DNA of 64,000 nucleotides from Planctomycetia bacterium (GCA_005799495.1 SYGP01000006.1:1-64000); one strand, 5' to 3'; numbered from the stretch's first letter, positions 1-64,000 are shown. Translations and numbers: made by a program. The notes: a model not told the origin generated them from the sequence alone.

Positions 1-720
1 CTGACCGGCGCAGTCAGCGTTGAGCGCGGCCTTCAGGCAGCGGATCGCCAGCGGCGACTTGGCGAGGATTTCGCGCGCCCATTGCACGGTCTCCGCTTCG
101 AGGCGGTCGAGCGGCACCACGCAGTTGACGAGCCCCATCTGCAGCGCCTCCTGCGCGCTGTACTGCCTGCACAGGAACCACATCTCGCGCGCGCGCTTCT
201 GCCCGATGAGCCGCGCCATGTACGACGCGCCGAATCCGCCGTCGAACGATCCGACCTTCGGTCCCGTCTGCCCGAACACCGCGTTGTCCGCTGCGATCGT
301 CAGGTCGCACACCATGTGCAGCACATGTCCTCCACCAATGGCGAAGCCCGCGACCATCGCGATGACTGGTTTCGGGCAGGTGCGGATCTCCCGCTGCAAG
401 TCGAGCACATTCAGCGACTGCGTGCCGGAGTCGTCGGCGTAGCCCGCCTCGCGCCGCACGCGCATGTCGCCGCCTGAGCAGAACGCGAGCGGTCCCTCGC
501 CCGTGAGGATCACGACGCCCACCGATGGGTCGTGCCGCGCTTGCTGCAGCGCGCTGCGCATGGACTCGACCGTCTGCGGACGGAACGCATTGCGCACCTC
601 TGGCCTGCAGATGGTGATCTTCGCGATCCCTTCCCAGACTTCGAAGCGGATGTCGGTGAATGTCCCTGCGGACTTCCAATGCGGCGTGCGAGGTTCGAGC
701 GGTGTGGTTGGCGTACTCAT
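1..720 (-). CDS. menB: 1,4-dihydroxy-2-naphthoyl-CoA synthase (MenB), 3' end outside window
   Basis: Crotonase-fold enzyme that cyclises o-succinylbenzoyl-CoA to 1,4-dihydroxy-2-naphthoyl-CoA in menaquinone synthesis. The frame is open from ATG at 720 to base 1, giving 240 visible residues; family members run about 270-285, so the C-terminus is cut by the window edge. Diagnostic stretches are [20 protein letters not shown] (about 126-145), [10 protein letters not shown] (about 153-162) and [12 protein letters not shown]-like residues (about 175-187), which separate MenB from other crotonases. The start ATG overlaps the menH stop as ATGA (717-720), so it is the last of four coupled men genes. 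Confidence 0.95.
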
Positions 721-1646
721 GGGATTTCCGTTCCGTGCGCGGCGAGGTTGCGTTCGCCCTCTGCGGCACCCTGTGCGATCCAAGCCGCCGTGAGGCGTGC
801 GAGCGCATCGGGCTGCTCCGTGGGGAGTGCATGCCCTGCATCCTTCATCATGCGCGTGGCGATTCCAAGCTGCGAACTGCGTTTCACGACGGCACAGTAT
901 CGCGCATCGAGCTCGCCCGTGACAACCATGCATGCATCGCCCGCCGCGCGCAGCGTGTCCCACCGCGGTTCATTCGCGCCCGGCGAACACCCGCCCACAA
1001 TCTCGGACCAGCACCGCGCGATGTCTCCCGAGGCGAGGTCGTCCTGGCGCCGCTTCAGAATGCCCTCGAACGCAGGCGTTGCCGTGAGCGGCGCGAACAT
1101 CGGCATCGCAAACCAATCGGCAAGCAGCGATGCGATGCGGGAGGCGCGCTCCGCCGGGAGACGGGCCGCATCGATACCAGCGAGTCGGTCCGAGAGTTGC
1201 GCATCCACACCTGCGCGCCGAGATCGTTCCGCTGCATCCTCCATCCCCGGGTCAGCCGAGGCGAGCATCAGGCGGATGTCGAGAGCACTTGCGCTGCCGT
1301 TGCCGCGCTGCACCAACCACTCGAGCGCCACACGCCCGCCCATCGAGTATCCGACCGCGTCAAAGCCCCCCTGCAACCTCGGGTCTCGCCGCAGCGATTC
1401 GAGCAGCGCACACGCGAGCCGCGGCAGCGTGACGCGCCCCACACCCGACGCGAGGACCCCGCGGGCGGCCTCCACGAGATCAGCGCGAACGGTCGGGGGT
1501 GCATGCGGGATCTTCCCGAGCGCACTCTCGAACGCGCCCCAGTCGTCGGGCGATCCGAGGAACCCATGAATGAGGACGAGCGGTCGGATGGGTGGAGCGT
1601 CGTGGGGCGCGCCATGTACCTCGCGATCGGGGTGCGTGCCGCTCAT
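717..1646 (-). CDS. menH: SHCHC synthase, alpha/beta hydrolase (MenH)
   Basis: 309-residue alpha/beta hydrolase. In menaquinone synthesis MenH removes pyruvate from SEPHCHC to form SHCHC. The oxyanion stretch [14 protein letters not shown] lies at about 23-36, the nucleophile elbow GYSMGG has Ser at about 101, and GELDARY and DAGHALP near the C-terminus supply the acid and the histidine. The open frame extends further upstream, but the ATG at 1646 is chosen because it overlaps the menD stop as ATGA, and because homology begins just after it. Its own stop overlaps the menB start the same way. Position between menD and menB supports MenH over a generic hydrolase. Confidence 0.88.
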
Positions 1647-3502
1647 GGTTGCGCGCCCCGAGTGCGCTCGGCGCAGGCCTGAAGGCGGGCGATCACCTTG
1701 GCCTGCAGCGTTCGGTGGAACGCGAGATTGTCCGCACGATCCGTGCGCACTTCGATCAGCGAGCAGCACCCGTCGCGCGCTTGCGCGATCGCCGAGGCGA
1801 GCGCACCGCGAAGGTCCGCACGCCGCTGCGGCTGCGTGAAGGACATGCCGAAGATGCGCGCGGCCGCGGCGAAATCCGCTCCCTGCGGAGCCGTACTCCA
1901 CGGCTCGAGGAGCGCGGGGTGCTTCTGCAGCGGCAGGAAATGGAAGATCCCCCCGCCATCGTTGTTCACGACCACGATCACCACCCCCACGCCGCACGAC
2001 GAAGCGAGCGCGAGCGATGACAGATCGTGCAGCAGCGTGAGATCGCCCAGCAGCGCGATGGCAGGCTCGCCCGTCGCCTTCGCATGCCCCACGGCGGTGG
2101 CAAGCATGCCGTCGATGCCGCTCGCGCCGCGACTCACCGCGATGTGAACGCCCTCGGCCATCGACGGCGCGTGCATGTCCGCATCGCGCACAGGCATGCT
2201 GTTGCCGAGCAGGAGCGTGCAGCCCGGCGGCGCGACCTCGGTCAGGATGCGTGCCACCGATGGCTCATCGAGAACCGCACCAAGGTCCGCATCGAGTTCC
2301 TCGCGCAACAGCGTGTCGACCGCATCATCCGCTGCGATCCATGCGGCGGCGTTCGCCTGGGGCGAAGGCACTTCACGCACGGGCATCGCCGCGCATTCAC
2401 GCACCGCATGCGGAAGGTCCGCGCGCACATCGACCACCACTTCGGTGCCTGCAGCGCGGTCTGGGTCCGCAGGTTCCGCCGTGCTGCGCACGAGCATCAG
2501 TCGCGCTCCCTGCCCGAGCGCAGCGGAAACCCACTCGTTCACACGGCGGCTCGAGTGCAGCGAACCGATGCGCACGACGGCGTCGGGGGCTTGCGGCGCG
2601 GCGACGGGATCGAGCACGATCAAGTCCGCATGTCGGATCGCGCTGGGGCAACTTCGACTGTTGCGGAGACCGCTGCCGATGTCTGCCAAGACAGGCCAGC
2701 CCAGTGTCGCCGCCACGCGCTGCGCCACCGCGCGCATCCCCGGCGAATAGAGCGGTCCGACACACAGGATCGGCTGCTGCGCCTTCGCCGCGAACACCCG
2801 CGCTCCTCCGATCACCTTCGCACTGACGACCTCCACACTCTCCTGCGCGATCGGCTCGCGCCACGGCGCGCTGCCACCCGTCCAGCGATCGATCTCGCCA
2901 AGCGAGGCGCGATCCCACGCTTCGACGATCGGTGCGAGCGGCTCGCGGAATGCCCAGTTGATGTGAACGGGCCCCGCCGTGTGCGACGGCGCATGCGCGC
3001 GGTCCCACGCCTCGCCGGCCGTGGCGAGAACCCAACTGAGTTGCACATCGGGTCCCGCGCAGGGCATGTCGATGGCCCACGATGCAAAGGAACCGAAGAT
3101 GCCTTGCTGGCGGATGCACTGATTCGCGCCGCAGCCGTGAAGTTCAGGCGGTCGATCCGCGGTCACGAGCAGCAGCGGCGTTCCAGTCTTGGACGCCTCC
3201 ACGGCAGCGGGCAGCAGGTTTGCAACCGCCGTCCCCGATGTCGTCACGATCAGCGCTGCGCGGCCCGTCGCTCGCGCCGCGCCGAGTGCGGCGAACGCCC
3301 CGCCGCGCTCGTCATGTGCGATGAGCGTTGGCACGCCGCGCAGTGCGGCCACCGCGGAGGCGAGCGGTGCGGACCGCGAGCCTGGGCATACCACCGCGAG
3401 CGAGAGTCCTCGCCGTCTCCACTCCTCACATGCCAGGTGCGCCCAGAGCGCGTTCCAGTTCGGTGCGTCCGCTGCACCCGCTGACTTTCGCGCTGCGCTC
3501 AC
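1643..3502 (-). CDS. menD: SEPHCHC synthase, thiamine-diphosphate enzyme (MenD)
   Basis: 619-residue ThDP-dependent enzyme that joins 2-oxoglutarate-derived succinic semialdehyde to isochorismate, the committed step to menaquinone. The N-terminal Pyr domain shows WAHLACEEWRRRGLSLAVVCPGSRSAPL near residues 14-45 (quoted in part). The C-terminal PP domain shows GDLTLLHDLSSL followed by VVVNNDGGGIFHFLP, the cofactor-binding loop typical of MenD. Start is GTG at 3502, overlapping the menF stop as GTGA. Length is a little above the usual 550-590. Second gene of the men operon. Confidence 0.95.
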   Translation of the reverse strand: MSAARKSAGAADAPNWNALWAHLACEEWRRRGLSLAVVCPGSRSAPLASAVAALRGVPTLIAHDERGGAFAALGAARATGRAALIVTTSGTAVANLLPAAVEASKTGTPLLLVTADRPPELHGCGANQCIRQQGIFGSFASWAIDMPCAGPDVQLSWVLATAGEAWDRAHAPSHTAGPVHINWAFREPLAPIVEAWDRASLGEIDRWTGGSAPWREPIAQESVEVVSAKVIGGARVFAAKAQQPILCVGPLYSPGMRAVAQRVAATLGWPVLADIGSGLRNSRSCPSAIRHADLIVLDPVAAPQAPDAVVRIGSLHSSRRVNEWVSAALGQGARLMLVRSTAEPADPDRAAGTEVVVDVRADLPHAVRECAAMPVREVPSPQANAAAWIAADDAVDTLLREELDADLGAVLDEPSVARILTEVAPPGCTLLLGNSMPVRDADMHAPSMAEGVHIAVSRGASGIDGMLATAVGHAKATGEPAIALLGDLTLLHDLSSLALASSCGVGVVIVVVNNDGGGIFHFLPLQKHPALLEPWSTAPQGADFAAAARIFGMSFTQPQRRADLRGALASAIAQARDGCCSLIEVRTDRADNLAFHRTLQAKVIARLQACAERTRGAQP

Positions 3503-4980
3503 TGCCCTGCGGCCATCCTGCGGCCGCTCCAGGCACCTCCGGTCTCGCGCGTCTGCCGCGCGTCATCGCCCCGCGCGTTCTGGAGATGCTGCGCCTGCGC
3601 GCGCGCGACCAGCGAATCGAACGGCGCCAACTTCCGCTCCGTCTCCAGCCACTCCGCATCGGGATCCGAACCGCGCACGATGCCTGCACCCGCATAGGCA
3701 GTGATGTCCGTCCCATGCACGAGCGCGCCGCGGATGGACACTGCAAACTCGCTCAGTCCACCCGTCATCACGCCGACGACGCCCGAGTACAGACCACGGT
3801 GCATCCGTTCATGATCTCGGATGAACGCACGCGACGCATCGATCGGCAATCCGCACACCGCGGGCGTTGGATGCAACTCGCGCAGCAACTGTTCATCGCC
3901 GATGCCGTCGCGCAGGACCGCCGACACACCAGTCGTGAGATGCTGCACATGACGCAGCCGCATGATGGTCGGGGATTCCTCCTGCGTGACGCCGATCACC
4001 AGCGGAGCCAGCGCCGACTTGATGCGGCGCACGACGATCTCATGCTCCCGCCTGTTCTTGTCGCTGCCGAGCAGCCGCCCAGCGAGTCGATCGTCGCCGC
4101 CGCCGTCGGGACCTCGCGCGCAGGTGCCCGCCACGGCTTCCGTGCGGACCTGCAGTCCCTCGCGGTGGAAGAGCCGCTCTGGACTTGCGACCACGAACGC
4201 GCTCCCTGGGTTCGGCTCGACCAGGCAGTGGAACGCACTCGGCTCTTCACCTTGCAGCGCGGTCAGGACGGCACAGGGATCGATGTGCTGCAGCGCGCTG
4301 TAAGTGCGCGTGCGTGCGAGCACCACCTTCTCGAGGCTGCCGGCCGCGATCGAACCGAGCGCGGCATCGACTGCGTCCACCCACCGCGACAGATCTGCAT
4401 CGCCCGCGCAGCGAAGTCCCTGCGGCAGCAGCGGCATCGGCGCCGGCAGCTCCAGTTCTTCCAGTGCGCCGAGCGTCTTTCTCGCGTCGCCCACCACATG
4501 CGCCGCCAGCGTGACCGCCGTACCCACGCGCCGCAGTTCCACCAAAGGCAGGCGCATCTCCGACCGTTCGAAGCCTGACCACTCGGGCGCATGCTTTCCG
4601 ACCGCCCCGGGATCGAAGAATGCGCAGTAGTACAGCGCCGGTCCGCACAGTCCGGTTGGTCCCGCATTCGCCTGCGAAGCCAGCAGTTGCTGCACGGCGG
4701 GATCCTTCCACTCGCTGCGGCGCAGCGCACACCCGACCCCTGCGATCGCCCATCGTCCATCGCGCGAACGGAACGAAAAGCGCTGCCCTGCCCGCTGCGA
4801 AGCGAGCCAACGAAGCGGATCGATCAGTTCGACACCGACCTCGAATCGCTGCACGCGGTGAGGCGCTGGGCTCATCGTGGCGGACGACACCAGATCGACC
4901 AGTCTCGAGCGTGCATCTGCGAGCGGCAGAGAATCATCGTCGGGATGTTGGGTGTTTGGCGCAGAGGAAGTGAGGGTCAT
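3499..4980 (-). CDS. menF: Isochorismate synthase (MenF)
   Basis: 493-residue chorismate-binding enzyme that converts chorismate to isochorismate, which feeds MenD. Family signatures are EKVVLARTR with the conserved lysine, LLRELHPTPAVCGLP, and the C-terminal YAGAGIVRGSDPDAEWLET run before ERKLAPF. An entC-type siderophore role is possible for the family, but GTGA overlap with menD assigns it to menaquinone. First gene of the men operon. A TATCAT hexamer 36 bases upstream is the likely -10 element; no strong Shine-Dalgarno is visible. Confidence 0.93.
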   Translation of the reverse strand: MTLTSSAPNTQHPDDDSLPLADARSRLVDLVSSATMSPAPHRVQRFEVGVELIDPLRWLASQRAGQRFSFRSRDGRWAIAGVGCALRRSEWKDPAVQQLLASQANAGPTGLCGPALYYCAFFDPGAVGKHAPEWSGFERSEMRLPLVELRRVGTAVTLAAHVVGDARKTLGALEELELPAPMPLLPQGLRCAGDADLSRWVDAVDAALGSIAAGSLEKVVLARTRTYSALQHIDPCAVLTALQGEEPSAFHCLVEPNPGSAFVVASPERLFHREGLQVRTEAVAGTCARGPDGGGDDRLAGRLLGSDKNRREHEIVVRRIKSALAPLVIGVTQEESPTIMRLRHVQHLTTGVSAVLRDGIGDEQLLRELHPTPAVCGLPIDASRAFIRDHERMHRGLYSGVVGVMTGGLSEFAVSIRGALVHGTDITAYAGAGIVRGSDPDAEWLETERKLAPFDSLVARAQAQHLQNARGDDARQTRETGGAWSGRRMAAGQ

Positions 4981-5016
4981 GGGAGTGCGCCTCGGCGTTC
5001 AGTGCCGAAGCGTCAA

Positions 5017-5022
5017 ATGATA
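5017..5022 (-). promoter_or_regulatory. Candidate -10 element of the men operon
   Basis: TATCAT on the minus strand, 36 bases before the menF ATG, so the leader would be roughly 29 bases. No good -35 box is seen. It sits in the 88-base divergent gap with the ribonuclease D gene. Confidence 0.3.
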
Positions 5023-5052
5023 GGAGCTTCGACCCGTTCCGACCCACTGTTG

Positions 5053-5058
5053 TAGCCT
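5053..5058 (+). promoter_or_regulatory. Candidate -10 element of ribonuclease D unit
   Basis: TAGCCT, 10 bases before the ATG at 5069. It fits the window-wide TAnnnT pattern close to start codons; a transcript starting a few bases downstream would have almost no leader. Confidence 0.4.
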
Positions 5059-5068
5059 CTGCCTTTCG

Positions 5069-6334
5069 ATGAGTCTGCGCCGCCGAAGAAGGTCCATGCA
5101 CCACGCCGAGGCGCACGCCACCGGCGGAACGGTGCGGCGTCCGCAGTTGCAGGACCCGCTTGTCCCGCAGGGCGAGCCAGAGATGCTGACCACGCCCGAG
5201 GCCCTCGAAGAATTCCTCGACCACGCGCGTGCCGCCGGCTCGTTCGCCTACGACACGGAGTTCATCGGCGAGGAAACATTCTTGCCGCGCATCTGCCTCG
5301 TGCAACTCTCGACGACCGAGAGGATTGCCCTGGTGGACCCACTCGAGCTGCCCGAGGATGCGATGCGCAGCCTCTGGAAGGCGGTGTGCGATCCGGCGCT
5401 GCAGACCATCGTGCATGCGGGTGGACAGGATGTGCTGATCGCACAGCGCGGGGCTGACGCGAGTGCAGAGGCCGTCATCGACACGCAGATCGCAGCGGGC
5501 ATGACCGGCATGCCCTGGCCGCTCAGCCTCGCCAATCTGGTCGAGTCCCTCGCGGGTGTTCGGCTGCCCAAGGGGCACACCTTCACCGAATGGGACAAGC
5601 GTCCGCTCAGCAAGGCGCAGATCGGCTACGCGGCAGACGATGTGCGATTCCTGCCGTTCGTGTGGGCGAAGCAGCGCGAGCGGCTCGATGCGCTCGGTCG
5701 CACGGCGTGGGTGATTGAAGAGACTCGCGAAGCAACGCGCCAAAGCCAAGGCTTCGATCCCCAGTCGCAGGTTCGACGCGCATCGCGCGGGTTGACCTTG
5801 CGCCCTCGCGAGATGACCGTGCTGCGAGAACTCGTGCTGATCCGTCAAGATGTGGCGCAGGCGCTCAACGTGCCGCCGCGCACGGCGCTGCCCGACGGTT
5901 GCATGCTCGATCTCGCCCGCATTGCAACGCCCAGCGCCGATCGCATCGCGCAGGTTCGCGGCATTCCCCGTTCGACGCTGCAACACTTCGCGCGAAACAT
6001 CGAGGACACGATGATCCGGGCGCGCGCCCTGCCTGCCGAGGAAGACGCGCAGTGGACCCCGCGACCCGAAAACGCCCAACAGCGCACGCAGCTCGATGCG
6101 CTCTGGTCGATCGTGTCGATGCGTTCGATCGCGCTCGGGATCGCAGCGCCTCTGGTGACCTCGCGAGCGGAGCTTGCTGGATGGTTCCTCTCCGATCCCA
6201 GCGAGCGCCCGCCTCTTTTTCCCGCAGGTTCGTGGCGACACGAGTCCATCGGTGTGTGGCTCGAGTCCTTCCTTCGCGGGGAGTGCCACCTGAATCTCCG
6301 ATGGCAAGATGGAGGGCCAACCGCCCATGGCTGA
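5069..6334 (+). CDS. rnd: Ribonuclease D-like 3'-5' exonuclease
   Basis: 421-residue DEDDy exonuclease of the RNase D type, acting in 3' maturation of tRNA and other small RNAs. The motifs are in order: exo I FAYDTEFIGEET (acidic D and E), exo II VHAGGQDVLIA, and exo III KAQIGYAADDVRFL with the Tyr and Asp of DEDDy. HRDC-like helical segments follow, including LRELVLIRQDVAQALNVPP and DRIAQVRGIPRSTLQ. The first 35 residues are weakly conserved, so a later start is possible. A TAGCCT hexamer 10 bases upstream suggests ATG 5069. The stop overlaps the start of the next gene. Confidence 0.9.
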   Translation: MSLRRRRRSMHHAEAHATGGTVRRPQLQDPLVPQGEPEMLTTPEALEEFLDHARAAGSFAYDTEFIGEETFLPRICLVQLSTTERIALVDPLELPEDAMRSLWKAVCDPALQTIVHAGGQDVLIAQRGADASAEAVIDTQIAAGMTGMPWPLSLANLVESLAGVRLPKGHTFTEWDKRPLSKAQIGYAADDVRFLPFVWAKQRERLDALGRTAWVIEETREATRQSQGFDPQSQVRRASRGLTLRPREMTVLRELVLIRQDVAQALNVPPRTALPDGCMLDLARIATPSADRIAQVRGIPRSTLQHFARNIEDTMIRARALPAEEDAQWTPRPENAQQRTQLDALWSIVSMRSIALGIAAPLVTSRAELAGWFLSDPSERPPLFPAGSWRHESIGVWLESFLRGECHLNLRWQDGGPTAHG

Positions 6335-7607
6335 TCACGCGCACTGGGATCCGCATCCGCCCCTTTCACACGGCATCGGCGACCATGATGTACCGCGTGA
6401 CTCCGATCATCTCGCTGGCAAGCATGTCGCGCTGCTCGTGACGGGTGGCATTGCGGCGATGAAGAGCCCAATGGTCGCGCGCGCGCTGCGCCGTCATGGC
6501 GCGCAGGTGACTGCCATCGCCTCGAGCGAGGGGCTCCGCTATGTCACCGAGGACACGCTCGCCTGGAGCACCAACCGTCCAGTGGTGACGCAGCTCAGTC
6601 CGCGCGCGGAGCACCTGTCGGGCAGTGAGCCGTTCGATGCGTACCTCGTCGCGCCGGCGACCTACAACACGATCAACAAGATGGCTTGCGGAATCGCCGA
6701 TGGAACGGTCACTGCCACGCTCGCGTCTGCACTCGGCCGACTCGAGCGCGGCGGATGCGCAGTCCTGCTCTGCCCCACGATGCACGGCTCGATGCACACG
6801 CAGATCCTGTCGGACAGTCTCGTTCGGCTGCAGAAGCTCGGCGTGCAGGTGATCGCTCCACGCGACGACTACGGCAAGCACAACCTTCCAGACGAGGAAC
6901 CGATCGTGCGGGCGGTCTGTCGCGCACTCTCGCGTTCACCGCTTCGGTCACTGCGCGTGTTGGTCACGGGCGGTCCCGTTCCAGCGCCGCTGGACTCGGT
7001 CCGCCGCATCAGCAGCCGGTTCACGGGCGCGCTTGGCATCGCCATCGCATCGGAGCTGGACCTCTGCGGGTGCGAGGTCGATCTTGTGCTCGGCAGCGGC
7101 AGTCTCGCCGCGCCCGCATGGATCCGTCACCACATCGCGCGCGATGTCCCGCAGTACCGCTCCCAGGTCTTGGAGGCGCTCGAACGCCCCGCACATGCTG
7201 CGGTGCTTTCTGCCGCCGTCGCGGACTTCGCACCGCGTGAAGTACGCGAGGGGAAGGTGCCGAGCAGTGCAGGACCGTGGAGTGTGGAACTGCAGCCAAC
7301 CGAGAAGGTCATCGATGCGGTCCATCGCCTTCACCCGTCGCTGCCCATCGTCGGCTTCAAGTACGAGGAGCAATGTGAACTCGAAGCGCTGCTCCAGGTG
7401 GCGCGTGCGCGCGCGTCCGTTCACGGCGCATGCGTGGCAAACCGCGGCGAGGACACGCCCGACAGCGGGGTTCAGTCGGCGTGGTTCGCTGTCGCCGGCC
7501 ATGATCCGATTCGCATCACCGGGAAGTCGCAGATCGCTCGCGCCATCCGCGAGCATCTCGAGCGCGTCAGCGAGTCCCATCCGATGGCGACCAGCGCGCG
7601 GTCCTGA
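6327..7607 (+). CDS. CoaBC-like flavoprotein / phosphopantothenoylcysteine ligase-decarboxylase
   Basis: About 426 residues with two domains in CoaBC order. The N-terminal flavoprotein domain has [15 protein letters not shown] and [17 protein letters not shown]. The C-terminal ligase-like domain has [35 protein letters not shown] and VGFKYEE. CoaBC normally makes 4'-phosphopantetheine from phosphopantothenate and cysteine. Two canonical features differ: the PxMNxxMW substrate motif reads CPTMHGSMH (no Asn), and the ligase's KIKK stretch is absent. Activity may therefore differ. ATG 6309 is possible, but GGAGG at 6311-6315 precedes ATG 6327, which overlaps the ribonuclease D stop by 8 bases. 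Confidence 0.75.
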
Positions 7608-7619
7608 ATCGAACGCGGC

Positions 7620-7625
7620 TATCCT
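7620..7625 (+). promoter_or_regulatory. Candidate -10 element of sugar isomerase unit
   Basis: TATCCT ending 8 bases before ATG 7634, in the 26-base gap after the CoaBC-like gene. It suggests that the isomerase, oxidoreductase and phosphoesterase genes have their own promoter. Confidence 0.4.
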
Positions 7626-7633
7626 GCGACTTG

Positions 7634-8710
7634 ATGCCGCGCACACTCACACTGTTCACGGGCCAATGGGCTGACCTGCCGCTGGAACGGCTCGCGCCCA
7701 TGGCGCAGTCGATGGGATACGACGGTCTTGAACTCGCGTGCTGGGGGGATCACTTCGATGTCCTGCAGGCAGCGGAGTCGACGGCATACTGCGAGAAACA
7801 CTGGCAACTGCTGGGTGACCATGGATTGACCTGCGAGGCGATCTCGAACCACCTCGTCGGGCAGGCAGTGTGCGATCGGATCGATGAGCGGCACCAGAGC
7901 ATCCTGCCGCCCGAAATCTGGGGCGACGGCGAACCCGAGGCCGTCCGCCAGCGCGCCGCGGAGCGCATGCGACGAACTGCCGCCGCTGCGCGCGCGTTCT
8001 TCTCCGTCAAGCCGGCCTCGCTCGGGACGGAGCATCGTGTCGTCGTGAATGGGTTCACGGGTTCGTCCATCTGGCACATGGCGTATGCGTTCCCATCGAC
8101 CACGCAGGAGATGTGGCAGCGCGGCTACGACGATTTCGCGCGCCGATGGATGCCGATCCTGGACGCGTTCGATGCTGCCGATGTGGACTTCGCCCTCGAG
8201 GTGCATCCGACGGAGATCGCATTCGACACGGCGACTGCGCAGCGCGCCTTGGATGCCGTGCATGGACACAAGCGGTTCGGCTTCAACTTCGACCCTTCGC
8301 ACTTCGCGTACCAAGGGGTCGATCCCATCGGCTTCATTCGCCGCCTCGGCGCTCGCATCTTCCACACGCACATCAAGGATGTCTGGTGGAACCGCGGCGA
8401 CGGAACGGTCGGCGTCTTCGGCGGCAATACATCGTTCGGCGACCCACGGCGTTCCTGGGATTTCCGTTCTCCTGGGCGCGGCGACATTCGCTTCGAGGAC
8501 ATCATCGTTGCACTGAATGATGTCGGCTACCGCGGCCCGCTCTCGGTGGAATGGGAAGATGCCCGCATGGACCGCGAGCACGGTGCAACCGAAGCAGCAG
8601 CATTCGTGCGGCGACTCGACTTCCGCCCCAACGGGACGGATCTCGACAGCACCTTCGCTCGTGCGCGGCGCCAGGCTGATCCCTCCGCACATCCGCGAGC
8701 CCGCGCATGA
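7634..8710 (+). CDS. Sugar phosphate isomerase/epimerase (xylose isomerase-like TIM barrel)
   Basis: 358-residue protein of the AP-endonuclease-2/xylose-isomerase-like barrel family. Metal-ligand positions typical of these isomerases are visible: Glu in [13 protein letters not shown], Asp/His in [12 protein letters not shown], His in [10 protein letters not shown], Glu in [11 protein letters not shown]. The family isomerises or epimerises keto-sugars or inositol derivatives; the substrate here cannot be told. A TTG codon lies directly before ATG 7634, which is preferred. The stop overlaps the next start as ATGA (8707-8710), so it is translated with the oxidoreductase, a common pairing in sugar or cyclitol oxidation. 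Confidence 0.88.
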
Positions 8711-9939
8711 CGACTGCCGCCTCCGCACGCAAACTGCGCATGGGCATGGTGGGCGGCGGGCGCGGGGCATTCATCGGCGCAGTCCATCGCAGCGCGGCGG
8801 CGCTCGACGGGCGGATCGAACTGGTCTGCGGCGCGTTCAGTTCAGATCCCGCGTGTGCGCTCGCCTCTGGAAGGGACCTGTTCCTTCCTCCCGCGCGGTG
8901 CTACCAGTCGTTCGCCGAGATGCTGTCCGCGGAATCTGCGCTGCCCGTCGGCGAGCGCATGGATTTCCTGTCGATCGTCACGCCGAACCATCTGCATGCG
9001 CCGATGGCGCTGGCCGCCGTGCAGGCTGGATTCCCTGTGATCTGCGACAAGCCGCTGGCCGTTTCGCTTCGTGAGGCAGTCGAACTCCGCGATGCCGTTC
9101 GCGCAGCCGCAGTGCCCTTCGCGCTCACGCACAACTACACCGGCCACCCGCTCGTGAAGGAGGCGCGCGCCATCGTGCGCAGCGGACGCCTCGGCGCAAT
9201 TCGCAAGGTGGTGGTCGAGTATTCCCAGGGCTGGCTCGCGACTTGCCTCGAAGCACAGGGCCAACGCCAGGCATCGTGGCGTACCGATCCGATGCGCGCT
9301 GGTCTCGCGGGATGCATCGGCGACATCGGAACGCACGCGGAGAGTCTTGCTGAGTATGTGACGGGGCTTCGCATCGAGGAACTCGCCGCCGATCTCACTT
9401 CGTTCGTCGATGGTCGAAGGCTCGACGACGACGCGAATGTGCTGCTGCGATTCGAGGGCGGTGCCAAGGGTGCCTTGATCGCGTCGCAGATCGCCGTGGG
9501 CGAAGAGAACAACTTGAGTCTGCGTGTGTGGGGCAGCAGCGGCGGCATCGAGTGGCATCAGCAGGAACCCAACTCCCTCTGGCTGAAGAGTGCTGATCAG
9601 CCTGCGCACCTGCTTCGCACGGGCATGGCGGGTCTGTCCCCTGCTGCGGCTGCGGCGACTCGACTTCCCGCGGGGCACCCTGAGGGTTACCTCGAGGCTT
9701 TCGCGAACATCTATCGCGCGTTTGCGGTGCAGGTCGCGGCGCATGTGGGCGGCGTGTCGCCTCCACGCGATGCGCTCGACTGTCCCACCATCGATGATGG
9801 CGTTCGCGGCATGGCCTTCATCGAAGCGGTCGTGGCGAGTTCGCGCGCAAACGGTGCCTGGACGCCACTCGCTTCGGACAGGCCCCCGAGCGATGCGGCG
9901 AGTACGCCTGCCGCCCGTGCAGTGCATGGACCGCGATGA
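8707..9939 (+). CDS. Gfo/Idh/MocA-family oxidoreductase
   Basis: 410-residue NAD(P)-dependent sugar or cyclitol dehydrogenase. The N-terminal Rossmann fold starts at [19 protein letters not shown] (GxGxxG-like). The conserved EKP motif appears as [10 protein letters not shown], after [16 protein letters not shown]. The C-terminal domain includes [16 protein letters not shown] with the usual conserved His, and [14 protein letters not shown]. The final 40 residues are Ala/Pro-rich. Coupled by ATGA overlaps to the isomerase before it and the phosphoesterase after it; the pair probably acts in one sugar pathway. Confidence 0.9.
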
Positions 9940-10568
9940 GCGCACGCATTTGGATCACGGCGGATACGCACTTCACCCACGCCGAGGCGATCGGCCTCTT
10001 TGCGCGGCCCGTGGCCGCCGGCGATGTGTCCGGGATGGACGACCTGCTCATCGAACGCATCAATGACCGCGTCGGCGCGCGCGATCGCCTGATTCACTTG
10101 GGCGACTTCCTCGGTCCGCGTGATTGGAAAGGCGAAGGGCGCGAACAAACATCCGCCGACGCGCACGCGCTTCGCGAACGCATCCGCTGCAAGCATGTCG
10201 AGCTTGTTCGCGGCAACCACGACCCTGGCCCGAAGCGCCTGCGCGGACTCTTCGAGGAAGTGCATGACATTCTGTCGATCAAGGGTTGGAGCGGCGGACC
10301 CGAGCGCATCGTCTGCTGCCACTATCCGCTGCGATCTTGGCAGGGGATCTTTCACGGTGCGTTCCATCTGTACGGCCATGCGCATGGCGCGATGTCGCAG
10401 CACGGACGCAGCTGCGATGTGGGCGTCGACTGCTGGGATTACGGACCCGTCCTTCTCGATGAGATCCTCAGCGGGCTTGCGCAGGTCGCGCCACCCACGC
10501 TGGCGAGAGTCGCGCCGCGAGAACAGCCGATGCGAACGCCCCGCAGTGGACTCGTTGAGCGCCGCTAG
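9936..10568 (+). CDS. Metallophosphoesterase
   Basis: 210-residue calcineurin-like phosphoesterase. Metal-binding blocks in order: ITADTHFTH (D, H), HLGDFLGPRDW (GD), VRGNHDPGPKR (GNHD), CCHYPLRSW (H) and LYGHAHGAMS (GHxH). This order and spacing match small bacterial phosphoesterases; the substrate is not predictable. The start overlaps the oxidoreductase stop as ATGA (9936-9939). The TAG stop also forms the first bases of the TAGCAT hexamer before the next gene. Confidence 0.9.
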   Translation: MSARIWITADTHFTHAEAIGLFARPVAAGDVSGMDDLLIERINDRVGARDRLIHLGDFLGPRDWKGEGREQTSADAHALRERIRCKHVELVRGNHDPGPKRLRGLFEEVHDILSIKGWSGGPERIVCCHYPLRSWQGIFHGAFHLYGHAHGAMSQHGRSCDVGVDCWDYGPVLLDEILSGLAQVAPPTLARVAPREQPMRTPRSGLVERR

Positions 10569-10571
10569 CAT
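10566..10571 (+). promoter_or_regulatory. Candidate -10 element of small lipoprotein gene
   Basis: TAGCAT, 8 bases before ATG 10580. Its TAG is also the stop codon of the phosphoesterase gene. No clear -35 box. Confidence 0.4.
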
Positions 10572-10579
10572 CTTGCACC

Positions 10580-10885
10580 ATGATGGATTGGCTTTCCACC
10601 TCCGCGATCGCGCGCCACCGACGAATCCTCCCGTGTGTGGTGCTGATCGCCCTCGCCTCGGCGACGGGCTGCGTGTCGGATGACCCCATGAACACGACAG
10701 GCGGATCGTCGCGGCTTTCGCAGGCTGCGAACAACGCATCGCAGTACACAGGTTCGTGGGATTTGCAGACGACGAACATGGATGAACGGTGGAGCGAAGA
10801 TCCCACCGTCATGGAACCGGATTATCCCTACGCGGGAATGCAGCCGGGATTCGGCTCGTCGGCGTTCACCCAGTACGGGTCTTGA
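10580..10885 (+). CDS. Small predicted lipoprotein, function unknown
   Basis: 101 residues. A basic N-terminus (ARHRR), a hydrophobic stretch (ILPCVVLIALASATGC) and a lipobox with Cys at about 31 predict export and lipid attachment. The mature part is about 70 residues, rich in Ser, Thr, Tyr and Pro, with no domain I recognise. The start is ATG 10580 or the adjacent ATG 10583. It lies 11 bases after the phosphoesterase gene and converges on another lipoprotein gene. Confidence 0.65.
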   Translation: MMDWLSTSAIARHRRILPCVVLIALASATGCVSDDPMNTTGGSSRLSQAANNASQYTGSWDLQTTNMDERWSEDPTVMEPDYPYAGMQPGFGSSAFTQYGS

Positions 10886-10900
10886 TGCGAAGGCCTTGAA

Positions 10901-10914
10901 CCCGCGCGCGCGGG
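10901..10914. terminator. Palindrome between convergent lipoprotein genes
   Basis: CCCGCGCGCGCGGG is a perfect 14-base palindrome lying between the stops at 10885 and 10916. It could work as a bidirectional terminator core, but there is no T-tract and little room for a loop. Confidence 0.25.
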
Positions 10915-10915
10915 A

Positions 10916-11650
10916 TCAACGCACAACTCGGCGCACTTTGCCCGATGCGGCCGGCAGATCCGTGGGAGCCATGCCCGGTCGCCAGACTCGGTAGAACCAT
11001 TCCTCGCTGTCGGCTCGCTCGAACGAACTGCGCCAACCATCTGCCCACAGGATGGTCGCCACGCCGTTGTCGACGCGCCAGAGTCCAGGGTCGTACGCCT
11101 CGCATGTCTTCATCGCCATGCCATCGGAGCGCAGGGCCATCGTGACTTCGTAGTGCGTCGTCTCGCCTCCGCCCGGCACCGTCCACACCCCGACGAACGG
11201 CAGTCGATCACCCGTCACCTTCACCGCGCTGCCGTCGTTCGCGGGCTGATCCTGCGAACCCGTGCCAGGAGCAAGTCGCGGCGGGTAGCCAACCTTGCGA
11301 TGACCGAGGGCACTCCGCGAAATGAGATCGCGCCAACCACTGCCATAACGGATGTCCATGCAACCGTTCACCAACTCCCATCGACCGCGTTCACCCTTGG
11401 CACCGTCGGGGCCCTTCCAGTAGGTATCGACGGCTGATCCATCGGGGGCAACCACGACATTGAAGAGTTCGTTGTCGCCGTCGGTGAGACTCCATGTCCC
11501 CACGGCCTCTTCACGCGACATGCCGCCTGCTGCGGGCATGCTGCCGCCCTGGCCCGAAGTGCAACCGACGATCCCATGAAATGCCGCGGCGAGCAGCGCG
11601 GTCGTCGTGATCAGCGAGAGGGGCAATCGACGAGAGCATCCATGCTTCAT
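10916..11650 (-). CDS. Predicted lipoprotein with two similar halves, function unknown
   Basis: 244 residues. The signal LITTTALLAAAFHGIVGC ends in a lipobox Cys (about residue 30). Two regions of about 80 residues look alike: GTWSLTDGDNELFNVVVAPDG...YGSGWRDLI and GVWTVPGGGETTHYEVTMALRSDG...WADGWRSSFE. This suggests an internal duplication of a small beta-rich domain, lipocalin-like in pattern. No known family is claimed. A TAGCGT hexamer 7 bases upstream supports the start at 11650. It is divergent from purE. Confidence 0.65.
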   Translation of the reverse strand: MKHGCSRRLPLSLITTTALLAAAFHGIVGCTSGQGGSMPAAGGMSREEAVGTWSLTDGDNELFNVVVAPDGSAVDTYWKGPDGAKGERGRWELVNGCMDIRYGSGWRDLISRSALGHRKVGYPPRLAPGTGSQDQPANDGSAVKVTGDRLPFVGVWTVPGGGETTHYEVTMALRSDGMAMKTCEAYDPGLWRVDNGVATILWADGWRSSFERADSEEWFYRVWRPGMAPTDLPAASGKVRRVVR

Positions 11651-11657
11651 GCAGTGA

Positions 11658-11663
11658 ACGCTA
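11658..11663 (-). promoter_or_regulatory. Candidate -10 element of lipoprotein gene
   Basis: TAGCGT on the minus strand, 7 bases before the ATG at 11650. It is divergent to the purE hexamer 15 bases away. Confidence 0.4.
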
Positions 11664-11678
11664 CCACGCCGCAGTTCT

Positions 11679-11684
11679 TACCAT
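11679..11684 (+). promoter_or_regulatory. Candidate -10 element of purEK
   Basis: TACCAT, 6 bases before the purE ATG at 11691. With the usual distance to a start site, the transcript would begin at or next to the start codon. Confidence 0.4.
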
Positions 11685-11690
11685 GGCGCC

Positions 11691-12257
11691 ATGGCACGGC
11701 AGCGCGCATTGGTGGGCGTCATCATGGGTTCTCGAAGCGATTGGGAGACGATGCGTCACGCGTGCGAAACGCTCGCGATGCTGGGCATCCCCCACGAACA
11801 AACCGTCGTGAGTGCGCACCGGACGCCGGCACGGCTGTTTCGATATGCGGATGCAGCGCGCGGGCGCGGGCTGCGCGTGATCATCGCAGGCGCAGGTGGT
11901 GCGGCGCATCTGCCGGGAATGACGGCGAGCTGTTGCCCCCTGCCCGTCCTTGGGGTCCCCGTGGAAAGCAAGGCACTCCGCGGACTGGACTCGCTGCTGT
12001 CGATCGCGCAGATGCCCGCGGGCATACCCGTGGGCACATTGGCCATCGGCAAGGCAGGCGCGGTGAACGCCGCACTGCTCGCGGCGTCGATCCTTGCGCT
12101 GGACGATGCGCGCATCCGCGCGGCGGTCGATGCGTTCCGCGCAGCACAGACCGAAGCAGTCCTTGCGCACACCGATCCTGCCGCGGAGATGCCCACGCGG
12201 AAGAAGCGATCTGGGAAGAAGTCGAAGAAAGCCCTTCCACGAAGGGCTTCCTCGTGA
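11691..12257 (+). CDS. purE: N5-carboxyaminoimidazole ribonucleotide mutase (PurE)
   Basis: 188 residues. Class I PurE converts N5-CAIR to CAIR in purine synthesis. Signature stretches: [17 protein letters not shown] at the N-terminus, [15 protein letters not shown], and [17 protein letters not shown], which carry the nucleotide-binding loop and catalytic His. The last ~20 residues ([20 protein letters not shown]) form a Lys/Arg-rich tail beyond the family's usual ~160-170 residues. The stop overlaps the purK GTG as GTGA. TACCAT 6 bases upstream marks the likely promoter. Confidence 0.95.
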
Positions 12258-13435
12258 AAGTCGGGATCGTGGGAGGCGGACAACTCGGGCGAATGCTTGG
12301 CCTCGCCGGTGTTCCTCTGGGCATGCAGTTCCGGTTTCTCGAACCCGCCGCGGATTGCCCCGCGTCGCGTCTGGGCGAGATCATCCGAACGCCCTACGAC
12401 GACCCCGAGGGACTGGAACGCTTCGCGCAGGATCTGGGTTTTGCCACCTACGAGTTCGAGAATGTGCCCGTGCAAACGGCGCGATGGCTCGAGGAGCGCG
12501 TTGCCCTCGCGCCCGGTGCGCGCGCTCTCGAAGTGGCGCAGGACCGCATTCGTGAGAAGACGACGCTGCGCGATCTGGGCGTTCCCGTGCAGGCGTTCGC
12601 GTCGATCTCGAGTGCAAGCGAGATCGCGGCGGCAGTCGAGCGGGTCGGCTTGCCAGCCGTCCTCAAGACACGCCGCATGGGCTATGACGGAAAAGGCCAG
12701 CGCGTCCTTCGTGGGAACGGCGTGGGCGTGGCGAGCGTGCAGCAGGCGTGGGATGCACTCGGGCGCGTGCCGTGCATCCTGGAGGCGTTCGTGCCATTCG
12801 AGGCGGAGGTCTCGCAGGTCGCCGTCCGCGCTCGCCGAGCAGGAGGCGGCGCGCATCATGCATTCTGGCCTCTCACGCAGAACGAGCATCGAGCGGGCAT
12901 CCTGTGGAAGAGTGAAGCCCCCGCTCCCTGCGATCGCGATGGCTCGCTTGCTTCGTCAGCGCGCACGCATGTGCAGCGTTTGATGGATGAACTCGACTAT
13001 GTCGGCGTGATCGCCGTCGAGTTCTTTGTCGCGCACGGCGCCCTCGTGGCGAACGAAATCGCCCCGCGCGTTCACAACTCGGGACATTGGACGATCGATG
13101 GCGCCGAGACCAGCCAGTTCGAGAATCACCTTCGGGCGGTGACGGGTCTGCCGCTCGGTTCCACGGACCTGCGCAGCGCGTGCATCATGTTCAACCTCGT
13201 GGGGAAGTTGCCGCTGTCCTCGCGTGTGCTGGCACAATCGGGCGCCCATCTGCATCTGTACGGCAAGAGCGCGCGCGCAGGGCGCAAGGTCGGCCATGTC
13301 ACGCTGACTGGGCAAGACCCCGCTGCATTGCAGCAGGCTGCCGCTGCACTCGCGGCGGCCCTGCCGTGGGATGCGTCAGGCGCAGAGCCTCTTGCTCCAG
13401 ACGCCCTCGCGCAATCGCCAGCGCATCTGCGCTGA
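12254..13435 (+). CDS. purK: 5-(carboxyamino)imidazole ribonucleotide synthase (PurK)
   Basis: 393-residue ATP-grasp enzyme that carboxylates AIR using ATP and bicarbonate, making the substrate of PurE. Seen: [17 protein letters not shown] at the N-terminus, [13 protein letters not shown] in the ATP-grasp core, and [17 protein letters not shown], the PurK signature. Start is GTG 12254, which overlaps the purE TGA; the open frame runs further upstream through purE but without homology. The C-terminal 137 bases overlap the opposite-strand methyltransferase gene, and the conserved KVGHVTL segment lies close to that overlap. Confidence 0.94.
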
Positions 13436-14162
13436 TGTCGATGCCGAGCGCGCGTCTGCCGCTGCGCACCGCTGCGACGAGCGTCGTTCCACTCCCGCAC
13501 GTCGGATCCACCACCAATCCATTCGGACGGCAACACGCGCGCACCAGCACATCCAGCAGTGCCAGAGGCTTCTGCGTCGGCCAACCGGTGCGCTCCAACG
13601 CCATGTTGTTGAGTGCGGCGATGTCGAGCACATCCGTGGCCTTCTTCGTGCGTCCGCGCAGGCGTGCACTGCGTGCGGGAACGCGCGGCGCTTCAAACCA
13701 GTACGCCGTGCTTCGCCCGTACAGCAGGATGTCATCGTGCTTGCGGGCAAACGACCGAGGTCCGGAACCACCCAGTCCATAGGACCACACGAGGTGATTC
13801 ACGAAGCACTCGGCGCCGAAGATCTCATCGAGCATGCAACGCGCATGATGGCTCGTTCGCCAATCGACATGCAGCAGGAGTGAACCATCCATCGCCAGCG
13901 CGTGGTGCGCGGCGCGCAATCGGGGTTCCATGAACGCCCGCCATGCGCCGACATCGTCGAAACGATCGGCAAATGCGAGACCACCCCGCCCTTGTCGACG
14001 CACCCCCGTGTTGAAGGGAGGGTCGATGTAGATGAGTGATGCGTGCCCTTTGGGGAGCGCTGCGAGCGCCGTGAGACAGTCCGCCTGCTCGAGCCTCCAC
14101 ACGGGCGCGAGGTCCTGCATGGGATGCTCAGGATGCTTCGGCGCGCGGGTGAGCTCTGTCAT
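13299..14162 (-). CDS. Site-specific DNA methyltransferase (DPPF/Y type)
   Basis: 287-residue N6-adenine or N4-cytosine methyltransferase. The catalytic motif YIDPPFNTG (about 45-53) comes before the AdoMet-binding motif VVDPTCGSGTTLVAA (about 219-233), the order of the beta class. ERTGWPTQKPLALLD, just before motif I, is also typical. No restriction endonuclease or specificity gene is adjacent, so it looks solitary. The first ATG (14162) overlaps the Xer gene by 35 bases; ATG 14120 would avoid that and is equally plausible. The 3' end overlaps purK by 137 bases. Confidence 0.85.
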   Translation of the reverse strand: MTELTRAPKHPEHPMQDLAPVWRLEQADCLTALAALPKGHASLIYIDPPFNTGVRRQGRGGLAFADRFDDVGAWRAFMEPRLRAAHHALAMDGSLLLHVDWRTSHHARCMLDEIFGAECFVNHLVWSYGLGGSGPRSFARKHDDILLYGRSTAYWFEAPRVPARSARLRGRTKKATDVLDIAALNNMALERTGWPTQKPLALLDVLVRACCRPNGLVVDPTCGSGTTLVAAVRSGRRALGIDISADALAIARGRLEQEALRLTHPTAGPPRVQRQPAAMQRGLAQSA

Positions 14163-15105
14163 AGGCCTGCCGCATCCGAGCCGTGGTCAGGTGCGTGTAC
14201 ACCTGGGTGCTCGAAAGCGACTGGTGTCCGAGCAGTTCCTGCACCGCACGCAGATCCGCTCCGTTGTCGAGCAGGTGCGTCGCGAAGGAGTGTCGGATGG
14301 TGTGCGGCGAGATGTCCGGATCCAGTCCCGCGATCTTCAGGTACTTCGACACCTTGCGCCGCACCGAGCGGCTCGAAAGACGCGATCCAAGCTTGTTCAC
14401 GAAGAGCGCGTTTTCCGCACCCATCGGCACCTTTTCAGACTCCGCACGAAGGATGTAGCGCGCCACCGACCCCAGCGCGTGCGAACCAACGGGCACCGCC
14501 CGTTCCCGGCGCCCCTTGCCCTTGACCTTGAGCAGTCCTGCCTCGAGATCCAGATCGCCGCGATTGATCGCGACGACTTCGCTGACGCGGATGCCCGTGG
14601 AGTAAAGCATCTCGAGGATGGCGCGGTCGCGCGCGCCCAGCATGTCGCTGTCGCTCGGCGCTGCGAGAAGCTTCTCGACCTGATCCACCGTGATCGCCTT
14701 CGGCAGGCGGCGCGCCTGCTTGGGAGTCTTGACCAGCGTCATCGGATTGTTGGCGGTGAGCCCAGCCTTCTCCATCCACTTGTGGAACGACCGCAATGTG
14801 GCGATCTTCCGTGCGGTGGTGGCTGCGGAGTACTTCTGCTCGGCGAGGTGCGCGAGGAACCCGCGGATGGAATCGATGTTGGTACTCAGGATGTGCCCGC
14901 ACACGGTGTCGAGCGCCGTGCCGTCGCGCCGTTCCGTGACCTGCTTCTCGCGTGCGTCATCGACCTTCAGGTCGTACTCGGCGACGAGGAAGTCGGCGAA
15001 CTGACGAAGATCGAGCCCATAACACCGCGATGTGTACGGACTGAAGCGTCGCTCATCGATGAGATAGGAGAGGAATCTGTCGATCAGTGGAACGGTCGCA
15101 CTCAT
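14128..15105 (-). CDS. Tyrosine recombinase, XerC/XerD type
   Basis: 325-residue site-specific recombinase, probably the chromosome-dimer-resolving Xer enzyme. Catalytic residues are all present: Arg in YSTGIRVSEV, Lys in KVKGKGRRERAVPV, HxxR in SPHTIRHSFATHLL, His in LLGHQSLSSTQ and Tyr in VYTHLT. The core-binding domain has about 20 extra residues (around 44-72, DLKVDDAREKQVTERRDGTA region) against usual ~300-residue Xer proteins. Housekeeping Xer is preferred over a phage integrase because no other mobile genes surround it, though a tRNA lies 254 bases away. Confidence 0.88.
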   Translation of the reverse strand: MSATVPLIDRFLSYLIDERRFSPYTSRCYGLDLRQFADFLVAEYDLKVDDAREKQVTERRDGTALDTVCGHILSTNIDSIRGFLAHLAEQKYSAATTARKIATLRSFHKWMEKAGLTANNPMTLVKTPKQARRLPKAITVDQVEKLLAAPSDSDMLGARDRAILEMLYSTGIRVSEVVAINRGDLDLEAGLLKVKGKGRRERAVPVGSHALGSVARYILRAESEKVPMGAENALFVNKLGSRLSSRSVRRKVSKYLKIAGLDPDISPHTIRHSFATHLLDNGADLRAVQELLGHQSLSSTQVYTHLTTARMRQAYDRAHPRAEAS

Positions 15106-15329
15106 CCTGATGCCCTTTGTCTTGCGTCACCTGCGAGGGACCCGCCTCGTGCGGAGCCCGACGCGACTTCGTTGGATCTGGCAGAACGCCCTGCCCGCCC
15201 CCAACGGTTGCATTTATCGGCGTTCCGTGCCCTTGACAATAATGTTCGTCTGATAAAGCCCGAAGCCGCAGGAAACGCGGGGAATCGGCGATCTTCGCAC
15301 TCGGGAGGTGGGTGGCGGCGGTGGCTCGG

Positions 15330-15335
15330 TACACT
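15330..15335 (+). promoter_or_regulatory. Candidate -10 element of tRNA-Lys
   Basis: TACACT, 24 bases before the tRNA 5' end. The same hexamer stands before folC and the sugar dehydrogenase gene. The rest of the 254-base gap (15106-15359) holds no gene that I can support. Confidence 0.3.
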
Positions 15336-15359
15336 TGTCCATCCGCCATACGGGCTCTC

Positions 15360-15432
15360 GATTGCGTAGCTCAGCTGGTAGAGCAAGTGGCTTTTAACCT
15401 CTAGGTCCTGGGTTCGATCCCCAGCGCAATCA
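15360..15432 (+). tRNA. tRNA-Lys (anticodon TTT)
   Basis: 73-base cloverleaf. The acceptor arm GATTGCG/CGCAATC pairs perfectly, D arm GCTC/GAGC, anticodon arm AGTGG/CCTCT with one T-T mismatch, loop CTTTTAA with anticodon TTT, and T arm CTGGG-TTCGATC-CCCAG. Discriminator A; CCA is not encoded. The SNF2 gene starts 27 bases downstream with no separate promoter element visible. Confidence 0.97.
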
Positions 15433-15458
15433 CTCCCCTTCCCGATCCGCAGCGCCCC

Positions 15459-18400
15459 ATGTTTGTTCTGCACGCCAACTGGGCTGGTTCCGCACTGCAC
15501 CTTTGGGGCGAATCCGTCGATGCAGCCCGCGGCGGGAAGAGTTCTGCACGATCGCAGGCGCATCCTTGGAGCACGCCGCCGAATGATCTGGCGAAGGCGC
15601 TCGATGCACTGAAGGCAGGGCTTGGATCGGGTACTCCCGACACACTTCGGCTCCTGCTTCCGCATCTGGCAGGTGCGCAGCCGCAGGTACTCCCGTCGAG
15701 CAAGCTGGCTGCCTTGCTCGGCCGCGTGAACGACGATGCGCAGTCGCTGACGCTCGAACCCTGCACGGTGTCGACCCTGCGTGTGGCCGCGCCGCACGCG
15801 CTCGATTGCATCCTCACGCTGCGCGATGCGATGGCCGCCTCGAGTGGCACGACAGCGATCGCCGCGGGGCATGAGCTGGAGTGGTGGTATGCGCTCGCAG
15901 ACTTCAGCGTGAACGCCGTCGCGGATCAGCGCGTCGTGCCCACGGTGATCCAGGAGCGCAGCGGTTCGTTCCGCGGTCAGTGGCGTCCGTGGCTGAATGA
16001 TGGCGAGACGAATGAGTCCGTCGCAGACCTCACCGCCAGCATGCCTGCGGTGGTGCGAGCAGTCGATGGCGCGGACGGCCAAGCCTGGCCAATCATCGAT
16101 GGATTTCTGGCTGCAGCGACCGACTCGCTTGTGCGTGACTCGCTCGTGGCGGAGACATACGAGGAGTCGATCGAAGCCTGCGATCCGACGACGGATCCGC
16201 ATGTTGCATGGCTCTCGGGCTTGGTGCGTTCCACGAATGCGATTGATGCGGGGCGCGGGGGCGCGTTCGATCTCCTGCGAAGTGCGCGCGGCTGGCTCGG
16301 GCTGCTCGACGATGCGCGCGAGTCGCGAGCGCTCTCCCTCGGACTGCGCCTGGAGGAGCCAGCGCTCGATGCGGCGGATTCGGGCATCGATGCGACCTGG
16401 CGCGTGCACTTCTCGCTGATCGATCCCGAGACGAATGAGACGGTGATCGATGCATCTGCGCTCTTTGCCCGCGGCGAAGGTCGGCGGCGCGGTGCGGCAC
16501 AGGCTCGCGACGAGGAGTTGTCGGGAACGCTGCTGCAGGAACTCGCACGGGCGAGCCGCATCTGGACGGAACTCGACGAGGCACTCGAAGAGGAGTGCCC
16601 AACCGGCATCGATCTCGACACGCGCCGCGCCTACCAGTTCATGCGCGAGGTTCGTCCCGTGCTGCTCGAAGCTGGCTTTGTGGTTGAGATTCCATCGTGG
16701 TGGGGCGAGTCCACCAGCCGCATCAACGCCCATCTCCTCATCGACTCACCCGATGAACTGCCGCCGATGATGTCGCAGGGCGCACGGGGCGCTGCGCTCG
16801 GTGGTGGGCTGCAGTCGCTCGTCGGCTATCGATGGCAAGTCACGCTCGGTTCGCAGATTGTTTCCGTCGACATGCTCGAACGCCTCGCCGCGAACAAGGC
16901 GCCGCTCGTGCGGATCGGCGGACAGTGGATTGACCTGCGTCCCGAAGACATCGAATCCGCGCTGCGATTCCTTCGCGGACATCCTGGCGGCACCATGACG
17001 CTGATCGAAGCACTTCGCATGGCCAATGGCATCGATGGTCCGCCGGAAGCCCTGCCTGTCGCCGGCATTCAGGCGACGGGTTGGGTGCGACAACTCATCG
17101 CCGGCACCGATGGCTCGGAATCGTTCCGACTCACGGAGGCACCGGAGGCGTTCAAGGGAACGCTGCGTCCCTACCAACTCTCGGGACTGAGCTGGCTCGC
17201 ATTCCTCGATCGACTCGGACTCGGCGGGTGCCTTGCGGACGACATGGGACTCGGCAAGACGATTCAGTTGATCGCCCTGCTGCAACATGAACGCGCGGTG
17301 AGCAATGGGCAGCCCGTTGGACCGACGCTGCTCGTGACACCGATGTCCGTGATGGGCAACTGGCGGCGCGAATTGCAGCGGTTTTCGCCTGAACTGCGCG
17401 TGCACATCCAACATGGGCTCGATCGGCCCGCAGGTGAGCGGCTGCGCAGTGCGGTGGAGTCCGCCGATGTGGTGCTGACCACCTATGCCATCACCGTACG
17501 CGACAAGGATGATCTGCAGACCATTCCGTGGCGCCGCGTGGTGCTCGATGAGGCGCAGTACATCAAGAACCCACCGACGAAGCAGACCGCGGCCATCCGC
17601 GCGATCCAATCGCAGTCTCGGATCGCGCTCACGGGAACGCCGGTCGAGAACCGTCTTGCGGAGCTCTGGTCGATTCTGGAGTTCTGTTGCCCCGGATATC
17701 TCGGCAGCCAGCCAGACTTCCGACGAAGGTTCGCCGTTCCCATCGAACGCAATCGGGATCCCAAGTCGGGTGAACGCCTGCGCCATCTCGTTCGCCCATT
17801 CGTCCTGCGCCGACTGAAAACGGACCGGACGGTCATTTCCGATCTGCCACCGCTCGTGGAGGCGCGTCAGCACATCACGCTCTCCGAAGAACAGACGCGC
17901 TTGTACGAACAGGTCGTCAAGGCGATGCTGCAGCAAGTCGATCAAGCCGAAGGCATTCGGCGTCGCGGGCTCATCCTCAGCGCGCTCGTCAAGTTGAAGC
18001 AGATCTGCAACCATCCCGCGCACTTCCTCGGGGAGGCTGCTTCGGGAGTGCCAAAGAAGAACGACAAGGGTTCGAATGGTTCCGATGCATCGCCAAGCAA
18101 GAAGTCCGGCAAGCGCACAAAGACCGCGGCACAGGCGCCATCGGCGAACGACGCACTCGATGCGATCGAGGCGGAGGCGGATGCGGCCGGGCCGATCGTG
18201 CTGCCTCCCGATGCGCTGCTGCCCGCTCGAAGCGGCAAGACGCAGCGACTGATGGAAATGCTCGAGGAGATCGTCGCCGCCGGCGACTCGGCGCTGGTGT
18301 TCACCCAGTACCGAGCGATGGGTCACCTGCTTGTGGCGATGATCCGTCAGGCGCTCGATGTGGACGCGCTCTTCCTGCACGGAGGCACGCCGCAGGGACG

Positions 18401-18779
18401 CCGCGACGAACTGGTCGAGCGCTTCCAGCGCAGCGACGGCAGCACACCCATCTTTGTGCTCAGTCTCAAGGCGGGTGGCGTCGGTCTCAACCTTACCGCG
18501 GCCAATCATGTCATTCACTTCGATCGCTGGTGGAATCCGGCAGTCGAGAATCAGGCGACGGATCGCGCGTTCCGCATCGGACAGACGCGCACGGTGAATG
18601 TGCACAAGTATGTCTGCACGGGAACGCTCGAGGAACGCATCGATCAGATGATCGAACAGAAGACGGAACTGGCGGCGAACATCATCGGCGCCGGTGACGC
18701 GTGGCTGACGGAACTGTCGACGGGCCAGCTCAAGGACCTGCTCTCGCTTCGACGCACGGGCATGGAGGGTGGTGAATGA
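15459..18779 (+). CDS. SNF2-family DEAD/DEAH-box helicase
   Basis: 1106-residue Swi2/Snf2 ATPase. An N-terminal half of about 560 residues resembles the bacterial SNF2-associated region. The motor follows: LADDMGLGKTIQLIALL (Walker A, about 597), VVLDEAQYIKNP (motif II DEAQ), LTGTPVENRLAELWS, then helicase C with FTQYRAMGHLL, LSLKAGGVGLNLTAANHVIHFD and NQATDRAFRIGQTRTV. A Lys/Ser-rich low-complexity insert (about 866-905) lies between the lobes. These proteins move on DNA or remodel nucleoprotein; the exact role is unknown. The stop overlaps the SWIM gene as ATGA, a pairing seen in many bacteria. Confidence 0.93.
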   Translation: MFVLHANWAGSALHLWGESVDAARGGKSSARSQAHPWSTPPNDLAKALDALKAGLGSGTPDTLRLLLPHLAGAQPQVLPSSKLAALLGRVNDDAQSLTLEPCTVSTLRVAAPHALDCILTLRDAMAASSGTTAIAAGHELEWWYALADFSVNAVADQRVVPTVIQERSGSFRGQWRPWLNDGETNESVADLTASMPAVVRAVDGADGQAWPIIDGFLAAATDSLVRDSLVAETYEESIEACDPTTDPHVAWLSGLVRSTNAIDAGRGGAFDLLRSARGWLGLLDDARESRALSLGLRLEEPALDAADSGIDATWRVHFSLIDPETNETVIDASALFARGEGRRRGAAQARDEELSGTLLQELARASRIWTELDEALEEECPTGIDLDTRRAYQFMREVRPVLLEAGFVVEIPSWWGESTSRINAHLLIDSPDELPPMMSQGARGAALGGGLQSLVGYRWQVTLGSQIVSVDMLERLAANKAPLVRIGGQWIDLRPEDIESALRFLRGHPGGTMTLIEALRMANGIDGPPEALPVAGIQATGWVRQLIAGTDGSESFRLTEAPEAFKGTLRPYQLSGLSWLAFLDRLGLGGCLADDMGLGKTIQLIALLQHERAVSNGQPVGPTLLVTPMSVMGNWRRELQRFSPELRVHIQHGLDRPAGERLRSAVESADVVLTTYAITVRDKDDLQTIPWRRVVLDEAQYIKNPPTKQTAAIRAIQSQSRIALTGTPVENRLAELWSILEFCCPGYLGSQPDFRRRFAVPIERNRDPKSGERLRHLVRPFVLRRLKTDRTVISDLPPLVEARQHITLSEEQTRLYEQVVKAMLQQVDQAEGIRRRGLILSALVKLKQICNHPAHFLGEAASGVPKKNDKGSNGSDASPSKKSGKRTKTAAQAPSANDALDAIEAEADAAGPIVLPPDALLPARSGKTQRLMEMLEEIVAAGDSALVFTQYRAMGHLLVAMIRQALDVDALFLHGGTPQGRRDELVERFQRSDGSTPIFVLSLKAGGVGLNLTAANHVIHFDRWWNPAVENQATDRAFRIGQTRTVNVHKYVCTGTLEERIDQMIEQKTELAANIIGAGDAWLTELSTGQLKDLLSLRRTGMEGGE

Positions 18780-19690
18780 CGCAACTTCCCGACCAGAGTC
18801 GTCCACGGCAGCCCGAGAATCCCCGCCGCGTCATTGGAGGATTCCGCTTCAAGCGCAAGGGAGGCATCGAGAACTTCCCGTGGCATGCCGATCCGCTGCT
18901 GCGTTCCATCCTGACGGCGGCGACCCCGGAGACGGCCGAAGAGGGAAACCGATACGCCGCCGCAGGTCAGACTGCCACGATGATCGTGTCAGCGGGCAAG
19001 GTCACGGCGGGCGTTCAAGGCCGTGCCTCGCGCCCCTATCAACTGGAATTCCATTTCCGCGCCTGGACGCCGGAAGAATGGGAGAAACTGATCTCTGCGC
19101 TCAGCGCGGAGGCGCAGTACTCCGCTCGCTTTCTCGTGGATGAAATGCCGCCTGGCGTTGCGACGCTCACGCAGTCGCTCTCGCTTGGCGCACCGCTCGT
19201 TCCATCGAAGCCTGGCGGTAAGGCGACGAATGACCCTTTCATCACCTGCGCCTGCGGCGGAAAGCAGCCGTGCAAGCATGCGGTCGCGGCCATGCACATC
19301 CTCGTCGAGCGGCTCGAAACCGAACCGCTGCTGCTCTTCACGCTGCGCGGCATGCCGCCGAAGCAGGTGATCGAGCGCATCCAGGAACGCCGCACGCTCT
19401 CGGCGCGCGGCGAGAGCCATGCGCATCCACTGCCGACCGCGGCGTCGGACAGTTCACTGACGCCTCCGCTGACCTCTCAGTTGGAGGACTTCTGGCGACC
19501 CGGCCGACGACTCCACGACTATGCGGCGCGCCCCGCCCATGCCCATGTGCCGCATGCGCTGCTGCGCCGACTCGGTGCGAGCCCGCTCGGTGGCAAGTTC
19601 CCGCTCGTGGGTCTCTTGGCGAGCATCTACGACTCGGTCCGCGCGCGCGGACTCCGAGTGCGCGACGGCGATCCCACGAACGGCGCGTAA
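18776..19690 (+). CDS. SWIM zinc-finger domain protein
   Basis: 304 residues. The SWIM motif CACGGKQPCKHAVAAMHIL (CxC then CxH, about 160-178) binds zinc and is linked to DNA or protein interaction. The N-terminus includes FPWHADPLLRSILTA and a segment GRASRPYQLEFHFRAWTPEEW found in SWIM partners of SNF2 helicases. The last third is Pro/Ser-rich and poorly conserved. It is translated with the SNF2 gene through ATGA overlap, so it is probably that helicase's partner. Confidence 0.82.
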   Translation: MTQLPDQSRPRQPENPRRVIGGFRFKRKGGIENFPWHADPLLRSILTAATPETAEEGNRYAAAGQTATMIVSAGKVTAGVQGRASRPYQLEFHFRAWTPEEWEKLISALSAEAQYSARFLVDEMPPGVATLTQSLSLGAPLVPSKPGGKATNDPFITCACGGKQPCKHAVAAMHILVERLETEPLLLFTLRGMPPKQVIERIQERRTLSARGESHAHPLPTAASDSSLTPPLTSQLEDFWRPGRRLHDYAARPAHAHVPHALLRRLGASPLGGKFPLVGLLASIYDSVRARGLRVRDGDPTNGA

Positions 19691-19704
19691 ACGCACGCCA
19701 CAAC

Positions 19705-19710
19705 TACCAT
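19705..19710 (+). promoter_or_regulatory. Candidate -10 element of cysE
   Basis: TACCAT, 6 bases before GTG 19717; same sequence and spacing as at purE. It supports the GTG as the start. Confidence 0.4.
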
Positions 19711-19716
19711 CGCACC

Positions 19717-20703
19717 GTGGCGGTTCCTGCTCATCCGACTCGAGTCCGACGCGCCAGTGCACGAACCGCACGCGCCCTGTCCGCGAAACTCCTGCCCGAA
19801 CTTCGTCGCCATCACACGCTGCCGAACGATGTCGCCGTCGCCTGGGCTGGCAGTCGCTTGTGCGGGGTACTGCTCGGGCTGCAGGGCGTGGCGGGCGAAT
19901 CACGCGCCGAGGTGATCGACGACTGCGTCGACATTTTCGAAGCTGAAGTGTGTGCCGCATTCGAAGCGGCGGGATCGGGTGAACGCCTCTCGTTGGCGAA
20001 GGCGCGCCGCTGCATGCGTTCACTGTTGGCTGCGCTTCCCACCATTCAACGCACGCTGATGCTGGACCTGCATGCTGCGTTCGAGCGCGATCCAGCTGCG
20101 ACGAGTCGCACGGAGATTGCGCTCGCGTACCCAGGCATCCGCGCGCTGTGCATCCACCGCATCGCCCACCAATTCCATGTGCAGGGCGTCCCACTCGTGC
20201 CGCGCATTCTCGCGGAGTCCGCGCATGCATCGACGGGGATCGACATTCACCCTGGTGCGCAGATCGGTGGCGGATGCTTCATCGACCACGGCACCAGCGT
20301 CGTCATCGGCGAGACCACCGTGATCGGCCGCAACTGCACGCTCTATCAAGGAGTCACGCTTGGAGCGCGCCGCTTCGATCGCACCAAGAGCGGCTCACTC
20401 CGACGAGGATCCAAGCGGCATCCAACACTGCGTGATGGTGTGACGGTCTACGCGAACGCGACCATCCTCGGCGGCGACACGATCATCGGCAGCGGATCGA
20501 CGATCGCTGCGAGCGTGCTCGTTCAGGAAAGCGTGCCGCCGCGGTCGATCGTTCGCCCAAGCAAGAATGAGATTTCGGTTGCTCGAAGCGATACCAAGCG
20601 CGGCACCCAAAGCGGCGCGCAGCGCGGCACCCAGCGCGGACGAGCGAAAACATCGGCGCGAAAACGCTCCGCGTCAAAGCGCGCAGCGGCGCGAACGCGC
20701 TAA
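19717..20703 (+). CDS. cysE: Serine O-acetyltransferase (CysE/EpsC type)
   Basis: 328-residue acetyl-CoA:serine acetyltransferase, first step of cysteine synthesis. An N-terminal helical part is followed by LAYPGIRALCIHRIAHQFH and a left-handed beta-helix of hexapeptide repeats: GIDIHPGAQIGGGCFIDHGT, VVIGETTVIGRNCTLYQGVTLG. His of IDHGTSVVIGET is the catalytic residue. The C-terminal ~40 residues are a basic Ser/Thr/Lys/Arg-rich tail (KRGTQ, RGRAKTSARKR) not usual in the family. The open frame reaches back into the SWIM gene; GTG 19717 is chosen from homology, the TACCAT element and the 26-base gap. Confidence 0.9.
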   Translation: MAVPAHPTRVRRASARTARALSAKLLPELRRHHTLPNDVAVAWAGSRLCGVLLGLQGVAGESRAEVIDDCVDIFEAEVCAAFEAAGSGERLSLAKARRCMRSLLAALPTIQRTLMLDLHAAFERDPAATSRTEIALAYPGIRALCIHRIAHQFHVQGVPLVPRILAESAHASTGIDIHPGAQIGGGCFIDHGTSVVIGETTVIGRNCTLYQGVTLGARRFDRTKSGSLRRGSKRHPTLRDGVTVYANATILGGDTIIGSGSTIAASVLVQESVPPRSIVRPSKNEISVARSDTKRGTQSGAQRGTQRGRAKTSARKRSASKRAAARTR

Positions 20704-20756
20704 GGCCGTACTCCAACGAGTGTGCGGAGCGCGCAGGACGCCCGCGCGAAGGAAGA

Positions 20757-22547
20757 TCAGTTGGTGCCTTGCGGAGGCGTTCGATTGCCGCGACCGCCGC
20801 CAGGACCACCGCCGCCAGGGCCGCCTCGACCTTCGGGGCCGCCGCGCATATTGCGGAAAACCGCCTCGCGTTCATCCTCGTCGATCACGCCATCCTTGTT
20901 CTTGTCCGCTGCCTTTGCGGCCTCCTGAAACTGCGGCGGCAGATCAGCGATCTTGCCAGTGCCGAACGCGCCTGCATTGCGGCCGCCATCACGACCCTTC
21001 GGGAGTTGCTCCTGCTGCGTTGCCGTCAAGAGACTGCGCAACTGGTCGAGATACTTCGTCCCCATCTTGCCGCGCTCGTCCATGAGATCGCCCACAGGAT
21101 CGCTCATGCCACCCATGAACCGCCCCATCATCATGGTCGGTGGCATCGTTCCTGCCATCACGCCGATCAAGCGCTCTGACTCCTCCAGACGCTGCGCAGG
21201 CTCGTCCTTTCGCGTTGTGGCCACGATCTTCTCGTTGGCAGCACGCAGCTGACTCTCGTACTCCGCCTGAAGCGCGGTCACAGCGATGCGCTGCTCGGGC
21301 GTCAGATCCGCCAACTGAAGCGCCTTCTCGAACGCCTCCGAGGATCGCGTGGGCCGGAAGACGCGGCGATACGCGGAAAGCAACGCAGCCTTCTTGAACT
21401 TCGCGCCTTCGTCGGGCGACATGGACTCGGCAATCTGCGTGATGAAACGGTCATTGACATCGCGAACACCCTTGCGCAGCGCGATCTGACGCTCCGCCAG
21501 TGCTCGCGCCGCATCGGCGTTGCCATCGAGCGTCACCCGCATCATCTTCGGTTCGCTCTGCTCGATGAACGAATCACGCGCCACGAGCGCGGAGTCCAGC
21601 TCGACCTCGTACACATCCAAGATCTTTCCGGCCGCATCGATGGAAGGCTGCGAGAGTTCCGCTTCGTCGATCACGAGAAACAGGTTCGTTCCCTCGCCCG
21701 AGAGCGCTGCGTTGCCCATCGTCTTTTCACGGCGCAGAAATCGCTCGAACTTCGGGAAGTCGGTCTTCTGCGTCGCCGTCAGGAGCAACTCGATCGACGA
21801 AACGACTTCCTTGCGCATGCGCACCTTCTCCGCCGTCCATCGGTTCACTTCAGCCACGATTTCTTCGAGGATTGCCTTGGTCTCCAGGTCCGCCCCGGTT
21901 GCCTTGCGCTCTTCCATCATCTCGTTGCCGACCTTCTCCATTCGCTGCCGCCAGAACGCGCGCCGCGCCTCTTCGGTCAGCGGTGCGCCGTTCTCGACTT
22001 CCATCTGCTCGAGATCTGCCTCCACCGAATCGCGGACCCCGCGCATGCGCTCACGCATGTCTCCCTGCATGAAGGTCTGGAACATGCGCATGCCCGCTTC
22101 CTGGATCTTGCCTTGCGACTCCTCCGCCGCGGGGCCAAACGCCGTGTCGTAGTCGTTCACGAGCGACTCGACGACTTCCATCTGCTGATCGTCGAAGTTG
22201 AGCTGCTCTCGAAAGAGCGGCACATCGCGGCGCATGAAGTCGGGCTGGAACCTCGTCATGAACGAGGCGAACGCGCCCATGCCTCGGCCAGCAACGCCGC
22301 CGCCGCCGCCGCCACCACCGCCCCACCCACCACGCCTCTCGCCGCCGCCCTCACGCCCACCACCTCGTTCGCCACGCTCGCCTTGCGGCGGCGCTGGTCG
22401 ATCGCCCGCACCCGCACCCTGCGGCGCAGCCGGAGCCGCGGGAGCGGCAGGCGCCTGCGCAGCGGCGTTCAAGGTGAAGAGCGCTGCCGAACCAACGCAC
22501 AGGAGGACTGAACGGATTCGAGCGGACGCTGCTGAAGTGAAGATCAT
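20757..22547 (-). CDS. Secreted EF-hand protein with Gly-rich regions and LTATQ motifs
   Basis: 596 residues, exported: signal SVLLCVGSAALFTLNAAAQA after MIFTSAASARIR. Then a Pro/Gly/Arg-rich segment with nine consecutive glycines, and a long helical body with repeated Spy/CpxP-like or LTxxQ-like motifs (LLLTATQKTDF, LTPEQRIAV, LLTATQQEQL). Near the C-terminus one canonical EF-hand, DKNKDGVIDEDE, should bind calcium; a Gly-rich tail ends the protein. GGAG sits 6 bases before ATG 22547, so this start is preferred over the upstream one. The 194 bases upstream, to the dehydrogenase gene, hold nothing else recognisable. Function unknown. Confidence 0.75.
   Translation of the reverse strand: MIFTSAASARIRSVLLCVGSAALFTLNAAAQAPAAPAAPAAPQGAGAGDRPAPPQGERGERGGGREGGGERRGGWGGGGGGGGGVAGRGMGAFASFMTRFQPDFMRRDVPLFREQLNFDDQQMEVVESLVNDYDTAFGPAAEESQGKIQEAGMRMFQTFMQGDMRERMRGVRDSVEADLEQMEVENGAPLTEEARRAFWRQRMEKVGNEMMEERKATGADLETKAILEEIVAEVNRWTAEKVRMRKEVVSSIELLLTATQKTDFPKFERFLRREKTMGNAALSGEGTNLFLVIDEAELSQPSIDAAGKILDVYEVELDSALVARDSFIEQSEPKMMRVTLDGNADAARALAERQIALRKGVRDVNDRFITQIAESMSPDEGAKFKKAALLSAYRRVFRPTRSSEAFEKALQLADLTPEQRIAVTALQAEYESQLRAANEKIVATTRKDEPAQRLEESERLIGVMAGTMPPTMMMGRFMGGMSDPVGDLMDERGKMGTKYLDQLRSLLTATQQEQLPKGRDGGRNAGAFGTGKIADLPPQFQEAAKAADKNKDGVIDEDEREAVFRNMRGGPEGRGGPGGGGPGGGRGNRTPPQGTN
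22296..22313. repeat. (GCC)6 trinucleotide run
   Basis: Six GCC units followed by two ACC units. On the minus strand they encode the polyglycine run of the EF-hand protein; a likely slippage site. Confidence 0.8.
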
Positions 22548-22741
22548 GGGTTGCTCCGAGGAGGACGGACTGTGCTGCAACGAGGTCGCAGCCATTGGGG
22601 GGGGCTTGGGACGAAAGTCCAACAAGAATACGGCGATCCACCGCACTTCAGAGTCGCCGCATCAAACAAATCTGCCGCCGAGACGCCACTTGGGACAAAG
22701 AATCCGCTCCCAACTCGGCGGATCGGACCTTTCCGAACGGC

Positions 22742-23989
22742 TCAGTCACCCGCCACGATCTTGAAAATCATGCCAGGGCCGTCGGCTCCAGGTCCAGTTC
22801 CGCAAACGAAGAGCGTTCCATCGTTGGATTCGCCGAAACTTGCTGGGCAGAAGCCGCGCTTGGTCACCACGACCTTCGGCTGCACCTTCAGCGAACCGCC
22901 CTCCGCGCGCAGTCCCCAAATGGTGCCGAACGCATAGTCCGCGTAGAGGTAGACGCCGGCAAGCTTCGGATACTCGCTACCGCGGTACACGAAACCGCCC
23001 GTGACCGACACGCCGTCCTTGTGTGGATACTCAACGAGCGGCTCGATGAAGCGGTCGCTCGCCTCACTCGCATCGGACACTCCATTCGTCGGATGGAATC
23101 CCTCCCGAGGACGCCAACCGTAGTTGCCGCCCTTCACGATGATGTCGATCTCCTCCCATGCGTTCTGTCCGACATCGCCCGCGTACAGCTCGCCCGTCTT
23201 GCGATCGAAGGACATTCGCCACACATTGCGCAGTCCGAAGGCGTAGATCTCCGGTCGCATCCCCTGCTTTCCCACAAACGGATTGTCGCTCGGGACCGAG
23301 TAAAGCCTGCCGTCTGCGGCGCGATCGACATCGATCCGCATGATGCACCCCAGAAGCGTCTCGGTGTTCTGTCCATTGCCCCACGGATCGTTGCCTGAAC
23401 CGCCGTCGCCACTCGACACATACAGCATTCCATCGGTACCGAACATCACCGTACCGCCGTTGTGATTCCACTCAGGATCCTCGACGGTCAGCAGGACTTC
23501 ATGCGTCGCCGGATCGATCGTGCCATCCGCCGCCATCGTGAGCCGCGCGAGTACCTCGCGCGCGGGATCGTTGCCGCTCTTGCGGGCGGTGTACCAAACG
23601 AACACCTGGCGATTCTGCGCGAACTTCGGATGGAACGCGAGCGACAGAAGCCCCTGCTCGTTGAACTTGTCGTGAACGGGTCCCGTGAGATCGAGGACCA
23701 ACTTTCCCTCGTGCTCTGCGTTCGAGAGATCGAGTTCCACCACGCGCCCCGCCTGCTCCACCGCGTACATCAGGCTCGGCGAGTCTGGACGCGCGACCAC
23801 CTGCACCGGACGCGTGAGTTTGGCCTTGGGAAAGACCCTCTGCAAACGGATCTTCGGGATCTCTCCACTCTCGGCGATCGGCCCAGCCTGCTTCGCATCG
23901 GCGGGCATGGGCCGCGGATCAGACGACTGCTCCTGCGACACGGAGAGCGAAACCGCCAGGAGCACGGAAGCAGAAGTCGCGATCAACAT
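22742..23989 (-). CDS. PQQ-type glucose/sorbosone dehydrogenase family protein
   Basis: 415-residue six-bladed beta-propeller, exported by the signal MLIATSASVLLAVSLSVS. Family blocks in order: NEQGLLSLAFHPKFAQN, WNHNGGTVMFGTDGMLYVSS, GDGGSGNDPWGNGQN, PEIYAFGLRNVWRMSFDR and GDVGQNAWEEIDIIVKGGNY. Such proteins oxidise aldose sugars with PQQ in the periplasm; substrate and cofactor here are inferred from family only. ATG 23989 is preferred to ATG 24043 because the signal peptide starts there and TACACT lies 7 bases upstream. Divergent from the DUF1080 gene, which is also sugar-related. Confidence 0.88.
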   Translation of the reverse strand: MLIATSASVLLAVSLSVSQEQSSDPRPMPADAKQAGPIAESGEIPKIRLQRVFPKAKLTRPVQVVARPDSPSLMYAVEQAGRVVELDLSNAEHEGKLVLDLTGPVHDKFNEQGLLSLAFHPKFAQNRQVFVWYTARKSGNDPAREVLARLTMAADGTIDPATHEVLLTVEDPEWNHNGGTVMFGTDGMLYVSSGDGGSGNDPWGNGQNTETLLGCIMRIDVDRAADGRLYSVPSDNPFVGKQGMRPEIYAFGLRNVWRMSFDRKTGELYAGDVGQNAWEEIDIIVKGGNYGWRPREGFHPTNGVSDASEASDRFIEPLVEYPHKDGVSVTGGFVYRGSEYPKLAGVYLYADYAFGTIWGLRAEGGSLKVQPKVVVTKRGFCPASFGESNDGTLFVCGTGPGADGPGMIFKIVAGD

Positions 23990-23996
23990 GAGGCAG

Positions 23997-24002
23997 AGTG
24001 TA
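23997..24002 (-). promoter_or_regulatory. Candidate -10 element of sugar dehydrogenase gene
   Basis: TACACT on the minus strand, 7 bases before ATG 23989, inside the 52-base divergent gap. Confidence 0.42.
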
Positions 24003-24029
24003 GGCGTGACCACTGCACACTCTGCTGCG

Positions 24030-24035
24030 TATTCT
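24030..24035 (+). promoter_or_regulatory. Candidate -10 element of DUF1080 gene
   Basis: TATTCT, 6 bases before ATG 24042. A weak -35-like GTGACC lies 18 bases further upstream. A transcript would start at about the ATG. Confidence 0.4.
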
Positions 24036-24041
24036 GCTCCC

Positions 24042-24755
24042 ATGCGCGTGTTCGTGGCGATGATCGTCGGACTCGGTGCTTCGCTCGGAAGCGCAGCGAT
24101 GGTTCACCCTGTGGCGGACGCCACCGCGGTCAGCCCAACTGCATCGGACGATGATGACAAGCGAGTCGTTGCCCCGCCGCGGCAGGATTCGTTCCGCAAG
24201 ATCTTCACCGGCACCGATCTGAGCGGGTGGCAAGGTGACACAGTCGGCTTCATCGTGGCGGACGGCGAACTGCAGTGCCTGCCCAAGGGGAAGAACCTCT
24301 GGACCACCAACCGTTACGGTGACTTCCATCTCCGCTTCGACTTCAAGCTGAGTCCTGGCGCCAACAATGGACTCGGCATTCGCATGCCGGCCGAAGGCGA
24401 CGCCGCCTACATGGGCATCGAGCTGCAGATTCTCGACGATGGTGACCCGCAGTATGCGAAGCTCCAACCTTGGCAGTACCACGGTTCCGTCTACGGGGTC
24501 ATCGCCGCCAAGCGCGGGCACTTGAAGCCCGTCGGTGAATGGAATGCGGAGGAAGTGATCGTGCGTGGCTCGCGGGTGAAAGTCATCTTGAACGGCGTGA
24601 CGATCGTCGATGCGGATCTCCAACCGCTCGCCGATGGAGGGACCCCCGACGGCAAGGAGCACCCCGGGCTTCGGCGACAGAGTGGGTTCATCGGATTTCT
24701 CGGGCATGGACACAGCGTGTGGTTCAAGAACATCGAGTTGAAGGAACTGAAGTGA
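24042..24755 (+). CDS. DUF1080 (3-keto-disaccharide hydrolase-like) secreted protein
   Basis: 237 residues with an N-terminal signal (VFVAMIVGLGASLGSAAM). The DUF1080 concanavalin-like fold is shown by FRKIFTGTDLSGWQGD, FHLRFDFKLSPGANNGLGIR, GIELQILDDGDPQY and QSGFIGFLGHGHSVWFKNIE. Some DUF1080 proteins hydrolyse 3-keto-disaccharides; others are unassigned. The start is ATG 24042; the frame runs further upstream without homology. The stop overlaps the next gene's GTG as GTGA. A shared sugar role with the divergent dehydrogenase is plausible. Confidence 0.88.
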   Translation: MRVFVAMIVGLGASLGSAAMVHPVADATAVSPTASDDDDKRVVAPPRQDSFRKIFTGTDLSGWQGDTVGFIVADGELQCLPKGKNLWTTNRYGDFHLRFDFKLSPGANNGLGIRMPAEGDAAYMGIELQILDDGDPQYAKLQPWQYHGSVYGVIAAKRGHLKPVGEWNAEEVIVRGSRVKVILNGVTIVDADLQPLADGGTPDGKEHPGLRRQSGFIGFLGHGHSVWFKNIELKELK

Positions 24756-25564
24756 GTGCGCCGCAGGGAAAGGGGGCAAAGGCTCATCACCCCAGTGGCG
24801 CGGTGGAGCGTGCGCTGCGCGGCGAGATTGCGCGCATCGAGCGAGCGCTTGCGCAAGGCGGTTTTCTGCTCGGCGAAATCTCGGTGGTGGATGAAGGTTC
24901 TTGGGGGCGCTTGGATGCGGTACTGGAGGGAACGGAACACTCGGGAAAGCTGCAGATTCATCTCAACAGCAAGGGACTCGTGCGAATCGTGCCGCAAGGC
25001 AGCGCTGCACGCAGCATTGCCCAGGCGCTCGAGTCGGCCGGTATCGACTGCGCCGCGGCCGCGCACCGCGACGCGCCCCGCGACGCGCCCCGCGAATCCT
25101 CGACAGTCGCGCCCGCTGCACCCTTGGCGCGCGGCGTGGACGGAGAGCTTGTCGTCGACTGCAGCAAGTTCGGTCGATCACTGATCGGTCCGACCGAGTG
25201 GCGCGGCATGCTGCACCAGGGCGGTGCGTGGCGCGAGGTGTTTCACAGCCCGCGGTTCGAACGCGGCCACAACAATCTCGGCGAGTTTCTTGCCATCGTG
25301 GATGCGTGCCGTCGAATCGAGCGCGGGGCGATCGCGTGCTCGGCGCTCCTGAGCGATTCGCGAACGGCCATCAGTTGGTTCACGAAGGGACACATCCGTA
25401 CATCGATCCCCGTCGACGAGGCATGCGATCCGATCTTTGCACAGGAGCTTTCGAGCGCGAGGCAGTGGCTCGCCGCATGCGACCGCGTTCGCTGGAGCAG
25501 GCTGCTCTCCCACTGGTCCGTCAAAGTCCGCGGCGAGAACCCAGCGGACTTCGGACGGAAGTGA
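24752..25564 (+). CDS. RNase H-like protein with N-terminal extension
   Basis: 270 residues starting at GTG 24752, which overlaps the DUF1080 stop (GTGA). The first ~110 residues are of no known family; ALRGEIARIERALAQGG looks helical. After a linker, an RNase H fold appears: ELVVDCSKFG (first Asp), HNNLGEFLAIVDA (Glu), LLSDSRTAISWF (second Asp) and ENPADFGRK (third Asp). All four metal-binding acids are present in the order of ribonuclease HI. The likely substrate is RNA in RNA-DNA hybrids, but this is inferred. Confidence 0.75.
   Translation: MSAPQGKGAKAHHPSGAVERALRGEIARIERALAQGGFLLGEISVVDEGSWGRLDAVLEGTEHSGKLQIHLNSKGLVRIVPQGSAARSIAQALESAGIDCAAAAHRDAPRDAPRESSTVAPAAPLARGVDGELVVDCSKFGRSLIGPTEWRGMLHQGGAWREVFHSPRFERGHNNLGEFLAIVDACRRIERGAIACSALLSDSRTAISWFTKGHIRTSIPVDEACDPIFAQELSSARQWLAACDRVRWSRLLSHWSVKVRGENPADFGRK
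25067..25090. repeat. Tandem 12-base repeat in RNase H-like gene
   Basis: CGCGACGCGCCC occurs twice in a row and a third partial copy follows. It encodes the RDAPRDAPRE linker between the N-terminal region and the RNase H fold. Confidence 0.75.
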
Positions 25565-25641
25565 TCGATCGCGCGCTCGCCACTGCGTCCCCAGCGGCGT
25601 TCTGCCGTCGGCCCACCCGCCGCAGGCCGCGTGCACCCGCG

Positions 25642-27207
25642 TCAACTCGGCGGCGGCGGAGCGATGCTGATGAGCGGCGTGAGTTCTGACACGGGGATCG
25701 ACAGGAACGCCCTCCCGAATGTCGGATCGAAATGCGTTCCGAGGCAGCGCTCGATCTCCTCAAGCACCTCCCGCACCTGGCGCGCGGGGCGGTAGAAGCG
25801 CGCGCTGGTCATCGCATCAAAGCAGTCCGCGATGCACAAGATGCGCCCGAGCCTGGAAATGCCCTCGCCAGCGAGCTTGTTCGGATAGCCGCGACCATCC
25901 CAGCGTTCGTGGTGCTCGACGACTCCACAGATCAGTTCGCGCATCTGTGGAATGTCCTGCAGGATCGACGCGCCAATCTGCGGGTGGCGCTGGATCCGTG
26001 CAAACTCACTGTCATCCAGCTTCGATGGTTTGCGCAGGATCTCCTCTGGAATCCCGATCTTGCCGATGTCATGCACAAGACCGCAGAGCCGAATCTGCTC
26101 GATCGTGCCTGCATCGAGTTGCAACGCCTTCGCCAGCAGCACGCCGAACGCACTCACTCGGTCGGAATGCCCGCGCGTATAGGGATCCTTCGCGTCAATG
26201 GCCGAAATGAGCGCGCGCATCGTGCCACCGAACATCTGCTGCTGCTCGAGGTCGAAGCGCTGCTGCATTCGCGTCCGCGCGATGTTCGAAAGCGAGAGCC
26301 CTGCAAGCCGCGCAATGGCCGCAGCGAACCCCGTCACTTCCGCTTCGGGCGCAGGCTGCGTGCGCGACGCACCGCGACGCTGATCGAGGTAGATCCATCC
26401 GAAGAAGACAGGGCCTGCTTCGACAGGCACACAGATCGCATCCGAAATCGAAAGCGACTCGATGCTCGCAGCCATCGATGCGGCACCGCCCGCGGCACGG
26501 TGCACATGAGTGCCATGCCGAGCGCGGCGCAGAAGGCTCCGGCTGATCTGCACCTCACCTCCTCGCCCAGAAACCGCCCCCGCCTGAGCAAGGACTTCCA
26601 CCGCCGATGGATCCGCGTTCGCCTTCAGCAGCGCCACATTCGCGTAGCCCGTGGCGGATGCGAGCGCCTCCACCGCTGCCGCTGCGGTTGCCTGCTCATC
26701 GCGCGCGGTCGCCATTGCCTCACTCGCAGCGAGCAGACGAACCAGCATCGACTGTGCCAGCTCCGACGGACCCTGCACCTCCCCAACCGGCACGAAATCG
26801 TCTCGGTCATCGCCGGCCATCAGCGTCTGACCGAAATCTGCCTGCGCCGATGCAGAAGGCGCCGCGACCGTCAATGTCCACGGTTTGATCTCGATCACAT
26901 CCCCGTGCGCAAGTTTCACTTCCTGCTGCGCCGCGAGTCGAACGCCGTTCAGCAGGGTTCCCCAAGTCGAACCGCAGTCACGCAGCCGCCAATGCCCCCG
27001 CTCACCACCCGCGGCCGACGCCCAGTGCACCTGTGCATGAAGGCGCGACACCTTCTGCTGGGGAAGCGCGATGTCCCGGTCAGGGTCGCGCCCGATGCTG
27101 ACCGAATGCGGCTCCTTCAGGGGGAACACCCGCTCTGCATCCTCGCAGGCCGCGTGAAGCCGCCAGTGTGAAGTCGGAACCAGGGCGGAACCGAATGCAG
27201 AACCCAT
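25642..27207 (-). CDS. FHA-GAF-HD-GYP cyclic-di-GMP phosphodiesterase
   Basis: 521 residues. N-terminal FHA domain (SIGRDPDRDIALPQQKVSRLHA, about 36-58, with DCGSTWGTLLNG) for phosphothreonine binding. A GAF-like middle (about 150-310) is followed by HD-GYP: HDIGKIGIPEEIL (about 378), VVEHHERWDGRGYPNKLAGE (about 431) and ADCFDAMTS. HD-GYP enzymes degrade cyclic di-GMP; all hallmark residues are present. The start ATG 27207 has CATAAT 7 bases upstream, which overlaps the end of the CapD-type gene. A PilZ-type receptor is encoded 4.6 kb away. Confidence 0.92.
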   Translation of the reverse strand: MGSAFGSALVPTSHWRLHAACEDAERVFPLKEPHSVSIGRDPDRDIALPQQKVSRLHAQVHWASAAGGERGHWRLRDCGSTWGTLLNGVRLAAQQEVKLAHGDVIEIKPWTLTVAAPSASAQADFGQTLMAGDDRDDFVPVGEVQGPSELAQSMLVRLLAASEAMATARDEQATAAAAVEALASATGYANVALLKANADPSAVEVLAQAGAVSGRGGEVQISRSLLRRARHGTHVHRAAGGAASMAASIESLSISDAICVPVEAGPVFFGWIYLDQRRGASRTQPAPEAEVTGFAAAIARLAGLSLSNIARTRMQQRFDLEQQQMFGGTMRALISAIDAKDPYTRGHSDRVSAFGVLLAKALQLDAGTIEQIRLCGLVHDIGKIGIPEEILRKPSKLDDSEFARIQRHPQIGASILQDIPQMRELICGVVEHHERWDGRGYPNKLAGEGISRLGRILCIADCFDAMTSARFYRPARQVREVLEEIERCLGTHFDPTFGRAFLSIPVSELTPLISIAPPPPS

Positions 27208-27214
27208 GCGGAGG

Positions 27215-27220
27215 ATTATG
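27215..27220 (-). promoter_or_regulatory. Candidate -10 element of HD-GYP gene
   Basis: CATAAT on the minus strand, one mismatch from TATAAT, 7 bases before ATG 27207. It overlaps the last codons of the upstream dehydratase gene. Confidence 0.42.
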
Positions 27221-29117
27221 ACAGAGTGGCCGTGGGCGCGTAGCCGCGCACCGAAGTACGCAGGAGGTGCCGCACTTCGGAGAAGTCATGGCGGTCGATG
27301 GCCGCCTCGAAGCGTTGGATGATGCGCTCCAGTTGCTCCCACGGGGTGAATTCCTCATTGGCGCGCAGGATTCCTGGGTGATCTGTCGGCTGGCAGTCCT
27401 TGCCGATGAGGAGCTCCTCAAACAGTTTCTCGCCCGGCCGCAGTCCCGTGAACGAAATCTCGATGTCGCCATGCGGAGTCTCGGCGGTTCGTTCGGTGAA
27501 TCCCGTGAGCCGGATCATGCTTCGCGCGAGATCCACGATGCGGACTGGCTCGCCCATGTCGAGCACGAAGACATCGCCGCCGCTTCCCATCGCACCCGCC
27601 TGAATCACGAGGGATGACGCCTCCGGGATGGTCATGAAGTAACGCGTCATGTCCGGATGCGTGACGGTCACAGGTCCGCCGCGGCGGATCTGCTCCGTGA
27701 ACTGGGGAACCACCGATCCGCTCGATCCGAGCACATTTCCAAACCGCACCATCGTGAAGCGCGTGGGACTCCGCGAGCCCGAGGCTCCGTCGGTCATTGG
27801 GCGCGGTGCTGCCGAGAGCGCCTGAAGGATCTTCTCCGCAAGCCGCTTGCTTGCGCCCATGACGCTCGTCGGTCGAACAGCCTTGTCCGTCGAGACCAGC
27901 ACGAAAGAAGACACGCCACAGCGCAGAGCAGCCTGCGCCGTGCGCAGTGTGCCGATGGCGTTGACCCGCACCCCTTCCACTTCGTTCGCCTCCACGAGCG
28001 GAACATGCTTGTACGCAGCCGCGTGGTAGAGCGTCTCGATCCTGTGCTCACGGATGACCTGTTCCATCCGTACTTGATCGGTCACGCATGCCATCACGCT
28101 GACGATCTGCGGTCCCGCCGTCGACCCGAGCACGCGGCGCAATTCCTCTTCGATCGTGTAGAGGTTGAACTCGCCATTGTCGAGCAGCACCAGTTTGCGT
28201 GGTCCCTGCTTCAGGACCTGCCTCGCGAGTTCACTGCCAATCGATCCGCCCGCGCCCGTGATCAGCACATTCGCCGACCCGGTGTGCCGGCACAGCAGTT
28301 CGGTGCGCGGCGCCACTGGCGCACGCCCGAGCAGATCCTCGATCTGCACTGGACGAATGGCGTCCACGCGCGCGGTGCCGTCGGCAATCTCCGTCAGCGT
28401 AGGAACGAGCAGAACCCTCACCCCGATTGCACTGATTTGATTGAACACCTCGCGGCGGCGGCGGCGGGCATGCTCCGGCAGCGCCAGCAGCAACTTGTCC
28501 GCTGCCAACGACCGTACCACCTGCTCCACGTTCTCCGCCGAACGCACAGGAACGCCGCGAATCATCGATCCAACCCGCGAAGGGTCGTCGTCCACGAATG
28601 CGACCACTTTGCTGCGGTGATCCTGAGCGAGCAGCGCCACGAGGCCAGCACCCACATCGCTCGCTCCGTAAATCACGATGCGCGACGCTTGGACCGGCAC
28701 GGCGAAGCGGAGCAGCGTTCGTGCAATCGCTCGGGCTCCACCCACGCCAATCAGCGACAGGAGCCAGAAAATGACGAGCGCGGTTCGCGGCAGGCCCTCG
28801 CCACGGTCCATCATGAAGGACTCGAACCCGACGAGCAGCGTAGTGATCGTCACCGCAGCGGCAACGCGCACCGCGAAGCGGAATCCGATGTAGCGGGTGA
28901 TCTCGCGGTAGAGGCCACTTCCCCATGCACAGCCCACGCCAGCTGCACCGGCCACCAACATGATTCGCCAAAGGCTGTCGCCAAGGGTCTCCGGGAACGG
29001 AGTATCCAGACGCAGCGCCACAGCACCCCACATCGCGCAAGCGAAGATCAGGAAATCGACGGCAACCGCTATGAGTTGCTTTCCACGCCGCGGAAGCTTC
29101 GTGAACCACCCAGACAT
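27216..29117 (-). CDS. CapD/WbpM-type nucleoside-diphosphate-sugar 4,6-dehydratase
   Basis: 633-residue inner-membrane polysaccharide biosynthesis enzyme. Four N-terminal membrane segments (LIAVAVDFLIFACAMWGAVA; WRIMLVAGAAGVGCAW; and two more) are followed by two Rossmann domains: IVIYGASDVGAGLVALL (about 155) and VLITGAGGSIGSEL (about 287). YHAAAYKHVPLVE and STDKAVRPTSVMGASKR match this family, where Met replaces the usual catalytic Tyr. It makes 4-keto-6-deoxy UDP-sugars for glycans. ATG 29117 is preferred over the longer frame: homology starts there and TACGCT lies 10 bases upstream. Confidence 0.93.
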   Translation of the reverse strand: MSGWFTKLPRRGKQLIAVAVDFLIFACAMWGAVALRLDTPFPETLGDSLWRIMLVAGAAGVGCAWGSGLYREITRYIGFRFAVRVAAAVTITTLLVGFESFMMDRGEGLPRTALVIFWLLSLIGVGGARAIARTLLRFAVPVQASRIVIYGASDVGAGLVALLAQDHRSKVVAFVDDDPSRVGSMIRGVPVRSAENVEQVVRSLAADKLLLALPEHARRRRREVFNQISAIGVRVLLVPTLTEIADGTARVDAIRPVQIEDLLGRAPVAPRTELLCRHTGSANVLITGAGGSIGSELARQVLKQGPRKLVLLDNGEFNLYTIEEELRRVLGSTAGPQIVSVMACVTDQVRMEQVIREHRIETLYHAAAYKHVPLVEANEVEGVRVNAIGTLRTAQAALRCGVSSFVLVSTDKAVRPTSVMGASKRLAEKILQALSAAPRPMTDGASGSRSPTRFTMVRFGNVLGSSGSVVPQFTEQIRRGGPVTVTHPDMTRYFMTIPEASSLVIQAGAMGSGGDVFVLDMGEPVRIVDLARSMIRLTGFTERTAETPHGDIEISFTGLRPGEKLFEELLIGKDCQPTDHPGILRANEEFTPWEQLERIIQRFEAAIDRHDFSEVRHLLRTSVRGYAPTATLS

Positions 29118-29127
29118 CTCGCCGCAG

Positions 29128-29133
29128 AGCGTA
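29128..29133 (-). promoter_or_regulatory. Candidate -10 element of CapD-type gene
   Basis: TACGCT on the minus strand, 10 bases before ATG 29117. Confidence 0.38.
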
Positions 29134-29231
29134 CGAGACGGACAGCCACTTGCAACAGTCCGCTTCGTTGAATCGTCGGATCCGCATCTCCGCGCTGGCT
29201 TGGTCAGGAACCGATAAAAACCAGCGGCGAG

Positions 29232-29315
29232 TAGGCCTGCTGGGACTCGAACCCAGATGAGCGTGAACTCCGCGGATTTTAAGTCCGCTGCGTCTGCCAA
29301 TTCCGCCACAGGCCT
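29232..29315 (-). tRNA. tRNA-Leu (anticodon TAA)
   Basis: 84-base class II tRNA. Acceptor AGGCCTG/CAGGCCT pairs perfectly, anticodon arm GCGGA/TCCGC with loop CTTAAAA gives anticodon TAA, a long variable arm follows, T arm CTGGG-TTCGAGT-CCCAG, discriminator A. No encoded CCA. TAGTCT lies just upstream. Confidence 0.97.
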
Positions 29316-29323
29316 GCAGGAGC

Positions 29324-29329
29324 AGACTA
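29324..29329 (-). promoter_or_regulatory. Candidate -10 element of tRNA-Leu
   Basis: TAGTCT on the minus strand, 8 bases before the tRNA 5' end, so transcription would start close to the mature 5' end. Confidence 0.38.
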
Positions 29330-29365
29330 CCGACTCCCCTCGCGGGGAAGCCCATGGAATCGACC

Positions 29366-29371
29366 TATTCT
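29366..29371 (+). promoter_or_regulatory. Candidate -10 element of CoA-transferase gene
   Basis: TATTCT, 8 bases before ATG 29380. Confidence 0.4.
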
Positions 29372-29379
29372 TCGGAGCA

Positions 29380-30543
29380 ATGCCCTCCTCCTCATCGGGC
29401 GCGCCGCTGCACGGACTGACCATCGTGGACCTTGGGCGCGTTCTTGCTGCACCCTTCGCAACTTCCACGCTCGCATCCCTTGGCGCACGAGTCATCAAGG
29501 TCGAACGCCCGGGAAGTGGCGACGATGCACGAGCTTTCGGTCCACATGTCGATGGGCAGAGTGTGTACTTCGCGAGCGTCAACTGCGACAAGGAGTCGAT
29601 CGCGCTCGATCTCGCTCGAGCGGATGATCGCGCCGCGTTCGAGCGACTGCTCACGCATGCGGATGTGCTGGTGGAGAACTTCCGACCCGGGACGCTCACT
29701 CGGCTCGGCTACTCATGGGAAGCCCTGCATACCCGCTACCCCCGCCTCATCTATGCGGCCGTTTCTGGATTCGGCGCCACGGGGCCCCTCTCCAAGAACG
29801 CCGCCTACGACATCATCGCCCAAGCTCTCAGCGGGATGATGAGCATCACGGGAAACCCAGGCGCGCCTCCCGTCCGCGTCGGTGCATCGATCGGCGATCT
29901 CGTTGCGGGGCTCTATCTGGCCCTCGGCATCGTGAGTGCTGTCCACCGAAGGACAACGACAGGGCGAGGCTGCATGATCGATGTGGCAATGCTCGACTCG
30001 CAGGTGGCGTTCCTTGAAGCTGCCATCACCGCACATACTGCAGCCGGCGCCGATCCGAAGCCGCGCGGTACGCGACACCCCTCGATCGCCCCGTTCCAGG
30101 CCTTTGAGTGCGCGGATCGCTGGATCGTCATCGCGGCTGGGAATGACGGTCTCTTTCGAGATCTCTGCACGGCGATCGGCCGCTCCGAAGTCCGTGTCGA
30201 TCCGAGGTTTGCGACCAACGCCGACCGACTCGCCAACATCGATGCACTCGACGCGGAAATCACCCAGACTCTTCGGACCGCTCCAGCGCAGCACTGGATC
30301 ACTGCGCTGCACGGTGCGGGCGTCCCCTGCGCGCCGATTCAGTCGATCCCCGAAATGGTTCGAATGGAGCAGGTCCGAGCACGGAACATGATCATCCCCA
30401 TCGACGACCCGCAGATGCCTGGCGCGAGCGTTCCAAACACGCCGATCAAGATGAGCGACTTCGAAGGAGCGACATCGCGCCGACGACCGCCGCGACTCGA
30501 CGAGCATGGCGATGCGCTCCGCCGCGAGTTCGATCTTGGTTGA
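29380..30543 (+). CDS. Class III CoA-transferase (CaiB/BaiF family)
   Basis: 387 residues. Starts GLTIVDLGRVLAAPFATSTLASLGARVIKVERPG, the usual family N-terminus (quoted only to identify it). LVENFRPGTLTRLGYSW, YAAVSGFGATGPLS and the catalytic Asp in VGASIGDLVAGLYLALGI follow. Class III enzymes move CoA between carboxylic acids, as in formyl-, carnitine- or succinyl-CoA transfer; the substrate is not predictable. The open frame extends back into the tRNA; ATG 29380 is preferred because it is just before the conserved start and has TATTCT upstream. Confidence 0.92.
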   Translation: MPSSSSGAPLHGLTIVDLGRVLAAPFATSTLASLGARVIKVERPGSGDDARAFGPHVDGQSVYFASVNCDKESIALDLARADDRAAFERLLTHADVLVENFRPGTLTRLGYSWEALHTRYPRLIYAAVSGFGATGPLSKNAAYDIIAQALSGMMSITGNPGAPPVRVGASIGDLVAGLYLALGIVSAVHRRTTTGRGCMIDVAMLDSQVAFLEAAITAHTAAGADPKPRGTRHPSIAPFQAFECADRWIVIAAGNDGLFRDLCTAIGRSEVRVDPRFATNADRLANIDALDAEITQTLRTAPAQHWITALHGAGVPCAPIQSIPEMVRMEQVRARNMIIPIDDPQMPGASVPNTPIKMSDFEGATSRRRPPRLDEHGDALRREFDLG

Positions 30544-30649
30544 ACGCGGCTCGGCGAGCACGCGTGCGTCGTGGCGAGTGATGAAAAATGTTGACGAGCC
30601 TCTTGCAGACTGCACGGCGGAAGTACATTCCCCCGCAGGAGGATCGACC

Positions 30650-30922
30650 ATGGATGGCGACCTGTCTGTTGATTATCTCGGCGACGGCTACTACGCACTC
30701 TTCCGTCAAAGCCAGGACCGGCGAATCATCGAGTGCATCGCACCGCGAGTGACCGACATCTTCCGCACGGTGGCGCGCCGATTCGGCAACGACCACCCCG
30801 TTGAGATGTCATACGCCGCGCACCTCATTTTCAAGCTCGAAGCGGGGATCGACATCTGCACCGATCTCACCGAACCGTTCGAGGCGGATGTCGATATCGA
30901 CGACACCCCCTCGAGCACCTGA
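30650..30922 (+). CDS. Small conserved-looking protein, function unknown
   Basis: 90 residues, acidic at the C-terminus (DLTEPFEADVDIDD), with YLGDGYYALFRQSQDRRIIECI near the N-terminus. I do not recognise a family. AGGAGG at 30637-30642 lies 7 bases before ATG 30650, one of the few strong Shine-Dalgarno sites in the window, and decides this start over an in-frame ATG at 30581. TACATT at 30624-30629 could be its -10 element. It converges on the Bax-inhibitor gene. Confidence 0.6.
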   Translation: MDGDLSVDYLGDGYYALFRQSQDRRIIECIAPRVTDIFRTVARRFGNDHPVEMSYAAHLIFKLEAGIDICTDLTEPFEADVDIDDTPSST

Positions 30923-30968
30923 GGGCGGGATCTGCTCGGCACGCTCCGCGCGTTCAACCGCGAGGCGG

Positions 30969-31775
30969 TTACTTTCGGCTGCCGAACATCTGCGCGAGGC
31001 GGAAGACCAGCTTCAGTGCCTCGAGGTACACCCACGCAAGGGTCACCACGAGTCCGAATGCCAGGAACCACTCCATCGACGCGGGTGCGCCTGCGGCCAC
31101 CGCATCCTGAATCTGGCGGAAGTCCACCACCATCCAGAGCGCAGCGACGATCAGCACCACGGCATTGATGCCAAGTCCGATCCACGCCGCATTGCCGCCC
31201 GCCTGCGCACCTTGGAGCGAGAACCAGGACATGTCGACACCGAAGAGCCCCATGATCATGGCGATCAGGAACGTGAAGAAGATGCCAAGCGTTGCAACCG
31301 ACAGCACGGAGGTGAACATCGCTCCGCCTTTCAGGATCCCGAAGCGGAAAAGCGTGAGCATCGCGACCATGAGCCCGACCACGATGAGGAACGCCTGGAG
31401 CGCGATACCGCCCGGAACCTGGATGCCTTGCTGCTCAAGCACATTCTGCAGAATCATGCCGAGGGCGCCGAGCACATAACCCTGCGAAACCGAGTAGAGC
31501 ACCGCGATCGTTGCCGCCATGCGGGGCGAACTCCGCACGAGAAAAATCGATGCAATCGACACGAGGAGCGAGACGATGAACGCCGCCATGAGCGACGCTG
31601 GATATGCCTTCGTGACAGGAATCGAAACTGCGCCCGAAACCACGGCGAGCAGAATCAGTCCCGTCGTCTTGTTGATCACCCCGTTCACGGTGCATGTGCC
31701 GCTGCCGGCACTCTGTCGAACGGCGGATCCCACGACGCTGTCAGCGAGAATTGGGTTGGAAGAAACAAGTGACAT
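30969..31775 (-). CDS. Bax inhibitor-1/YccA family membrane protein
   Basis: 268 residues with about seven membrane segments, for example INKTTGLILLAVVSGAVSI, AAFIVSLLVSIASIFLV, ALQAFLIVVGLMVAMLTLF and AWIGLGINAVVLIVAALWM. The C-terminal ends are characteristic (VVDFRQIQDAVAAGAP, MEWFLAFGLVVTLAWVYLEALKL). Bacterial members are integral inner-membrane proteins; YccA modulates FtsH and BsYetJ leaks calcium. The role here is inferred only from family. It lies 3 bases after the PilZ gene and ends a six-gene operon. Confidence 0.9.
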   Translation of the reverse strand: MSLVSSNPILADSVVGSAVRQSAGSGTCTVNGVINKTTGLILLAVVSGAVSIPVTKAYPASLMAAFIVSLLVSIASIFLVRSSPRMAATIAVLYSVSQGYVLGALGMILQNVLEQQGIQVPGGIALQAFLIVVGLMVAMLTLFRFGILKGGAMFTSVLSVATLGIFFTFLIAMIMGLFGVDMSWFSLQGAQAGGNAAWIGLGINAVVLIVAALWMVVDFRQIQDAVAAGAPASMEWFLAFGLVVTLAWVYLEALKLVFRLAQMFGSRK

Positions 31776-31778
31776 CGT

Positions 31779-32693
31779 TCAGTGCTCCGAAGCAGGCGCC
31801 GCCGAAGCCTGTGCGCTTCGCATGGCATGTGCGACTTGATCTGCCACCGCCTGCTGGTGCGGCAGATGAAAGGTGAAGTCAAAGGATAGTCCAGCGTAGG
31901 TGCGCTGCGAACTGTCGAGGTGCGTGTGGACCAACTTGCCCGTCACGCAAATCGGCAGCGGAGCGTTCTTCCCCAGCGCGATCTGCATCCAAAAGACGCG
32001 GTGACGCCCCAACGCGGCGGCATCCGCACTTTCGACGCGAAGCCCCGCGCCACCGCCGCCGATGTTCACGAGGACTGCGGGAAACTCCGGACCGACCTGC
32101 GGCAGTGGCATCGCCGCGGGCACGGGCACGGGCGCTCCCGTGTGCAACGCGTCACGGGCTGCGTTCCATGCCGCATCGCTCGCCTGCTCCGCCGCTCCCA
32201 CGCTCCGCGGATCCAAAAGGGGCCACACGCGCACGAGCGGAAGGTTCAAACCGCCCGCCTCGTAGCGGGCGAAGCGGCGCATGCAGCGCTCCACCTGATC
32301 CGGAAGCCGCAGCCGAAGCGCAGGAACACGCGCCCCGGGCAGCGAGATGTTTTCCAGCTTCTCGGTTTGGAAAGTCCAACGGTTCTGCCCGATGGTGATG
32401 GCACCGATGAGCTGAACGCCATCGGTCATGGGAATGTGCTTGCCGAGGAGGACAGGCGACTCGACAACCACAGACTCTTCCTCGAGCGCCAGAATCTTCA
32501 GGCGCCAGACGATGTCGCCACCGGGCGAGGCGTCGGCCGATTCGCCCTGGGTGGCGTTCTCGGGGCGGGACGCGGCCACAGCGACTTCGAGCGTTCCACC
32601 ACGCTCAAAAATCTGCTGCATGCTGCGTTTCCACTCTGCGGTTCTCGATCGTGATGCTGGCATGCGCGCGATGGTAGTGAGACGCTCATCCAT
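31779..32693 (-). CDS. PilZ-domain protein, YcgR-like
   Basis: 304 residues. An N-terminal beta domain (IVWRLKILALEEESVVVESP, ITIGQNRWTFQTEKLENI) resembles the flagellar-brake YcgR N-domain. The PilZ domain follows with RRFARYEAGG carrying the RxxxR c-di-GMP motif and LVNIGGGGAGLRV in place of the [D/N]xSxxG motif (Ser replaced by Gly). Binding of c-di-GMP is therefore likely but not certain. The first 30 residues of the longer frame are dropped, since ATG 32693 overlaps the transglutaminase stop by 8 bases and begins the plausible protein. Confidence 0.72.
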   Translation of the reverse strand: MDERLTTIARMPASRSRTAEWKRSMQQIFERGGTLEVAVAASRPENATQGESADASPGGDIVWRLKILALEEESVVVESPVLLGKHIPMTDGVQLIGAITIGQNRWTFQTEKLENISLPGARVPALRLRLPDQVERCMRRFARYEAGGLNLPLVRVWPLLDPRSVGAAEQASDAAWNAARDALHTGAPVPVPAAMPLPQVGPEFPAVLVNIGGGGAGLRVESADAAALGRHRVFWMQIALGKNAPLPICVTGKLVHTHLDSSQRTYAGLSFDFTFHLPHQQAVADQVAHAMRSAQASAAPASEH

Positions 32694-34953
32694 CTCGTCG
32701 CGATCCGAAGTGCGGTGCGCCGCCGAGGAGCGCCGCACGCAACTGCTCGACGAGCGCGGCGTCCTGGTGTCGACGCGCAGCATCCGGTCGCTGCCCAGCG
32801 AATCGGATCAGGTAGTACCGATCGATGATGGCATGGAACGCCTTCGCCGCTGCAGGACGATCCGACTGCAATGCATTGGCGAACGTGCGCGGCGACTGCC
32901 ACGCGGGTCGTGCACAACCGACCTGCGCAAGCAGTGCAAGCGCATCGGCGTAAAATGCGCCGTCGCGAAGCGCAATCCGGGAGCGCAAGCGTCCTGTTCG
33001 CGTGATGCCGAGCAGTTTCCTTCTCCGCTGCAGTCGCCGCCAGACCAGAAGCGCTGCACTCAGTGAGAATGCCGCCCCCACGACGACTGCAGCGATCCAG
33101 ACCACTCCCGCAAGCGGGATGCCGGTCCTTTCGGCGAGCGACTCGGCCGTCGCCCCAGGCCATGCGCGTGCCTGGCGATAGGTCCGCACGATCCACTCGT
33201 TGAAACTGCGGACAAACTCCTCCTGCGCAAGCGAATCGAACCTCTCGATCTTGTCGCGCCAGACTTCCTCGAGCGGACCAAGGAAGAAACGCAGTACCTC
33301 TCCCCAGAGGCCACGGTCGGACGCGAGCGATGTGTCCTCCGCCATCGGCGTTGGATCGAGCACCGTCCACTGCACATTCCCGCTGCGAATCTCGACCCAA
33401 GCGTGGGCATCCGCCTCACGCACCGAGTACCGGCGATTGCTCGTGTCGTACTCGTGCACGATGAACCCCGTCACAATCCGCGCGTCGACGCCGACGGATT
33501 GACAGAGCGCACACAGCGCACTCGCGAAGTACTCGCAATGACCAAGGCGGTATTCGTTCAGGAAGAGATCGATCGGATCGCGCCCCTGCAGCTGGATGAA
33601 GCTGCGCAGATCGAGGCTGTAGTTGAAGCGCGTCGAACGAAGGCGCTCCTCGAAGGCTCGGCCGATTCTGATGTTGCGCGCCCATCGCCCATCGTCTTGC
33701 CCCGATGCCGTGAGACTGCCCAGTCCAGCTTCCTCGATCCACTGCAGCGCGGTGGTGCGAATCACACCCACGGGGAAGGTCGGCGGTGGTGGAAGTCGCT
33801 GCGGGTTCCCCTGCAACGCGGAGAGCGCCGATTCCGACGGAAAGGGTTGAACGCGCGCTTCGTAGCCACGAACCACTCCCGCCGTGTCGATGTCGACGAG
33901 CTTGAGTGTGCAACTGCTCGGTGCGTATCCGAACACCTGCGGGTTGAGTCCGCGGACCGAGATGGGCACCCACGGCGTGAAGAGGATGTCCGTGTAGAGC
34001 CCTCGGAAGTTCACCTGCAAGGTGTGTGTGTTGACGCGCTCATCGATCGGCGACAGAGCCAGTGGCGAGCGATCCACTCCGTTGTTGATGATGAAGCGCT
34101 GACTCGGTGCGATGCGAGTGAACCAGCGGAACTCCACTGGGTCATAGCGATCGAGCACCTGTCCGCGCAGACGGAGCGTTTCGGCAACGGCAGGTGGCTT
34201 TCCATCGGGTCCTTGCCAGTCCACGGACAGCAGTTCGCGGTCACCCATTTCGATCCACTGCGGCGATCGCAGCGAGAGATCCGAGGGGAACCCAAGGCGC
34301 GACCCACGCCCCGAGCCGAAGAGCGGCGCACCCGGATTCGGGTTGCGCGGCAGGATCACGAAGATCGCCGCGCTCGTCAGCAAGGCGAGGACGAGCGCGG
34401 CGATGATCACACGGCGCAGATCGCGTTCGGCCGGAGTCTTGATCCGCGGTGCACGCAGGCGACCGCCGCTTGGAGTGCGCGCAAGTGCGTCCGATGTCAG
34501 CAGCCGAAAGCGAATCACGCAGTCCACGGCAAGCGCCGTGCCGAGGAGGATCAGCAGACCGACCGCGAGATCGATGCTGTGCAGCCCAGCGGCGACCAGC
34601 AGAACCCCCGAGAGCAGCACGACCTGACGCTCGTCACTGATCGTCCTTCGCGCCCACAGTCGTACCAGCATGCCCAGAAACACGCCCAAGCCGATCCAGC
34701 GGGGAATCCGCACGGGATCCAGTCGCGGATACACCTGGCTGATCACTACCGCCGCGACGATGGCGACGAGCACGACGACGATATGGGGATGCAACATGCG
34801 GCGCGTGCATCGACGAGTCACCCACCAACTCGCGCCTGCCACCACAATGGCCGCAAGTCCAAGCGCGAGACTTCGCTGACTGAGCGCGAAGGCGAGCAAC
34901 GACACCATCGCCAACCACAGCGCATGCCGTCGGCAGGTGATCACCTCGCTCAT
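32686..34953 (-). CDS. Transglutaminase-like membrane protein (TgpA type)
   Basis: 755 residues. Six or more N-terminal membrane segments (LWLAMVSLLAFALSQRSLAL, IVVVLVAIVAAVVISQVYP, LAVGLLILLGTALAVDCVI and others), then a large periplasmic region with the transglutaminase-like triad: Cys in LGHCEYFASAL (about 471), His in ADAHAWVEI (about 517), Asp in VLDPTP (about 533). A further membrane segment (VVWIAAVVVGAAFSLSAALL) and a DUF4129-like cytoplasmic tail end it. ATG 34953 overlaps the DUF58 stop as ATGA. DUF58 and TgpA proteins usually go together with a MoxR ATPase. Confidence 0.9.
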   Translation of the reverse strand: MSEVITCRRHALWLAMVSLLAFALSQRSLALGLAAIVVAGASWWVTRRCTRRMLHPHIVVVLVAIVAAVVISQVYPRLDPVRIPRWIGLGVFLGMLVRLWARRTISDERQVVLLSGVLLVAAGLHSIDLAVGLLILLGTALAVDCVIRFRLLTSDALARTPSGGRLRAPRIKTPAERDLRRVIIAALVLALLTSAAIFVILPRNPNPGAPLFGSGRGSRLGFPSDLSLRSPQWIEMGDRELLSVDWQGPDGKPPAVAETLRLRGQVLDRYDPVEFRWFTRIAPSQRFIINNGVDRSPLALSPIDERVNTHTLQVNFRGLYTDILFTPWVPISVRGLNPQVFGYAPSSCTLKLVDIDTAGVVRGYEARVQPFPSESALSALQGNPQRLPPPPTFPVGVIRTTALQWIEEAGLGSLTASGQDDGRWARNIRIGRAFEERLRSTRFNYSLDLRSFIQLQGRDPIDLFLNEYRLGHCEYFASALCALCQSVGVDARIVTGFIVHEYDTSNRRYSVREADAHAWVEIRSGNVQWTVLDPTPMAEDTSLASDRGLWGEVLRFFLGPLEEVWRDKIERFDSLAQEEFVRSFNEWIVRTYRQARAWPGATAESLAERTGIPLAGVVWIAAVVVGAAFSLSAALLVWRRLQRRRKLLGITRTGRLRSRIALRDGAFYADALALLAQVGCARPAWQSPRTFANALQSDRPAAAKAFHAIIDRYYLIRFAGQRPDAARRHQDAALVEQLRAALLGGAPHFGSRRDG

Positions 34954-35957
34954 GGAAATCTCCCCGGGACGATCCGCAGTGCGATTCCCGAAGCGACTTC
35001 CGTCGTGCCGCGCCACGCAGCATGCCGCGGCGTGATGAGATCGATCACTGCCAGCGCATCGAGTTGCGCGGCAAGGCCAGTCACGACTTGTTGCCCCGCG
35101 CTTTCCGCTGCAAGTCCCTCGATCACCAGTTGCACGCTCCATCCATCCGCATGGGCGCGAGACAGCACGCTTGCCGTCCATTCGATCGCGTTCTCCTCGG
35201 CGCTCTCCGTGGCAGTGCCCTCCGTTCGGGTGAGATCGAGCGTCAACCACAGCACCTTCCGCGATGGGATGGCACGCTCAATCACGACGGGCTCCATGAG
35301 CGCGGCGCTCCGCCGCCAAGCCACCTGCCGCACCGAGTCACCGCTTCGATACTCCCGCAGTCCGATGAAGTCCTCCACTCCGCCCGAACGCTGCTGTGCA
35401 CCATGCGCGCCAGGGGCTGAACCCACGAGCGTCCGAAGCACCAGCGGATCGACCACTCGTTGCCGCGGATGCACGAGGACATCACACGGATCAATCCACT
35501 CCACCGACTTCAGGATCAGTCCAAATGGAAATCCGCTGACGCAGCGGAATCGATGAAGCCGCAGGACGCCGCGCCGTGCTGGCGTGAGCGTGGACCGAAC
35601 CTGCGCATGACCGCCGCGCGGGCAGTGTTCAAGCCGCGTCGGCGACTGCACGGTTTCGGCCACTTCACGGATCTCGACATCGAAGATCGGCCACAGCCGC
35701 GAGGCGCTCGCCACCTCGTAGCGGATCTCACATGGTTCACCGACCCGCGCGACCCGTGGCGCTCGGCGGCGGACGCGAAGCGCCATCATCATGCCTCCCG
35801 AGATGATGCCCGAGACCACGATCCATGCGAGCATCGATGCGAACACCCACACGAGCATGTTCTCCGTCCGCTGCGCGCTCGCGGCTCCGATGAGCAGCGC
35901 AAGCCCCGCGAACACCAACCCAGGCCATCGAATGTGATAGCGGCGGCGCGGGCTCAC
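34950..35957 (-). CDS. DUF58 domain protein
   Basis: 335 residues from GTG 35957, whose first bases overlap the DUF2007 stop (GTGA). Two N-terminal membrane segments (WPGLVFAGLALLIGAASA, MLVWVFASMLAWIVVSGII) precede the DUF58 core: GGVEDFIGLREYRSGDSVRQ then VAWRRSAALMEPVVIE, a von Willebrand A-like fold. FGLILKSVEWIDPCDVLVHP is also typical. DUF58 proteins work with MoxR ATPases and transglutaminase-like proteins in envelope maturation; mechanism unknown. ATGA overlap joins it to the transglutaminase gene. Confidence 0.9.
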   Translation of the reverse strand: MSPRRRYHIRWPGLVFAGLALLIGAASAQRTENMLVWVFASMLAWIVVSGIISGGMMMALRVRRRAPRVARVGEPCEIRYEVASASRLWPIFDVEIREVAETVQSPTRLEHCPRGGHAQVRSTLTPARRGVLRLHRFRCVSGFPFGLILKSVEWIDPCDVLVHPRQRVVDPLVLRTLVGSAPGAHGAQQRSGGVEDFIGLREYRSGDSVRQVAWRRSAALMEPVVIERAIPSRKVLWLTLDLTRTEGTATESAEENAIEWTASVLSRAHADGWSVQLVIEGLAAESAGQQVVTGLAAQLDALAVIDLITPRHAAWRGTTEVASGIALRIVPGRFP

Positions 35958-36385
35958 ATGCACTGCCCGAGAAGCGCGAGGACACCGAGCACGATCGCGG
36001 CGATCGCCAACACACGCCCCGTCTGCGCCAACCACCGGCCACTCGCAGTGAACATCCCCTGCGCGCCGAGCCTCCGGGCAGCATCATCCTCCTCTCCGAC
36101 ATCCACGCTGTCCCAGTCGACACTGTCCGCGAGATACGCGTTCGCGCGCAGCACCCCCTTCGCACGCTCGATATCCCCCGCGCGAACCTGGACGGGCACT
36201 CCGCCGAGGAGACGACTCCCCGATCCCGTCAGTCCGAACGCACCAAGCGCAGCACCGAATACAGCCGCCTCGACGCCACCATCCCGCAGTACCGCTGCGA
36301 TCGTCTGCGCCTCGAAGTCGCTCGAGGCGACATGCACCGTCACCAGTTCGGAAGGATCCGCGGGATCGGAGGATTCATGCTCCAT
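35954..36385 (-). CDS. DUF2007 domain protein with C-terminal membrane segment
   Basis: 143 residues from ATG 36385 (ATG 36397 or 36421 also possible). The N-terminal half, VTVHVASSDFEAQTIAAVLRDGGVEAAVFG ... VPVQVRAGDIERAKGVL, matches the small DUF2007 signal-transducing fold (shown in part). A single C-terminal membrane segment (VLAIAAIVLGVLALLGQ) anchors it. It overlaps the upstream gene by 11 bases and DUF58 by a GTGA, so it is in the middle of the same operon. Confidence 0.72.
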   Translation of the reverse strand: MEHESSDPADPSELVTVHVASSDFEAQTIAAVLRDGGVEAAVFGAALGAFGLTGSGSRLLGGVPVQVRAGDIERAKGVLRANAYLADSVDWDSVDVGEEDDAARRLGAQGMFTASGRWLAQTGRVLAIAAIVLGVLALLGQCM

Positions 36386-37751
36386 GGTCGGCACCATCGT
36401 TCCCGTCCATGGGCAGATCACGAATCTTGTCCACCGCCTTCAACAGCTGCTCCGACACCTCCGGGTCGAACATGAACCCGATGAGTTGCACGCGCCAATC
36501 CGCCACCGACTGCCGCGTCACCGTCAGGAGGTCACCAGGCTTCAGATCCGCACGCGTTGCAGGCTGCTCCAACACCTTCACGCGCACGTGATCATGGTCG
36601 ATCGCCTGCACGGCCATCCACGAATGTTCCACGCGTCCAGCCTCGCCTGCATCGAGCGGCGCCTGCACCACGAAAGCCTTGCGCGCGAGCTCGACCCACC
36701 GCGGCACGCCCGTGCGGATCAGATTGGTGAACGCCATCGCGAACGAGGGCCAGGTTGCCTGCGCGCGACGCCCCGCGTTCTGCAGCCAGCGTTCACTCAT
36801 GTACACCACTGCACGATCGGACGCGATGCGATCCACGACATCCCGCGGCCACGACCACACCTTCGTGTACTGACCTTCGGGCTGCGCTGCGCAAATCACG
36901 GCACGCTCCATGCCGAACTCCTCGAAGCCCTGCTGACGGACCTGCGCCCGCCAGGCGGCGGAACCGGCCGTCGTGGGCTCGATGAAACGCACCACATCCT
37001 CGACGCGTTGGAGCGAAACCGTCAACTCATCGCCGATCGTGATGCGACCACCAGGCTGTGGCACATCGCCGCCCAGCAGCGTTCCCACGAGCGAGAAGAT
37101 GATGACGGACGCCTGATCCGCGAGGTCGACCGGCACCTCATCCATCTCCAGTTCAGGCAGTCCGCAGCGCGCAAGCCCCTGCGTGCCGAGCATCACACAT
37201 GCCTCGTTGCCGCCGGGCAGCGGGCCATACCGCGCCATTTTCCAGAGTGGTCGATCCGTGGGCGTCGCCGCCTCGGCGATGAACTCGTGCTCGAGTTGCT
37301 CGCGCGAACTGACCTCGCCCGTCACGACATCGAGCACCGCGATGATGTCCGGCAGCGATCCGCCGAGCAGCCCCATCACCATGAAGTACTCCTCCGCGGC
37401 GTCCTCCGTCGCGAGGATCAATTGCAGTCGGATGACCCATGGCGCTTCAATGCCGTCTTCGCTGATCTGCTCCTGGTCACGCGGCGACAACTCGCTTGCC
37501 CGCTCGCACCACACGACCATGCCCGACTCGATGCCCGGCACCTGCAAGCGGATCGCCCACAACTCGCCGCGATCCTCCTCCGACTCGACGGCCTCATGCT
37601 CGATGTCACCTCCCACCCACGCCTCCACAGCGGCGATGAACTCTGCGCGAGTGCATGCATCTTCATGCGGCCAAAACGCGACGAATCCACTCTCCTGCGG
37701 TTCGAGATTCCACTCGCCCTCCGCATCGTCATTCGCCTGTGCCTCTGCCAT
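36375..37751 (-). CDS. DUF4026/DUF2314-like cytosolic protein
   Basis: 458 residues, acidic, no signal or membrane segment. The middle part (PLWKMARYGPLPGGNEACVMLGTQGLARCGLPELEM in the 180-220 region, given in fragments) resembles DUF4026. The C-terminal 100 residues (EHSWMAVQAID, LKPGDLLTVTRQSVADWRV) resemble DUF2314. Both assignments are by eye and moderate. First gene of the six-gene overlapping operon; TAGCGT 7 bases upstream is its likely promoter. Confidence 0.65.
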   Translation of the reverse strand: MAEAQANDDAEGEWNLEPQESGFVAFWPHEDACTRAEFIAAVEAWVGGDIEHEAVESEEDRGELWAIRLQVPGIESGMVVWCERASELSPRDQEQISEDGIEAPWVIRLQLILATEDAAEEYFMVMGLLGGSLPDIIAVLDVVTGEVSSREQLEHEFIAEAATPTDRPLWKMARYGPLPGGNEACVMLGTQGLARCGLPELEMDEVPVDLADQASVIIFSLVGTLLGGDVPQPGGRITIGDELTVSLQRVEDVVRFIEPTTAGSAAWRAQVRQQGFEEFGMERAVICAAQPEGQYTKVWSWPRDVVDRIASDRAVVYMSERWLQNAGRRAQATWPSFAMAFTNLIRTGVPRWVELARKAFVVQAPLDAGEAGRVEHSWMAVQAIDHDHVRVKVLEQPATRADLKPGDLLTVTRQSVADWRVQLIGFMFDPEVSEQLLKAVDKIRDLPMDGNDGADHGA

Positions 37752-37758
37752 GCCCCCT

Positions 37759-37764
37759 ACGCTA
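37759..37764 (-). promoter_or_regulatory. Candidate -10 element of DUF4026-DUF2007-DUF58-TgpA-PilZ-BI1 operon
   Basis: TAGCGT on the minus strand, 7 bases before ATG 37751, in the 47-base gap after leuS. Confidence 0.42.
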
Positions 37765-37798
37765 GCGGTTTCCGCGGGGGATTTCCCATTCCAGTCGA

Positions 37799-40606
37799 TC
37801 AGCCGTCGATGACCAGATTGACCATCCTGCGCGGAACCACGATCACCTTCCGCGGCGCCTTTCCGCCGAGCACGGCCTGCACCTTGGCATCGGCGAGTGC
37901 GATTCGCTCCACCTCGCTCGCATCGGCACTGGCGGGAACGGTGATGCGCGCGCGAACCTTTCCCTGCACCTGCACGGGCAACTCGACCGTTGGATCCTCA
38001 AGCAGCGATGCATCGACCGTCGGCCACGACGCGCCGCACACGCTGCCCGATTCGCCCACTCGGCTCCAGAGTTCCTCGGCGATATGCGGCGCGAACGGCG
38101 CGAGCACGCGCAGGAAGCGTTCCATCTGCGAGCGCGTCAGCCCCCCGTCCGCAGGATCCTTCATCTCCGTCGGGCGCGTCGCTGCGTTCACCAACTCGAT
38201 CAGCGATGCGATCGCGGTGTTGAACGCGAGCCGTTCAATGTCCTGCCCCACCTTGTGAATCGTGCGCGCCAACTGCCGCTCGACATCGGCATTCGCGGCG
38301 CGCGCGAAGAGCAGGCTTCCATCGCGCTCATCGATCGCCAGGCGCCAGACCCGCTGCAGGAATCGGAACACACCCGCGATATCACGAGTATTCCACGGCT
38401 TCGATGCTTCGAGCGGGCCCATGGACATCTCATAGAGGCGGAAGGTGTCCGCGCCATACTCCGCAATCACATCGTCTGGGTTCACGACATTGCGCAGGCT
38501 CTTCGACATCTTGGCGACGATCTGCACCACTCGCTCGCCGCTTGCACGCTCGACGAATGTGCCGTCGCCGCCCGCCTCCACCTCATCGACCGGTACGAGT
38601 GAACGGTCAGCGCGCTGGTAGGCGTAACTGGTGATCAACCCCTGATGGAACAGCCGCGCCATCGGCTCCGCGGTGCCGACATGCCCGAGATCAAAGAGCA
38701 TCTTGTGCCAGAAGCGCGCATACAGCAGATGCAACACGGCGTGCTCGCTTCCGCCGACATACAGATCGACGCCGTTCTTCCCCATCCAGTAGCGCTCCGC
38801 CTCGGGATCCACGAACGCGTTGCCGCACTTCGGCGAACAGTAGCGCAGGTAGTACCAGCAGCTGCCGGCCCAGCCAGGCATCGTGTTCGTCTCGCGCGTC
38901 ACACGCGTCGATGGGGGCAACAGCGACGGATCGACGCCCGCCTCACCAGCCGTCGTGACGACCCACTCGCGTGCCTTCGCAAGCGGTGGCTGAGGCGTAT
39001 CGCTCTCCACTGGGTTGTAGTCCGCAAGCGGCGGGAGCCGCACGGGCAGCGCATGAACGCCCACGGGATAGTGCATGCCATCCACATCGAACACGACCGG
39101 GAAGGGCTCCCCCCAGTAACGCTGCCGGCTGAAGAGCCAGTCGCGAAGTCTGTACTGCACGCGCAGGGATCCCGCGCCGCGTGCTTCGAGCCAGTCGATG
39201 GCGGCGCGCTTCGCCTCGGCTGTCCGCAGCCCGTTCAGGCAAAGTCCCACAGCGTGACTCTCGCTGTGCACGCTCGTTCCCTCACCCGTCGTCGCAGCCT
39301 TGCCCGTCCACGGAACACCATCGATCTCCACCACCTGCACCATCGGAAGGCTGAACGCCAGTGCAAACTCGAAGTCGCGCTCATCATGCGCGGGCACAGC
39401 CATGATCGCGCCCGTGCCGTAGCCGATGAGCACATAGTCCGCCGTCCAGATCGGAATGCTCTTGCCCGTCGCAGGATTGACTGCGAACAGCCCCGTGGCA
39501 ACTCCACTCTTCTGCTTCGACTCTTGGCGCTCCACATCCGATCGGTTGCGCGCCCAGGCCACATAGGCAGCGAGTTCCTCGCCAGCACCGCGCGCAATGG
39601 CGCGCTGCACGAGCGGATGCTCGGGCGCAACGACCATGTAAGTCGCCCCGAAGATCGTGTCGGGGCGAGTGGTGAACACGGTCAAAGGCTCCTGCTCTCC
39701 ATCGACGACGAATCGGATCTCCGCACCTTCGCTGCGCCCGATCCACTCCGTCTGCATCGTGCGGGTCGATTCGGGCCAATCCACCATTGCCAGATCCGCC
39801 AGCAGCCGATCCGCATACGCGGTGATGCGGAACATCCACTGGCGCAGTGGCATGCGGACCACGGGATGTCCGCCGCGCTCGCTGCGTCCATCGATGACCT
39901 CCTCGTTCGCAAGAACGGTTCCCAGCTTCGCGCACCAGTTCACCGTCTGCGTGCCCAGATACGCGAGACGGAACGAATCCAGATGCGCTTGGCGCTGCCG
40001 CGGAGTGCAGCCGCTCCACCGCGTGTGGACGCCGGGCGCGGTCTCGACCATGCGGTCCTCGGACGCAAGACGGGACTCCAACTGCGCAATGGGACGAGCG
40101 GCCTGCACGGTTGGATCGAACCAACTGCCATAGGCGAGCAGCCAGATCCACTGCGTCCAGCGGTAGTAGTCCGGATCGATCGTCGCGAACTCGCGCGACC
40201 AGTCGTACATGAATCCGAAGCGCTGCAACTGCCGACGGAAGTTGTCGATGGCTTTCTGCGTGGTGACTTCGGGATGAACGCCCGTCGCGATCGCGTACTG
40301 CTCGGCGGGCAATCCGAACGCGTCCCATCCCATCGGATGCAACACCTGAAAGCCCCGCATCACCTTGTAGCGCGAGAGAATGTCCGTTGCCGTATAGCCC
40401 TCGGGATGCCCGACATGCAGCCCCGCACCCGAGGGATAGGGGAACATGTCCAGGACATAGAACTTCGGCTTCGAAGGATCGAAGCCCACCTCGCCGGGGT
40501 TCGGCACACGAGCGACGCCGCTGCGCTGCCACTCCCCCTGCCAGCGCACTTCCAACTCACATGCAAGGCGCGCGTCGTATCGATGCGGTGTCTGCTGATC
40601 GACCAT
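37799..40606 (-). CDS. leuS: Leucyl-tRNA synthetase (LeuS)
   Basis: 935-residue class Ia synthetase charging tRNA-Leu. HIGH motif HVGHPEGY (about 67), CP1 editing domain with VFTTRPDTIFGATYMVVAPEH and GYGTGAIMAVPAHDERD, and KMSKS (about 698) are intact. C-terminal anticodon-binding and tail domains follow. It is longer than many bacterial LeuRS (about 860). ATG 40606 is chosen; the open frame begins inside the lpoB-like gene. A tRNA-Leu gene lies in the same window. Confidence 0.97.
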   Translation of the reverse strand: MVDQQTPHRYDARLACELEVRWQGEWQRSGVARVPNPGEVGFDPSKPKFYVLDMFPYPSGAGLHVGHPEGYTATDILSRYKVMRGFQVLHPMGWDAFGLPAEQYAIATGVHPEVTTQKAIDNFRRQLQRFGFMYDWSREFATIDPDYYRWTQWIWLLAYGSWFDPTVQAARPIAQLESRLASEDRMVETAPGVHTRWSGCTPRQRQAHLDSFRLAYLGTQTVNWCAKLGTVLANEEVIDGRSERGGHPVVRMPLRQWMFRITAYADRLLADLAMVDWPESTRTMQTEWIGRSEGAEIRFVVDGEQEPLTVFTTRPDTIFGATYMVVAPEHPLVQRAIARGAGEELAAYVAWARNRSDVERQESKQKSGVATGLFAVNPATGKSIPIWTADYVLIGYGTGAIMAVPAHDERDFEFALAFSLPMVQVVEIDGVPWTGKAATTGEGTSVHSESHAVGLCLNGLRTAEAKRAAIDWLEARGAGSLRVQYRLRDWLFSRQRYWGEPFPVVFDVDGMHYPVGVHALPVRLPPLADYNPVESDTPQPPLAKAREWVVTTAGEAGVDPSLLPPSTRVTRETNTMPGWAGSCWYYLRYCSPKCGNAFVDPEAERYWMGKNGVDLYVGGSEHAVLHLLYARFWHKMLFDLGHVGTAEPMARLFHQGLITSYAYQRADRSLVPVDEVEAGGDGTFVERASGERVVQIVAKMSKSLRNVVNPDDVIAEYGADTFRLYEMSMGPLEASKPWNTRDIAGVFRFLQRVWRLAIDERDGSLLFARAANADVERQLARTIHKVGQDIERLAFNTAIASLIELVNAATRPTEMKDPADGGLTRSQMERFLRVLAPFAPHIAEELWSRVGESGSVCGASWPTVDASLLEDPTVELPVQVQGKVRARITVPASADASEVERIALADAKVQAVLGGKAPRKVIVVPRRMVNLVIDG

Positions 40607-40659
40607 GGAGGACGGCAAAGGCATCGGCAATGGAGACGGCGCAGTGCTGCGAGGAAGAA

Positions 40660-41262
40660 TCAGAACCCAACCGAGTTCTTCGTGCCCTGCTTCGTCATGT
40701 CGACGGTCTTGGTCCACGCTTCGACACCCGATCGAATGTTGGTCAGCGTCAAGCGGAATGTGTAGGTGGTCTGCTGGGTGTTGCCGGCCTGACGCTTGAC
40801 CTGCGTGATCTTGCCAGAGAGCGAGAAGTCGGGAGAGGGCATCCCATCGACGGCGTTCCCTTGGCGGAACGCCTGCGCACGGAGTTGCTCCTGCGCGGTC
40901 TTGTCCTCCGCATTCGCGCCGAAGGTGGTGATCACGGTCGCCTGACCGCTGTTCACGAGCTGCTCACGCATCCGGTAGAGCAACTCGCCGACATCGAACT
41001 GCGAACTGGTGTCATTGACCACCTTGTCGATCACGAGTTGCGCTGGCTTCGCCTGTGCAGTCTTGAGAATGCCGGTCTCGATGAGCGACTCCAGCATGCC
41101 CGAGGATGCCTTGAGGATGTCCTGCATGTCCACATCGCCGACGCTGACGATCGACTCGGGGCTTCCCGTCTCCACATACTTGGCCGGCGAACCACAGCCC
41201 ACGGCAACGAAGATGCTGAGAGAGGCGAGAGACGCAACTGAACGAATCGCGGGAAATCTCAT
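40660..41262 (-). CDS. LpoB-like penicillin-binding-protein activator lipoprotein
   Basis: 200 residues. Signal (ASLASLSIFVAVGC) with lipobox Cys at about 23. The domain shows SVGDVDMQDILKASSGMLESL, QLVIDKVVNDTSSQFDVGELLYRMREQL and SLSGKITQVKRQAGNTQQTTYTFRLTLT (fragments), matching the LpoB/YcfM family that activates PBP1b from the outer membrane. GGAG 6 bases before ATG 41262 is a plausible ribosome site, and TAGCAT lies 31 bases upstream. Its position after a YcfL-like gene repeats the E. coli ycfL-lpoB order. Confidence 0.85.
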   Translation of the reverse strand: MRFPAIRSVASLASLSIFVAVGCGSPAKYVETGSPESIVSVGDVDMQDILKASSGMLESLIETGILKTAQAKPAQLVIDKVVNDTSSQFDVGELLYRMREQLVNSGQATVITTFGANAEDKTAQEQLRAQAFRQGNAVDGMPSPDFSLSGKITQVKRQAGNTQQTTYTFRLTLTNIRSGVEAWTKTVDMTKQGTKNSVGF

Positions 41263-41293
41263 GGGTCACTCCAGATGGGGTATCGGCGGGCGA

Positions 41294-41299
41294 ATGCTA
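41294..41299 (-). promoter_or_regulatory. Candidate -10 element of lpoB-like gene
   Basis: TAGCAT on the minus strand, 31 bases before ATG 41262. Here a real leader with a GGAG ribosome site would exist, unlike most genes in the window. Confidence 0.33.
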
Positions 41300-41331
41300 C
41301 GGATGGACAGCACAGTTGGGATGAAGTCAAA

Positions 41332-41751
41332 TCACTGATCGGCGCGCCGAACCTGCAGGCGAAAGTCCGTCGCTGCCTCGCTTGGCGCGATCGCACGAAT
41401 GGTGGTGGAGCCGCCCGAGGGAACATTGCTGGTCTTCCACACGGAAACCTGCGATGGGATCACGCTTCCGTTGGCATCCACCCAGTCAAAGCGATAGGAA
41501 AAACCTCGGTAGCTGAAGCCGTTGTTGATCACATCGACCTGCGCCTCGAGCGGACCGCCCTTGCTTGGGAACATGCGTACCTCTCCAGCACTCAAGAAGA
41601 TCTGCGTGAGGGCATCGTTCACCTGCGTCTTGGTTGGAACGGCCGTTGCCGACGGCGTGGTGCGGGTGTAGGTCGTGTTGACCGAACCACATGCATTCAG
41701 TACGGCGGTCGCCGCAAACAAGGCGAATCGAAGTGCTCGGCGCATGCTCAT
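41332..41751 (-). CDS. YcfL-like (DUF1425) lipoprotein
   Basis: 139 residues. Signal ALRFALFAATAVLNAC with lipobox Cys. The mature protein has VDVINNGFSYRGFSYRFDWVD and QVSVWKTSNVPSGGSTTIRAIAPSEAATDFRL (fragments), matching the beta-sandwich YcfL family. ATG 41751 overlaps the preceding gene's stop as ATGA. In E. coli ycfL lies next to lpoB, as here. Confidence 0.8.
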   Translation of the reverse strand: MSMRRALRFALFAATAVLNACGSVNTTYTRTTPSATAVPTKTQVNDALTQIFLSAGEVRMFPSKGGPLEAQVDVINNGFSYRGFSYRFDWVDANGSVIPSQVSVWKTSNVPSGGSTTIRAIAPSEAATDFRLQVRRADQ

Positions 41752-43343
41752 GGCTCCTGTGCAGTCTGTTCGGGCGCCGCTTCGTGCGACACCTCGGGAT
41801 TCGTGATGGTACGCGGCGCAGCGATCACCTGCGGTGGCGGAGGAATGAACTTCGCCAACGGCACATGCTGAACCACCGGCGGCGCGCCGGCGGATGGCAT
41901 CGTGACAAAAACGATGTTCGGAGACTTGGGCTGTACGGGGACGCTGCACAGCGGCGCACCGCCTGACCGCCGCAGTTCGATCTGCCCCGTCTCTGGCGTT
42001 GCCACACGAAGAAGATCGATGCGCTTTGGCATCTCGCCCCAGCAGCGGAGATCGGCGGCGGTCGACGCCGCTTGATATGCGATTCCCGCAATCTGCACGA
42101 GGAGGCCGACAGTGCTGTCGCTCTGCGCGGCCGCGGTGCTCGCTGCATAGGTTGCGGCAGCCTTCGTCGCCGAACTGATGATCTCCTGCGTCACGATCGT
42201 GGGCAGGCGCGAATCGAACTCCGCTCGGACCATCGCATCCATATCGGCCAGCGTGACCGACTGGAACGTCGTGCCCATCCCCTGCGCATCGGCACTGGCC
42301 GCCTCGATGGCACCGAGGGCGTCATCTCGCACCTTGAGTACGGGGAATGCAGCGGACACATAGTTGACAGGACCAACGGGGATCGGAATGTCCAGACGGA
42401 ACTCGTCGTAGAAGGGTGCCAACCCGGAGAGAAAGAACACCCATGTGACCGGCATCGTGCCTGCAGCTGGGTCCTCATCGATCAGCGCAATGTCGAGCGC
42501 CGCGGGGGCGAATCCAGGAACCATCTCCTCCACGGCACGCAGGTCGGCGCGTGCATTCTGGCGATCACCCAGCTCGGAGGATGTCGACAGCAGAAAGACA
42601 GCTCGCAGATAACTCGTGAAGGGGTTTGGCAGCACGGCCATTCCATTCTGCTCTGGCGGATTCCCCTGACGCGATCGCACCTGCGCGAGGGCACCCGAAG
42701 CCGCCGATTCGCTCCACCCCTGCTTTCGCCACGCCGCATCGGCACTCGCCTGCTGCGTGGCGACCTCCTCCTGAAAGCGACTCTTCGCATCCATCTGAAA
42801 GTCGCGCGCACGGTTCAACTTCAGTCGTGCCGAATCGAAGTCGCCTCGCTCAAGGTCGTTCATGCTGTCGAATGTGCACACCATGATGCGCTCGGGCGGC
42901 GTCGCACGGTAGATACGAACGGTCTGGTTGACGACCGTCGTCGCGACCGCCTCGGTCACCTTCGCCTCCGCCTTTTCGTCGAGGTATGGCTTGATCTCGT
43001 CGAACGCGCGCCGGTACCAAAGATCGCTGCGCTCCCACGACCCGGCAATCTGCGCCGTGCGCGCTGCAGCCATGAAGTACACGAGTCGATCCTGCTCATC
43101 CTTCTCGGCTTTGGCCGCTGCCTCGCATGCGACCGCCTCCGCCTTGGAGTAATCCCCCGCGATGAGCGCAGCATCAATCTGCTTGGTCGTACGCCGAAGC
43201 TCCTGCTGGCAGCCGAAGGGCGCGCCAGCACACAGGAGTAACGCGCACACCAACGCAGCAGAAGACGCGCCGGCACCCGACGCGCGACCGCAGGAGCCCG
43301 CTGACCCTGCGGCGGACTTCAAGGACCAAGAAGTTGCCACCAA
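41748..43343 (-). CDS. COG3014-like lipoprotein
   Basis: About 530 residues. A hydrophobic segment AALVCALLLCAGAPFGC ends in a lipobox Cys. The body is helical with TPR-like parts (IAGDYSKAEAVACEAAAKAEKD, SWERSDLWYRRAFDEIKPYL), then GMAVLPNPFTSYLRAVFLLSTS and MDAMVRAEFDSRLPTIVTQEI, resembling COG3014 proteins found beside YcfL and LpoB in gammaproteobacteria. Start is TTG 43343 or GTG 43340; a run of six G 8-11 bases upstream could act as the ribosome site. It overlaps the csgG-like gene end by ~25 bases. Confidence 0.7.
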   Translation of the reverse strand: MVATSWSLKSAAGSAGSCGRASGAGASSAALVCALLLCAGAPFGCQQELRRTTKQIDAALIAGDYSKAEAVACEAAAKAEKDEQDRLVYFMAAARTAQIAGSWERSDLWYRRAFDEIKPYLDEKAEAKVTEAVATTVVNQTVRIYRATPPERIMVCTFDSMNDLERGDFDSARLKLNRARDFQMDAKSRFQEEVATQQASADAAWRKQGWSESAASGALAQVRSRQGNPPEQNGMAVLPNPFTSYLRAVFLLSTSSELGDRQNARADLRAVEEMVPGFAPAALDIALIDEDPAAGTMPVTWVFFLSGLAPFYDEFRLDIPIPVGPVNYVSAAFPVLKVRDDALGAIEAASADAQGMGTTFQSVTLADMDAMVRAEFDSRLPTIVTQEIISSATKAAATYAASTAAAQSDSTVGLLVQIAGIAYQAASTAADLRCWGEMPKRIDLLRVATPETGQIELRRSGGAPLCSVPVQPKSPNIVFVTMPSAGAPPVVQHVPLAKFIPPPPQVIAAPRTITNPEVSHEAAPEQTAQEP

Positions 43344-45541
43344 ATCGATTGCCCCCCAAGGTTGAGATTCTGCACATTGCTCGTATCAAGCCTGATGTTG
43401 CTGTTCTTCAGGAAGTCCGCCACTGCCTTCACCTTGATGATCTCCGCCTCGCGCAACACGGCGCCGTTCTTCAGATCGTTGAAGAAGACTGCGTTGCGTT
43501 CCCAGTTGGCACGACCCTCGGGCGAGAACTGCATGGGTATCGACAGCGCAAGTCCCGCCTTCACATTCATCATGCGTTCGACGGGTTCCAATCCAGGGCG
43601 CTCGAGCCGAAGCCTGTGCAGCCCAGGCCGAACTGGGATGGTGCCGGGCGTCTGGCCGACCACGATGCCATCGACCATCACCGACACATTCATCGGCTCA
43701 AGCTTGTACAGGTTTGGAACGATGGTGTAGTCGCCGTTCGCGCCGCGCACGGCATCCGGCACACTCAAGTCAGCAAGGACGGCGGTGATCTGCACATCCA
43801 CTTCCGCGGCAGCCGCGCTCGCCTGCCGAACGCCGTTCGAGGCCACCGCCGCCGACAGAGCAGCGGCAATCTGGCTCGCCGCGTCCATCAGCAGCGGATT
43901 GATCGTGTCGAGGGTGGTAGCGACCTCCGGCGTATCTCGGACCGCGAGCCGCGCAGGTGCCGTGCCCGACGCAATGCTGCCGCCGTTTGCGCCGTCGAGA
44001 ATCTGGTAAGTGGCGCGCAGGTTCCACTCCCGAACGAGCGTCTTGGTCTTGATGGTCGGATCGTCGAACGCCCGCTCCGTCTTGTCGTAGGTGGTGATCG
44101 CCGCCGTCAGGAGGTAGTCCGCGCCCATGAGCGCGGCGAGTGCCGTCGCCGATGCACGGTCCGACTGGAGTCGATCGAAGAGCTGCGACTCGGGCGGCGC
44201 CGTACCGGCGTTCGGTCCCGATGCCGCGAATCGGTTGACCGCATTCATGACATCCTCGCGGCGGATCAGTTCAAACTGGCTCGTCGGAAGCGCGGCGGCG
44301 ATGTCATCCTCAAACACGCTCACCTTGTCCTCCGGAACACAAATCGGGCGCTGCTTCACGAAGATGGCGACCTTCCGAGGCGCGACCGACGCGGCTCCAT
44401 TCCCCACAGTGTTTGCTCCCGTGCCAGCGGGAGTTGCACGCGCAGCTTGCGACTCGACTCCGTCGGGCGGAAGCACGCGACCGGTCGGCGGCGCACCCGA
44501 CGCAGGAGCGCCTGCCCCACTGGCGCTGCCCGTGGCACGACCATTCGGATCAACGCCCGCCGGCAAACCCTGTGAACGCGCGCGCATGATCGAACCGCGG
44601 TCGATGCCGAGATCCTCGATCGCCTGCGCGGTCGAGAATCGGCTGCCGGCATCCGTGACCCGAGCCCATCCCACATGCACCTCCTCCGCTCCAAGCGACT
44701 GTCCCGTCTCGGGATCGACCATCTCGGCGCCTGCTGCGAGCACCTCCCAGATCTGACCTGTCTCGACGCCCGACTCCTTCGTCCGGTTGAAGGTGATCTG
44801 TCCCATCGTGTAGCCGACCACACGCGCCGGCATCAGGCTCTCGGAGATCGCGCGCGAAGCGGTGGTGGCGAAGAGTGCCGTGACCTTGCCAATGAGCGCG
44901 TTCGTCTTTCGCCCCGTCTGCTCAACGCCACCGAGGATTTCATCCAGCGCCGCCTCGTTCAGTGCCACGGAAGTCGCGCGCAGGAGCACGCCCGATGAAG
45001 TATCGAAGATGCGCACGGACCCCTGCAACTGGATGGTGCGCCGCTCCGCATTCGAGTCGCCAAACTGCCCTTTCAGCACGGTGCGTTCAACCACATCCTG
45101 GAAGTTCTCGATCGACACCGTGGCGAGGTAGCGCGCACCTGCCAGCTGCAGTTGCTTGGCAGTCTGCGGATCGAGCGTGTCGACATTGCCGCTCGCCGAG
45201 AGGCTCTGCTCGCGAAGCACGGAGGGAAGATCTGCGCGCGCCACGACATCGAAGCGTCCACCCGCGCTGAGTGCGTTGACAAGCTGCGGGTCCGTGCCCT
45301 GCGCGATCTGCTCGAGAACATTGACTTGTCCATCTGCAGTTGCCTGCGTCAGCACTGCGCGGGTGGCGGAAATGTCACGCACCGCGATGCGCGGCTTGCC
45401 CGAAGCGGCTGCATCCTGCCCCCACGCGTTCGTCGGACCAATGCACACGGCCCACACGGTCATCAGCGCGACAGTCCCGGCAGCCACGAGAGTGTGAACG
45501 CCCACGGATCGCCGCGAGCAACGGCGTACGAATGTCTTCAT
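43319..45541 (-). CDS. CsgG-like periplasmic/outer-membrane protein with PEGA domain
   Basis: 740 residues with a signal (VHTLVAAGTVALMTVWAVCIGPTNAWGQ, in part). Two CsgG-like regions: RIAVRDISATRAVLTQ...YLATVSIENFQDVVER and KVAIFVKQRP...GADYLLTAAITTYDK. A PEGA carbohydrate-binding-like domain follows (MNVSVMVDGIVVGQTPGTIP, about 615-690). CsgG proper is an outer-membrane secretion pore for curli; here no curli genes are seen and there is no clear lipobox. ATG 45541 has TACTCT 7 bases upstream. First gene of the envelope cluster with COG3014-, YcfL- and LpoB-like genes. Confidence 0.75.
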   Translation of the reverse strand: MKTFVRRCSRRSVGVHTLVAAGTVALMTVWAVCIGPTNAWGQDAAASGKPRIAVRDISATRAVLTQATADGQVNVLEQIAQGTDPQLVNALSAGGRFDVVARADLPSVLREQSLSASGNVDTLDPQTAKQLQLAGARYLATVSIENFQDVVERTVLKGQFGDSNAERRTIQLQGSVRIFDTSSGVLLRATSVALNEAALDEILGGVEQTGRKTNALIGKVTALFATTASRAISESLMPARVVGYTMGQITFNRTKESGVETGQIWEVLAAGAEMVDPETGQSLGAEEVHVGWARVTDAGSRFSTAQAIEDLGIDRGSIMRARSQGLPAGVDPNGRATGSASGAGAPASGAPPTGRVLPPDGVESQAARATPAGTGANTVGNGAASVAPRKVAIFVKQRPICVPEDKVSVFEDDIAAALPTSQFELIRREDVMNAVNRFAASGPNAGTAPPESQLFDRLQSDRASATALAALMGADYLLTAAITTYDKTERAFDDPTIKTKTLVREWNLRATYQILDGANGGSIASGTAPARLAVRDTPEVATTLDTINPLLMDAASQIAAALSAAVASNGVRQASAAAAEVDVQITAVLADLSVPDAVRGANGDYTIVPNLYKLEPMNVSVMVDGIVVGQTPGTIPVRPGLHRLRLERPGLEPVERMMNVKAGLALSIPMQFSPEGRANWERNAVFFNDLKNGAVLREAEIIKVKAVADFLKNSNIRLDTSNVQNLNLGGQSIWWQLLGP

Positions 45542-45548
45542 GCTTCAC

Positions 45549-45554
45549 AGAGTA
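45549..45554 (-). promoter_or_regulatory. Candidate -10 element of csgG-like operon
   Basis: TACTCT on the minus strand, 7 bases before ATG 45541. A TTGCAG 15 bases further upstream may be a -35 box. Confidence 0.42.
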
Positions 45555-45623
45555 TCGGCAGCGGTCGCTCTGCAACATCCGCAGCCCACGCCGCACAAGG
45601 GCACAAGGGCGTTCGAGGTACCC

Positions 45624-47120
45624 TCACTGCGCCGGTGGTCGTCGCAGCTGGAAGAGGTTCGGGTGCTCCTGCATGTGCTTCAGCGCATCGCCGACCACAT
45701 AGAAACTGCCCGTGACGCACACGAGATCCTCGGGGCTCGCCGCGCGCAGCGCCAAGGCGATTGCCTCACCCGCCGTGCGCGCCACCTGACTCATCTTCCC
45801 ACTGCGCTCCTGGAAGAGCTTCTGCAACTCGTGCGGATCCGCTGCGCGCGGATTGCCCGTCGCGCGCGTGAAGATCACCTTGTCCGCGCCGAGGTTCAGT
45901 CGATCGAGCATCTCACCGACATCCTTGTCCTGACAGCAGCCGAACACGGCCACCATGCTGTCGTAGGGAACATGCGCGCCCACGCAGCGCATCAGGGCGT
46001 TCAAGCTCGCGGGGTTGTGCGCGCCGTCGACGAGCACGCGGGGGCGTTCACTCACCAGATCCATGCGGCCCACGATGCGCGTCTTCGCCAAGCCAGCCGT
46101 GACGAGATGCTCAGGGCAGTTGAACCCCGCTGCACGCGCCGCATCGATCGCCCCGAGCGCAAGCCCGCAGTTCGTCGCCTGATGCTCACCCGGCAGTGGC
46201 ACGGGCAGATGCTCGATGCGCGTCTGCTTGGTGTAGAAGCACACGCGCGTGTGCGGTCCGAACTCGGGCGATGTGCAGAAGCGGCTGGAAAACTCGATGT
46301 CACGGTTGACGATGCGGAGCTCGGCGCCCGTGCGTTCGGCCGCTTCGGTAAACACGCGGTTCACCTCGGGCTGGGCATCGAAGACGATCGCGGGCACCCC
46401 ACGCTTGAAAATCCCTGCCTTTTCGAGCGCGATCTTGCCGACCGTGTCGCCGAGGATTCGCGTGTGGTCGAGATCAATCGTCGTCACGACGCTCGCGATG
46501 GGCGTGATCACATTCGTCGAGTCGAGGCGTCCACCCAACCCCACCTCGATGACGGCGATATCCACCGCCTCGTTCGCGAAGTGCTTGAACGCCATCGCCG
46601 TGATCGCCTCGAAGAAAGTCGGCTCCACCTTCGCGCGTGCAGCGGCCGACTGGACCTTCTTCGCCATCTCGACGAACGCCGGCTTGGAGATCATCTTGTG
46701 ATCGACCGTCACCCTCTCCCGCACATCGATGAAGTGCGGGCTCGTGTACACCCCAACGGCGTAGCCGCACTCCTGCAGCATGTGCGCGATCATCGCACAG
46801 GTCGATCCCTTGCCGACCGTGCCCGCCACGTGAATGGTCTTCACCTCGTCCTGCGGATCGCCGAGCGCCGTCAGGAGGGCCCGCATGCGATCGAGCTTGA
46901 ACGCACCATCGTCGTACCGCACCGACCGCATGCGCTCGATGTCGGGGCGATCCGCAAGCCAGCGCAGGGCGGCTTGGTAGCCATCGATGACGGTCTTCCG
47001 CGGTTTTGGCGCCTCGGGAGGGCGTTGCGGCATCAGCGTGGCCGCGCCTCCTCCGCGTGTCTTGCTTGCTGGGGCGGTTGCCTTGCGGACGGGTCCCTTC
47101 GACGCTCGCTTGCTTGACAT
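45624..47120 (-). CDS. folC: Folylpolyglutamate/dihydrofolate synthase (FolC)
   Basis: 498 residues. Mur-ligase-type enzyme that adds glutamate to folates. P-loop AGTVGKGSTCAM (about 99-110), YTSPHFIDVRERVTVD, EVGLGGRLDSTN, TTIDLDHTRILGDT and VDGAHNPASLNAL are all family signatures. The first ~45 residues are Lys/Ala/Pro-rich (SKRASKGPVRKATAPASKTR) and unlike the family; ATG 47033 is an alternative start. TACACT 9 bases and TTGGAC upstream of ATG 47120 support the longer form. Confidence 0.93.
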   Translation of the reverse strand: MSSKRASKGPVRKATAPASKTRGGGAATLMPQRPPEAPKPRKTVIDGYQAALRWLADRPDIERMRSVRYDDGAFKLDRMRALLTALGDPQDEVKTIHVAGTVGKGSTCAMIAHMLQECGYAVGVYTSPHFIDVRERVTVDHKMISKPAFVEMAKKVQSAAARAKVEPTFFEAITAMAFKHFANEAVDIAVIEVGLGGRLDSTNVITPIASVVTTIDLDHTRILGDTVGKIALEKAGIFKRGVPAIVFDAQPEVNRVFTEAAERTGAELRIVNRDIEFSSRFCTSPEFGPHTRVCFYTKQTRIEHLPVPLPGEHQATNCGLALGAIDAARAAGFNCPEHLVTAGLAKTRIVGRMDLVSERPRVLVDGAHNPASLNALMRCVGAHVPYDSMVAVFGCCQDKDVGEMLDRLNLGADKVIFTRATGNPRAADPHELQKLFQERSGKMSQVARTAGEAIALALRAASPEDLVCVTGSFYVVGDALKHMQEHPNLFQLRRPPAQ

Positions 47121-47129
47121 GGGGGAATG

Positions 47130-47158
47130 AGTGTAGTCCTCTCGTTCATGAAGTCCAA
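47130..47158 (-). promoter_or_regulatory. Candidate promoter of folC (-35 and -10)
   Basis: Minus strand: TTGGAC (47158-47153), 17-base spacer, TACACT (47135-47130), then 9 bases to ATG 47120. This is the best two-box promoter in the window. It lies over the start of the divergent LOG gene. Confidence 0.5.
47134..47139 (+). promoter_or_regulatory. Candidate -10 element of LOG-family gene
   Basis: TAGTCC, 8 bases before ATG 47148; one base from the TAnnnT pattern. It overlaps the folC -10 element by two bases on the other strand. Confidence 0.25.
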
Positions 47159-47933
47159 ACACATCAAGGCAGCGCTGCAGCACGAGGCTTGGCGAACGTT
47201 GCGCATCATGAGCGAATTCGTGGATGCGACGGACACCATGGTCCGAGTGGGGCCGGCCGTCGCCGTGTTCGGATCGGCGCGCACTCGCCCCGAGCGAGCG
47301 GAGTACGCACAGGCCATCGCTTGTGGCACGCAGTTGGTGCAGCGCGGCTTCGCGGTCATCACGGGTGGCGGCCCAGGCATCATGGAGGCAGCCAACAAGG
47401 GCGCGCTCGAAGGCGGCGGCGTCAGCGTGGGCCTGAACATCTCGCTCCCCTTCGAACAGAAGCCCAATCCGTATCAGAGCGTCGAGCTCACCTTTCGCTA
47501 CTTCTTCGTCCGCAAGGTCATGTTCGTCAAACACGCTCGTGGGTTCATCATCTTCCCTGGCGGATTCGGAACGATGGACGAACTCTTCGAATCGCTCACA
47601 CTGATCCAGACATTGAAGATCGTGCCCTTCCCAGTCGTGCTTGTCGGGACGGCCTTCTGGAAGCCGCTGCTCGAGTGGATGCGCACGACGCTCGCCGAGG
47701 AGTTCGGCACCATCTCGCGCGAGGACTTCGAACTCTTCCATGTCACCGATGATGTCGGCGAAGCCGTCGACATCGTGCACGCTGTTCATGCAGGGCGCAA
47801 ACTGTGGGCGCCCAGGTTGCCGCGCTTCGCCTCAGACCCATCGCCCGCGGAAGAGGAGGGCATTCGCCCCGGCATCCATCCGCGCCGCCACTTCAAGGGC
47901 GACGCGTACCTCGGCGTCGACAATTTGGAGTGA
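47148..47933 (+). CDS. LOG-family protein (TIGR00730 type)
   Basis: 261 residues from ATG 47148 (ATG 47127 is the in-frame alternative but would leave 6 bases to the folC start). Rossmann fold with VITGGGPGIMEAANKGA and IIFPGGFGTMDELFE, the two hallmark motifs of LOG proteins. Family members hydrolyse cytokinin-like N6-modified AMP or other nucleotide 5'-monophosphates to base and ribose 5-phosphate. Substrate here is unknown. C-terminal residues include IRPGIHPRRHFKGDAYLG. Confidence 0.9.
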   Translation: MKSKHIKAALQHEAWRTLRIMSEFVDATDTMVRVGPAVAVFGSARTRPERAEYAQAIACGTQLVQRGFAVITGGGPGIMEAANKGALEGGGVSVGLNISLPFEQKPNPYQSVELTFRYFFVRKVMFVKHARGFIIFPGGFGTMDELFESLTLIQTLKIVPFPVVLVGTAFWKPLLEWMRTTLAEEFGTISREDFELFHVTDDVGEAVDIVHAVHAGRKLWAPRLPRFASDPSPAEEEGIRPGIHPRRHFKGDAYLGVDNLE

Positions 47934-47936
47934 ACG

Positions 47937-47958
47937 CGCCGCGCCGCATCACGCGGCG
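47937..47958. terminator. Hairpin between LOG and hrpB genes
   Basis: CGCCGCG and CGCGGCG form a 7-base-pair stem with an 8-base loop, placed between the convergent stops at 47933 and 47979. No T-tract, so a bidirectional or factor-assisted terminator is inferred. Confidence 0.4.
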
Positions 47959-47978
47959 GTCATCGTCGGCACCTGTCG

Positions 47979-50537
47979 TCAACGCCACTCATGGCGCGGG
48001 TAGCGACGGCGCAGTTCGGGGCGCAACTGCGGATACAGCACGCGCCAGAATGCGGGCAAATCGCTCGTGATTTGCAGGGGTCGGCGATTCGGACCGAGGA
48101 TCTCGAGCAACACCGGAACTCGCCCCCCGGCCACGCAGGGGGACGTCTCGAGCCCATACAGATCCTGAATCTTCGCTGCGCCCCGCACGGGCTGGCCCAT
48201 CTCATACTGCAGCCGCATGCGAAAGCCGCGCGGCAGCGCGATCTCCGTGGGCGCCATCTGCTGAATGAAGCGTCGATCCTCCTGCGAGAGCGCGCCCTGC
48301 AGTACCTCAAGCGATGGACGACTGCGCACTTCGCTCCACCGCGTGGCACCCGCCGCCCACTCCGCGAACAGGATCCGAAGGTCATCCTCGCCGTACACAT
48401 CGAGCCGACGCTCGGGCACCAATGCAGACACCCAACGAACGCGGGCGATCCATGGAACGCTTCGCTCCTCCCAGTCATCGGGACGCCGACCATCCGAGAT
48501 CATCTGTGCAGCGATCACATCCGCCGCTGCGCCCGTGTCGCGCGGCGGGCGCACGGTTGCATCGATCACCCACTCATCGAAGCGTCGCTCTTCCACGGAC
48601 ACCACCGCCTCGCGCTCGCCATCCCAGCGCTCCGCATGCTGCGTCGAGAAGCGGTGTGGCAGCGTCGACTCGACCCACGACACATGCAGTGCGTTCACCA
48701 TGGACAGCACGGTCTGCGCGGCATCGCCTTCGCCGATCTGCCGGACATCGAAGGCAAGGAGCGGACCGGCGCCCTGATGCAGGCTCGAACGGTCGATCGA
48801 CACCTTGCGCCTGCCGCGCATCGACGCGTGCGGGCGCTGCGCATCGATGCGCCATCCGACTCGGTCGGGAAAACCAAGCATGAACGCCGCCGCGACCTCC
48901 GCGTCATCGTCGTGGCGTGCAACGCCGCGAGATGGCGAAGTCTGCACGCAGGACTCCGCAGATCGCTGCAGGTGCGCCGCAGCACGCTCCAGTTCCCGCG
49001 CCGACGTCGCGTCCACCCGCCCGCGGGCTCCACGCGTCCACGCTTGCCACGCGCGCTCGCGCGCCGTGACATCCCCGGGCATGTCTCCACGTTCGAGCGC
49101 GCCGCGAAGTGCCGCAGGATCTTCCCGCTCGAATGGGTCGCGCTCAGCCAGCAATGCCGCCCACCACGACACGCGCATCGCCACGCCGCGCCGCGCACCC
49201 TCGAGCAGCGCCCGTGCAAGCCGCGGATGCGCAGGAATGCGCGACATCGCGCGTCCATCTTCGGTCAATCCACCATCCTCGCCGACCGCACCGCACTGCC
49301 GCAGGACATCCTCCGATCGCGCGAGCGACACGGGCGTGGGCGCATCGACCCACGGAAACGCCGCGACATCATCGACCCCTGCAGCCCGAAGCGAGAGCAC
49401 AGCCTCGGAGAGATCGATGCGGTGGATTTCTGGGGTCTCGTACGGTGCACGCCGCGCATGCGACGCAGCACTCCAGAGCCGCACGCACGCACCAGGGCCC
49501 GTCCGCCCCGCGCGCCCTGTGCGCTGCGCGGCGCTCGCCTGGCTGATCGGCTCGACGCGAAGCGCGTTCAAGTCGCGCTGCGTATCGAAGCGGTGAATCC
49601 GCGCCACACCAGCGTCGACCACCCATCGGATGCCGGGGATCGTGAGGCTTGTCTCCGCGATGTTCGTGGCGAGAATCACACGGCGTTTCGCGCACGGCGC
49701 AAAGACGCGGTCTTGCTCCTCGGGTTGCTGTCCACCGTGCAGCGGAAGCACTTCCATCTGTGCAGCGGAACGAGCCGCGCGCATCACTTCAAGGGTGCGC
49801 GCGATCTCCCCCCGACCAGGCAAGAACACAAGACCATCACCACCAAATCGGTCGGCGGCCTCGAGTGCTTCCTGTGCCGCACGCGCGCACGCATCCTCGC
49901 CACCCTTCGCATCCGGACGGTGCTCCACCATCACCGGATGAAGTCGTCCCTCCACCTGCAGTGGTTCCACCTCCAGTGAACGCGCCACGCGCGCCGCATC
50001 GAGGGTTGCACTCATCACGAGCAGTGCGGGCGCCCCACCGCCGCCCCCCGCCGCGTCTGCGCGCCGCCCCCGCTGCGTTGAACGCGCCTGTGCGCGCAGG
50101 ACAAGGCCCACCGCGAGGTCGGACGAAAGCCCGCGCTCGTGGAACTCGTCGACGATCACCGTGCGGATGCCATCGAGCCCTCCGCGTCCAGTCGCCAGAC
50201 GAACGAACAGACCATCCGTCATGAAGAGGATGCGGGTGCGCTCGCTCTCCTTCCTGTCGAAACGCGTTCGCCAGCCCACCAGATCGCCCTCGCGCGAACC
50301 CATCTCGTGCGCCACACGCCGCGCCACCGCGCGCGCCGCCAACCGCCTCGGCTGCAGCACCACGATGCGCCCCGCATCCGTCACTCCTGCGCGCGCGAGG
50401 ATCTGTGGAACCTGCGTCGTCTTCCCGGATCCCGTCTCGGCCACGAGCACCACCCGCTGGGCCTGACGCAGTTGCCGCACGATCTGTTCGGCATGCTGCA
50501 GCACCGGCAGTGCCGCCACGAGCGGATCAGAATGCAT
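47979..50537 (-). CDS. hrpB: ATP-dependent helicase HrpB
   Basis: 852-residue DEAH/RHA helicase. VLVAETGSGKTTQVPQIL (Walker A), VIVDEFHERGLSSDLAVGL (DEFH box), LVMSATLDAARVA (SAT), ATNIAETSLTIPGIRWVVDAG and QRTGRAGRTGPGACVRL follow in order. The long C-terminal region is the HrpB type, ending RRRYPRHEWR. The exact role in bacteria is unsettled. ATG 50537 is preferred; ATG 50558 is possible. It overlaps the upstream gene by 11 bases. Confidence 0.93.
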   Translation of the reverse strand: MHSDPLVAALPVLQHAEQIVRQLRQAQRVVLVAETGSGKTTQVPQILARAGVTDAGRIVVLQPRRLAARAVARRVAHEMGSREGDLVGWRTRFDRKESERTRILFMTDGLFVRLATGRGGLDGIRTVIVDEFHERGLSSDLAVGLVLRAQARSTQRGRRADAAGGGGGAPALLVMSATLDAARVARSLEVEPLQVEGRLHPVMVEHRPDAKGGEDACARAAQEALEAADRFGGDGLVFLPGRGEIARTLEVMRAARSAAQMEVLPLHGGQQPEEQDRVFAPCAKRRVILATNIAETSLTIPGIRWVVDAGVARIHRFDTQRDLNALRVEPISQASAAQRTGRAGRTGPGACVRLWSAASHARRAPYETPEIHRIDLSEAVLSLRAAGVDDVAAFPWVDAPTPVSLARSEDVLRQCGAVGEDGGLTEDGRAMSRIPAHPRLARALLEGARRGVAMRVSWWAALLAERDPFEREDPAALRGALERGDMPGDVTARERAWQAWTRGARGRVDATSARELERAAAHLQRSAESCVQTSPSRGVARHDDDAEVAAAFMLGFPDRVGWRIDAQRPHASMRGRRKVSIDRSSLHQGAGPLLAFDVRQIGEGDAAQTVLSMVNALHVSWVESTLPHRFSTQHAERWDGEREAVVSVEERRFDEWVIDATVRPPRDTGAAADVIAAQMISDGRRPDDWEERSVPWIARVRWVSALVPERRLDVYGEDDLRILFAEWAAGATRWSEVRSRPSLEVLQGALSQEDRRFIQQMAPTEIALPRGFRMRLQYEMGQPVRGAAKIQDLYGLETSPCVAGGRVPVLLEILGPNRRPLQITSDLPAFWRVLYPQLRPELRRRYPRHEWR

Positions 50538-51231
50538 CCGAGTAGCGCTTGCGCACATCCTGCAGGAAGCGCGAAATCTGCCCCTGCTGCTTGGGCGACG
50601 CGGTGACCTCGACTTCGCGCGTCCAGATGCTCATGAACCCCAGCGCGCCGTCCTCGCTCAGCTTCGGCACCTCGCGATCCTTCATGCGTTCCTCGCCGCG
50701 CGATGAGTCGCGGCGAATGCGCTCCACACGCTCCTTGTCGCTCACATCGCGCTCCTTGCCCGTGGCGAGGCGTTCACCCATCTTGCTCCACTCGACGACC
50801 CAGCGATCGATGTACGCATCGCGCTCGCCGGGTGCGGTGTTGAAGTAGCCGTCCGCGCCCTGCCAGAGAATGTCACGGGCAAGCACACGGACATTCTGCG
50901 TCATCTGCTCGCGCACGGGACCCGTCACGCCCGCCATGAAGCCAGCCATCGCGGCGCTCTCTCCAGACTCCATGCCTCGAAAACGATCGCTGAGTTCTCG
51001 CAGGAACCGCATCCGCTCCTCGAGGGGCAACTCGTTGAAGTCGTCCATCGCGAGGTAACCCAGCACATCATCCACGGGAGAGTCGAAGATCGATGGCGGC
51101 GGCTTCCAACGAACCACCGTCCACCAATACGCGCCGCCGCCCACGAGTGCGAGCAGCAGCAGCACCGCCGCACCGCGCAGCATGGCGCCGCGACGCTCCT
51201 TGAGCCCATCGATCAGGTCACGCAGGTCCAT
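50527..51231 (-). CDS. Membrane-anchored protein, function unknown
   Basis: 234 residues. One N-terminal membrane segment (MLRGAAVLLLLALVGGGAYWWTV) and a charged, mostly helical exterior part rich in Arg and Glu (LEERMRFLRELSDRFRGME, KERDVSDKERVERIRRD). No family recognised. TACTCT lies 22 bases upstream of the start. It sits between a pseudopilin gene and hrpB in one strand run; hrpB overlaps it by 11 bases. Confidence 0.65.
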   Translation of the reverse strand: MDLRDLIDGLKERRGAMLRGAAVLLLLALVGGGAYWWTVVRWKPPPSIFDSPVDDVLGYLAMDDFNELPLEERMRFLRELSDRFRGMESGESAAMAGFMAGVTGPVREQMTQNVRVLARDILWQGADGYFNTAPGERDAYIDRWVVEWSKMGERLATGKERDVSDKERVERIRRDSSRGEERMKDREVPKLSEDGALGFMSIWTREVEVTASPKQQGQISRFLQDVRKRYSDAF

Positions 51232-51253
51232 GATGTGTGTCGCCGAGCGGCCG

Positions 51254-51259
51254 AGAGTA
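51254..51259 (-). promoter_or_regulatory. Candidate -10 element of unknown membrane gene and hrpB
   Basis: TACTCT on the minus strand, 22 bases before ATG 51231; same hexamer as before the csgG-like gene. Confidence 0.3.
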
Positions 51260-51270
51260 CCTGCAGACGA

Positions 51271-51921
51271 TCATGGCTCCTCCGCTTCAAACTCCGCCTT
51301 GATCGCGCGAGCGGATCCATCGAGATAGACGCCGTTGCGCGGAATCCGCGTGCCACCCGTGTGACGATCCGCGCTGTCGAGCAGCAGCGGGAAGAGCCCG
51401 TTGCTGTCCTCTTCGAGCAGCGCCAACACCAGTTTCGACTCCGTCTGCAGACGAAGCTGCTCACGCTGCACCGCCGACGAGTCCTGCGGCATCGCGAGCA
51501 GCACCTGCAGCACCTGGAACTGAATCTCCGGCGTGAAGCGGATCAGGCCGGGGAAATAGGTGTAACTCGTTCCCGTTTCAAGCGACTCGCTGTCGACATC
51601 GGAGGGGCACAGCCAAGTCGGGCTGTCGACCGCCATGAACTTCGAGAGCAGATTCGGCAAACCGCCCTCCGTTCCGTCGGGCGTGACGACGGGCAGGAAG
51701 TCGCACATCGGCAGCAGATCCTTGTTCGCGGTCCGGTAGGACTGCATCGCGGAGTAGTTCTGCCGAAGGTTGCTGAGGCAGCCCGTGTTCTGGCTCTCCC
51801 GTTGAATCATCTTGTACGCGGGCACCGTGATGCCCACGAGCAGCACGATGATGCCGATCACCACCAACGCTTCCACAAGCGTGAAGGCTTTCGAAGTGGA
51901 TGACCGTGCCCGGCGCATCAT
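51271..51921 (-). CDS. Pseudopilin-like protein with type IV prepilin signal
   Basis: 216 residues. The prepilin motif KAFTLVEALVVIGIIVLLVG (residues 11-30) has the conserved Glu at +5; Ala instead of Gly comes before the Phe, a variant common in planctomycete-type pseudopilins. A C-terminal GVYLDGSARAIKAEF resembles the DG end of these proteins. Such proteins build type II secretion or type IV pilus-like filaments. ATG 51921 overlaps the ftsY stop as ATGA. Confidence 0.82.
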   Translation of the reverse strand: MMRRARSSTSKAFTLVEALVVIGIIVLLVGITVPAYKMIQRESQNTGCLSNLRQNYSAMQSYRTANKDLLPMCDFLPVVTPDGTEGGLPNLLSKFMAVDSPTWLCPSDVDSESLETGTSYTYFPGLIRFTPEIQFQVLQVLLAMPQDSSAVQREQLRLQTESKLVLALLEEDSNGLFPLLLDSADRHTGGTRIPRNGVYLDGSARAIKAEFEAEEP

Positions 51922-52868
51922 GCGCCCATGGTAGTCGCGGGTGCCGCAAAAACCGCATCCACGAAGCGTTTGGGATCGAACGGCTCGACATCCTCGGGCT
52001 GCTCTCCGACGCCAATCAGCTTCACTGGAATCCCAAGCGCATCATGGATCGCCACCGCGACGCCGCCACGCGCGGTGCCATCCATCTTCGCGAGGAAGAG
52101 TCCGGTCACAGCCACCGCCTGCCGGAACGCGGTCGCCTGCACGATCGCGTTCTGCCCGCTCGTGGCATCGAGCACGAGCAGCACCTCATGAGGCGCACCG
52201 GGAATCTGCCGCGCAATCACATCGCGAATCTTGGTCAGTTGTCGCATCAGGCTCGCTTCGTTGTGCAATCGACCCGCGGTATCCACCAGCAGCACATCGA
52301 CCCCTCGGCGGACGGCCGCCTGCGCCGCATCGAACGCGACCGCGGCTGGATCACCGCCCGTGGAACCCTTGACGACTTCCACACCCAGCCGCTGCGCCCA
52401 AATGCCAAGCTGCTGAACCGCACCCGCGCGATAGGTGTCCGCCGCGGCGAGCAACACCGAGCGACCGGACTTGCGGATCGAGTGCGCGATCTTCGCGACG
52501 CTTGTGGTCTTGCCGACGCCATTGACGCCCACGACAAGCACCACCGCAGGCTTTCCCACTCCCACCGCGATCTCACGCGATCCACCGATGCCACGTGCGA
52601 GTCGATCCGACAGGACCCGCTTGAGGTACTCCAGGGCATCCTCCCCGCGGTCCACACGCCCCGCACGAAACTCCGCCCGCAGCGCCCCCACGATCTCACG
52701 CGCGGCGTTCACGCCGACATCCGCCGACACCAGTTGTGCCTCGATCTCGGTCAGCACTTCATCGCTGAGTCGGCGGCCATGCAGCACGCTGCGCAAACCA
52801 ACGCCAACGGCTGCAGCGGTCTTCGACAGCCCGCGGCGAATCGCATCGAACGTGGAAGCGAAGAGCAT
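51918..52868 (-). CDS. ftsY: Signal recognition particle receptor FtsY
   Basis: 316 residues. SRP-family GTPase that receives ribosome-SRP complexes at the inner membrane. N-domain helices precede the NG GTPase: VVGVNGVGKTTSVAKIA (about 113-129), AADTYRAGAVQQL, LLVDTAGRLHNEASLM, AKMDGTARGGVAVAI and GVGEQPEDVEPFDPKRFV. The acidic A-domain is very short, as in many bacteria. ATG 52868 is chosen from homology and the 10-base gap to nusB; the open frame continues into nusB. Confidence 0.95.
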   Translation of the reverse strand: MLFASTFDAIRRGLSKTAAAVGVGLRSVLHGRRLSDEVLTEIEAQLVSADVGVNAAREIVGALRAEFRAGRVDRGEDALEYLKRVLSDRLARGIGGSREIAVGVGKPAVVLVVGVNGVGKTTSVAKIAHSIRKSGRSVLLAAADTYRAGAVQQLGIWAQRLGVEVVKGSTGGDPAAVAFDAAQAAVRRGVDVLLVDTAGRLHNEASLMRQLTKIRDVIARQIPGAPHEVLLVLDATSGQNAIVQATAFRQAVAVTGLFLAKMDGTARGGVAVAIHDALGIPVKLIGVGEQPEDVEPFDPKRFVDAVFAAPATTMGA

Positions 52869-52878
52869 GGCCGAACGC

Positions 52879-53355
52879 TCACACCACCCGATCGCCGGGA
52901 AGCGGCTGTTCGGCCCGGCTGATCGCGATGCGATCGAGGATCGCGTTGATGAACGCGTAGCTACGCTCGGTGCTGTAGACCTTCGCCAGTTCCACGGCGC
53001 CATTGATGGCAAGCGGCGCGGGAACGCCACCGCGCACCAGTTCCCAGTAGCCGATGCGGAGAATGTTCCGGTCCACGCTGGCCTGACGGTTCGTTGGCCA
53101 CTCGGGTGCAAGCGCCGTCACATCGCGGTCGGCATCCTCGCGCGAATCCCACGCCGCGCGCGCGAGCGTCAGACCGCCCTCGACCGCCTCGGGAGGGAAG
53201 TCGCACTCCCACTGGATCGGATCGGTCGGTCGCGATTCACTCGCCCGAGCACGGAATGATCGCGCCAGCAGATCGCAGTCCGCGGGACCGCCGCCGAGAT
53301 CGAACTGAAAGAGAGCCTGCAGTGCGCAGCAACGCTCCGGGTGCGAAGCGCTCAC
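52879..53355 (-). CDS. nusB: Transcription antitermination factor NusB
   Basis: 158 residues from GTG 53355, which overlaps the ribH stop (GTGA). All-helical NusB core with CCALQALFQFDLGG near the start, VDRNILRIGYWELVRGGVPAPLAINGAVELAKVYS (fragments) and AFINAILDRIA at the end. NusB with S10 (NusE) supports rRNA transcription. The ribH-nusB order is widespread. A longer frame upstream has no homology. Confidence 0.92.
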   Translation of the reverse strand: MSASHPERCCALQALFQFDLGGGPADCDLLARSFRARASESRPTDPIQWECDFPPEAVEGGLTLARAAWDSREDADRDVTALAPEWPTNRQASVDRNILRIGYWELVRGGVPAPLAINGAVELAKVYSTERSYAFINAILDRIAISRAEQPLPGDRVV

Positions 53356-53885
53356 CGCAAGGATCCTGCGCCGCGCGGCGAGCCGCCCACGGAACTTCCC
53401 GAGAGCGAGCGAATCGCGGCGACGGCACGAAGCGCGGCTGCCATCGCTTCCTCTCCCTTGTTGCCCTTCGAGCCACCCGCACGCGCGCGCGCTTGTTCGA
53501 TCGTCGCACAGGTGAGCACGCCGAAGCACACGGGCTTCCCGCTGTCCAGCCCCACGCGCATCAAACCATGCGCCACGGCATCGGAGATGTAGCGGTCGTG
53601 GCTCGTTTCTCCGGTCAGTACACAGCCGATCGCCACGACCGCATCCACGTCCGCCCGCTGCGCAGCCGCCGACGCGATCACGGGAAGTTCGAACGCGCCC
53701 GGCGCTTGGATCTGTTCGAGCCGCTCCGAATGCCCGCCAGCATCCTCGAAGGTGCGCCGCGCTCCAACCGCGAGCGTCCCACTGATGTCGGCGTGGTAAC
53801 CACTGACAACCAGCACGACCGTCATGTCGTTGGCACGAAGGGGCGAGTGTTCCGCAGCATGATCGGACGGCTTCATGGGCTTCAT
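53352..53885 (-). CDS. ribH: 6,7-dimethyl-8-ribityllumazine synthase (RibH)
   Basis: 177 residues from ATG 53885. Penultimate enzyme of riboflavin synthesis. IQAPGAFELPVIASAAA, VVAIGCVLTGETSHDRYISD with the catalytic His, and PVCFGVLTCATIEQARARAGG then NKGEEAM are family signatures; the usual VIRG before the His loop reads VLTG. ATG 53876 and 53825 are alternative starts, but TACCAT 10 bases before 53885 supports the longer form. Divergent from the UbiA-like gene, with overlapping -10 elements. Confidence 0.92.
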   Translation of the reverse strand: MKPMKPSDHAAEHSPLRANDMTVVLVVSGYHADISGTLAVGARRTFEDAGGHSERLEQIQAPGAFELPVIASAAAQRADVDAVVAIGCVLTGETSHDRYISDAVAHGLMRVGLDSGKPVCFGVLTCATIEQARARAGGSKGNKGEEAMAAALRAVAAIRSLSGSSVGGSPRGAGSLR

Positions 53886-53895
53886 GGGGCAAGCG

Positions 53896-53901
53896 ATGGT
53901 A
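53896..53901 (-). promoter_or_regulatory. Candidate -10 element of ribH-nusB-ftsY unit
   Basis: TACCAT on the minus strand, 10 bases before ATG 53885. It shares two bases with the opposite-strand hexamer of the UbiA-like gene. Confidence 0.42.
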
Positions 53902-53905
53902 GCCT
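53900..53905 (+). promoter_or_regulatory. Candidate -10 element of UbiA-like gene
   Basis: TAGCCT, 6 bases before ATG 53912; overlaps the ribH element on the other strand. Confidence 0.42.
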
Positions 53906-53911
53906 TGCACC

Positions 53912-54886
53912 ATGGCGGGCGTCGCACGCAAAGTGCTCTCCGCAGTCGAACTGACGCGCACATCGATGGCTTTTGGGGCCATCACCGACTTGTGGCTCAT
54001 CGTCATCCTCTCGCGCACGCGGCCGGAGTACCACTACATGCCGGTGGCAACCATGCCACTCGCCCAGGCTCTCGCGGCCACGGCCATCATTGCGTTCGGG
54101 CTCTTCGCCTTCGGCGCAACACTGAACGATCTGCTCGATGCGCGGCGCGACCGTGTGTTCAGCCCGCAGCGTCCGCTCGCAGTGGGCGATCTCGGTGGAA
54201 CCCAAGCGCTGACCGTTGCGCTCGGATCGCTGCTCATGGCCATCGCCGCCGCCGTGCTGTTCGGCAGCGGCGCACTGTTGATCACCCTGCTCGTGGCCGG
54301 CGGACTCGTCTTCTACAACGGCGCTGGCAAGTACATCCCCGGGGTCGGCATCATGACGATCGGCCTGATTCATGCAGCCCACATGCTGATCCCCAATGAC
54401 CAGTTCACGTTCACGCTGCCCGCATGGCTCGCGATGACGCATGCGCTCGTGGTCGGTGGCGCCGCGCACATCCTGCAAGGCAAGCGACCTCCGCTCTCGC
54501 CCCGCGCGATCGCATCGGTGATCGCAGGCTGGATCGCCTGGAGCAGCATGCTCATCGGTCTTGGCGTCGTGCGTTCCTCGGGATCGTTCTGGCCGAGTGA
54601 TGCACCGCTCTGGGGAGCGCTCCTGCCCGTCCTCGCTGCGGCGGGCTTCGGCGCGGTCTTGCTGCGCAAGATCCCCCGGGCACTCACTCGACAGATCGCA
54701 GCGGCAAAGGTCGTGCGGTACGGCGCACTCTGGCAGTCGGTGTACGCAGCCTCGTGGCTCTTCGCATGGGGGCAGTTCGGGTGGGGATTGACCGCACTGG
54801 TCATCGCGGTGTTGGCGTTCGGCATGACCATCGCCGTCAAGGAAGTGTCGACGGCTCTGCACGATCCGCTCGGTTTCCGCGGCTGA
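53912..54886 (+). CDS. UbiA-like membrane prenyltransferase
   Basis: 324 residues with about eight or nine membrane segments (ALAATAIIAFGLFAFGATL, ALTVALGSLLMAIAAAVLFG, LLITLLVAGGLVFYNG and others). The first Asp-rich motif NDLLDARRDR (72-81) followed by SPQRPLAVGDL is typical of UbiA enzymes, which prenylate aromatic rings for quinones or lipids. The second Asp-rich motif is not found; the comparable loop reads HILQGKRPPLSPRA. A MenA role is tempting given the men operon but is not shown. Confidence 0.78.
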   Translation: MAGVARKVLSAVELTRTSMAFGAITDLWLIVILSRTRPEYHYMPVATMPLAQALAATAIIAFGLFAFGATLNDLLDARRDRVFSPQRPLAVGDLGGTQALTVALGSLLMAIAAAVLFGSGALLITLLVAGGLVFYNGAGKYIPGVGIMTIGLIHAAHMLIPNDQFTFTLPAWLAMTHALVVGGAAHILQGKRPPLSPRAIASVIAGWIAWSSMLIGLGVVRSSGSFWPSDAPLWGALLPVLAAAGFGAVLLRKIPRALTRQIAAAKVVRYGALWQSVYAASWLFAWGQFGWGLTALVIAVLAFGMTIAVKEVSTALHDPLGFRG

Positions 54887-54899
54887 ACCGCTCCCCCCG

Positions 54900-54905
54900 T
54901 AGCAT
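54900..54905 (+). promoter_or_regulatory. Candidate -10 element of lptD
   Basis: TAGCAT, 12 bases before ATG 54918, the longest spacing of the set. Confidence 0.33.
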
Positions 54906-54917
54906 CCATCCCCAACG

Positions 54918-57900
54918 ATGGCTGCGAGCGATCAGCGACAGACCGACTCCGTGATCATCGCCTCGATGACCATCCTGTTCGCGGTCGTCCGAAGCACCAT
55001 TGCATACGCCCTTCCCCTGATCACCCTCCTGCTCGGCGCGCCACACGCCGACGGACAGGAACTCCGCGATGTTCCGATCACGGGGCAGTCTCTCGGCGGA
55101 TTCGTCCTCCCTGTCGAGCCGGTCACAGGCGACATCCGCATCGAAGGCGTTCGCGCATGGACTTGGACGGTCGACGACACGCAGCGCGTTCAACTCGAAG
55201 GCGATGTGCAGGTTCGTTTCGGTGGCTACTTCTTCACGAGCACTGATGCGGTCGTCTGGATCAATCGCATCCCAAGCGCCGCGGGACTCATCAACCAGAT
55301 TGCCATCTACTTTCCCGAGGCAGAGGAACCCACACGCCGTGCGGGCCTCGGCGCCAGCGGCAGTGATCTGCTTGTCACAGGCAGCAGTCGCGGCGAAGTG
55401 CAGCTCTCCGTCGTGGCGGTTGAACAAAAGCAGCCGCCAAGCAGCAGCGTGCTCCTGGCCGCGACGGCCCGCGTGAAGCGCTATCTCGAGTCCGTCGCGC
55501 GCGGTGCACTTCTCCAGCCCAGGCCGCAAGTGGATGCGCCGCCGCCACCGCCGAGGGATCCACCGCTCGTGATCGGTGCCTCGCCCATACCTGCGCCACG
55601 CGAGCCAGCGCTTCCCACCCCCATCGTGCGCGCGGCGACGGACAGCGCGGAGATCTTCAGCCCGCGTGGATCGGTCTCGTTTTCGGCAGGCGATGTCTCC
55701 GTCGAAACCGAACAGCACTGCGTGATGCTCGCGGGCACCGTGCGCGTGGACTACACCAGTCCCCCGGGCGAGGGACCGCTGCGCGAACTGCAACTCTCCG
55801 CCGACCGAGGCGTGGTGTTCCTGAAGCCCGAGTCCACCCGCGGCACCACCGATGCGAACGCGCTTCTCGACGCTCGTGACATCGCGGGCATCTACCTCGA
55901 GGGGGATGTGATTGCCACCGACTCCAACTATGTGCTGCGCGGCAAGCGCGTCTACTACGACCTCGAACGCAACAAGGCCATCGTGCTCGACGCCGTCATG
56001 CGCACCACGATGCGCAACGGATTGCTTGCCTATGCGCGCGCAGCGGAGATGCGCCAGATCGCGGCGGGCGAGTTCGAGGCGGACACCGCACGCGTCTCGA
56101 CCAGTGAGTTCTTCACGCCGCACCTTTCGGTCGGCGTCTCGAAGCTGACCGTGACGGAAGACTCCTCGCCCGGCGGCTCGGGCAGTTTCTTCACGGGGCA
56201 GCACGCCACGCTTCGGGCGAACGGCATTCCCTTCCTCTACTGGCCATACATCGCAGGGTCGCCCAACCAAGTCCCGCTCAAGTACATCAATGTCGGCTTC
56301 AACGATTTCTTCGGCATGATCGTCAAGAGCGACTGGGATCTGCTCGATCTCATGGGCATCGAGAACGCCGAACCGCTGACGGAAGTGCGGCTGCTGCAGG
56401 AGGCGTATTCGAAGAACGCGGCGGGCTTGGGCCTTTCGGCGCAGGCGAACATCTTCGGCAGCGCCGCGAACATTCGCGCCATGGGTCTCTACGACTTCGG
56501 AAACGAGGAACAGACCGCCGCGGGGCGGACCATCATCAGTCCGATCCAGTACCGCGGCGATGCGGAGGGCAGTTGGCGGGGCAATCTCGCGAGCGATGTC
56601 ACGCTCGCCATCGAGTTCGCCGTCTTCAGCGACTCCACCTACGCATCCATCTTCAAGCAGAACGATTACCTGAATCGCCGCGAGTACGAGACGATGGGCT
56701 ACCTGAACTGGCAGGACGCGAACAACTCGCTCTCGCTGCTGATGAAGTACAACCCGAACAACTTCATCTCGAACGGGTCGATCCTCGCCTCGCGCCCCTA
56801 CATCACGGACAAGATGCCGGAACTGGCGTACCAGCGCTACGGCGAAGCACTGTTCGGCGATACGGTCACTTGGTCGCAGCAGTACTCGGGAAACCTGATG
56901 CGGCTCGACCTGCAGTCGGGATCGCCATCGCAGCTCGGCATCTCGCCGCTCGCGTTCTCGACCTCGGGGCTCTACCCATCCAATCTGAGCGTGAAGGATG
57001 CATATGAATCCGCTGGCTACGACGGACTGACCCGCTCGCGCGTCTACACCAGGCAGGAACTGGCCCTGCCGCTCGAACTCGGTTCGGTGAAGGCGGTGCC
57101 CTTCGTGCATGGGCAAGTGGCCGCGTACATCCTCAACAACTTCAAGGACTACAACCCCGATGCATCGGACTGGCGAACCCTCGTCGGCGCTGGAAGCCGA
57201 TTCTCCACCGAGTGGACCGCCAACTACAACTCCGTGCGCAGTTCGTTCCTCGATCTCAATCGTCTGCACCATGTCGTCCAGCCAAGCGCGACGCTGTGGT
57301 ACGGCTGGAACTCGCAGAGCGTCCTCAGCATGCCCGTGTACGACCAGGAAGTCGAAGCCACCTCGGGCGCTGCCGTGGCGCACGCCGCGATCTCCAACAA
57401 GCTGCAAACGATGCGTGGTGGGCCGGGCAACTGGCGCTCGGTCGACTGGCTTGTGCTGAATGTCGGTGCGGCGGTCGACAACCAAGGAAACTCGCTGCAG
57501 CCAACGACCACTGCGACGGATCCGCTCGGACTGCAGTATTCGCAGTCGCCCATGCCCACCTTCTATTCGTGGCGCCCCGAGTACTCGCAGTGGGGCGACC
57601 ATGCCTATGCCAATGCGACTTGGCAGCTGAGCGATGCGTTCTCGCTCTACGGGCAAGGCACCTACCTGCTCGAAGACCGTGGCAACTCGATCAACAGTTT
57701 CGGGCTCACCGACCTCGGCCGCGGCACCATCGGCGGCAGCGTGCAGCAGTCGCCCGATGTGCGTGTCTTTGCGGAGTACCGCTATGTGAACACCTTCGGC
57801 GTCGCCGGCTATCCAGCGGACGAGTTCCTGCAGGGAGGATTCGCCTATCAACTGAGCAAGAAGTACGCGCTGACCGTTGCCCCACAGTACGACCTCGTGC

Positions 57901-58109
57901 AAGAGGACTTCCGCGCTTTCTCCGCAGCGCTCACGAGAACCTTTCCCGACTTCTTCCTCTCCATCGGCGCCTCGTACAACAAGATCACCGACCTGACCAC
58001 CTTCAACGCCAGCATCCAGATTCCAGGCGCGGGCGGCGCCGGACTCGCGCTCGATCCCGAGTCGCTCGCACAGGGTGGATCGCTCGTACCTGGACTCGCC
58101 GAGCAGTAG
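54918..58109 (+). CDS. lptD: LPS-assembly protein LptD-like outer-membrane protein
   Basis: 1063 residues. A hydrophobic export signal (STIAYALPLITLLLGAPHADG) is followed by OstA/LptA-like beta-jellyroll repeats (RVQLEGDVQVRFGGYFFTST; IYLEGDVIATDSNYVLRGKRVYYD) and a long C-terminal beta-barrel with alternating aromatic strands. FFTGQHATLRANGIPFLYWPYIAG is the LptD-type junction. It inserts lipopolysaccharide in the outer membrane. The Cys pairs that form disulfides in E. coli LptD are absent; I see one Cys, in EQHCVML. A Pro-rich linker lies at about 203-235. ATG 54966 is an alternative start nearer the signal. Confidence 0.85.
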   Translation: MAASDQRQTDSVIIASMTILFAVVRSTIAYALPLITLLLGAPHADGQELRDVPITGQSLGGFVLPVEPVTGDIRIEGVRAWTWTVDDTQRVQLEGDVQVRFGGYFFTSTDAVVWINRIPSAAGLINQIAIYFPEAEEPTRRAGLGASGSDLLVTGSSRGEVQLSVVAVEQKQPPSSSVLLAATARVKRYLESVARGALLQPRPQVDAPPPPPRDPPLVIGASPIPAPREPALPTPIVRAATDSAEIFSPRGSVSFSAGDVSVETEQHCVMLAGTVRVDYTSPPGEGPLRELQLSADRGVVFLKPESTRGTTDANALLDARDIAGIYLEGDVIATDSNYVLRGKRVYYDLERNKAIVLDAVMRTTMRNGLLAYARAAEMRQIAAGEFEADTARVSTSEFFTPHLSVGVSKLTVTEDSSPGGSGSFFTGQHATLRANGIPFLYWPYIAGSPNQVPLKYINVGFNDFFGMIVKSDWDLLDLMGIENAEPLTEVRLLQEAYSKNAAGLGLSAQANIFGSAANIRAMGLYDFGNEEQTAAGRTIISPIQYRGDAEGSWRGNLASDVTLAIEFAVFSDSTYASIFKQNDYLNRREYETMGYLNWQDANNSLSLLMKYNPNNFISNGSILASRPYITDKMPELAYQRYGEALFGDTVTWSQQYSGNLMRLDLQSGSPSQLGISPLAFSTSGLYPSNLSVKDAYESAGYDGLTRSRVYTRQELALPLELGSVKAVPFVHGQVAAYILNNFKDYNPDASDWRTLVGAGSRFSTEWTANYNSVRSSFLDLNRLHHVVQPSATLWYGWNSQSVLSMPVYDQEVEATSGAAVAHAAISNKLQTMRGGPGNWRSVDWLVLNVGAAVDNQGNSLQPTTTATDPLGLQYSQSPMPTFYSWRPEYSQWGDHAYANATWQLSDAFSLYGQGTYLLEDRGNSINSFGLTDLGRGTIGGSVQQSPDVRVFAEYRYVNTFGVAGYPADEFLQGGFAYQLSKKYALTVAPQYDLVQEDFRAFSAALTRTFPDFFLSIGASYNKITDLTTFNASIQIPGAGGAGLALDPESLAQGGSLVPGLAEQ

Positions 58110-58126
58110 CCGCGGCGGTGATTCGG

Positions 58127-59167
58127 TCACTCGGGGAACAGGCTTGAGCGATCTTCCGCCGCTGGAGAAAACGCGAGATGCACATGCTTCGCGCCCGCGG
58201 CGGTGATGCGCCTGCCTTGCCGCGTGCGCGCGACGAAGCCTGTCTGAAGCAGGAAGGGTTCCACCACATCTTCCAGCGTGCCGCCATCTTCGCCCATGGA
58301 TGCAGCCAAGGCCTCGACGCCCACTGGACCACCTTGGTACACGCCTCCGAGCGTCGTCAGATACTTGCGGTCGAGCGCATCGAGACCCACCGCATCGACC
58401 GACTCTAGTTCGAGCGCAGCATCGACCGTGCCTGCGCCGACGTAACCGTCGCCACGCACGAGGGCGAAGTCATGAACGCGGCGCAGCAGGCGCAGCGCCA
58501 CGCGCGGCGTGCCTCGACTGCGCGATGCGATCATGCCCAGCGCATCCTTCGCCACCGAACCGACCTCCAAGATCCGCGTGGCGCGCTCGAGGATCGCGAG
58601 CAGATCACCCTCCGGATAGAAGCCCAGGTGATGCGTGATGCCGAAGCGCGTTCGAAGCGCCTGCGTCAGCAGACCCGGTCGCGTCGTTGCGCCGATGATC
58701 GTGAACGGTTTCAGGTTCACGGTCACCACCTTCGCGTGCATCCCCGAATCGACCGTGAAGTCGATGCGGAAATCCTCCATCGCGGGATAGATGTACTCCT
58801 CGACCGATGCAGGCAGACGATGGATCTCATCGATGAAAAGCACATCGCGCTCCTGCATCCGTGTGAGCATGCCCACCAGATCGCCCGCTTTCGTCAGGGC
58901 CGGTCCGCTCGTGACGGACGCGTGCGCATCCATCTCGTTCGCGATGACGTGCGCGAGCGTTGTCTTGCCAAGCCCCGGCGGTCCGTGCAGCAGGACATGC
59001 TCCATCGGCTTTCCCCGCTGCTTCGCGGCGGCAAGCGCGATGCCAAGCCGCTCCTTCAGCGACGACTGCCCGACATACTCCGCCATGGACCGCGGACGAA
59101 TCGTTGGAACAGCAGCCGCCTCGTCATCGGGCTGCGCCGTTGCTGACACGATTCGTTCTTTGGCCAT
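58127..59167 (-). CDS. ruvB: Holliday junction branch-migration ATPase RuvB
   Basis: 346 residues, normal length. AAA+ motor of RuvABC. HGPPGLGKTTLAHVIANE (Walker A, about 61-78), DVLFIDEIHRLPASVEE (Walker B), IIGATTRPGLLTQALRTRFG with the sensor and arginine finger, and the winged-helix domain EDVVEPFLLQTGFVARTRQG are intact. AGGAG lies 10 bases before ATG 59167, a possible ribosome site. No ruvA or ruvC nearby. It converges on lptD with 17 bases between stops. Confidence 0.97.
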   Translation of the reverse strand: MAKERIVSATAQPDDEAAAVPTIRPRSMAEYVGQSSLKERLGIALAAAKQRGKPMEHVLLHGPPGLGKTTLAHVIANEMDAHASVTSGPALTKAGDLVGMLTRMQERDVLFIDEIHRLPASVEEYIYPAMEDFRIDFTVDSGMHAKVVTVNLKPFTIIGATTRPGLLTQALRTRFGITHHLGFYPEGDLLAILERATRILEVGSVAKDALGMIASRSRGTPRVALRLLRRVHDFALVRGDGYVGAGTVDAALELESVDAVGLDALDRKYLTTLGGVYQGGPVGVEALAASMGEDGGTLEDVVEPFLLQTGFVARTRQGRRITAAGAKHVHLAFSPAAEDRSSLFPE

Positions 59168-59219
59168 CCGTGACCGCTCCTCGCCTACGCCACACTCTTG
59201 GGCGACCGACTCGTGTCCG

Positions 59220-59858
59220 TCAGAACTTCACCACAGGCACCGCTCGATCCGATTCGCCCGCCTTGAAGAAGTCGAATGGCGTGAACCCGAAGAGCCGACC
59301 GACGATGTTGGCGGGGAACTGTGCCAGCGTGGCGTTGAAGCCCTGCGCTGATCCATTGAATCCGCCGCGCGACTGCGCGATTCCGCTTTCCAAACCCGAC
59401 AGCTCGCCCTGCAACTGCAGGAAGTTCTGGTTCGCCTTCAGGTCGGGATAAGCCTCGGCGACCGCCATCAGACGGCCAAGGGCACCGGTCAACTGCGCTT
59501 CCGCCTCGCCGCGCTCCGCAATGCTGCCGCCCTTCATCGCGGCAGCGCGCGCCTGAATCACGGCCTCGAGCGTGCCTCGCTCGTGCGCCGCGTAGCCCTG
59601 CACGGTGCTGACGAGATTCGGAATCAGATCGTGCCGCCGCTTCAGCTGCACATCGATGCCGCTGAACGCGGCCTCGGTCGCCACGCGAAGTCGCTGCAGC
59701 GAGTTGAAGACGCCCATCACATACAGACCAACGACAATGGCGAGCACGACAAGACCGACGACCACGATCACCAAAATCCCGATTCCTGCTGCAAGTTGTC
59801 CGAGGAGATTCATCATCGATGTCAACACTCCGCTCAGCGCAGACAGGGTGGCGGACAC
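59220..59858 (-). CDS. LemA family protein
   Basis: 212 residues. One N-terminal membrane segment (GILVIVVVGLVVLAIVVGLYV), then the LemA helical domain: YVMGVFNSLQRLRVATEAAFSGIDVQLKRRHDLIPNLV (fragments), EAYPDLKANQNFLQLQGEL and FPANIVGRLFGFTPFDFF. Role unknown beyond membrane association. Start is GTG 59858 in this frame; ATG 59816 or 59813 would shorten it by 14-15 residues and are plausible. TAGCAT occurs 31 bases before the GTG. Confidence 0.9.
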   Translation of the reverse strand: MSATLSALSGVLTSMMNLLGQLAAGIGILVIVVVGLVVLAIVVGLYVMGVFNSLQRLRVATEAAFSGIDVQLKRRHDLIPNLVSTVQGYAAHERGTLEAVIQARAAAMKGGSIAERGEAEAQLTGALGRLMAVAEAYPDLKANQNFLQLQGELSGLESGIAQSRGGFNGSAQGFNATLAQFPANIVGRLFGFTPFDFFKAGESDRAVPVVKF

Positions 59859-59900
59859 GCGCCTGCCGGACGCCCCTTGCGCTCGCCCGATGCTACGCCA

Positions 59901-60395
59901 TCACGCCTGCGACGACGAACCGCCGAGTTTCAACACGCGTGCGAACTCCGCCGCGGTCACGGGCGTCACCGAAAGCCGATTGCCCCGCTGCAGGATGCGC
60001 ATGCCGGAGAGCGCACGGTCCGCGCGCAGCATCTGCAGCGTCACGGGAGCGACAAACCGTGATTCGAAGCGCACCGTCACCGCGCACCAGCGGGGATCGT
60101 CGCGCTTCGACGCCTCGTCGAAGCCGTCGCTGCGAGGATCGAACTGCGTGGGATCGGGCTGCGCGACACCCACGACGACTGCCGTGCCGACCACGCCGCT
60201 TGGATCACCGCTCGAGTGGTGGAAGAGCACGCGGTCGTTCACCTGCATCGAACGCAGGAAGTTCCGAGCCTGGTAGTTGCGGACGCCGTCCCACAGCGTC
60301 GCACCATCACGGCGCAGGTCATCGATCGAATAGACCGCGGGCTCCGACTTGGCGAGCCAGTACTGCGTGGCGTGCTCCGTCGCTTGGCGTGCCAC
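59901..60395 (-). CDS. EVE domain protein
   Basis: 164 residues from GTG 60395. PUA-like EVE fold: YWLAKSEPAVYSIDDLRRDG, WDGVRNYQARNFLRSMQVND, VLFHHSSGDPSGVVGTAVVV, and SRFVAPVTLQMLRAD. EVE domains bind modified bases in DNA or RNA. It lies 3 bases after the LON-domain gene. The methyltransferase gene in the window is far away, so no link is claimed. Confidence 0.92.
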   Translation of the reverse strand: MARQATEHATQYWLAKSEPAVYSIDDLRRDGATLWDGVRNYQARNFLRSMQVNDRVLFHHSSGDPSGVVGTAVVVGVAQPDPTQFDPRSDGFDEASKRDDPRWCAVTVRFESRFVAPVTLQMLRADRALSGMRILQRGNRLSVTPVTAAEFARVLKLGGSSSQA

Positions 60396-60398
60396 GAA

Positions 60399-61136
60399 TC
60401 AGTTCCAGTTCATCCCACGCGGCGGGACGCGCGACTTCTGCGCCTCCGCCTTCGCGATGAAACGATCCATGCGGCACAGGTCACCCCAGATCAGCTTGGC
60501 GCGTTCCATCGCATCCCTCTCGGCGAGCAACTGGTAACGAAGAGCCTCGTCGCGCACCATCGCGAACGCCACCAACTCCAGCGCGACTTCATTGGACAGT
60601 TCCGGGCGCTCGATCCAATCCACGATCGTGCGCGCCGCGTGCATCCGCTGCATGCGCATGCCGGAGAGCATCGACCGCAGCTCCGCGCGGACCCGCCCGA
60701 GCCCGCGCACGCGCCGCTGCGGATTCTCGATCGGGCGCAACATGGCTTGTCGATACCAACGCGCCGCGGTGGGTTCATCCAAACGATCGATCGCGGCTCG
60801 GCAGAGTCCCTGCAGCACGATGTCGTATCGACCATCCTCGCGTTCCTGATGCTGCACAATGTGACCGACGCACACCACCGAGCGCAGCGGCGGATTCCGT
60901 CTCTCCATCGGCGCATCGGGACTGATGCTCGGCGATGCGCTCGGCTCGATGCTGGCGATCGCGATCGGCAGCGGCTGCTTGCCGCGCGCGACCGGCTCGA
61001 GCGCACACGCCACCATTTGGCGGTAGCGCGGCTCGAAAATGTGCAGTGGCAGCGCCGTGTGCGGCAGGAGGCACACCCCCGGCAGCGGGAACAGCGCGAT
61101 CGGCACGGAGAAGTTGATGGACACCGACTGGCTCAC
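60399..61136 (-). CDS. LON substrate-binding domain protein
   Basis: 245 residues. VPIALFPLPGVCLLPHTALPLHIFEPRYRQMV (fragments) is the classic start of the Lon N-terminal substrate-binding domain; VVCVGHIVQHQEREDGRYDIVLQGLCRAAI follows. There is no AAA or protease domain, so it is a stand-alone LON protein of unknown role. Start is GTG 61136 (or GTG 61124); TAGGAT 8 bases before 61136 supports it. The open frame runs further upstream without homology. Confidence 0.85.
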   Translation of the reverse strand: MSQSVSINFSVPIALFPLPGVCLLPHTALPLHIFEPRYRQMVACALEPVARGKQPLPIAIASIEPSASPSISPDAPMERRNPPLRSVVCVGHIVQHQEREDGRYDIVLQGLCRAAIDRLDEPTAARWYRQAMLRPIENPQRRVRGLGRVRAELRSMLSGMRMQRMHAARTIVDWIERPELSNEVALELVAFAMVRDEALRYQLLAERDAMERAKLIWGDLCRMDRFIAKAEAQKSRVPPRGMNWN

Positions 61137-61144
61137 GATGCCAC

Positions 61145-61150
61145 ATCCTA
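61145..61150 (-). promoter_or_regulatory. Candidate -10 element of LON-domain gene
   Basis: TAGGAT on the minus strand, 8 bases before GTG 61136, in the 33-base divergent gap. Confidence 0.4.
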
Positions 61151-61154
61151 TTCC

Positions 61155-61160
61155 TATGCT
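61155..61160 (+). promoter_or_regulatory. Candidate -10 element of NTF2-like gene
   Basis: TATGCT, 9 bases before TTG 61170, back to back with the LON-domain element. Confidence 0.35.
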
Positions 61161-61169
61161 CCTGCCGAT

Positions 61170-61742
61170 TTGTCGTGGATTGCCGAACATCCTGTCTGGA
61201 TCCTGCTGCTGTGCGGCGCAGCGGCCGCGGTCACCGCATGGATCGGGCTGCAGCGGGGTTCGCTGCGCCTGGTCGCGTGCGCCTCCGCTCCGCTGATCGT
61301 GGGAGGCCTGGCCGCCACGTTCGCCTGGAGCGTGATCACGCCGGCCGAACACGCGGAGGCACGGGTCGAGCGGCTCGTCGCGGCCGTGGTCGCGGGCGAT
61401 GTCGCCGCGGCGAAGGACTGCTTCAGTGAACGCGCCTCCATTCATGTCGGTCGCCTGAACAGCCCCGGCGAAGGGCGCGACCGGATCGACCGCGCCTTCG
61501 ACTCGTTCGCCGGACGCCATCGCATCGAATCGAACACGCTGCTCTCGCTCGATGCACGCTCCCTCTCCGACGACGCAGGCGAGGTCGAGATCGCCTGCCG
61601 GACGGTGACGGCCTCCTCCGCGGGTGCCGTGCCGACACGCTGGCATTTCGAAGTGGTTCGCGAGCAGGACGGCGCCTGGCGCATCCTTCGGATCACCTGG
61701 CTGCGGCTCGGCAGCGAAGTCCCATCGCTCTCGCTGCTGTGA
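61170..61742 (+). CDS. Membrane-anchored NTF2/SnoaL-like protein
   Basis: 190 residues if it starts at TTG 61170. Two N-terminal membrane segments (HPVWILLLCGAAAAVTAWIG; LIVGGLAATFAWSVITP) precede a cone-shaped NTF2-like domain: EARVERLVAAVVAGDVAAAKDCF, DRAFDSFAGRHRI, and WHFEVVREQDGAWRILRITW. These domains often bind small ligands or other proteins; role unknown. No ATG exists near the start in this frame; TTG is chosen because TATGCT lies 9 bases upstream. Confidence 0.65.
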   Translation: MSWIAEHPVWILLLCGAAAAVTAWIGLQRGSLRLVACASAPLIVGGLAATFAWSVITPAEHAEARVERLVAAVVAGDVAAAKDCFSERASIHVGRLNSPGEGRDRIDRAFDSFAGRHRIESNTLLSLDARSLSDDAGEVEIACRTVTASSAGAVPTRWHFEVVREQDGAWRILRITWLRLGSEVPSLSLL

Positions 61743-61745
61743 ACC

Positions 61746-61759
61746 GCGCGCGACCGCGC
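61746..61759. terminator. Short GC hairpin after NTF2-like gene
   Basis: GCGCG and CGCGC pair around a CGAC loop, between the convergent stops at 61742 and 61777. Five pairs, no T-tract; weak. Confidence 0.25.
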
Positions 61760-61776
61760 ACGCATCCGTTCCGCCG

Positions 61777-62703
<927 letters not shown>

Positions 62704-62709
62704 GTCGCG

Positions 62710-62715
62710 AGGATA
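62710..62715 (-). promoter_or_regulatory. Candidate -10 element of moxR-like gene
   Basis: TATCCT on the minus strand, 6 bases before ATG 62703; overlaps the opposite TACGCT by two bases. Confidence 0.42.
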
Positions 62716-62719
62716 CGCT
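62714..62719 (+). promoter_or_regulatory. Candidate -10 element of zinc-ribbon membrane protein gene
   Basis: TACGCT, 6 bases before ATG 62726. The whole divergent gap is only 22 bases. Confidence 0.42.
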
Positions 62720-62725
62720 TCCGAC

Positions 62726-63637
62726 ATGCATCCGAAGGCAGTCACTCACGATCTGCGGTGCGTCGGGTGCGGGCACATCCTTCGAGGGCTTCTCCCGAGC
62801 GGCATTTGCTCCGAGTGCTCGACGCCCGTCATGGTGTCGCTCGTCGAGACGCTCGACTTGCCGTCGCAGTCGCTCGCGCGCCCGCTGCACGCTCGGCGCG
62901 TCGCGGCAGCGCTGCTCGGCGTCGGCATTGGCATCTTGCTCTGGCTGGTCGCCGTCACCTCGCCGATGCTCGCGCGAGGATTCGCCGAACTCGGGCGCGC
63001 ACCGCTGCCGCTGGACGGTGGTCCAGTGGATCGCATCGCCGTCGTGCTCTCGTGCCTCGCCGCGGTGACATTCACGGTCTCCGCTGCCCTCCTCGCACGC
63101 CGCGACGACGAAGTACTCATGTCGGAGACAGGCGCCGCACGGCAGCGGCTCTTGTGGGGCGTGACGATCTGGTGTGCGGCGGCTTTCGCCGCGTGCGCGG
63201 GCGTGTTCTTCGACCTCCAGCCCATCACGCGCCTCTCGAACGCCGGACTCTGGTTCATGTGCCTCACCGTGCAGTTGGTGGCAGCCACCATCGCCGCATC
63301 GGGACTCAACCGCTTTGCCGCCGCACTCGGGCGCCGATGCCGCCGCTTCCGGCACGCGGGCCACGCGCGTCAGTCGCTCGAGACGATGTCGGTCACCGGG
63401 GCGATCACGCTCGTGGCATCCTTCGGCGCAAGCGTGCTGCCATCGCTGGCTTCCCCCGATCTTGCGCTCGCCCTTCGCACGCTCTCGTTCGTCACGGGCG
63501 GACTGCTGATGCTGGGCGGCATCTACCTCGTGCTGAACTTCTGGTGGATCCGTCAGATTCTCAACGCACCGCCGCCGCAGCTCGCGGATGTCATCCGCGT
63601 GGTCGAGCCCACGGCGAAAGGTGAGTCGCCCAACTGA
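62726..63637 (+). CDS. Zinc-ribbon membrane protein, function unknown
   Basis: 303 residues. A zinc ribbon at the N-terminus, CVGCGHILRGLLPSGICSEC (CxxC then CxxC), is followed by about six membrane segments (AALLGVGIGILLWLVAVTSPML, AVVLSCLAAVTFTVSAALLA, ITLVASFGASVLPSLA and others). This layout is frequent in planctomycetes but has no known function. ATG 62726 is chosen; the longer open frame overlaps moxR. The C-terminus is soluble and short. Confidence 0.75.
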   Translation: MHPKAVTHDLRCVGCGHILRGLLPSGICSECSTPVMVSLVETLDLPSQSLARPLHARRVAAALLGVGIGILLWLVAVTSPMLARGFAELGRAPLPLDGGPVDRIAVVLSCLAAVTFTVSAALLARRDDEVLMSETGAARQRLLWGVTIWCAAAFAACAGVFFDLQPITRLSNAGLWFMCLTVQLVAATIAASGLNRFAAALGRRCRRFRHAGHARQSLETMSVTGAITLVASFGASVLPSLASPDLALALRTLSFVTGGLLMLGGIYLVLNFWWIRQILNAPPPQLADVIRVVEPTAKGESPN

Positions 63638-63656
63638 GTCGCCAACCGAATTGCAC

Positions 63657-63684
63657 GAACGCGTCGCGTCCGCGCGCAGCGTTC
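63657..63684. terminator. Hairpin between convergent genes at right end
   Basis: GAACGC and GCGTTC pair across 16 bases, placed between the stops near 63637 and 63683. Six pairs, GC-rich loop, no T-tract. Confidence 0.3.
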
Positions 63685-64000
63685 ACTTCGGTCGATTCGT
63701 GTTGGCGAGCGCGATCACGGTCGCCGCGTCACCAGTCCCTGAAAACACCGCAAGGAACGGCGCTGGATCTGCCGGCAGCGTGTTGAACCCGATCTTCTGC
63801 TGCATCGACAGGTTGCAGGTGACGATGGTCAGTTCGCCGCACCGTGTCGTGCGCACATCGTTCAACTTTGCCGGCTCCGTGGTGGCGTGGCTTGCTCCTT
63901 GCATGAGATCTGCGCGGACCTTCTGCCCCTTGAAGTTCACCACTTGCAATCCAGGCGCGAGCATCTTCTCGAAAGGCTTCAGGTCCTTTGCCCGCTGCGC
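63683..64000 (-). CDS. NTF2/SnoaL-like protein, 5' end outside window
   Basis: 105 residues visible and the frame stays open through base 64000, so the start lies outside the window. The segment AKDLKPFEKMLAPGLQVVNF, then TTRCGELTIVTCNLSMQQKIG and APFLAVFSGTGDAATVIALAN, looks like the C-terminal part of an NTF2-like domain protein. This reading is by pattern only. The Met at 63964 is not a convincing start because homology-like sequence continues above it. Confidence 0.55.
   Translation of the reverse strand, partial: AQRAKDLKPFEKMLAPGLQVVNFKGQKVRADLMQGASHATTEPAKLNDVRTTRCGELTIVTCNLSMQQKIGFNTLPADPAPFLAVFSGTGDAATVIALANTNRPK

Follow-up and report, generated by a model that had tools for sequence, protein, structure and literature searches.

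A conserved TPR-YcfL-LpoB gene cluster headed by a double-CsgG/PEGA protein in a planctomycete genome with no detected class A penicillin-binding protein

Four genes lie in succession on the minus strand at 40660-45541 of the window, the whole 64,000-nt stretch of DNA analysed here, and encode a double-CsgG/PEGA protein, a TPR protein of the COG3014 type, a YcfL (DUF1425) protein and an LpoB-family protein. The source genome is a Phycisphaerales-like MAG of 2.36 Mb (97.8% complete) with one CsgG locus and one LpoB genome-wide; its named relatives are labelled Phycisphaerales, Phycisphaerae or Planctomycetota. The genes, and the domains and motifs within them, are as follows.

43319-45541, minus strand: CsgG-PEGA gene at the head of the cluster (ORF, 740 aa; Pfam CsgG and PEGA)
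44822-45415, minus strand: first CsgG-like domain, residues 43-240 (Pfam CsgG at 43-193; matched by a separate anammox gene)
44567-44824, minus strand: beta domain, residues 240-325, from AF2 strands; possibly FlgT_C/TsaP-like (suggestive only)
44387-44539, minus strand: disordered linker rich in Ala/Gly/Pro/Ser, residues 335-385 (pLDDT <50; anammox split point)
43820-44377, minus strand: second CsgG-like domain, residues 389-574 (second Pfam stretch; matched by the anammox 435-aa protein)
43526-43696, minus strand: PEGA domain, residues 616-672 (PF08308, 35.2 bits)
41748-43343, minus strand: TPR lipoprotein, COG3014-type (ORF, 531 aa; without a Pfam family)
42039-42056, minus strand: ADLRxW signature motif, TPR residues 430-435 (from 24 homologues)
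41332-41751, minus strand: YcfL/DUF1425 lipoprotein (ORF, 139 aa; PF07233)
40660-41262, minus strand: LpoB-family lipoprotein (ORF, 200 aa; PF13036)
40663-40692, minus strand: C-terminal tail of LpoB, K191-F200, KQGTKNSVGF (K..[WFY] pattern)

About 25 nt are shared by the CsgG-PEGA and TPR genes and 4 nt (ATGA) by the TPR and YcfL genes, and a gap of 69 nt separates YcfL from LpoB. The preliminary description of this DNA, made from the sequence alone, had named a four-gene envelope cluster in which the first three genes overlap; all four ORFs and both overlaps are present, and the gene order is kept in relatives. On the same strand, folC lies upstream and leuS downstream, flanks that are shared by the two closest relatives only. 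Promoter and terminator scans of the cluster gave no signal above shuffles. The same description took all four proteins to be exported. The CsgG-PEGA protein begins with a signal peptide but has no lipobox cysteine in the window sequence (a lipobox-like motif occurs in 4 of 95 homologues), and the lipoboxes of the TPR and LpoB proteins (APFGC and AVGC) are non-canonical. C45 is invariant in the TPR alignment and C23 of LpoB is kept in 94% of 98 sequences.

The CsgG-PEGA protein matched Pfam CsgG in two stretches (57.2 bits; cut-off 20.8), and both the CsgG and PEGA families were matched in all 17 aligned homologues. Its two CsgG-like domains aligned with each other in hhalign (E 3.5e-5, probability 72%). 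The beta domain that follows the first of them may be FlgT_C/TsaP-like, every such match being sub-threshold: FlgT_C in the homologue at locus L079 (E 0.0024) and TsaP (E 0.52), beside a non-significant match to a LysM protein (E 0.16). Azospirillum and anammox proteins aligned over this region at E 1e-8. At locus L079 (3687-6159), one of the two CsgG genes carries Ig-like Glucodextran_B/Big domains, not PEGA.

The whole-chain model of the CsgG-PEGA protein is weak (pLDDT 68, pTM 0.37). In Foldseek its top match was Vibrio FlgT (E 2e-13, TM-score on the target about 0.31), followed, for the same low-pTM model, by CsgG, HpaA, GNA1162, PelC and LpoB; in the homologues, matches to Pfam FlgT_M and FlgT_C stayed below threshold. 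As hhalign of LpoB against the CsgG domains was weak (probability 7-47%), the idea that the cluster holds three copies of one fold comes from Foldseek only.

The COG3014 label of the TPR protein was taken from the preliminary description, and its class here is based on homology to the Azospirillum and Aeromonas TPR proteins adjoining ycfL-lpoB (E 1.7e-36 and 1.8e-12, respectively, both small-database E-values). An independent tblastn search with the TPR homologue of locus L037 also gave matches to the proteobacterial protein. The AF2 model (pLDDT 83, pTM 0.82) runs from N-terminal helical repeats through a beta domain and a helical hairpin to a C-terminal beta domain, and comparison with PDB structures gave weak TPR matches only. 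In the ADLRxW motif, D431 and R433 are invariant, and L432 and W435 are kept in at least 90% of the 24 homologues. Insertion of the helical hairpin into the membrane was considered and rejected, its median hydropathy being 1.26 vs 1.27 in the rest of the protein.

YcfL matched PF07233 with 58.2 bits (cut-off 28.3) and resembles the solved proteins 4gio and 3o0l (E about 1e-4); its armadillo matches were to designed repeats and were taken as chance. LpoB matched PF13036 with 76 bits (cut-off 22.3) and E. coli LpoB in hhalign at E 4e-11 (probability 97%), and scored 71 bits on the NCBIfam equivalog TIGR02722, under its cut-off of 110.55. Sequence searches of the PDB with the LpoB and TPR proteins returned no convincing relatives. 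The K..[WFY] tail is found in 66 of 87 cluster LpoBs and in the Aeromonas and Azospirillum proteins. In one comparison, E. coli LpoB is without the tail and the E. coli region without the TPR gene.

Conservation of the cluster was followed at several depths. The TPR protein is present in 30 of 61 relatives, and all four genes recur in the same order, with differing flanks, in about 18 relatives at the family level. Of 244 Planctomycetota genomes, 146 have the TPR protein by a profile search and 144 have LpoB; 131 have both, with an odds ratio of 57 and a Fisher p of 2e-35 that is inflated by shared ancestry. The linkage fraction is not inflated in the same way: the two genes lie within 4 kb of each other in 94 of the 96 genomes with listed positions that were compared. 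Pairwise protein distances of TPR and LpoB are correlated (Spearman 0.82).

In 40 phylum-wide loci, drawn from the better matches, LpoB stood next to the TPR gene in 39, whereas YcfL was there in 25 and an unambiguous CsgG gene in 5; hence the core is the TPR-LpoB pair, with CsgG as an optional member. A further scan of named genomes and two plasmid-collection records, seeded by one peptide pattern and thus favouring near relatives, gave 82 loci, 78 with LpoB and 65 with a CsgG-like gene. They span Phycisphaerales, anammox Brocadiaceae, Verrucomicrobiota, an Azospirillum plasmid and Aeromonas, and most keep the four-gene order. Among 94 non-redundant loci no extra conserved subunit was found, the commonest neighbour being an ABC ATPase at 6 loci. 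The recurrence of the order with different flanks, its presence at most of the 82 loci and the linkage in 94 of 96 genomes place the conservation of the cluster far beyond chance; the genes are not unlinked in relatives, the outcome that would have told against the preliminary description.

Two of these loci have features of their own. On plasmid p1 of Azospirillum sp. TSH100 (5782-10785), a CsgG/FlgT-like gene comes after the TPR, YcfL, LpoB and DUF6844 genes, and glycosyltransferase genes lie nearby. The Aeromonas caviae record NZ_AP026896.1 (4.94 Mb) is filed as a plasmid and looks like a chromosome.

The TPR gene is preceded by a pair of CsgG-type genes in anammox bacteria and in some Verrucomicrobiota. 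One anammox-type locus, L063, of the family to which the Brocadiaceae loci belong, was used for comparison: its 300-aa protein corresponds to residues 18-320 of the window protein (30% identity, E 1.5e-45) and its 435-aa PEGA protein to residues 389-734 (E 1e-40). The split point coincides with the disordered linker, and the order of the two genes is reversed relative to the halves of the window protein. Judged by these alignments, the window protein is a Rosetta-stone fusion of the two anammox-type genes, and the two parts would therefore usually work together.

LpoB is the textbook activator of PBP1B. The contact is made through the UB2H domain of the E. coli enzyme (PMC6220978). Class A PBPs are missing in PVC bacteria, which build walls without them (PMC8406291). 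In the source genome, with its 97.8% completeness, there was no match to GT51 (PF00912); its two class-B PBPs and two SEDS proteins are the sole peptidoglycan polymerase and transpeptidase families found. GT51 occurs in 22 of the 244 Planctomycetota genomes, with no association with LpoB (p 0.82) or TPR (p 0.26), and is missing from 119 of the 131 that hold the TPR-LpoB pair, as well as from 18 of 20 further cluster-bearing genomes that include Verrucomicrobiota and anammox bacteria. UB2H, a UvrB-domain homologue, also had no match in the source genome. The apparent UB2H matches in 68 Planctomycetota genomes were not counted as PBPs, since almost every one falls within a long ORF, in most cases of about 1100 aa, which fits Mfd. 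Because GT51 is absent from the source genome and from most genomes with the pair, the LpoB-like protein appears from gene content to be without a PBP1 target here, and the tie to a PBP1-type enzyme put forward in the preliminary description falls away.

We read the four genes as one module, and hold with middling confidence that it forms an outer-membrane-tethered, periplasm-facing scaffold or ring. The TPR/COG3014, YcfL and LpoB lipoproteins would presumably be anchored in the outer membrane, and some lineages would add the exported double-CsgG/FlgT-like protein with its PEGA domain. The assembly would hold or regulate an envelope machine; PBP1B could not be its client here, and SEDS/class-B PBP complexes would be the leading candidates on the cell-wall side. 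The analysis establishes the genes, their linkage and co-inheritance and the fold families to which they belong, and that the source genome is without a detected class A PBP. Complex formation is inferred from the linkage, the Rosetta-stone fusion and the ring-forming fold relatives (CsgG and FlgT are ring-formers), and outer-membrane location and client are likewise proposed; conserved operons need not encode a stable complex. The preliminary description had spoken of an undescribed outer-membrane complex headed by the CsgG/PEGA protein. The conserved cluster stands, and it is unreported in the open-access literature searched, most subscription journals lying outside that coverage; the CsgG head proved optional, and the complex is plausible.

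A specific form of the scaffold reading has the LpoB, TPR and YcfL proteins regulating a SEDS-class B PBP pair (RodA-PBP2 or FtsW-FtsI) from the outer membrane, in place of Lpo-PBP1 control. That these are the only such families in the source genome, and that PVC bacteria build walls without class A enzymes (PMC8406291), speaks for such a role. The cluster, however, is not linked in the genome to SEDS or PBP genes, nothing ties it directly to SEDS or class-B PBP genes, and about 40% of the sampled Planctomycetota are without the module; we regard this form as rather improbable.

Less probable still is polymer export of the PelBC kind, in which lipoproteins of the LpoB/CsgG fold would form a ring round the TPR protein and lead a polysaccharide through the periplasm. 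PelC assembles as a dodecamer that surrounds a pore protein with TPRs (PMC12141448), and the architecture of a TPR protein with an LpoB/PelC-fold ring, as well as the glycosyltransferase genes near the Azospirillum copy, would suit this role; against it, the cluster encodes no beta-barrel and no polymer synthase is a conserved neighbour, glycosyltransferases being seen in Azospirillum only.

The Pfam and Foldseek matches of the CsgG-like protein to CsgG suggest a secretion channel of the curli type, but such a pore is decidedly unlikely, because the protein is without a lipid anchor and its equivalent of the second membrane hairpin is short (27 residues vs 38 in CsgG). That hairpin is not seen in the model, within its limited confidence, and the TM1 equivalent is the more highly charged (0.31 vs 0.16 in CsgG). 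In addition, the best structural match is FlgT and not CsgG, and the CsgG gene is missing from many clusters. At the locus itself, none of the curli genes CsgA/B/E/F adjoins the cluster.

The rank of FlgT among the structural matches could point to an accessory of the flagellar H ring, which is very hard to maintain given that the cluster and true FlgI are not associated (odds ratio 1.1, p 0.79) and that the source genome has a weak FlgI-like match only. In several Planctomycetota genomes, proteins of about 700 aa that match PF02119 weakly, at E about 1e-14 to 1e-27, are encoded beside true FlgI, and the single match in the source genome (E 1.2e-21) is of this weak type. Activation of a class A synthase by the LpoB-like protein as in E. 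coli, with the other genes assisting, is favoured by the PF13036 match and the gammaproteobacterial ycfL-lpoB neighbourhood, but the GT51, UB2H and TIGR02722 results above leave it barely tenable, refuted unless the missing 2% or so of the source genome hides a class A PBP.

Returning to the scaffold or ring, the cluster probably does an older, non-PBP1 job at the outer membrane, since most of the bacteria that bear it are without the enzyme that LpoB activates. On this reading, LpoB would have been recruited to the activation of PBP1B only later, in gammaproteobacteria. A tentative extension, which we consider possible though rather doubtful, is that LpoB began as a subunit of an ancient outer-membrane TPR-YcfL-LpoB(-CsgG) scaffold that does not depend on class A PBPs and is widespread in the two phyla Planctomycetota and Verrucomicrobiota; in E. 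coli, PBP1B activation would be secondary, taken on after LpoB had lost its COG3014 partner and a C-terminal docking tail. An LpoB family locked to lipoprotein partners in genomes without class A PBPs would point to a second function for the family, and the cluster provides a concrete gene set for studying envelope organisation in planctomycetes and Verrucomicrobiota. It also leads to the prediction that COG3014 and YcfL, the little-studied gammaproteobacterial neighbours of LpoB, act together with it.

The cluster shares parts with several known systems. With the Vibrio flagellar H ring it has in common FlgT as the top structural match of the CsgG-PEGA protein and possibly an FlgT_C-like domain; the window protein differs in its two CsgG-like domains and PEGA, its unrelated partners and its lack of a tie to flagella. 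The Pfam CsgG domain is shared with the curli channel, from which the window protein is set apart by the missing lipobox, the reduced TM2 hairpin and the absence of adjoining curli genes. PelBC likewise joins a TPR scaffold to a lipoprotein of related fold, whereas the window cluster is without the beta-barrel and the Pel synthesis genes.

With the LpoB-PBP1B system of E. coli the window shares an outer-membrane lipoprotein of family PF13036, in a genome without a class A PBP and with an equivalog score below the cut-off. In the window protein about 26 residues separate the lipid cysteine from the start of the PF13036 domain, vs about 52 in E. coli LpoB, for which a disordered reach of about 145 Å is described (PMC6220978). 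The gammaproteobacterial region differs from the window in having no CsgG-PEGA gene, in its hinT and thiK flanks and, in E. coli, in the presence of the PBP1B target. The adjacency of ycfL and lpoB there, often with COG3014, which the preliminary description had named, is seen in both species compared: E. coli has hinT-ycfL-lpoB-thiK, sharing ycfL-lpoB with the window and missing the COG3014 gene and the LpoB tail, and Aeromonas has a HIT-type protein gene, COG3014, ycfL, lpoB and a thiK-like gene (hinT and thiK being named there by similarity and position), with the trio adjacent and in the order of the window.
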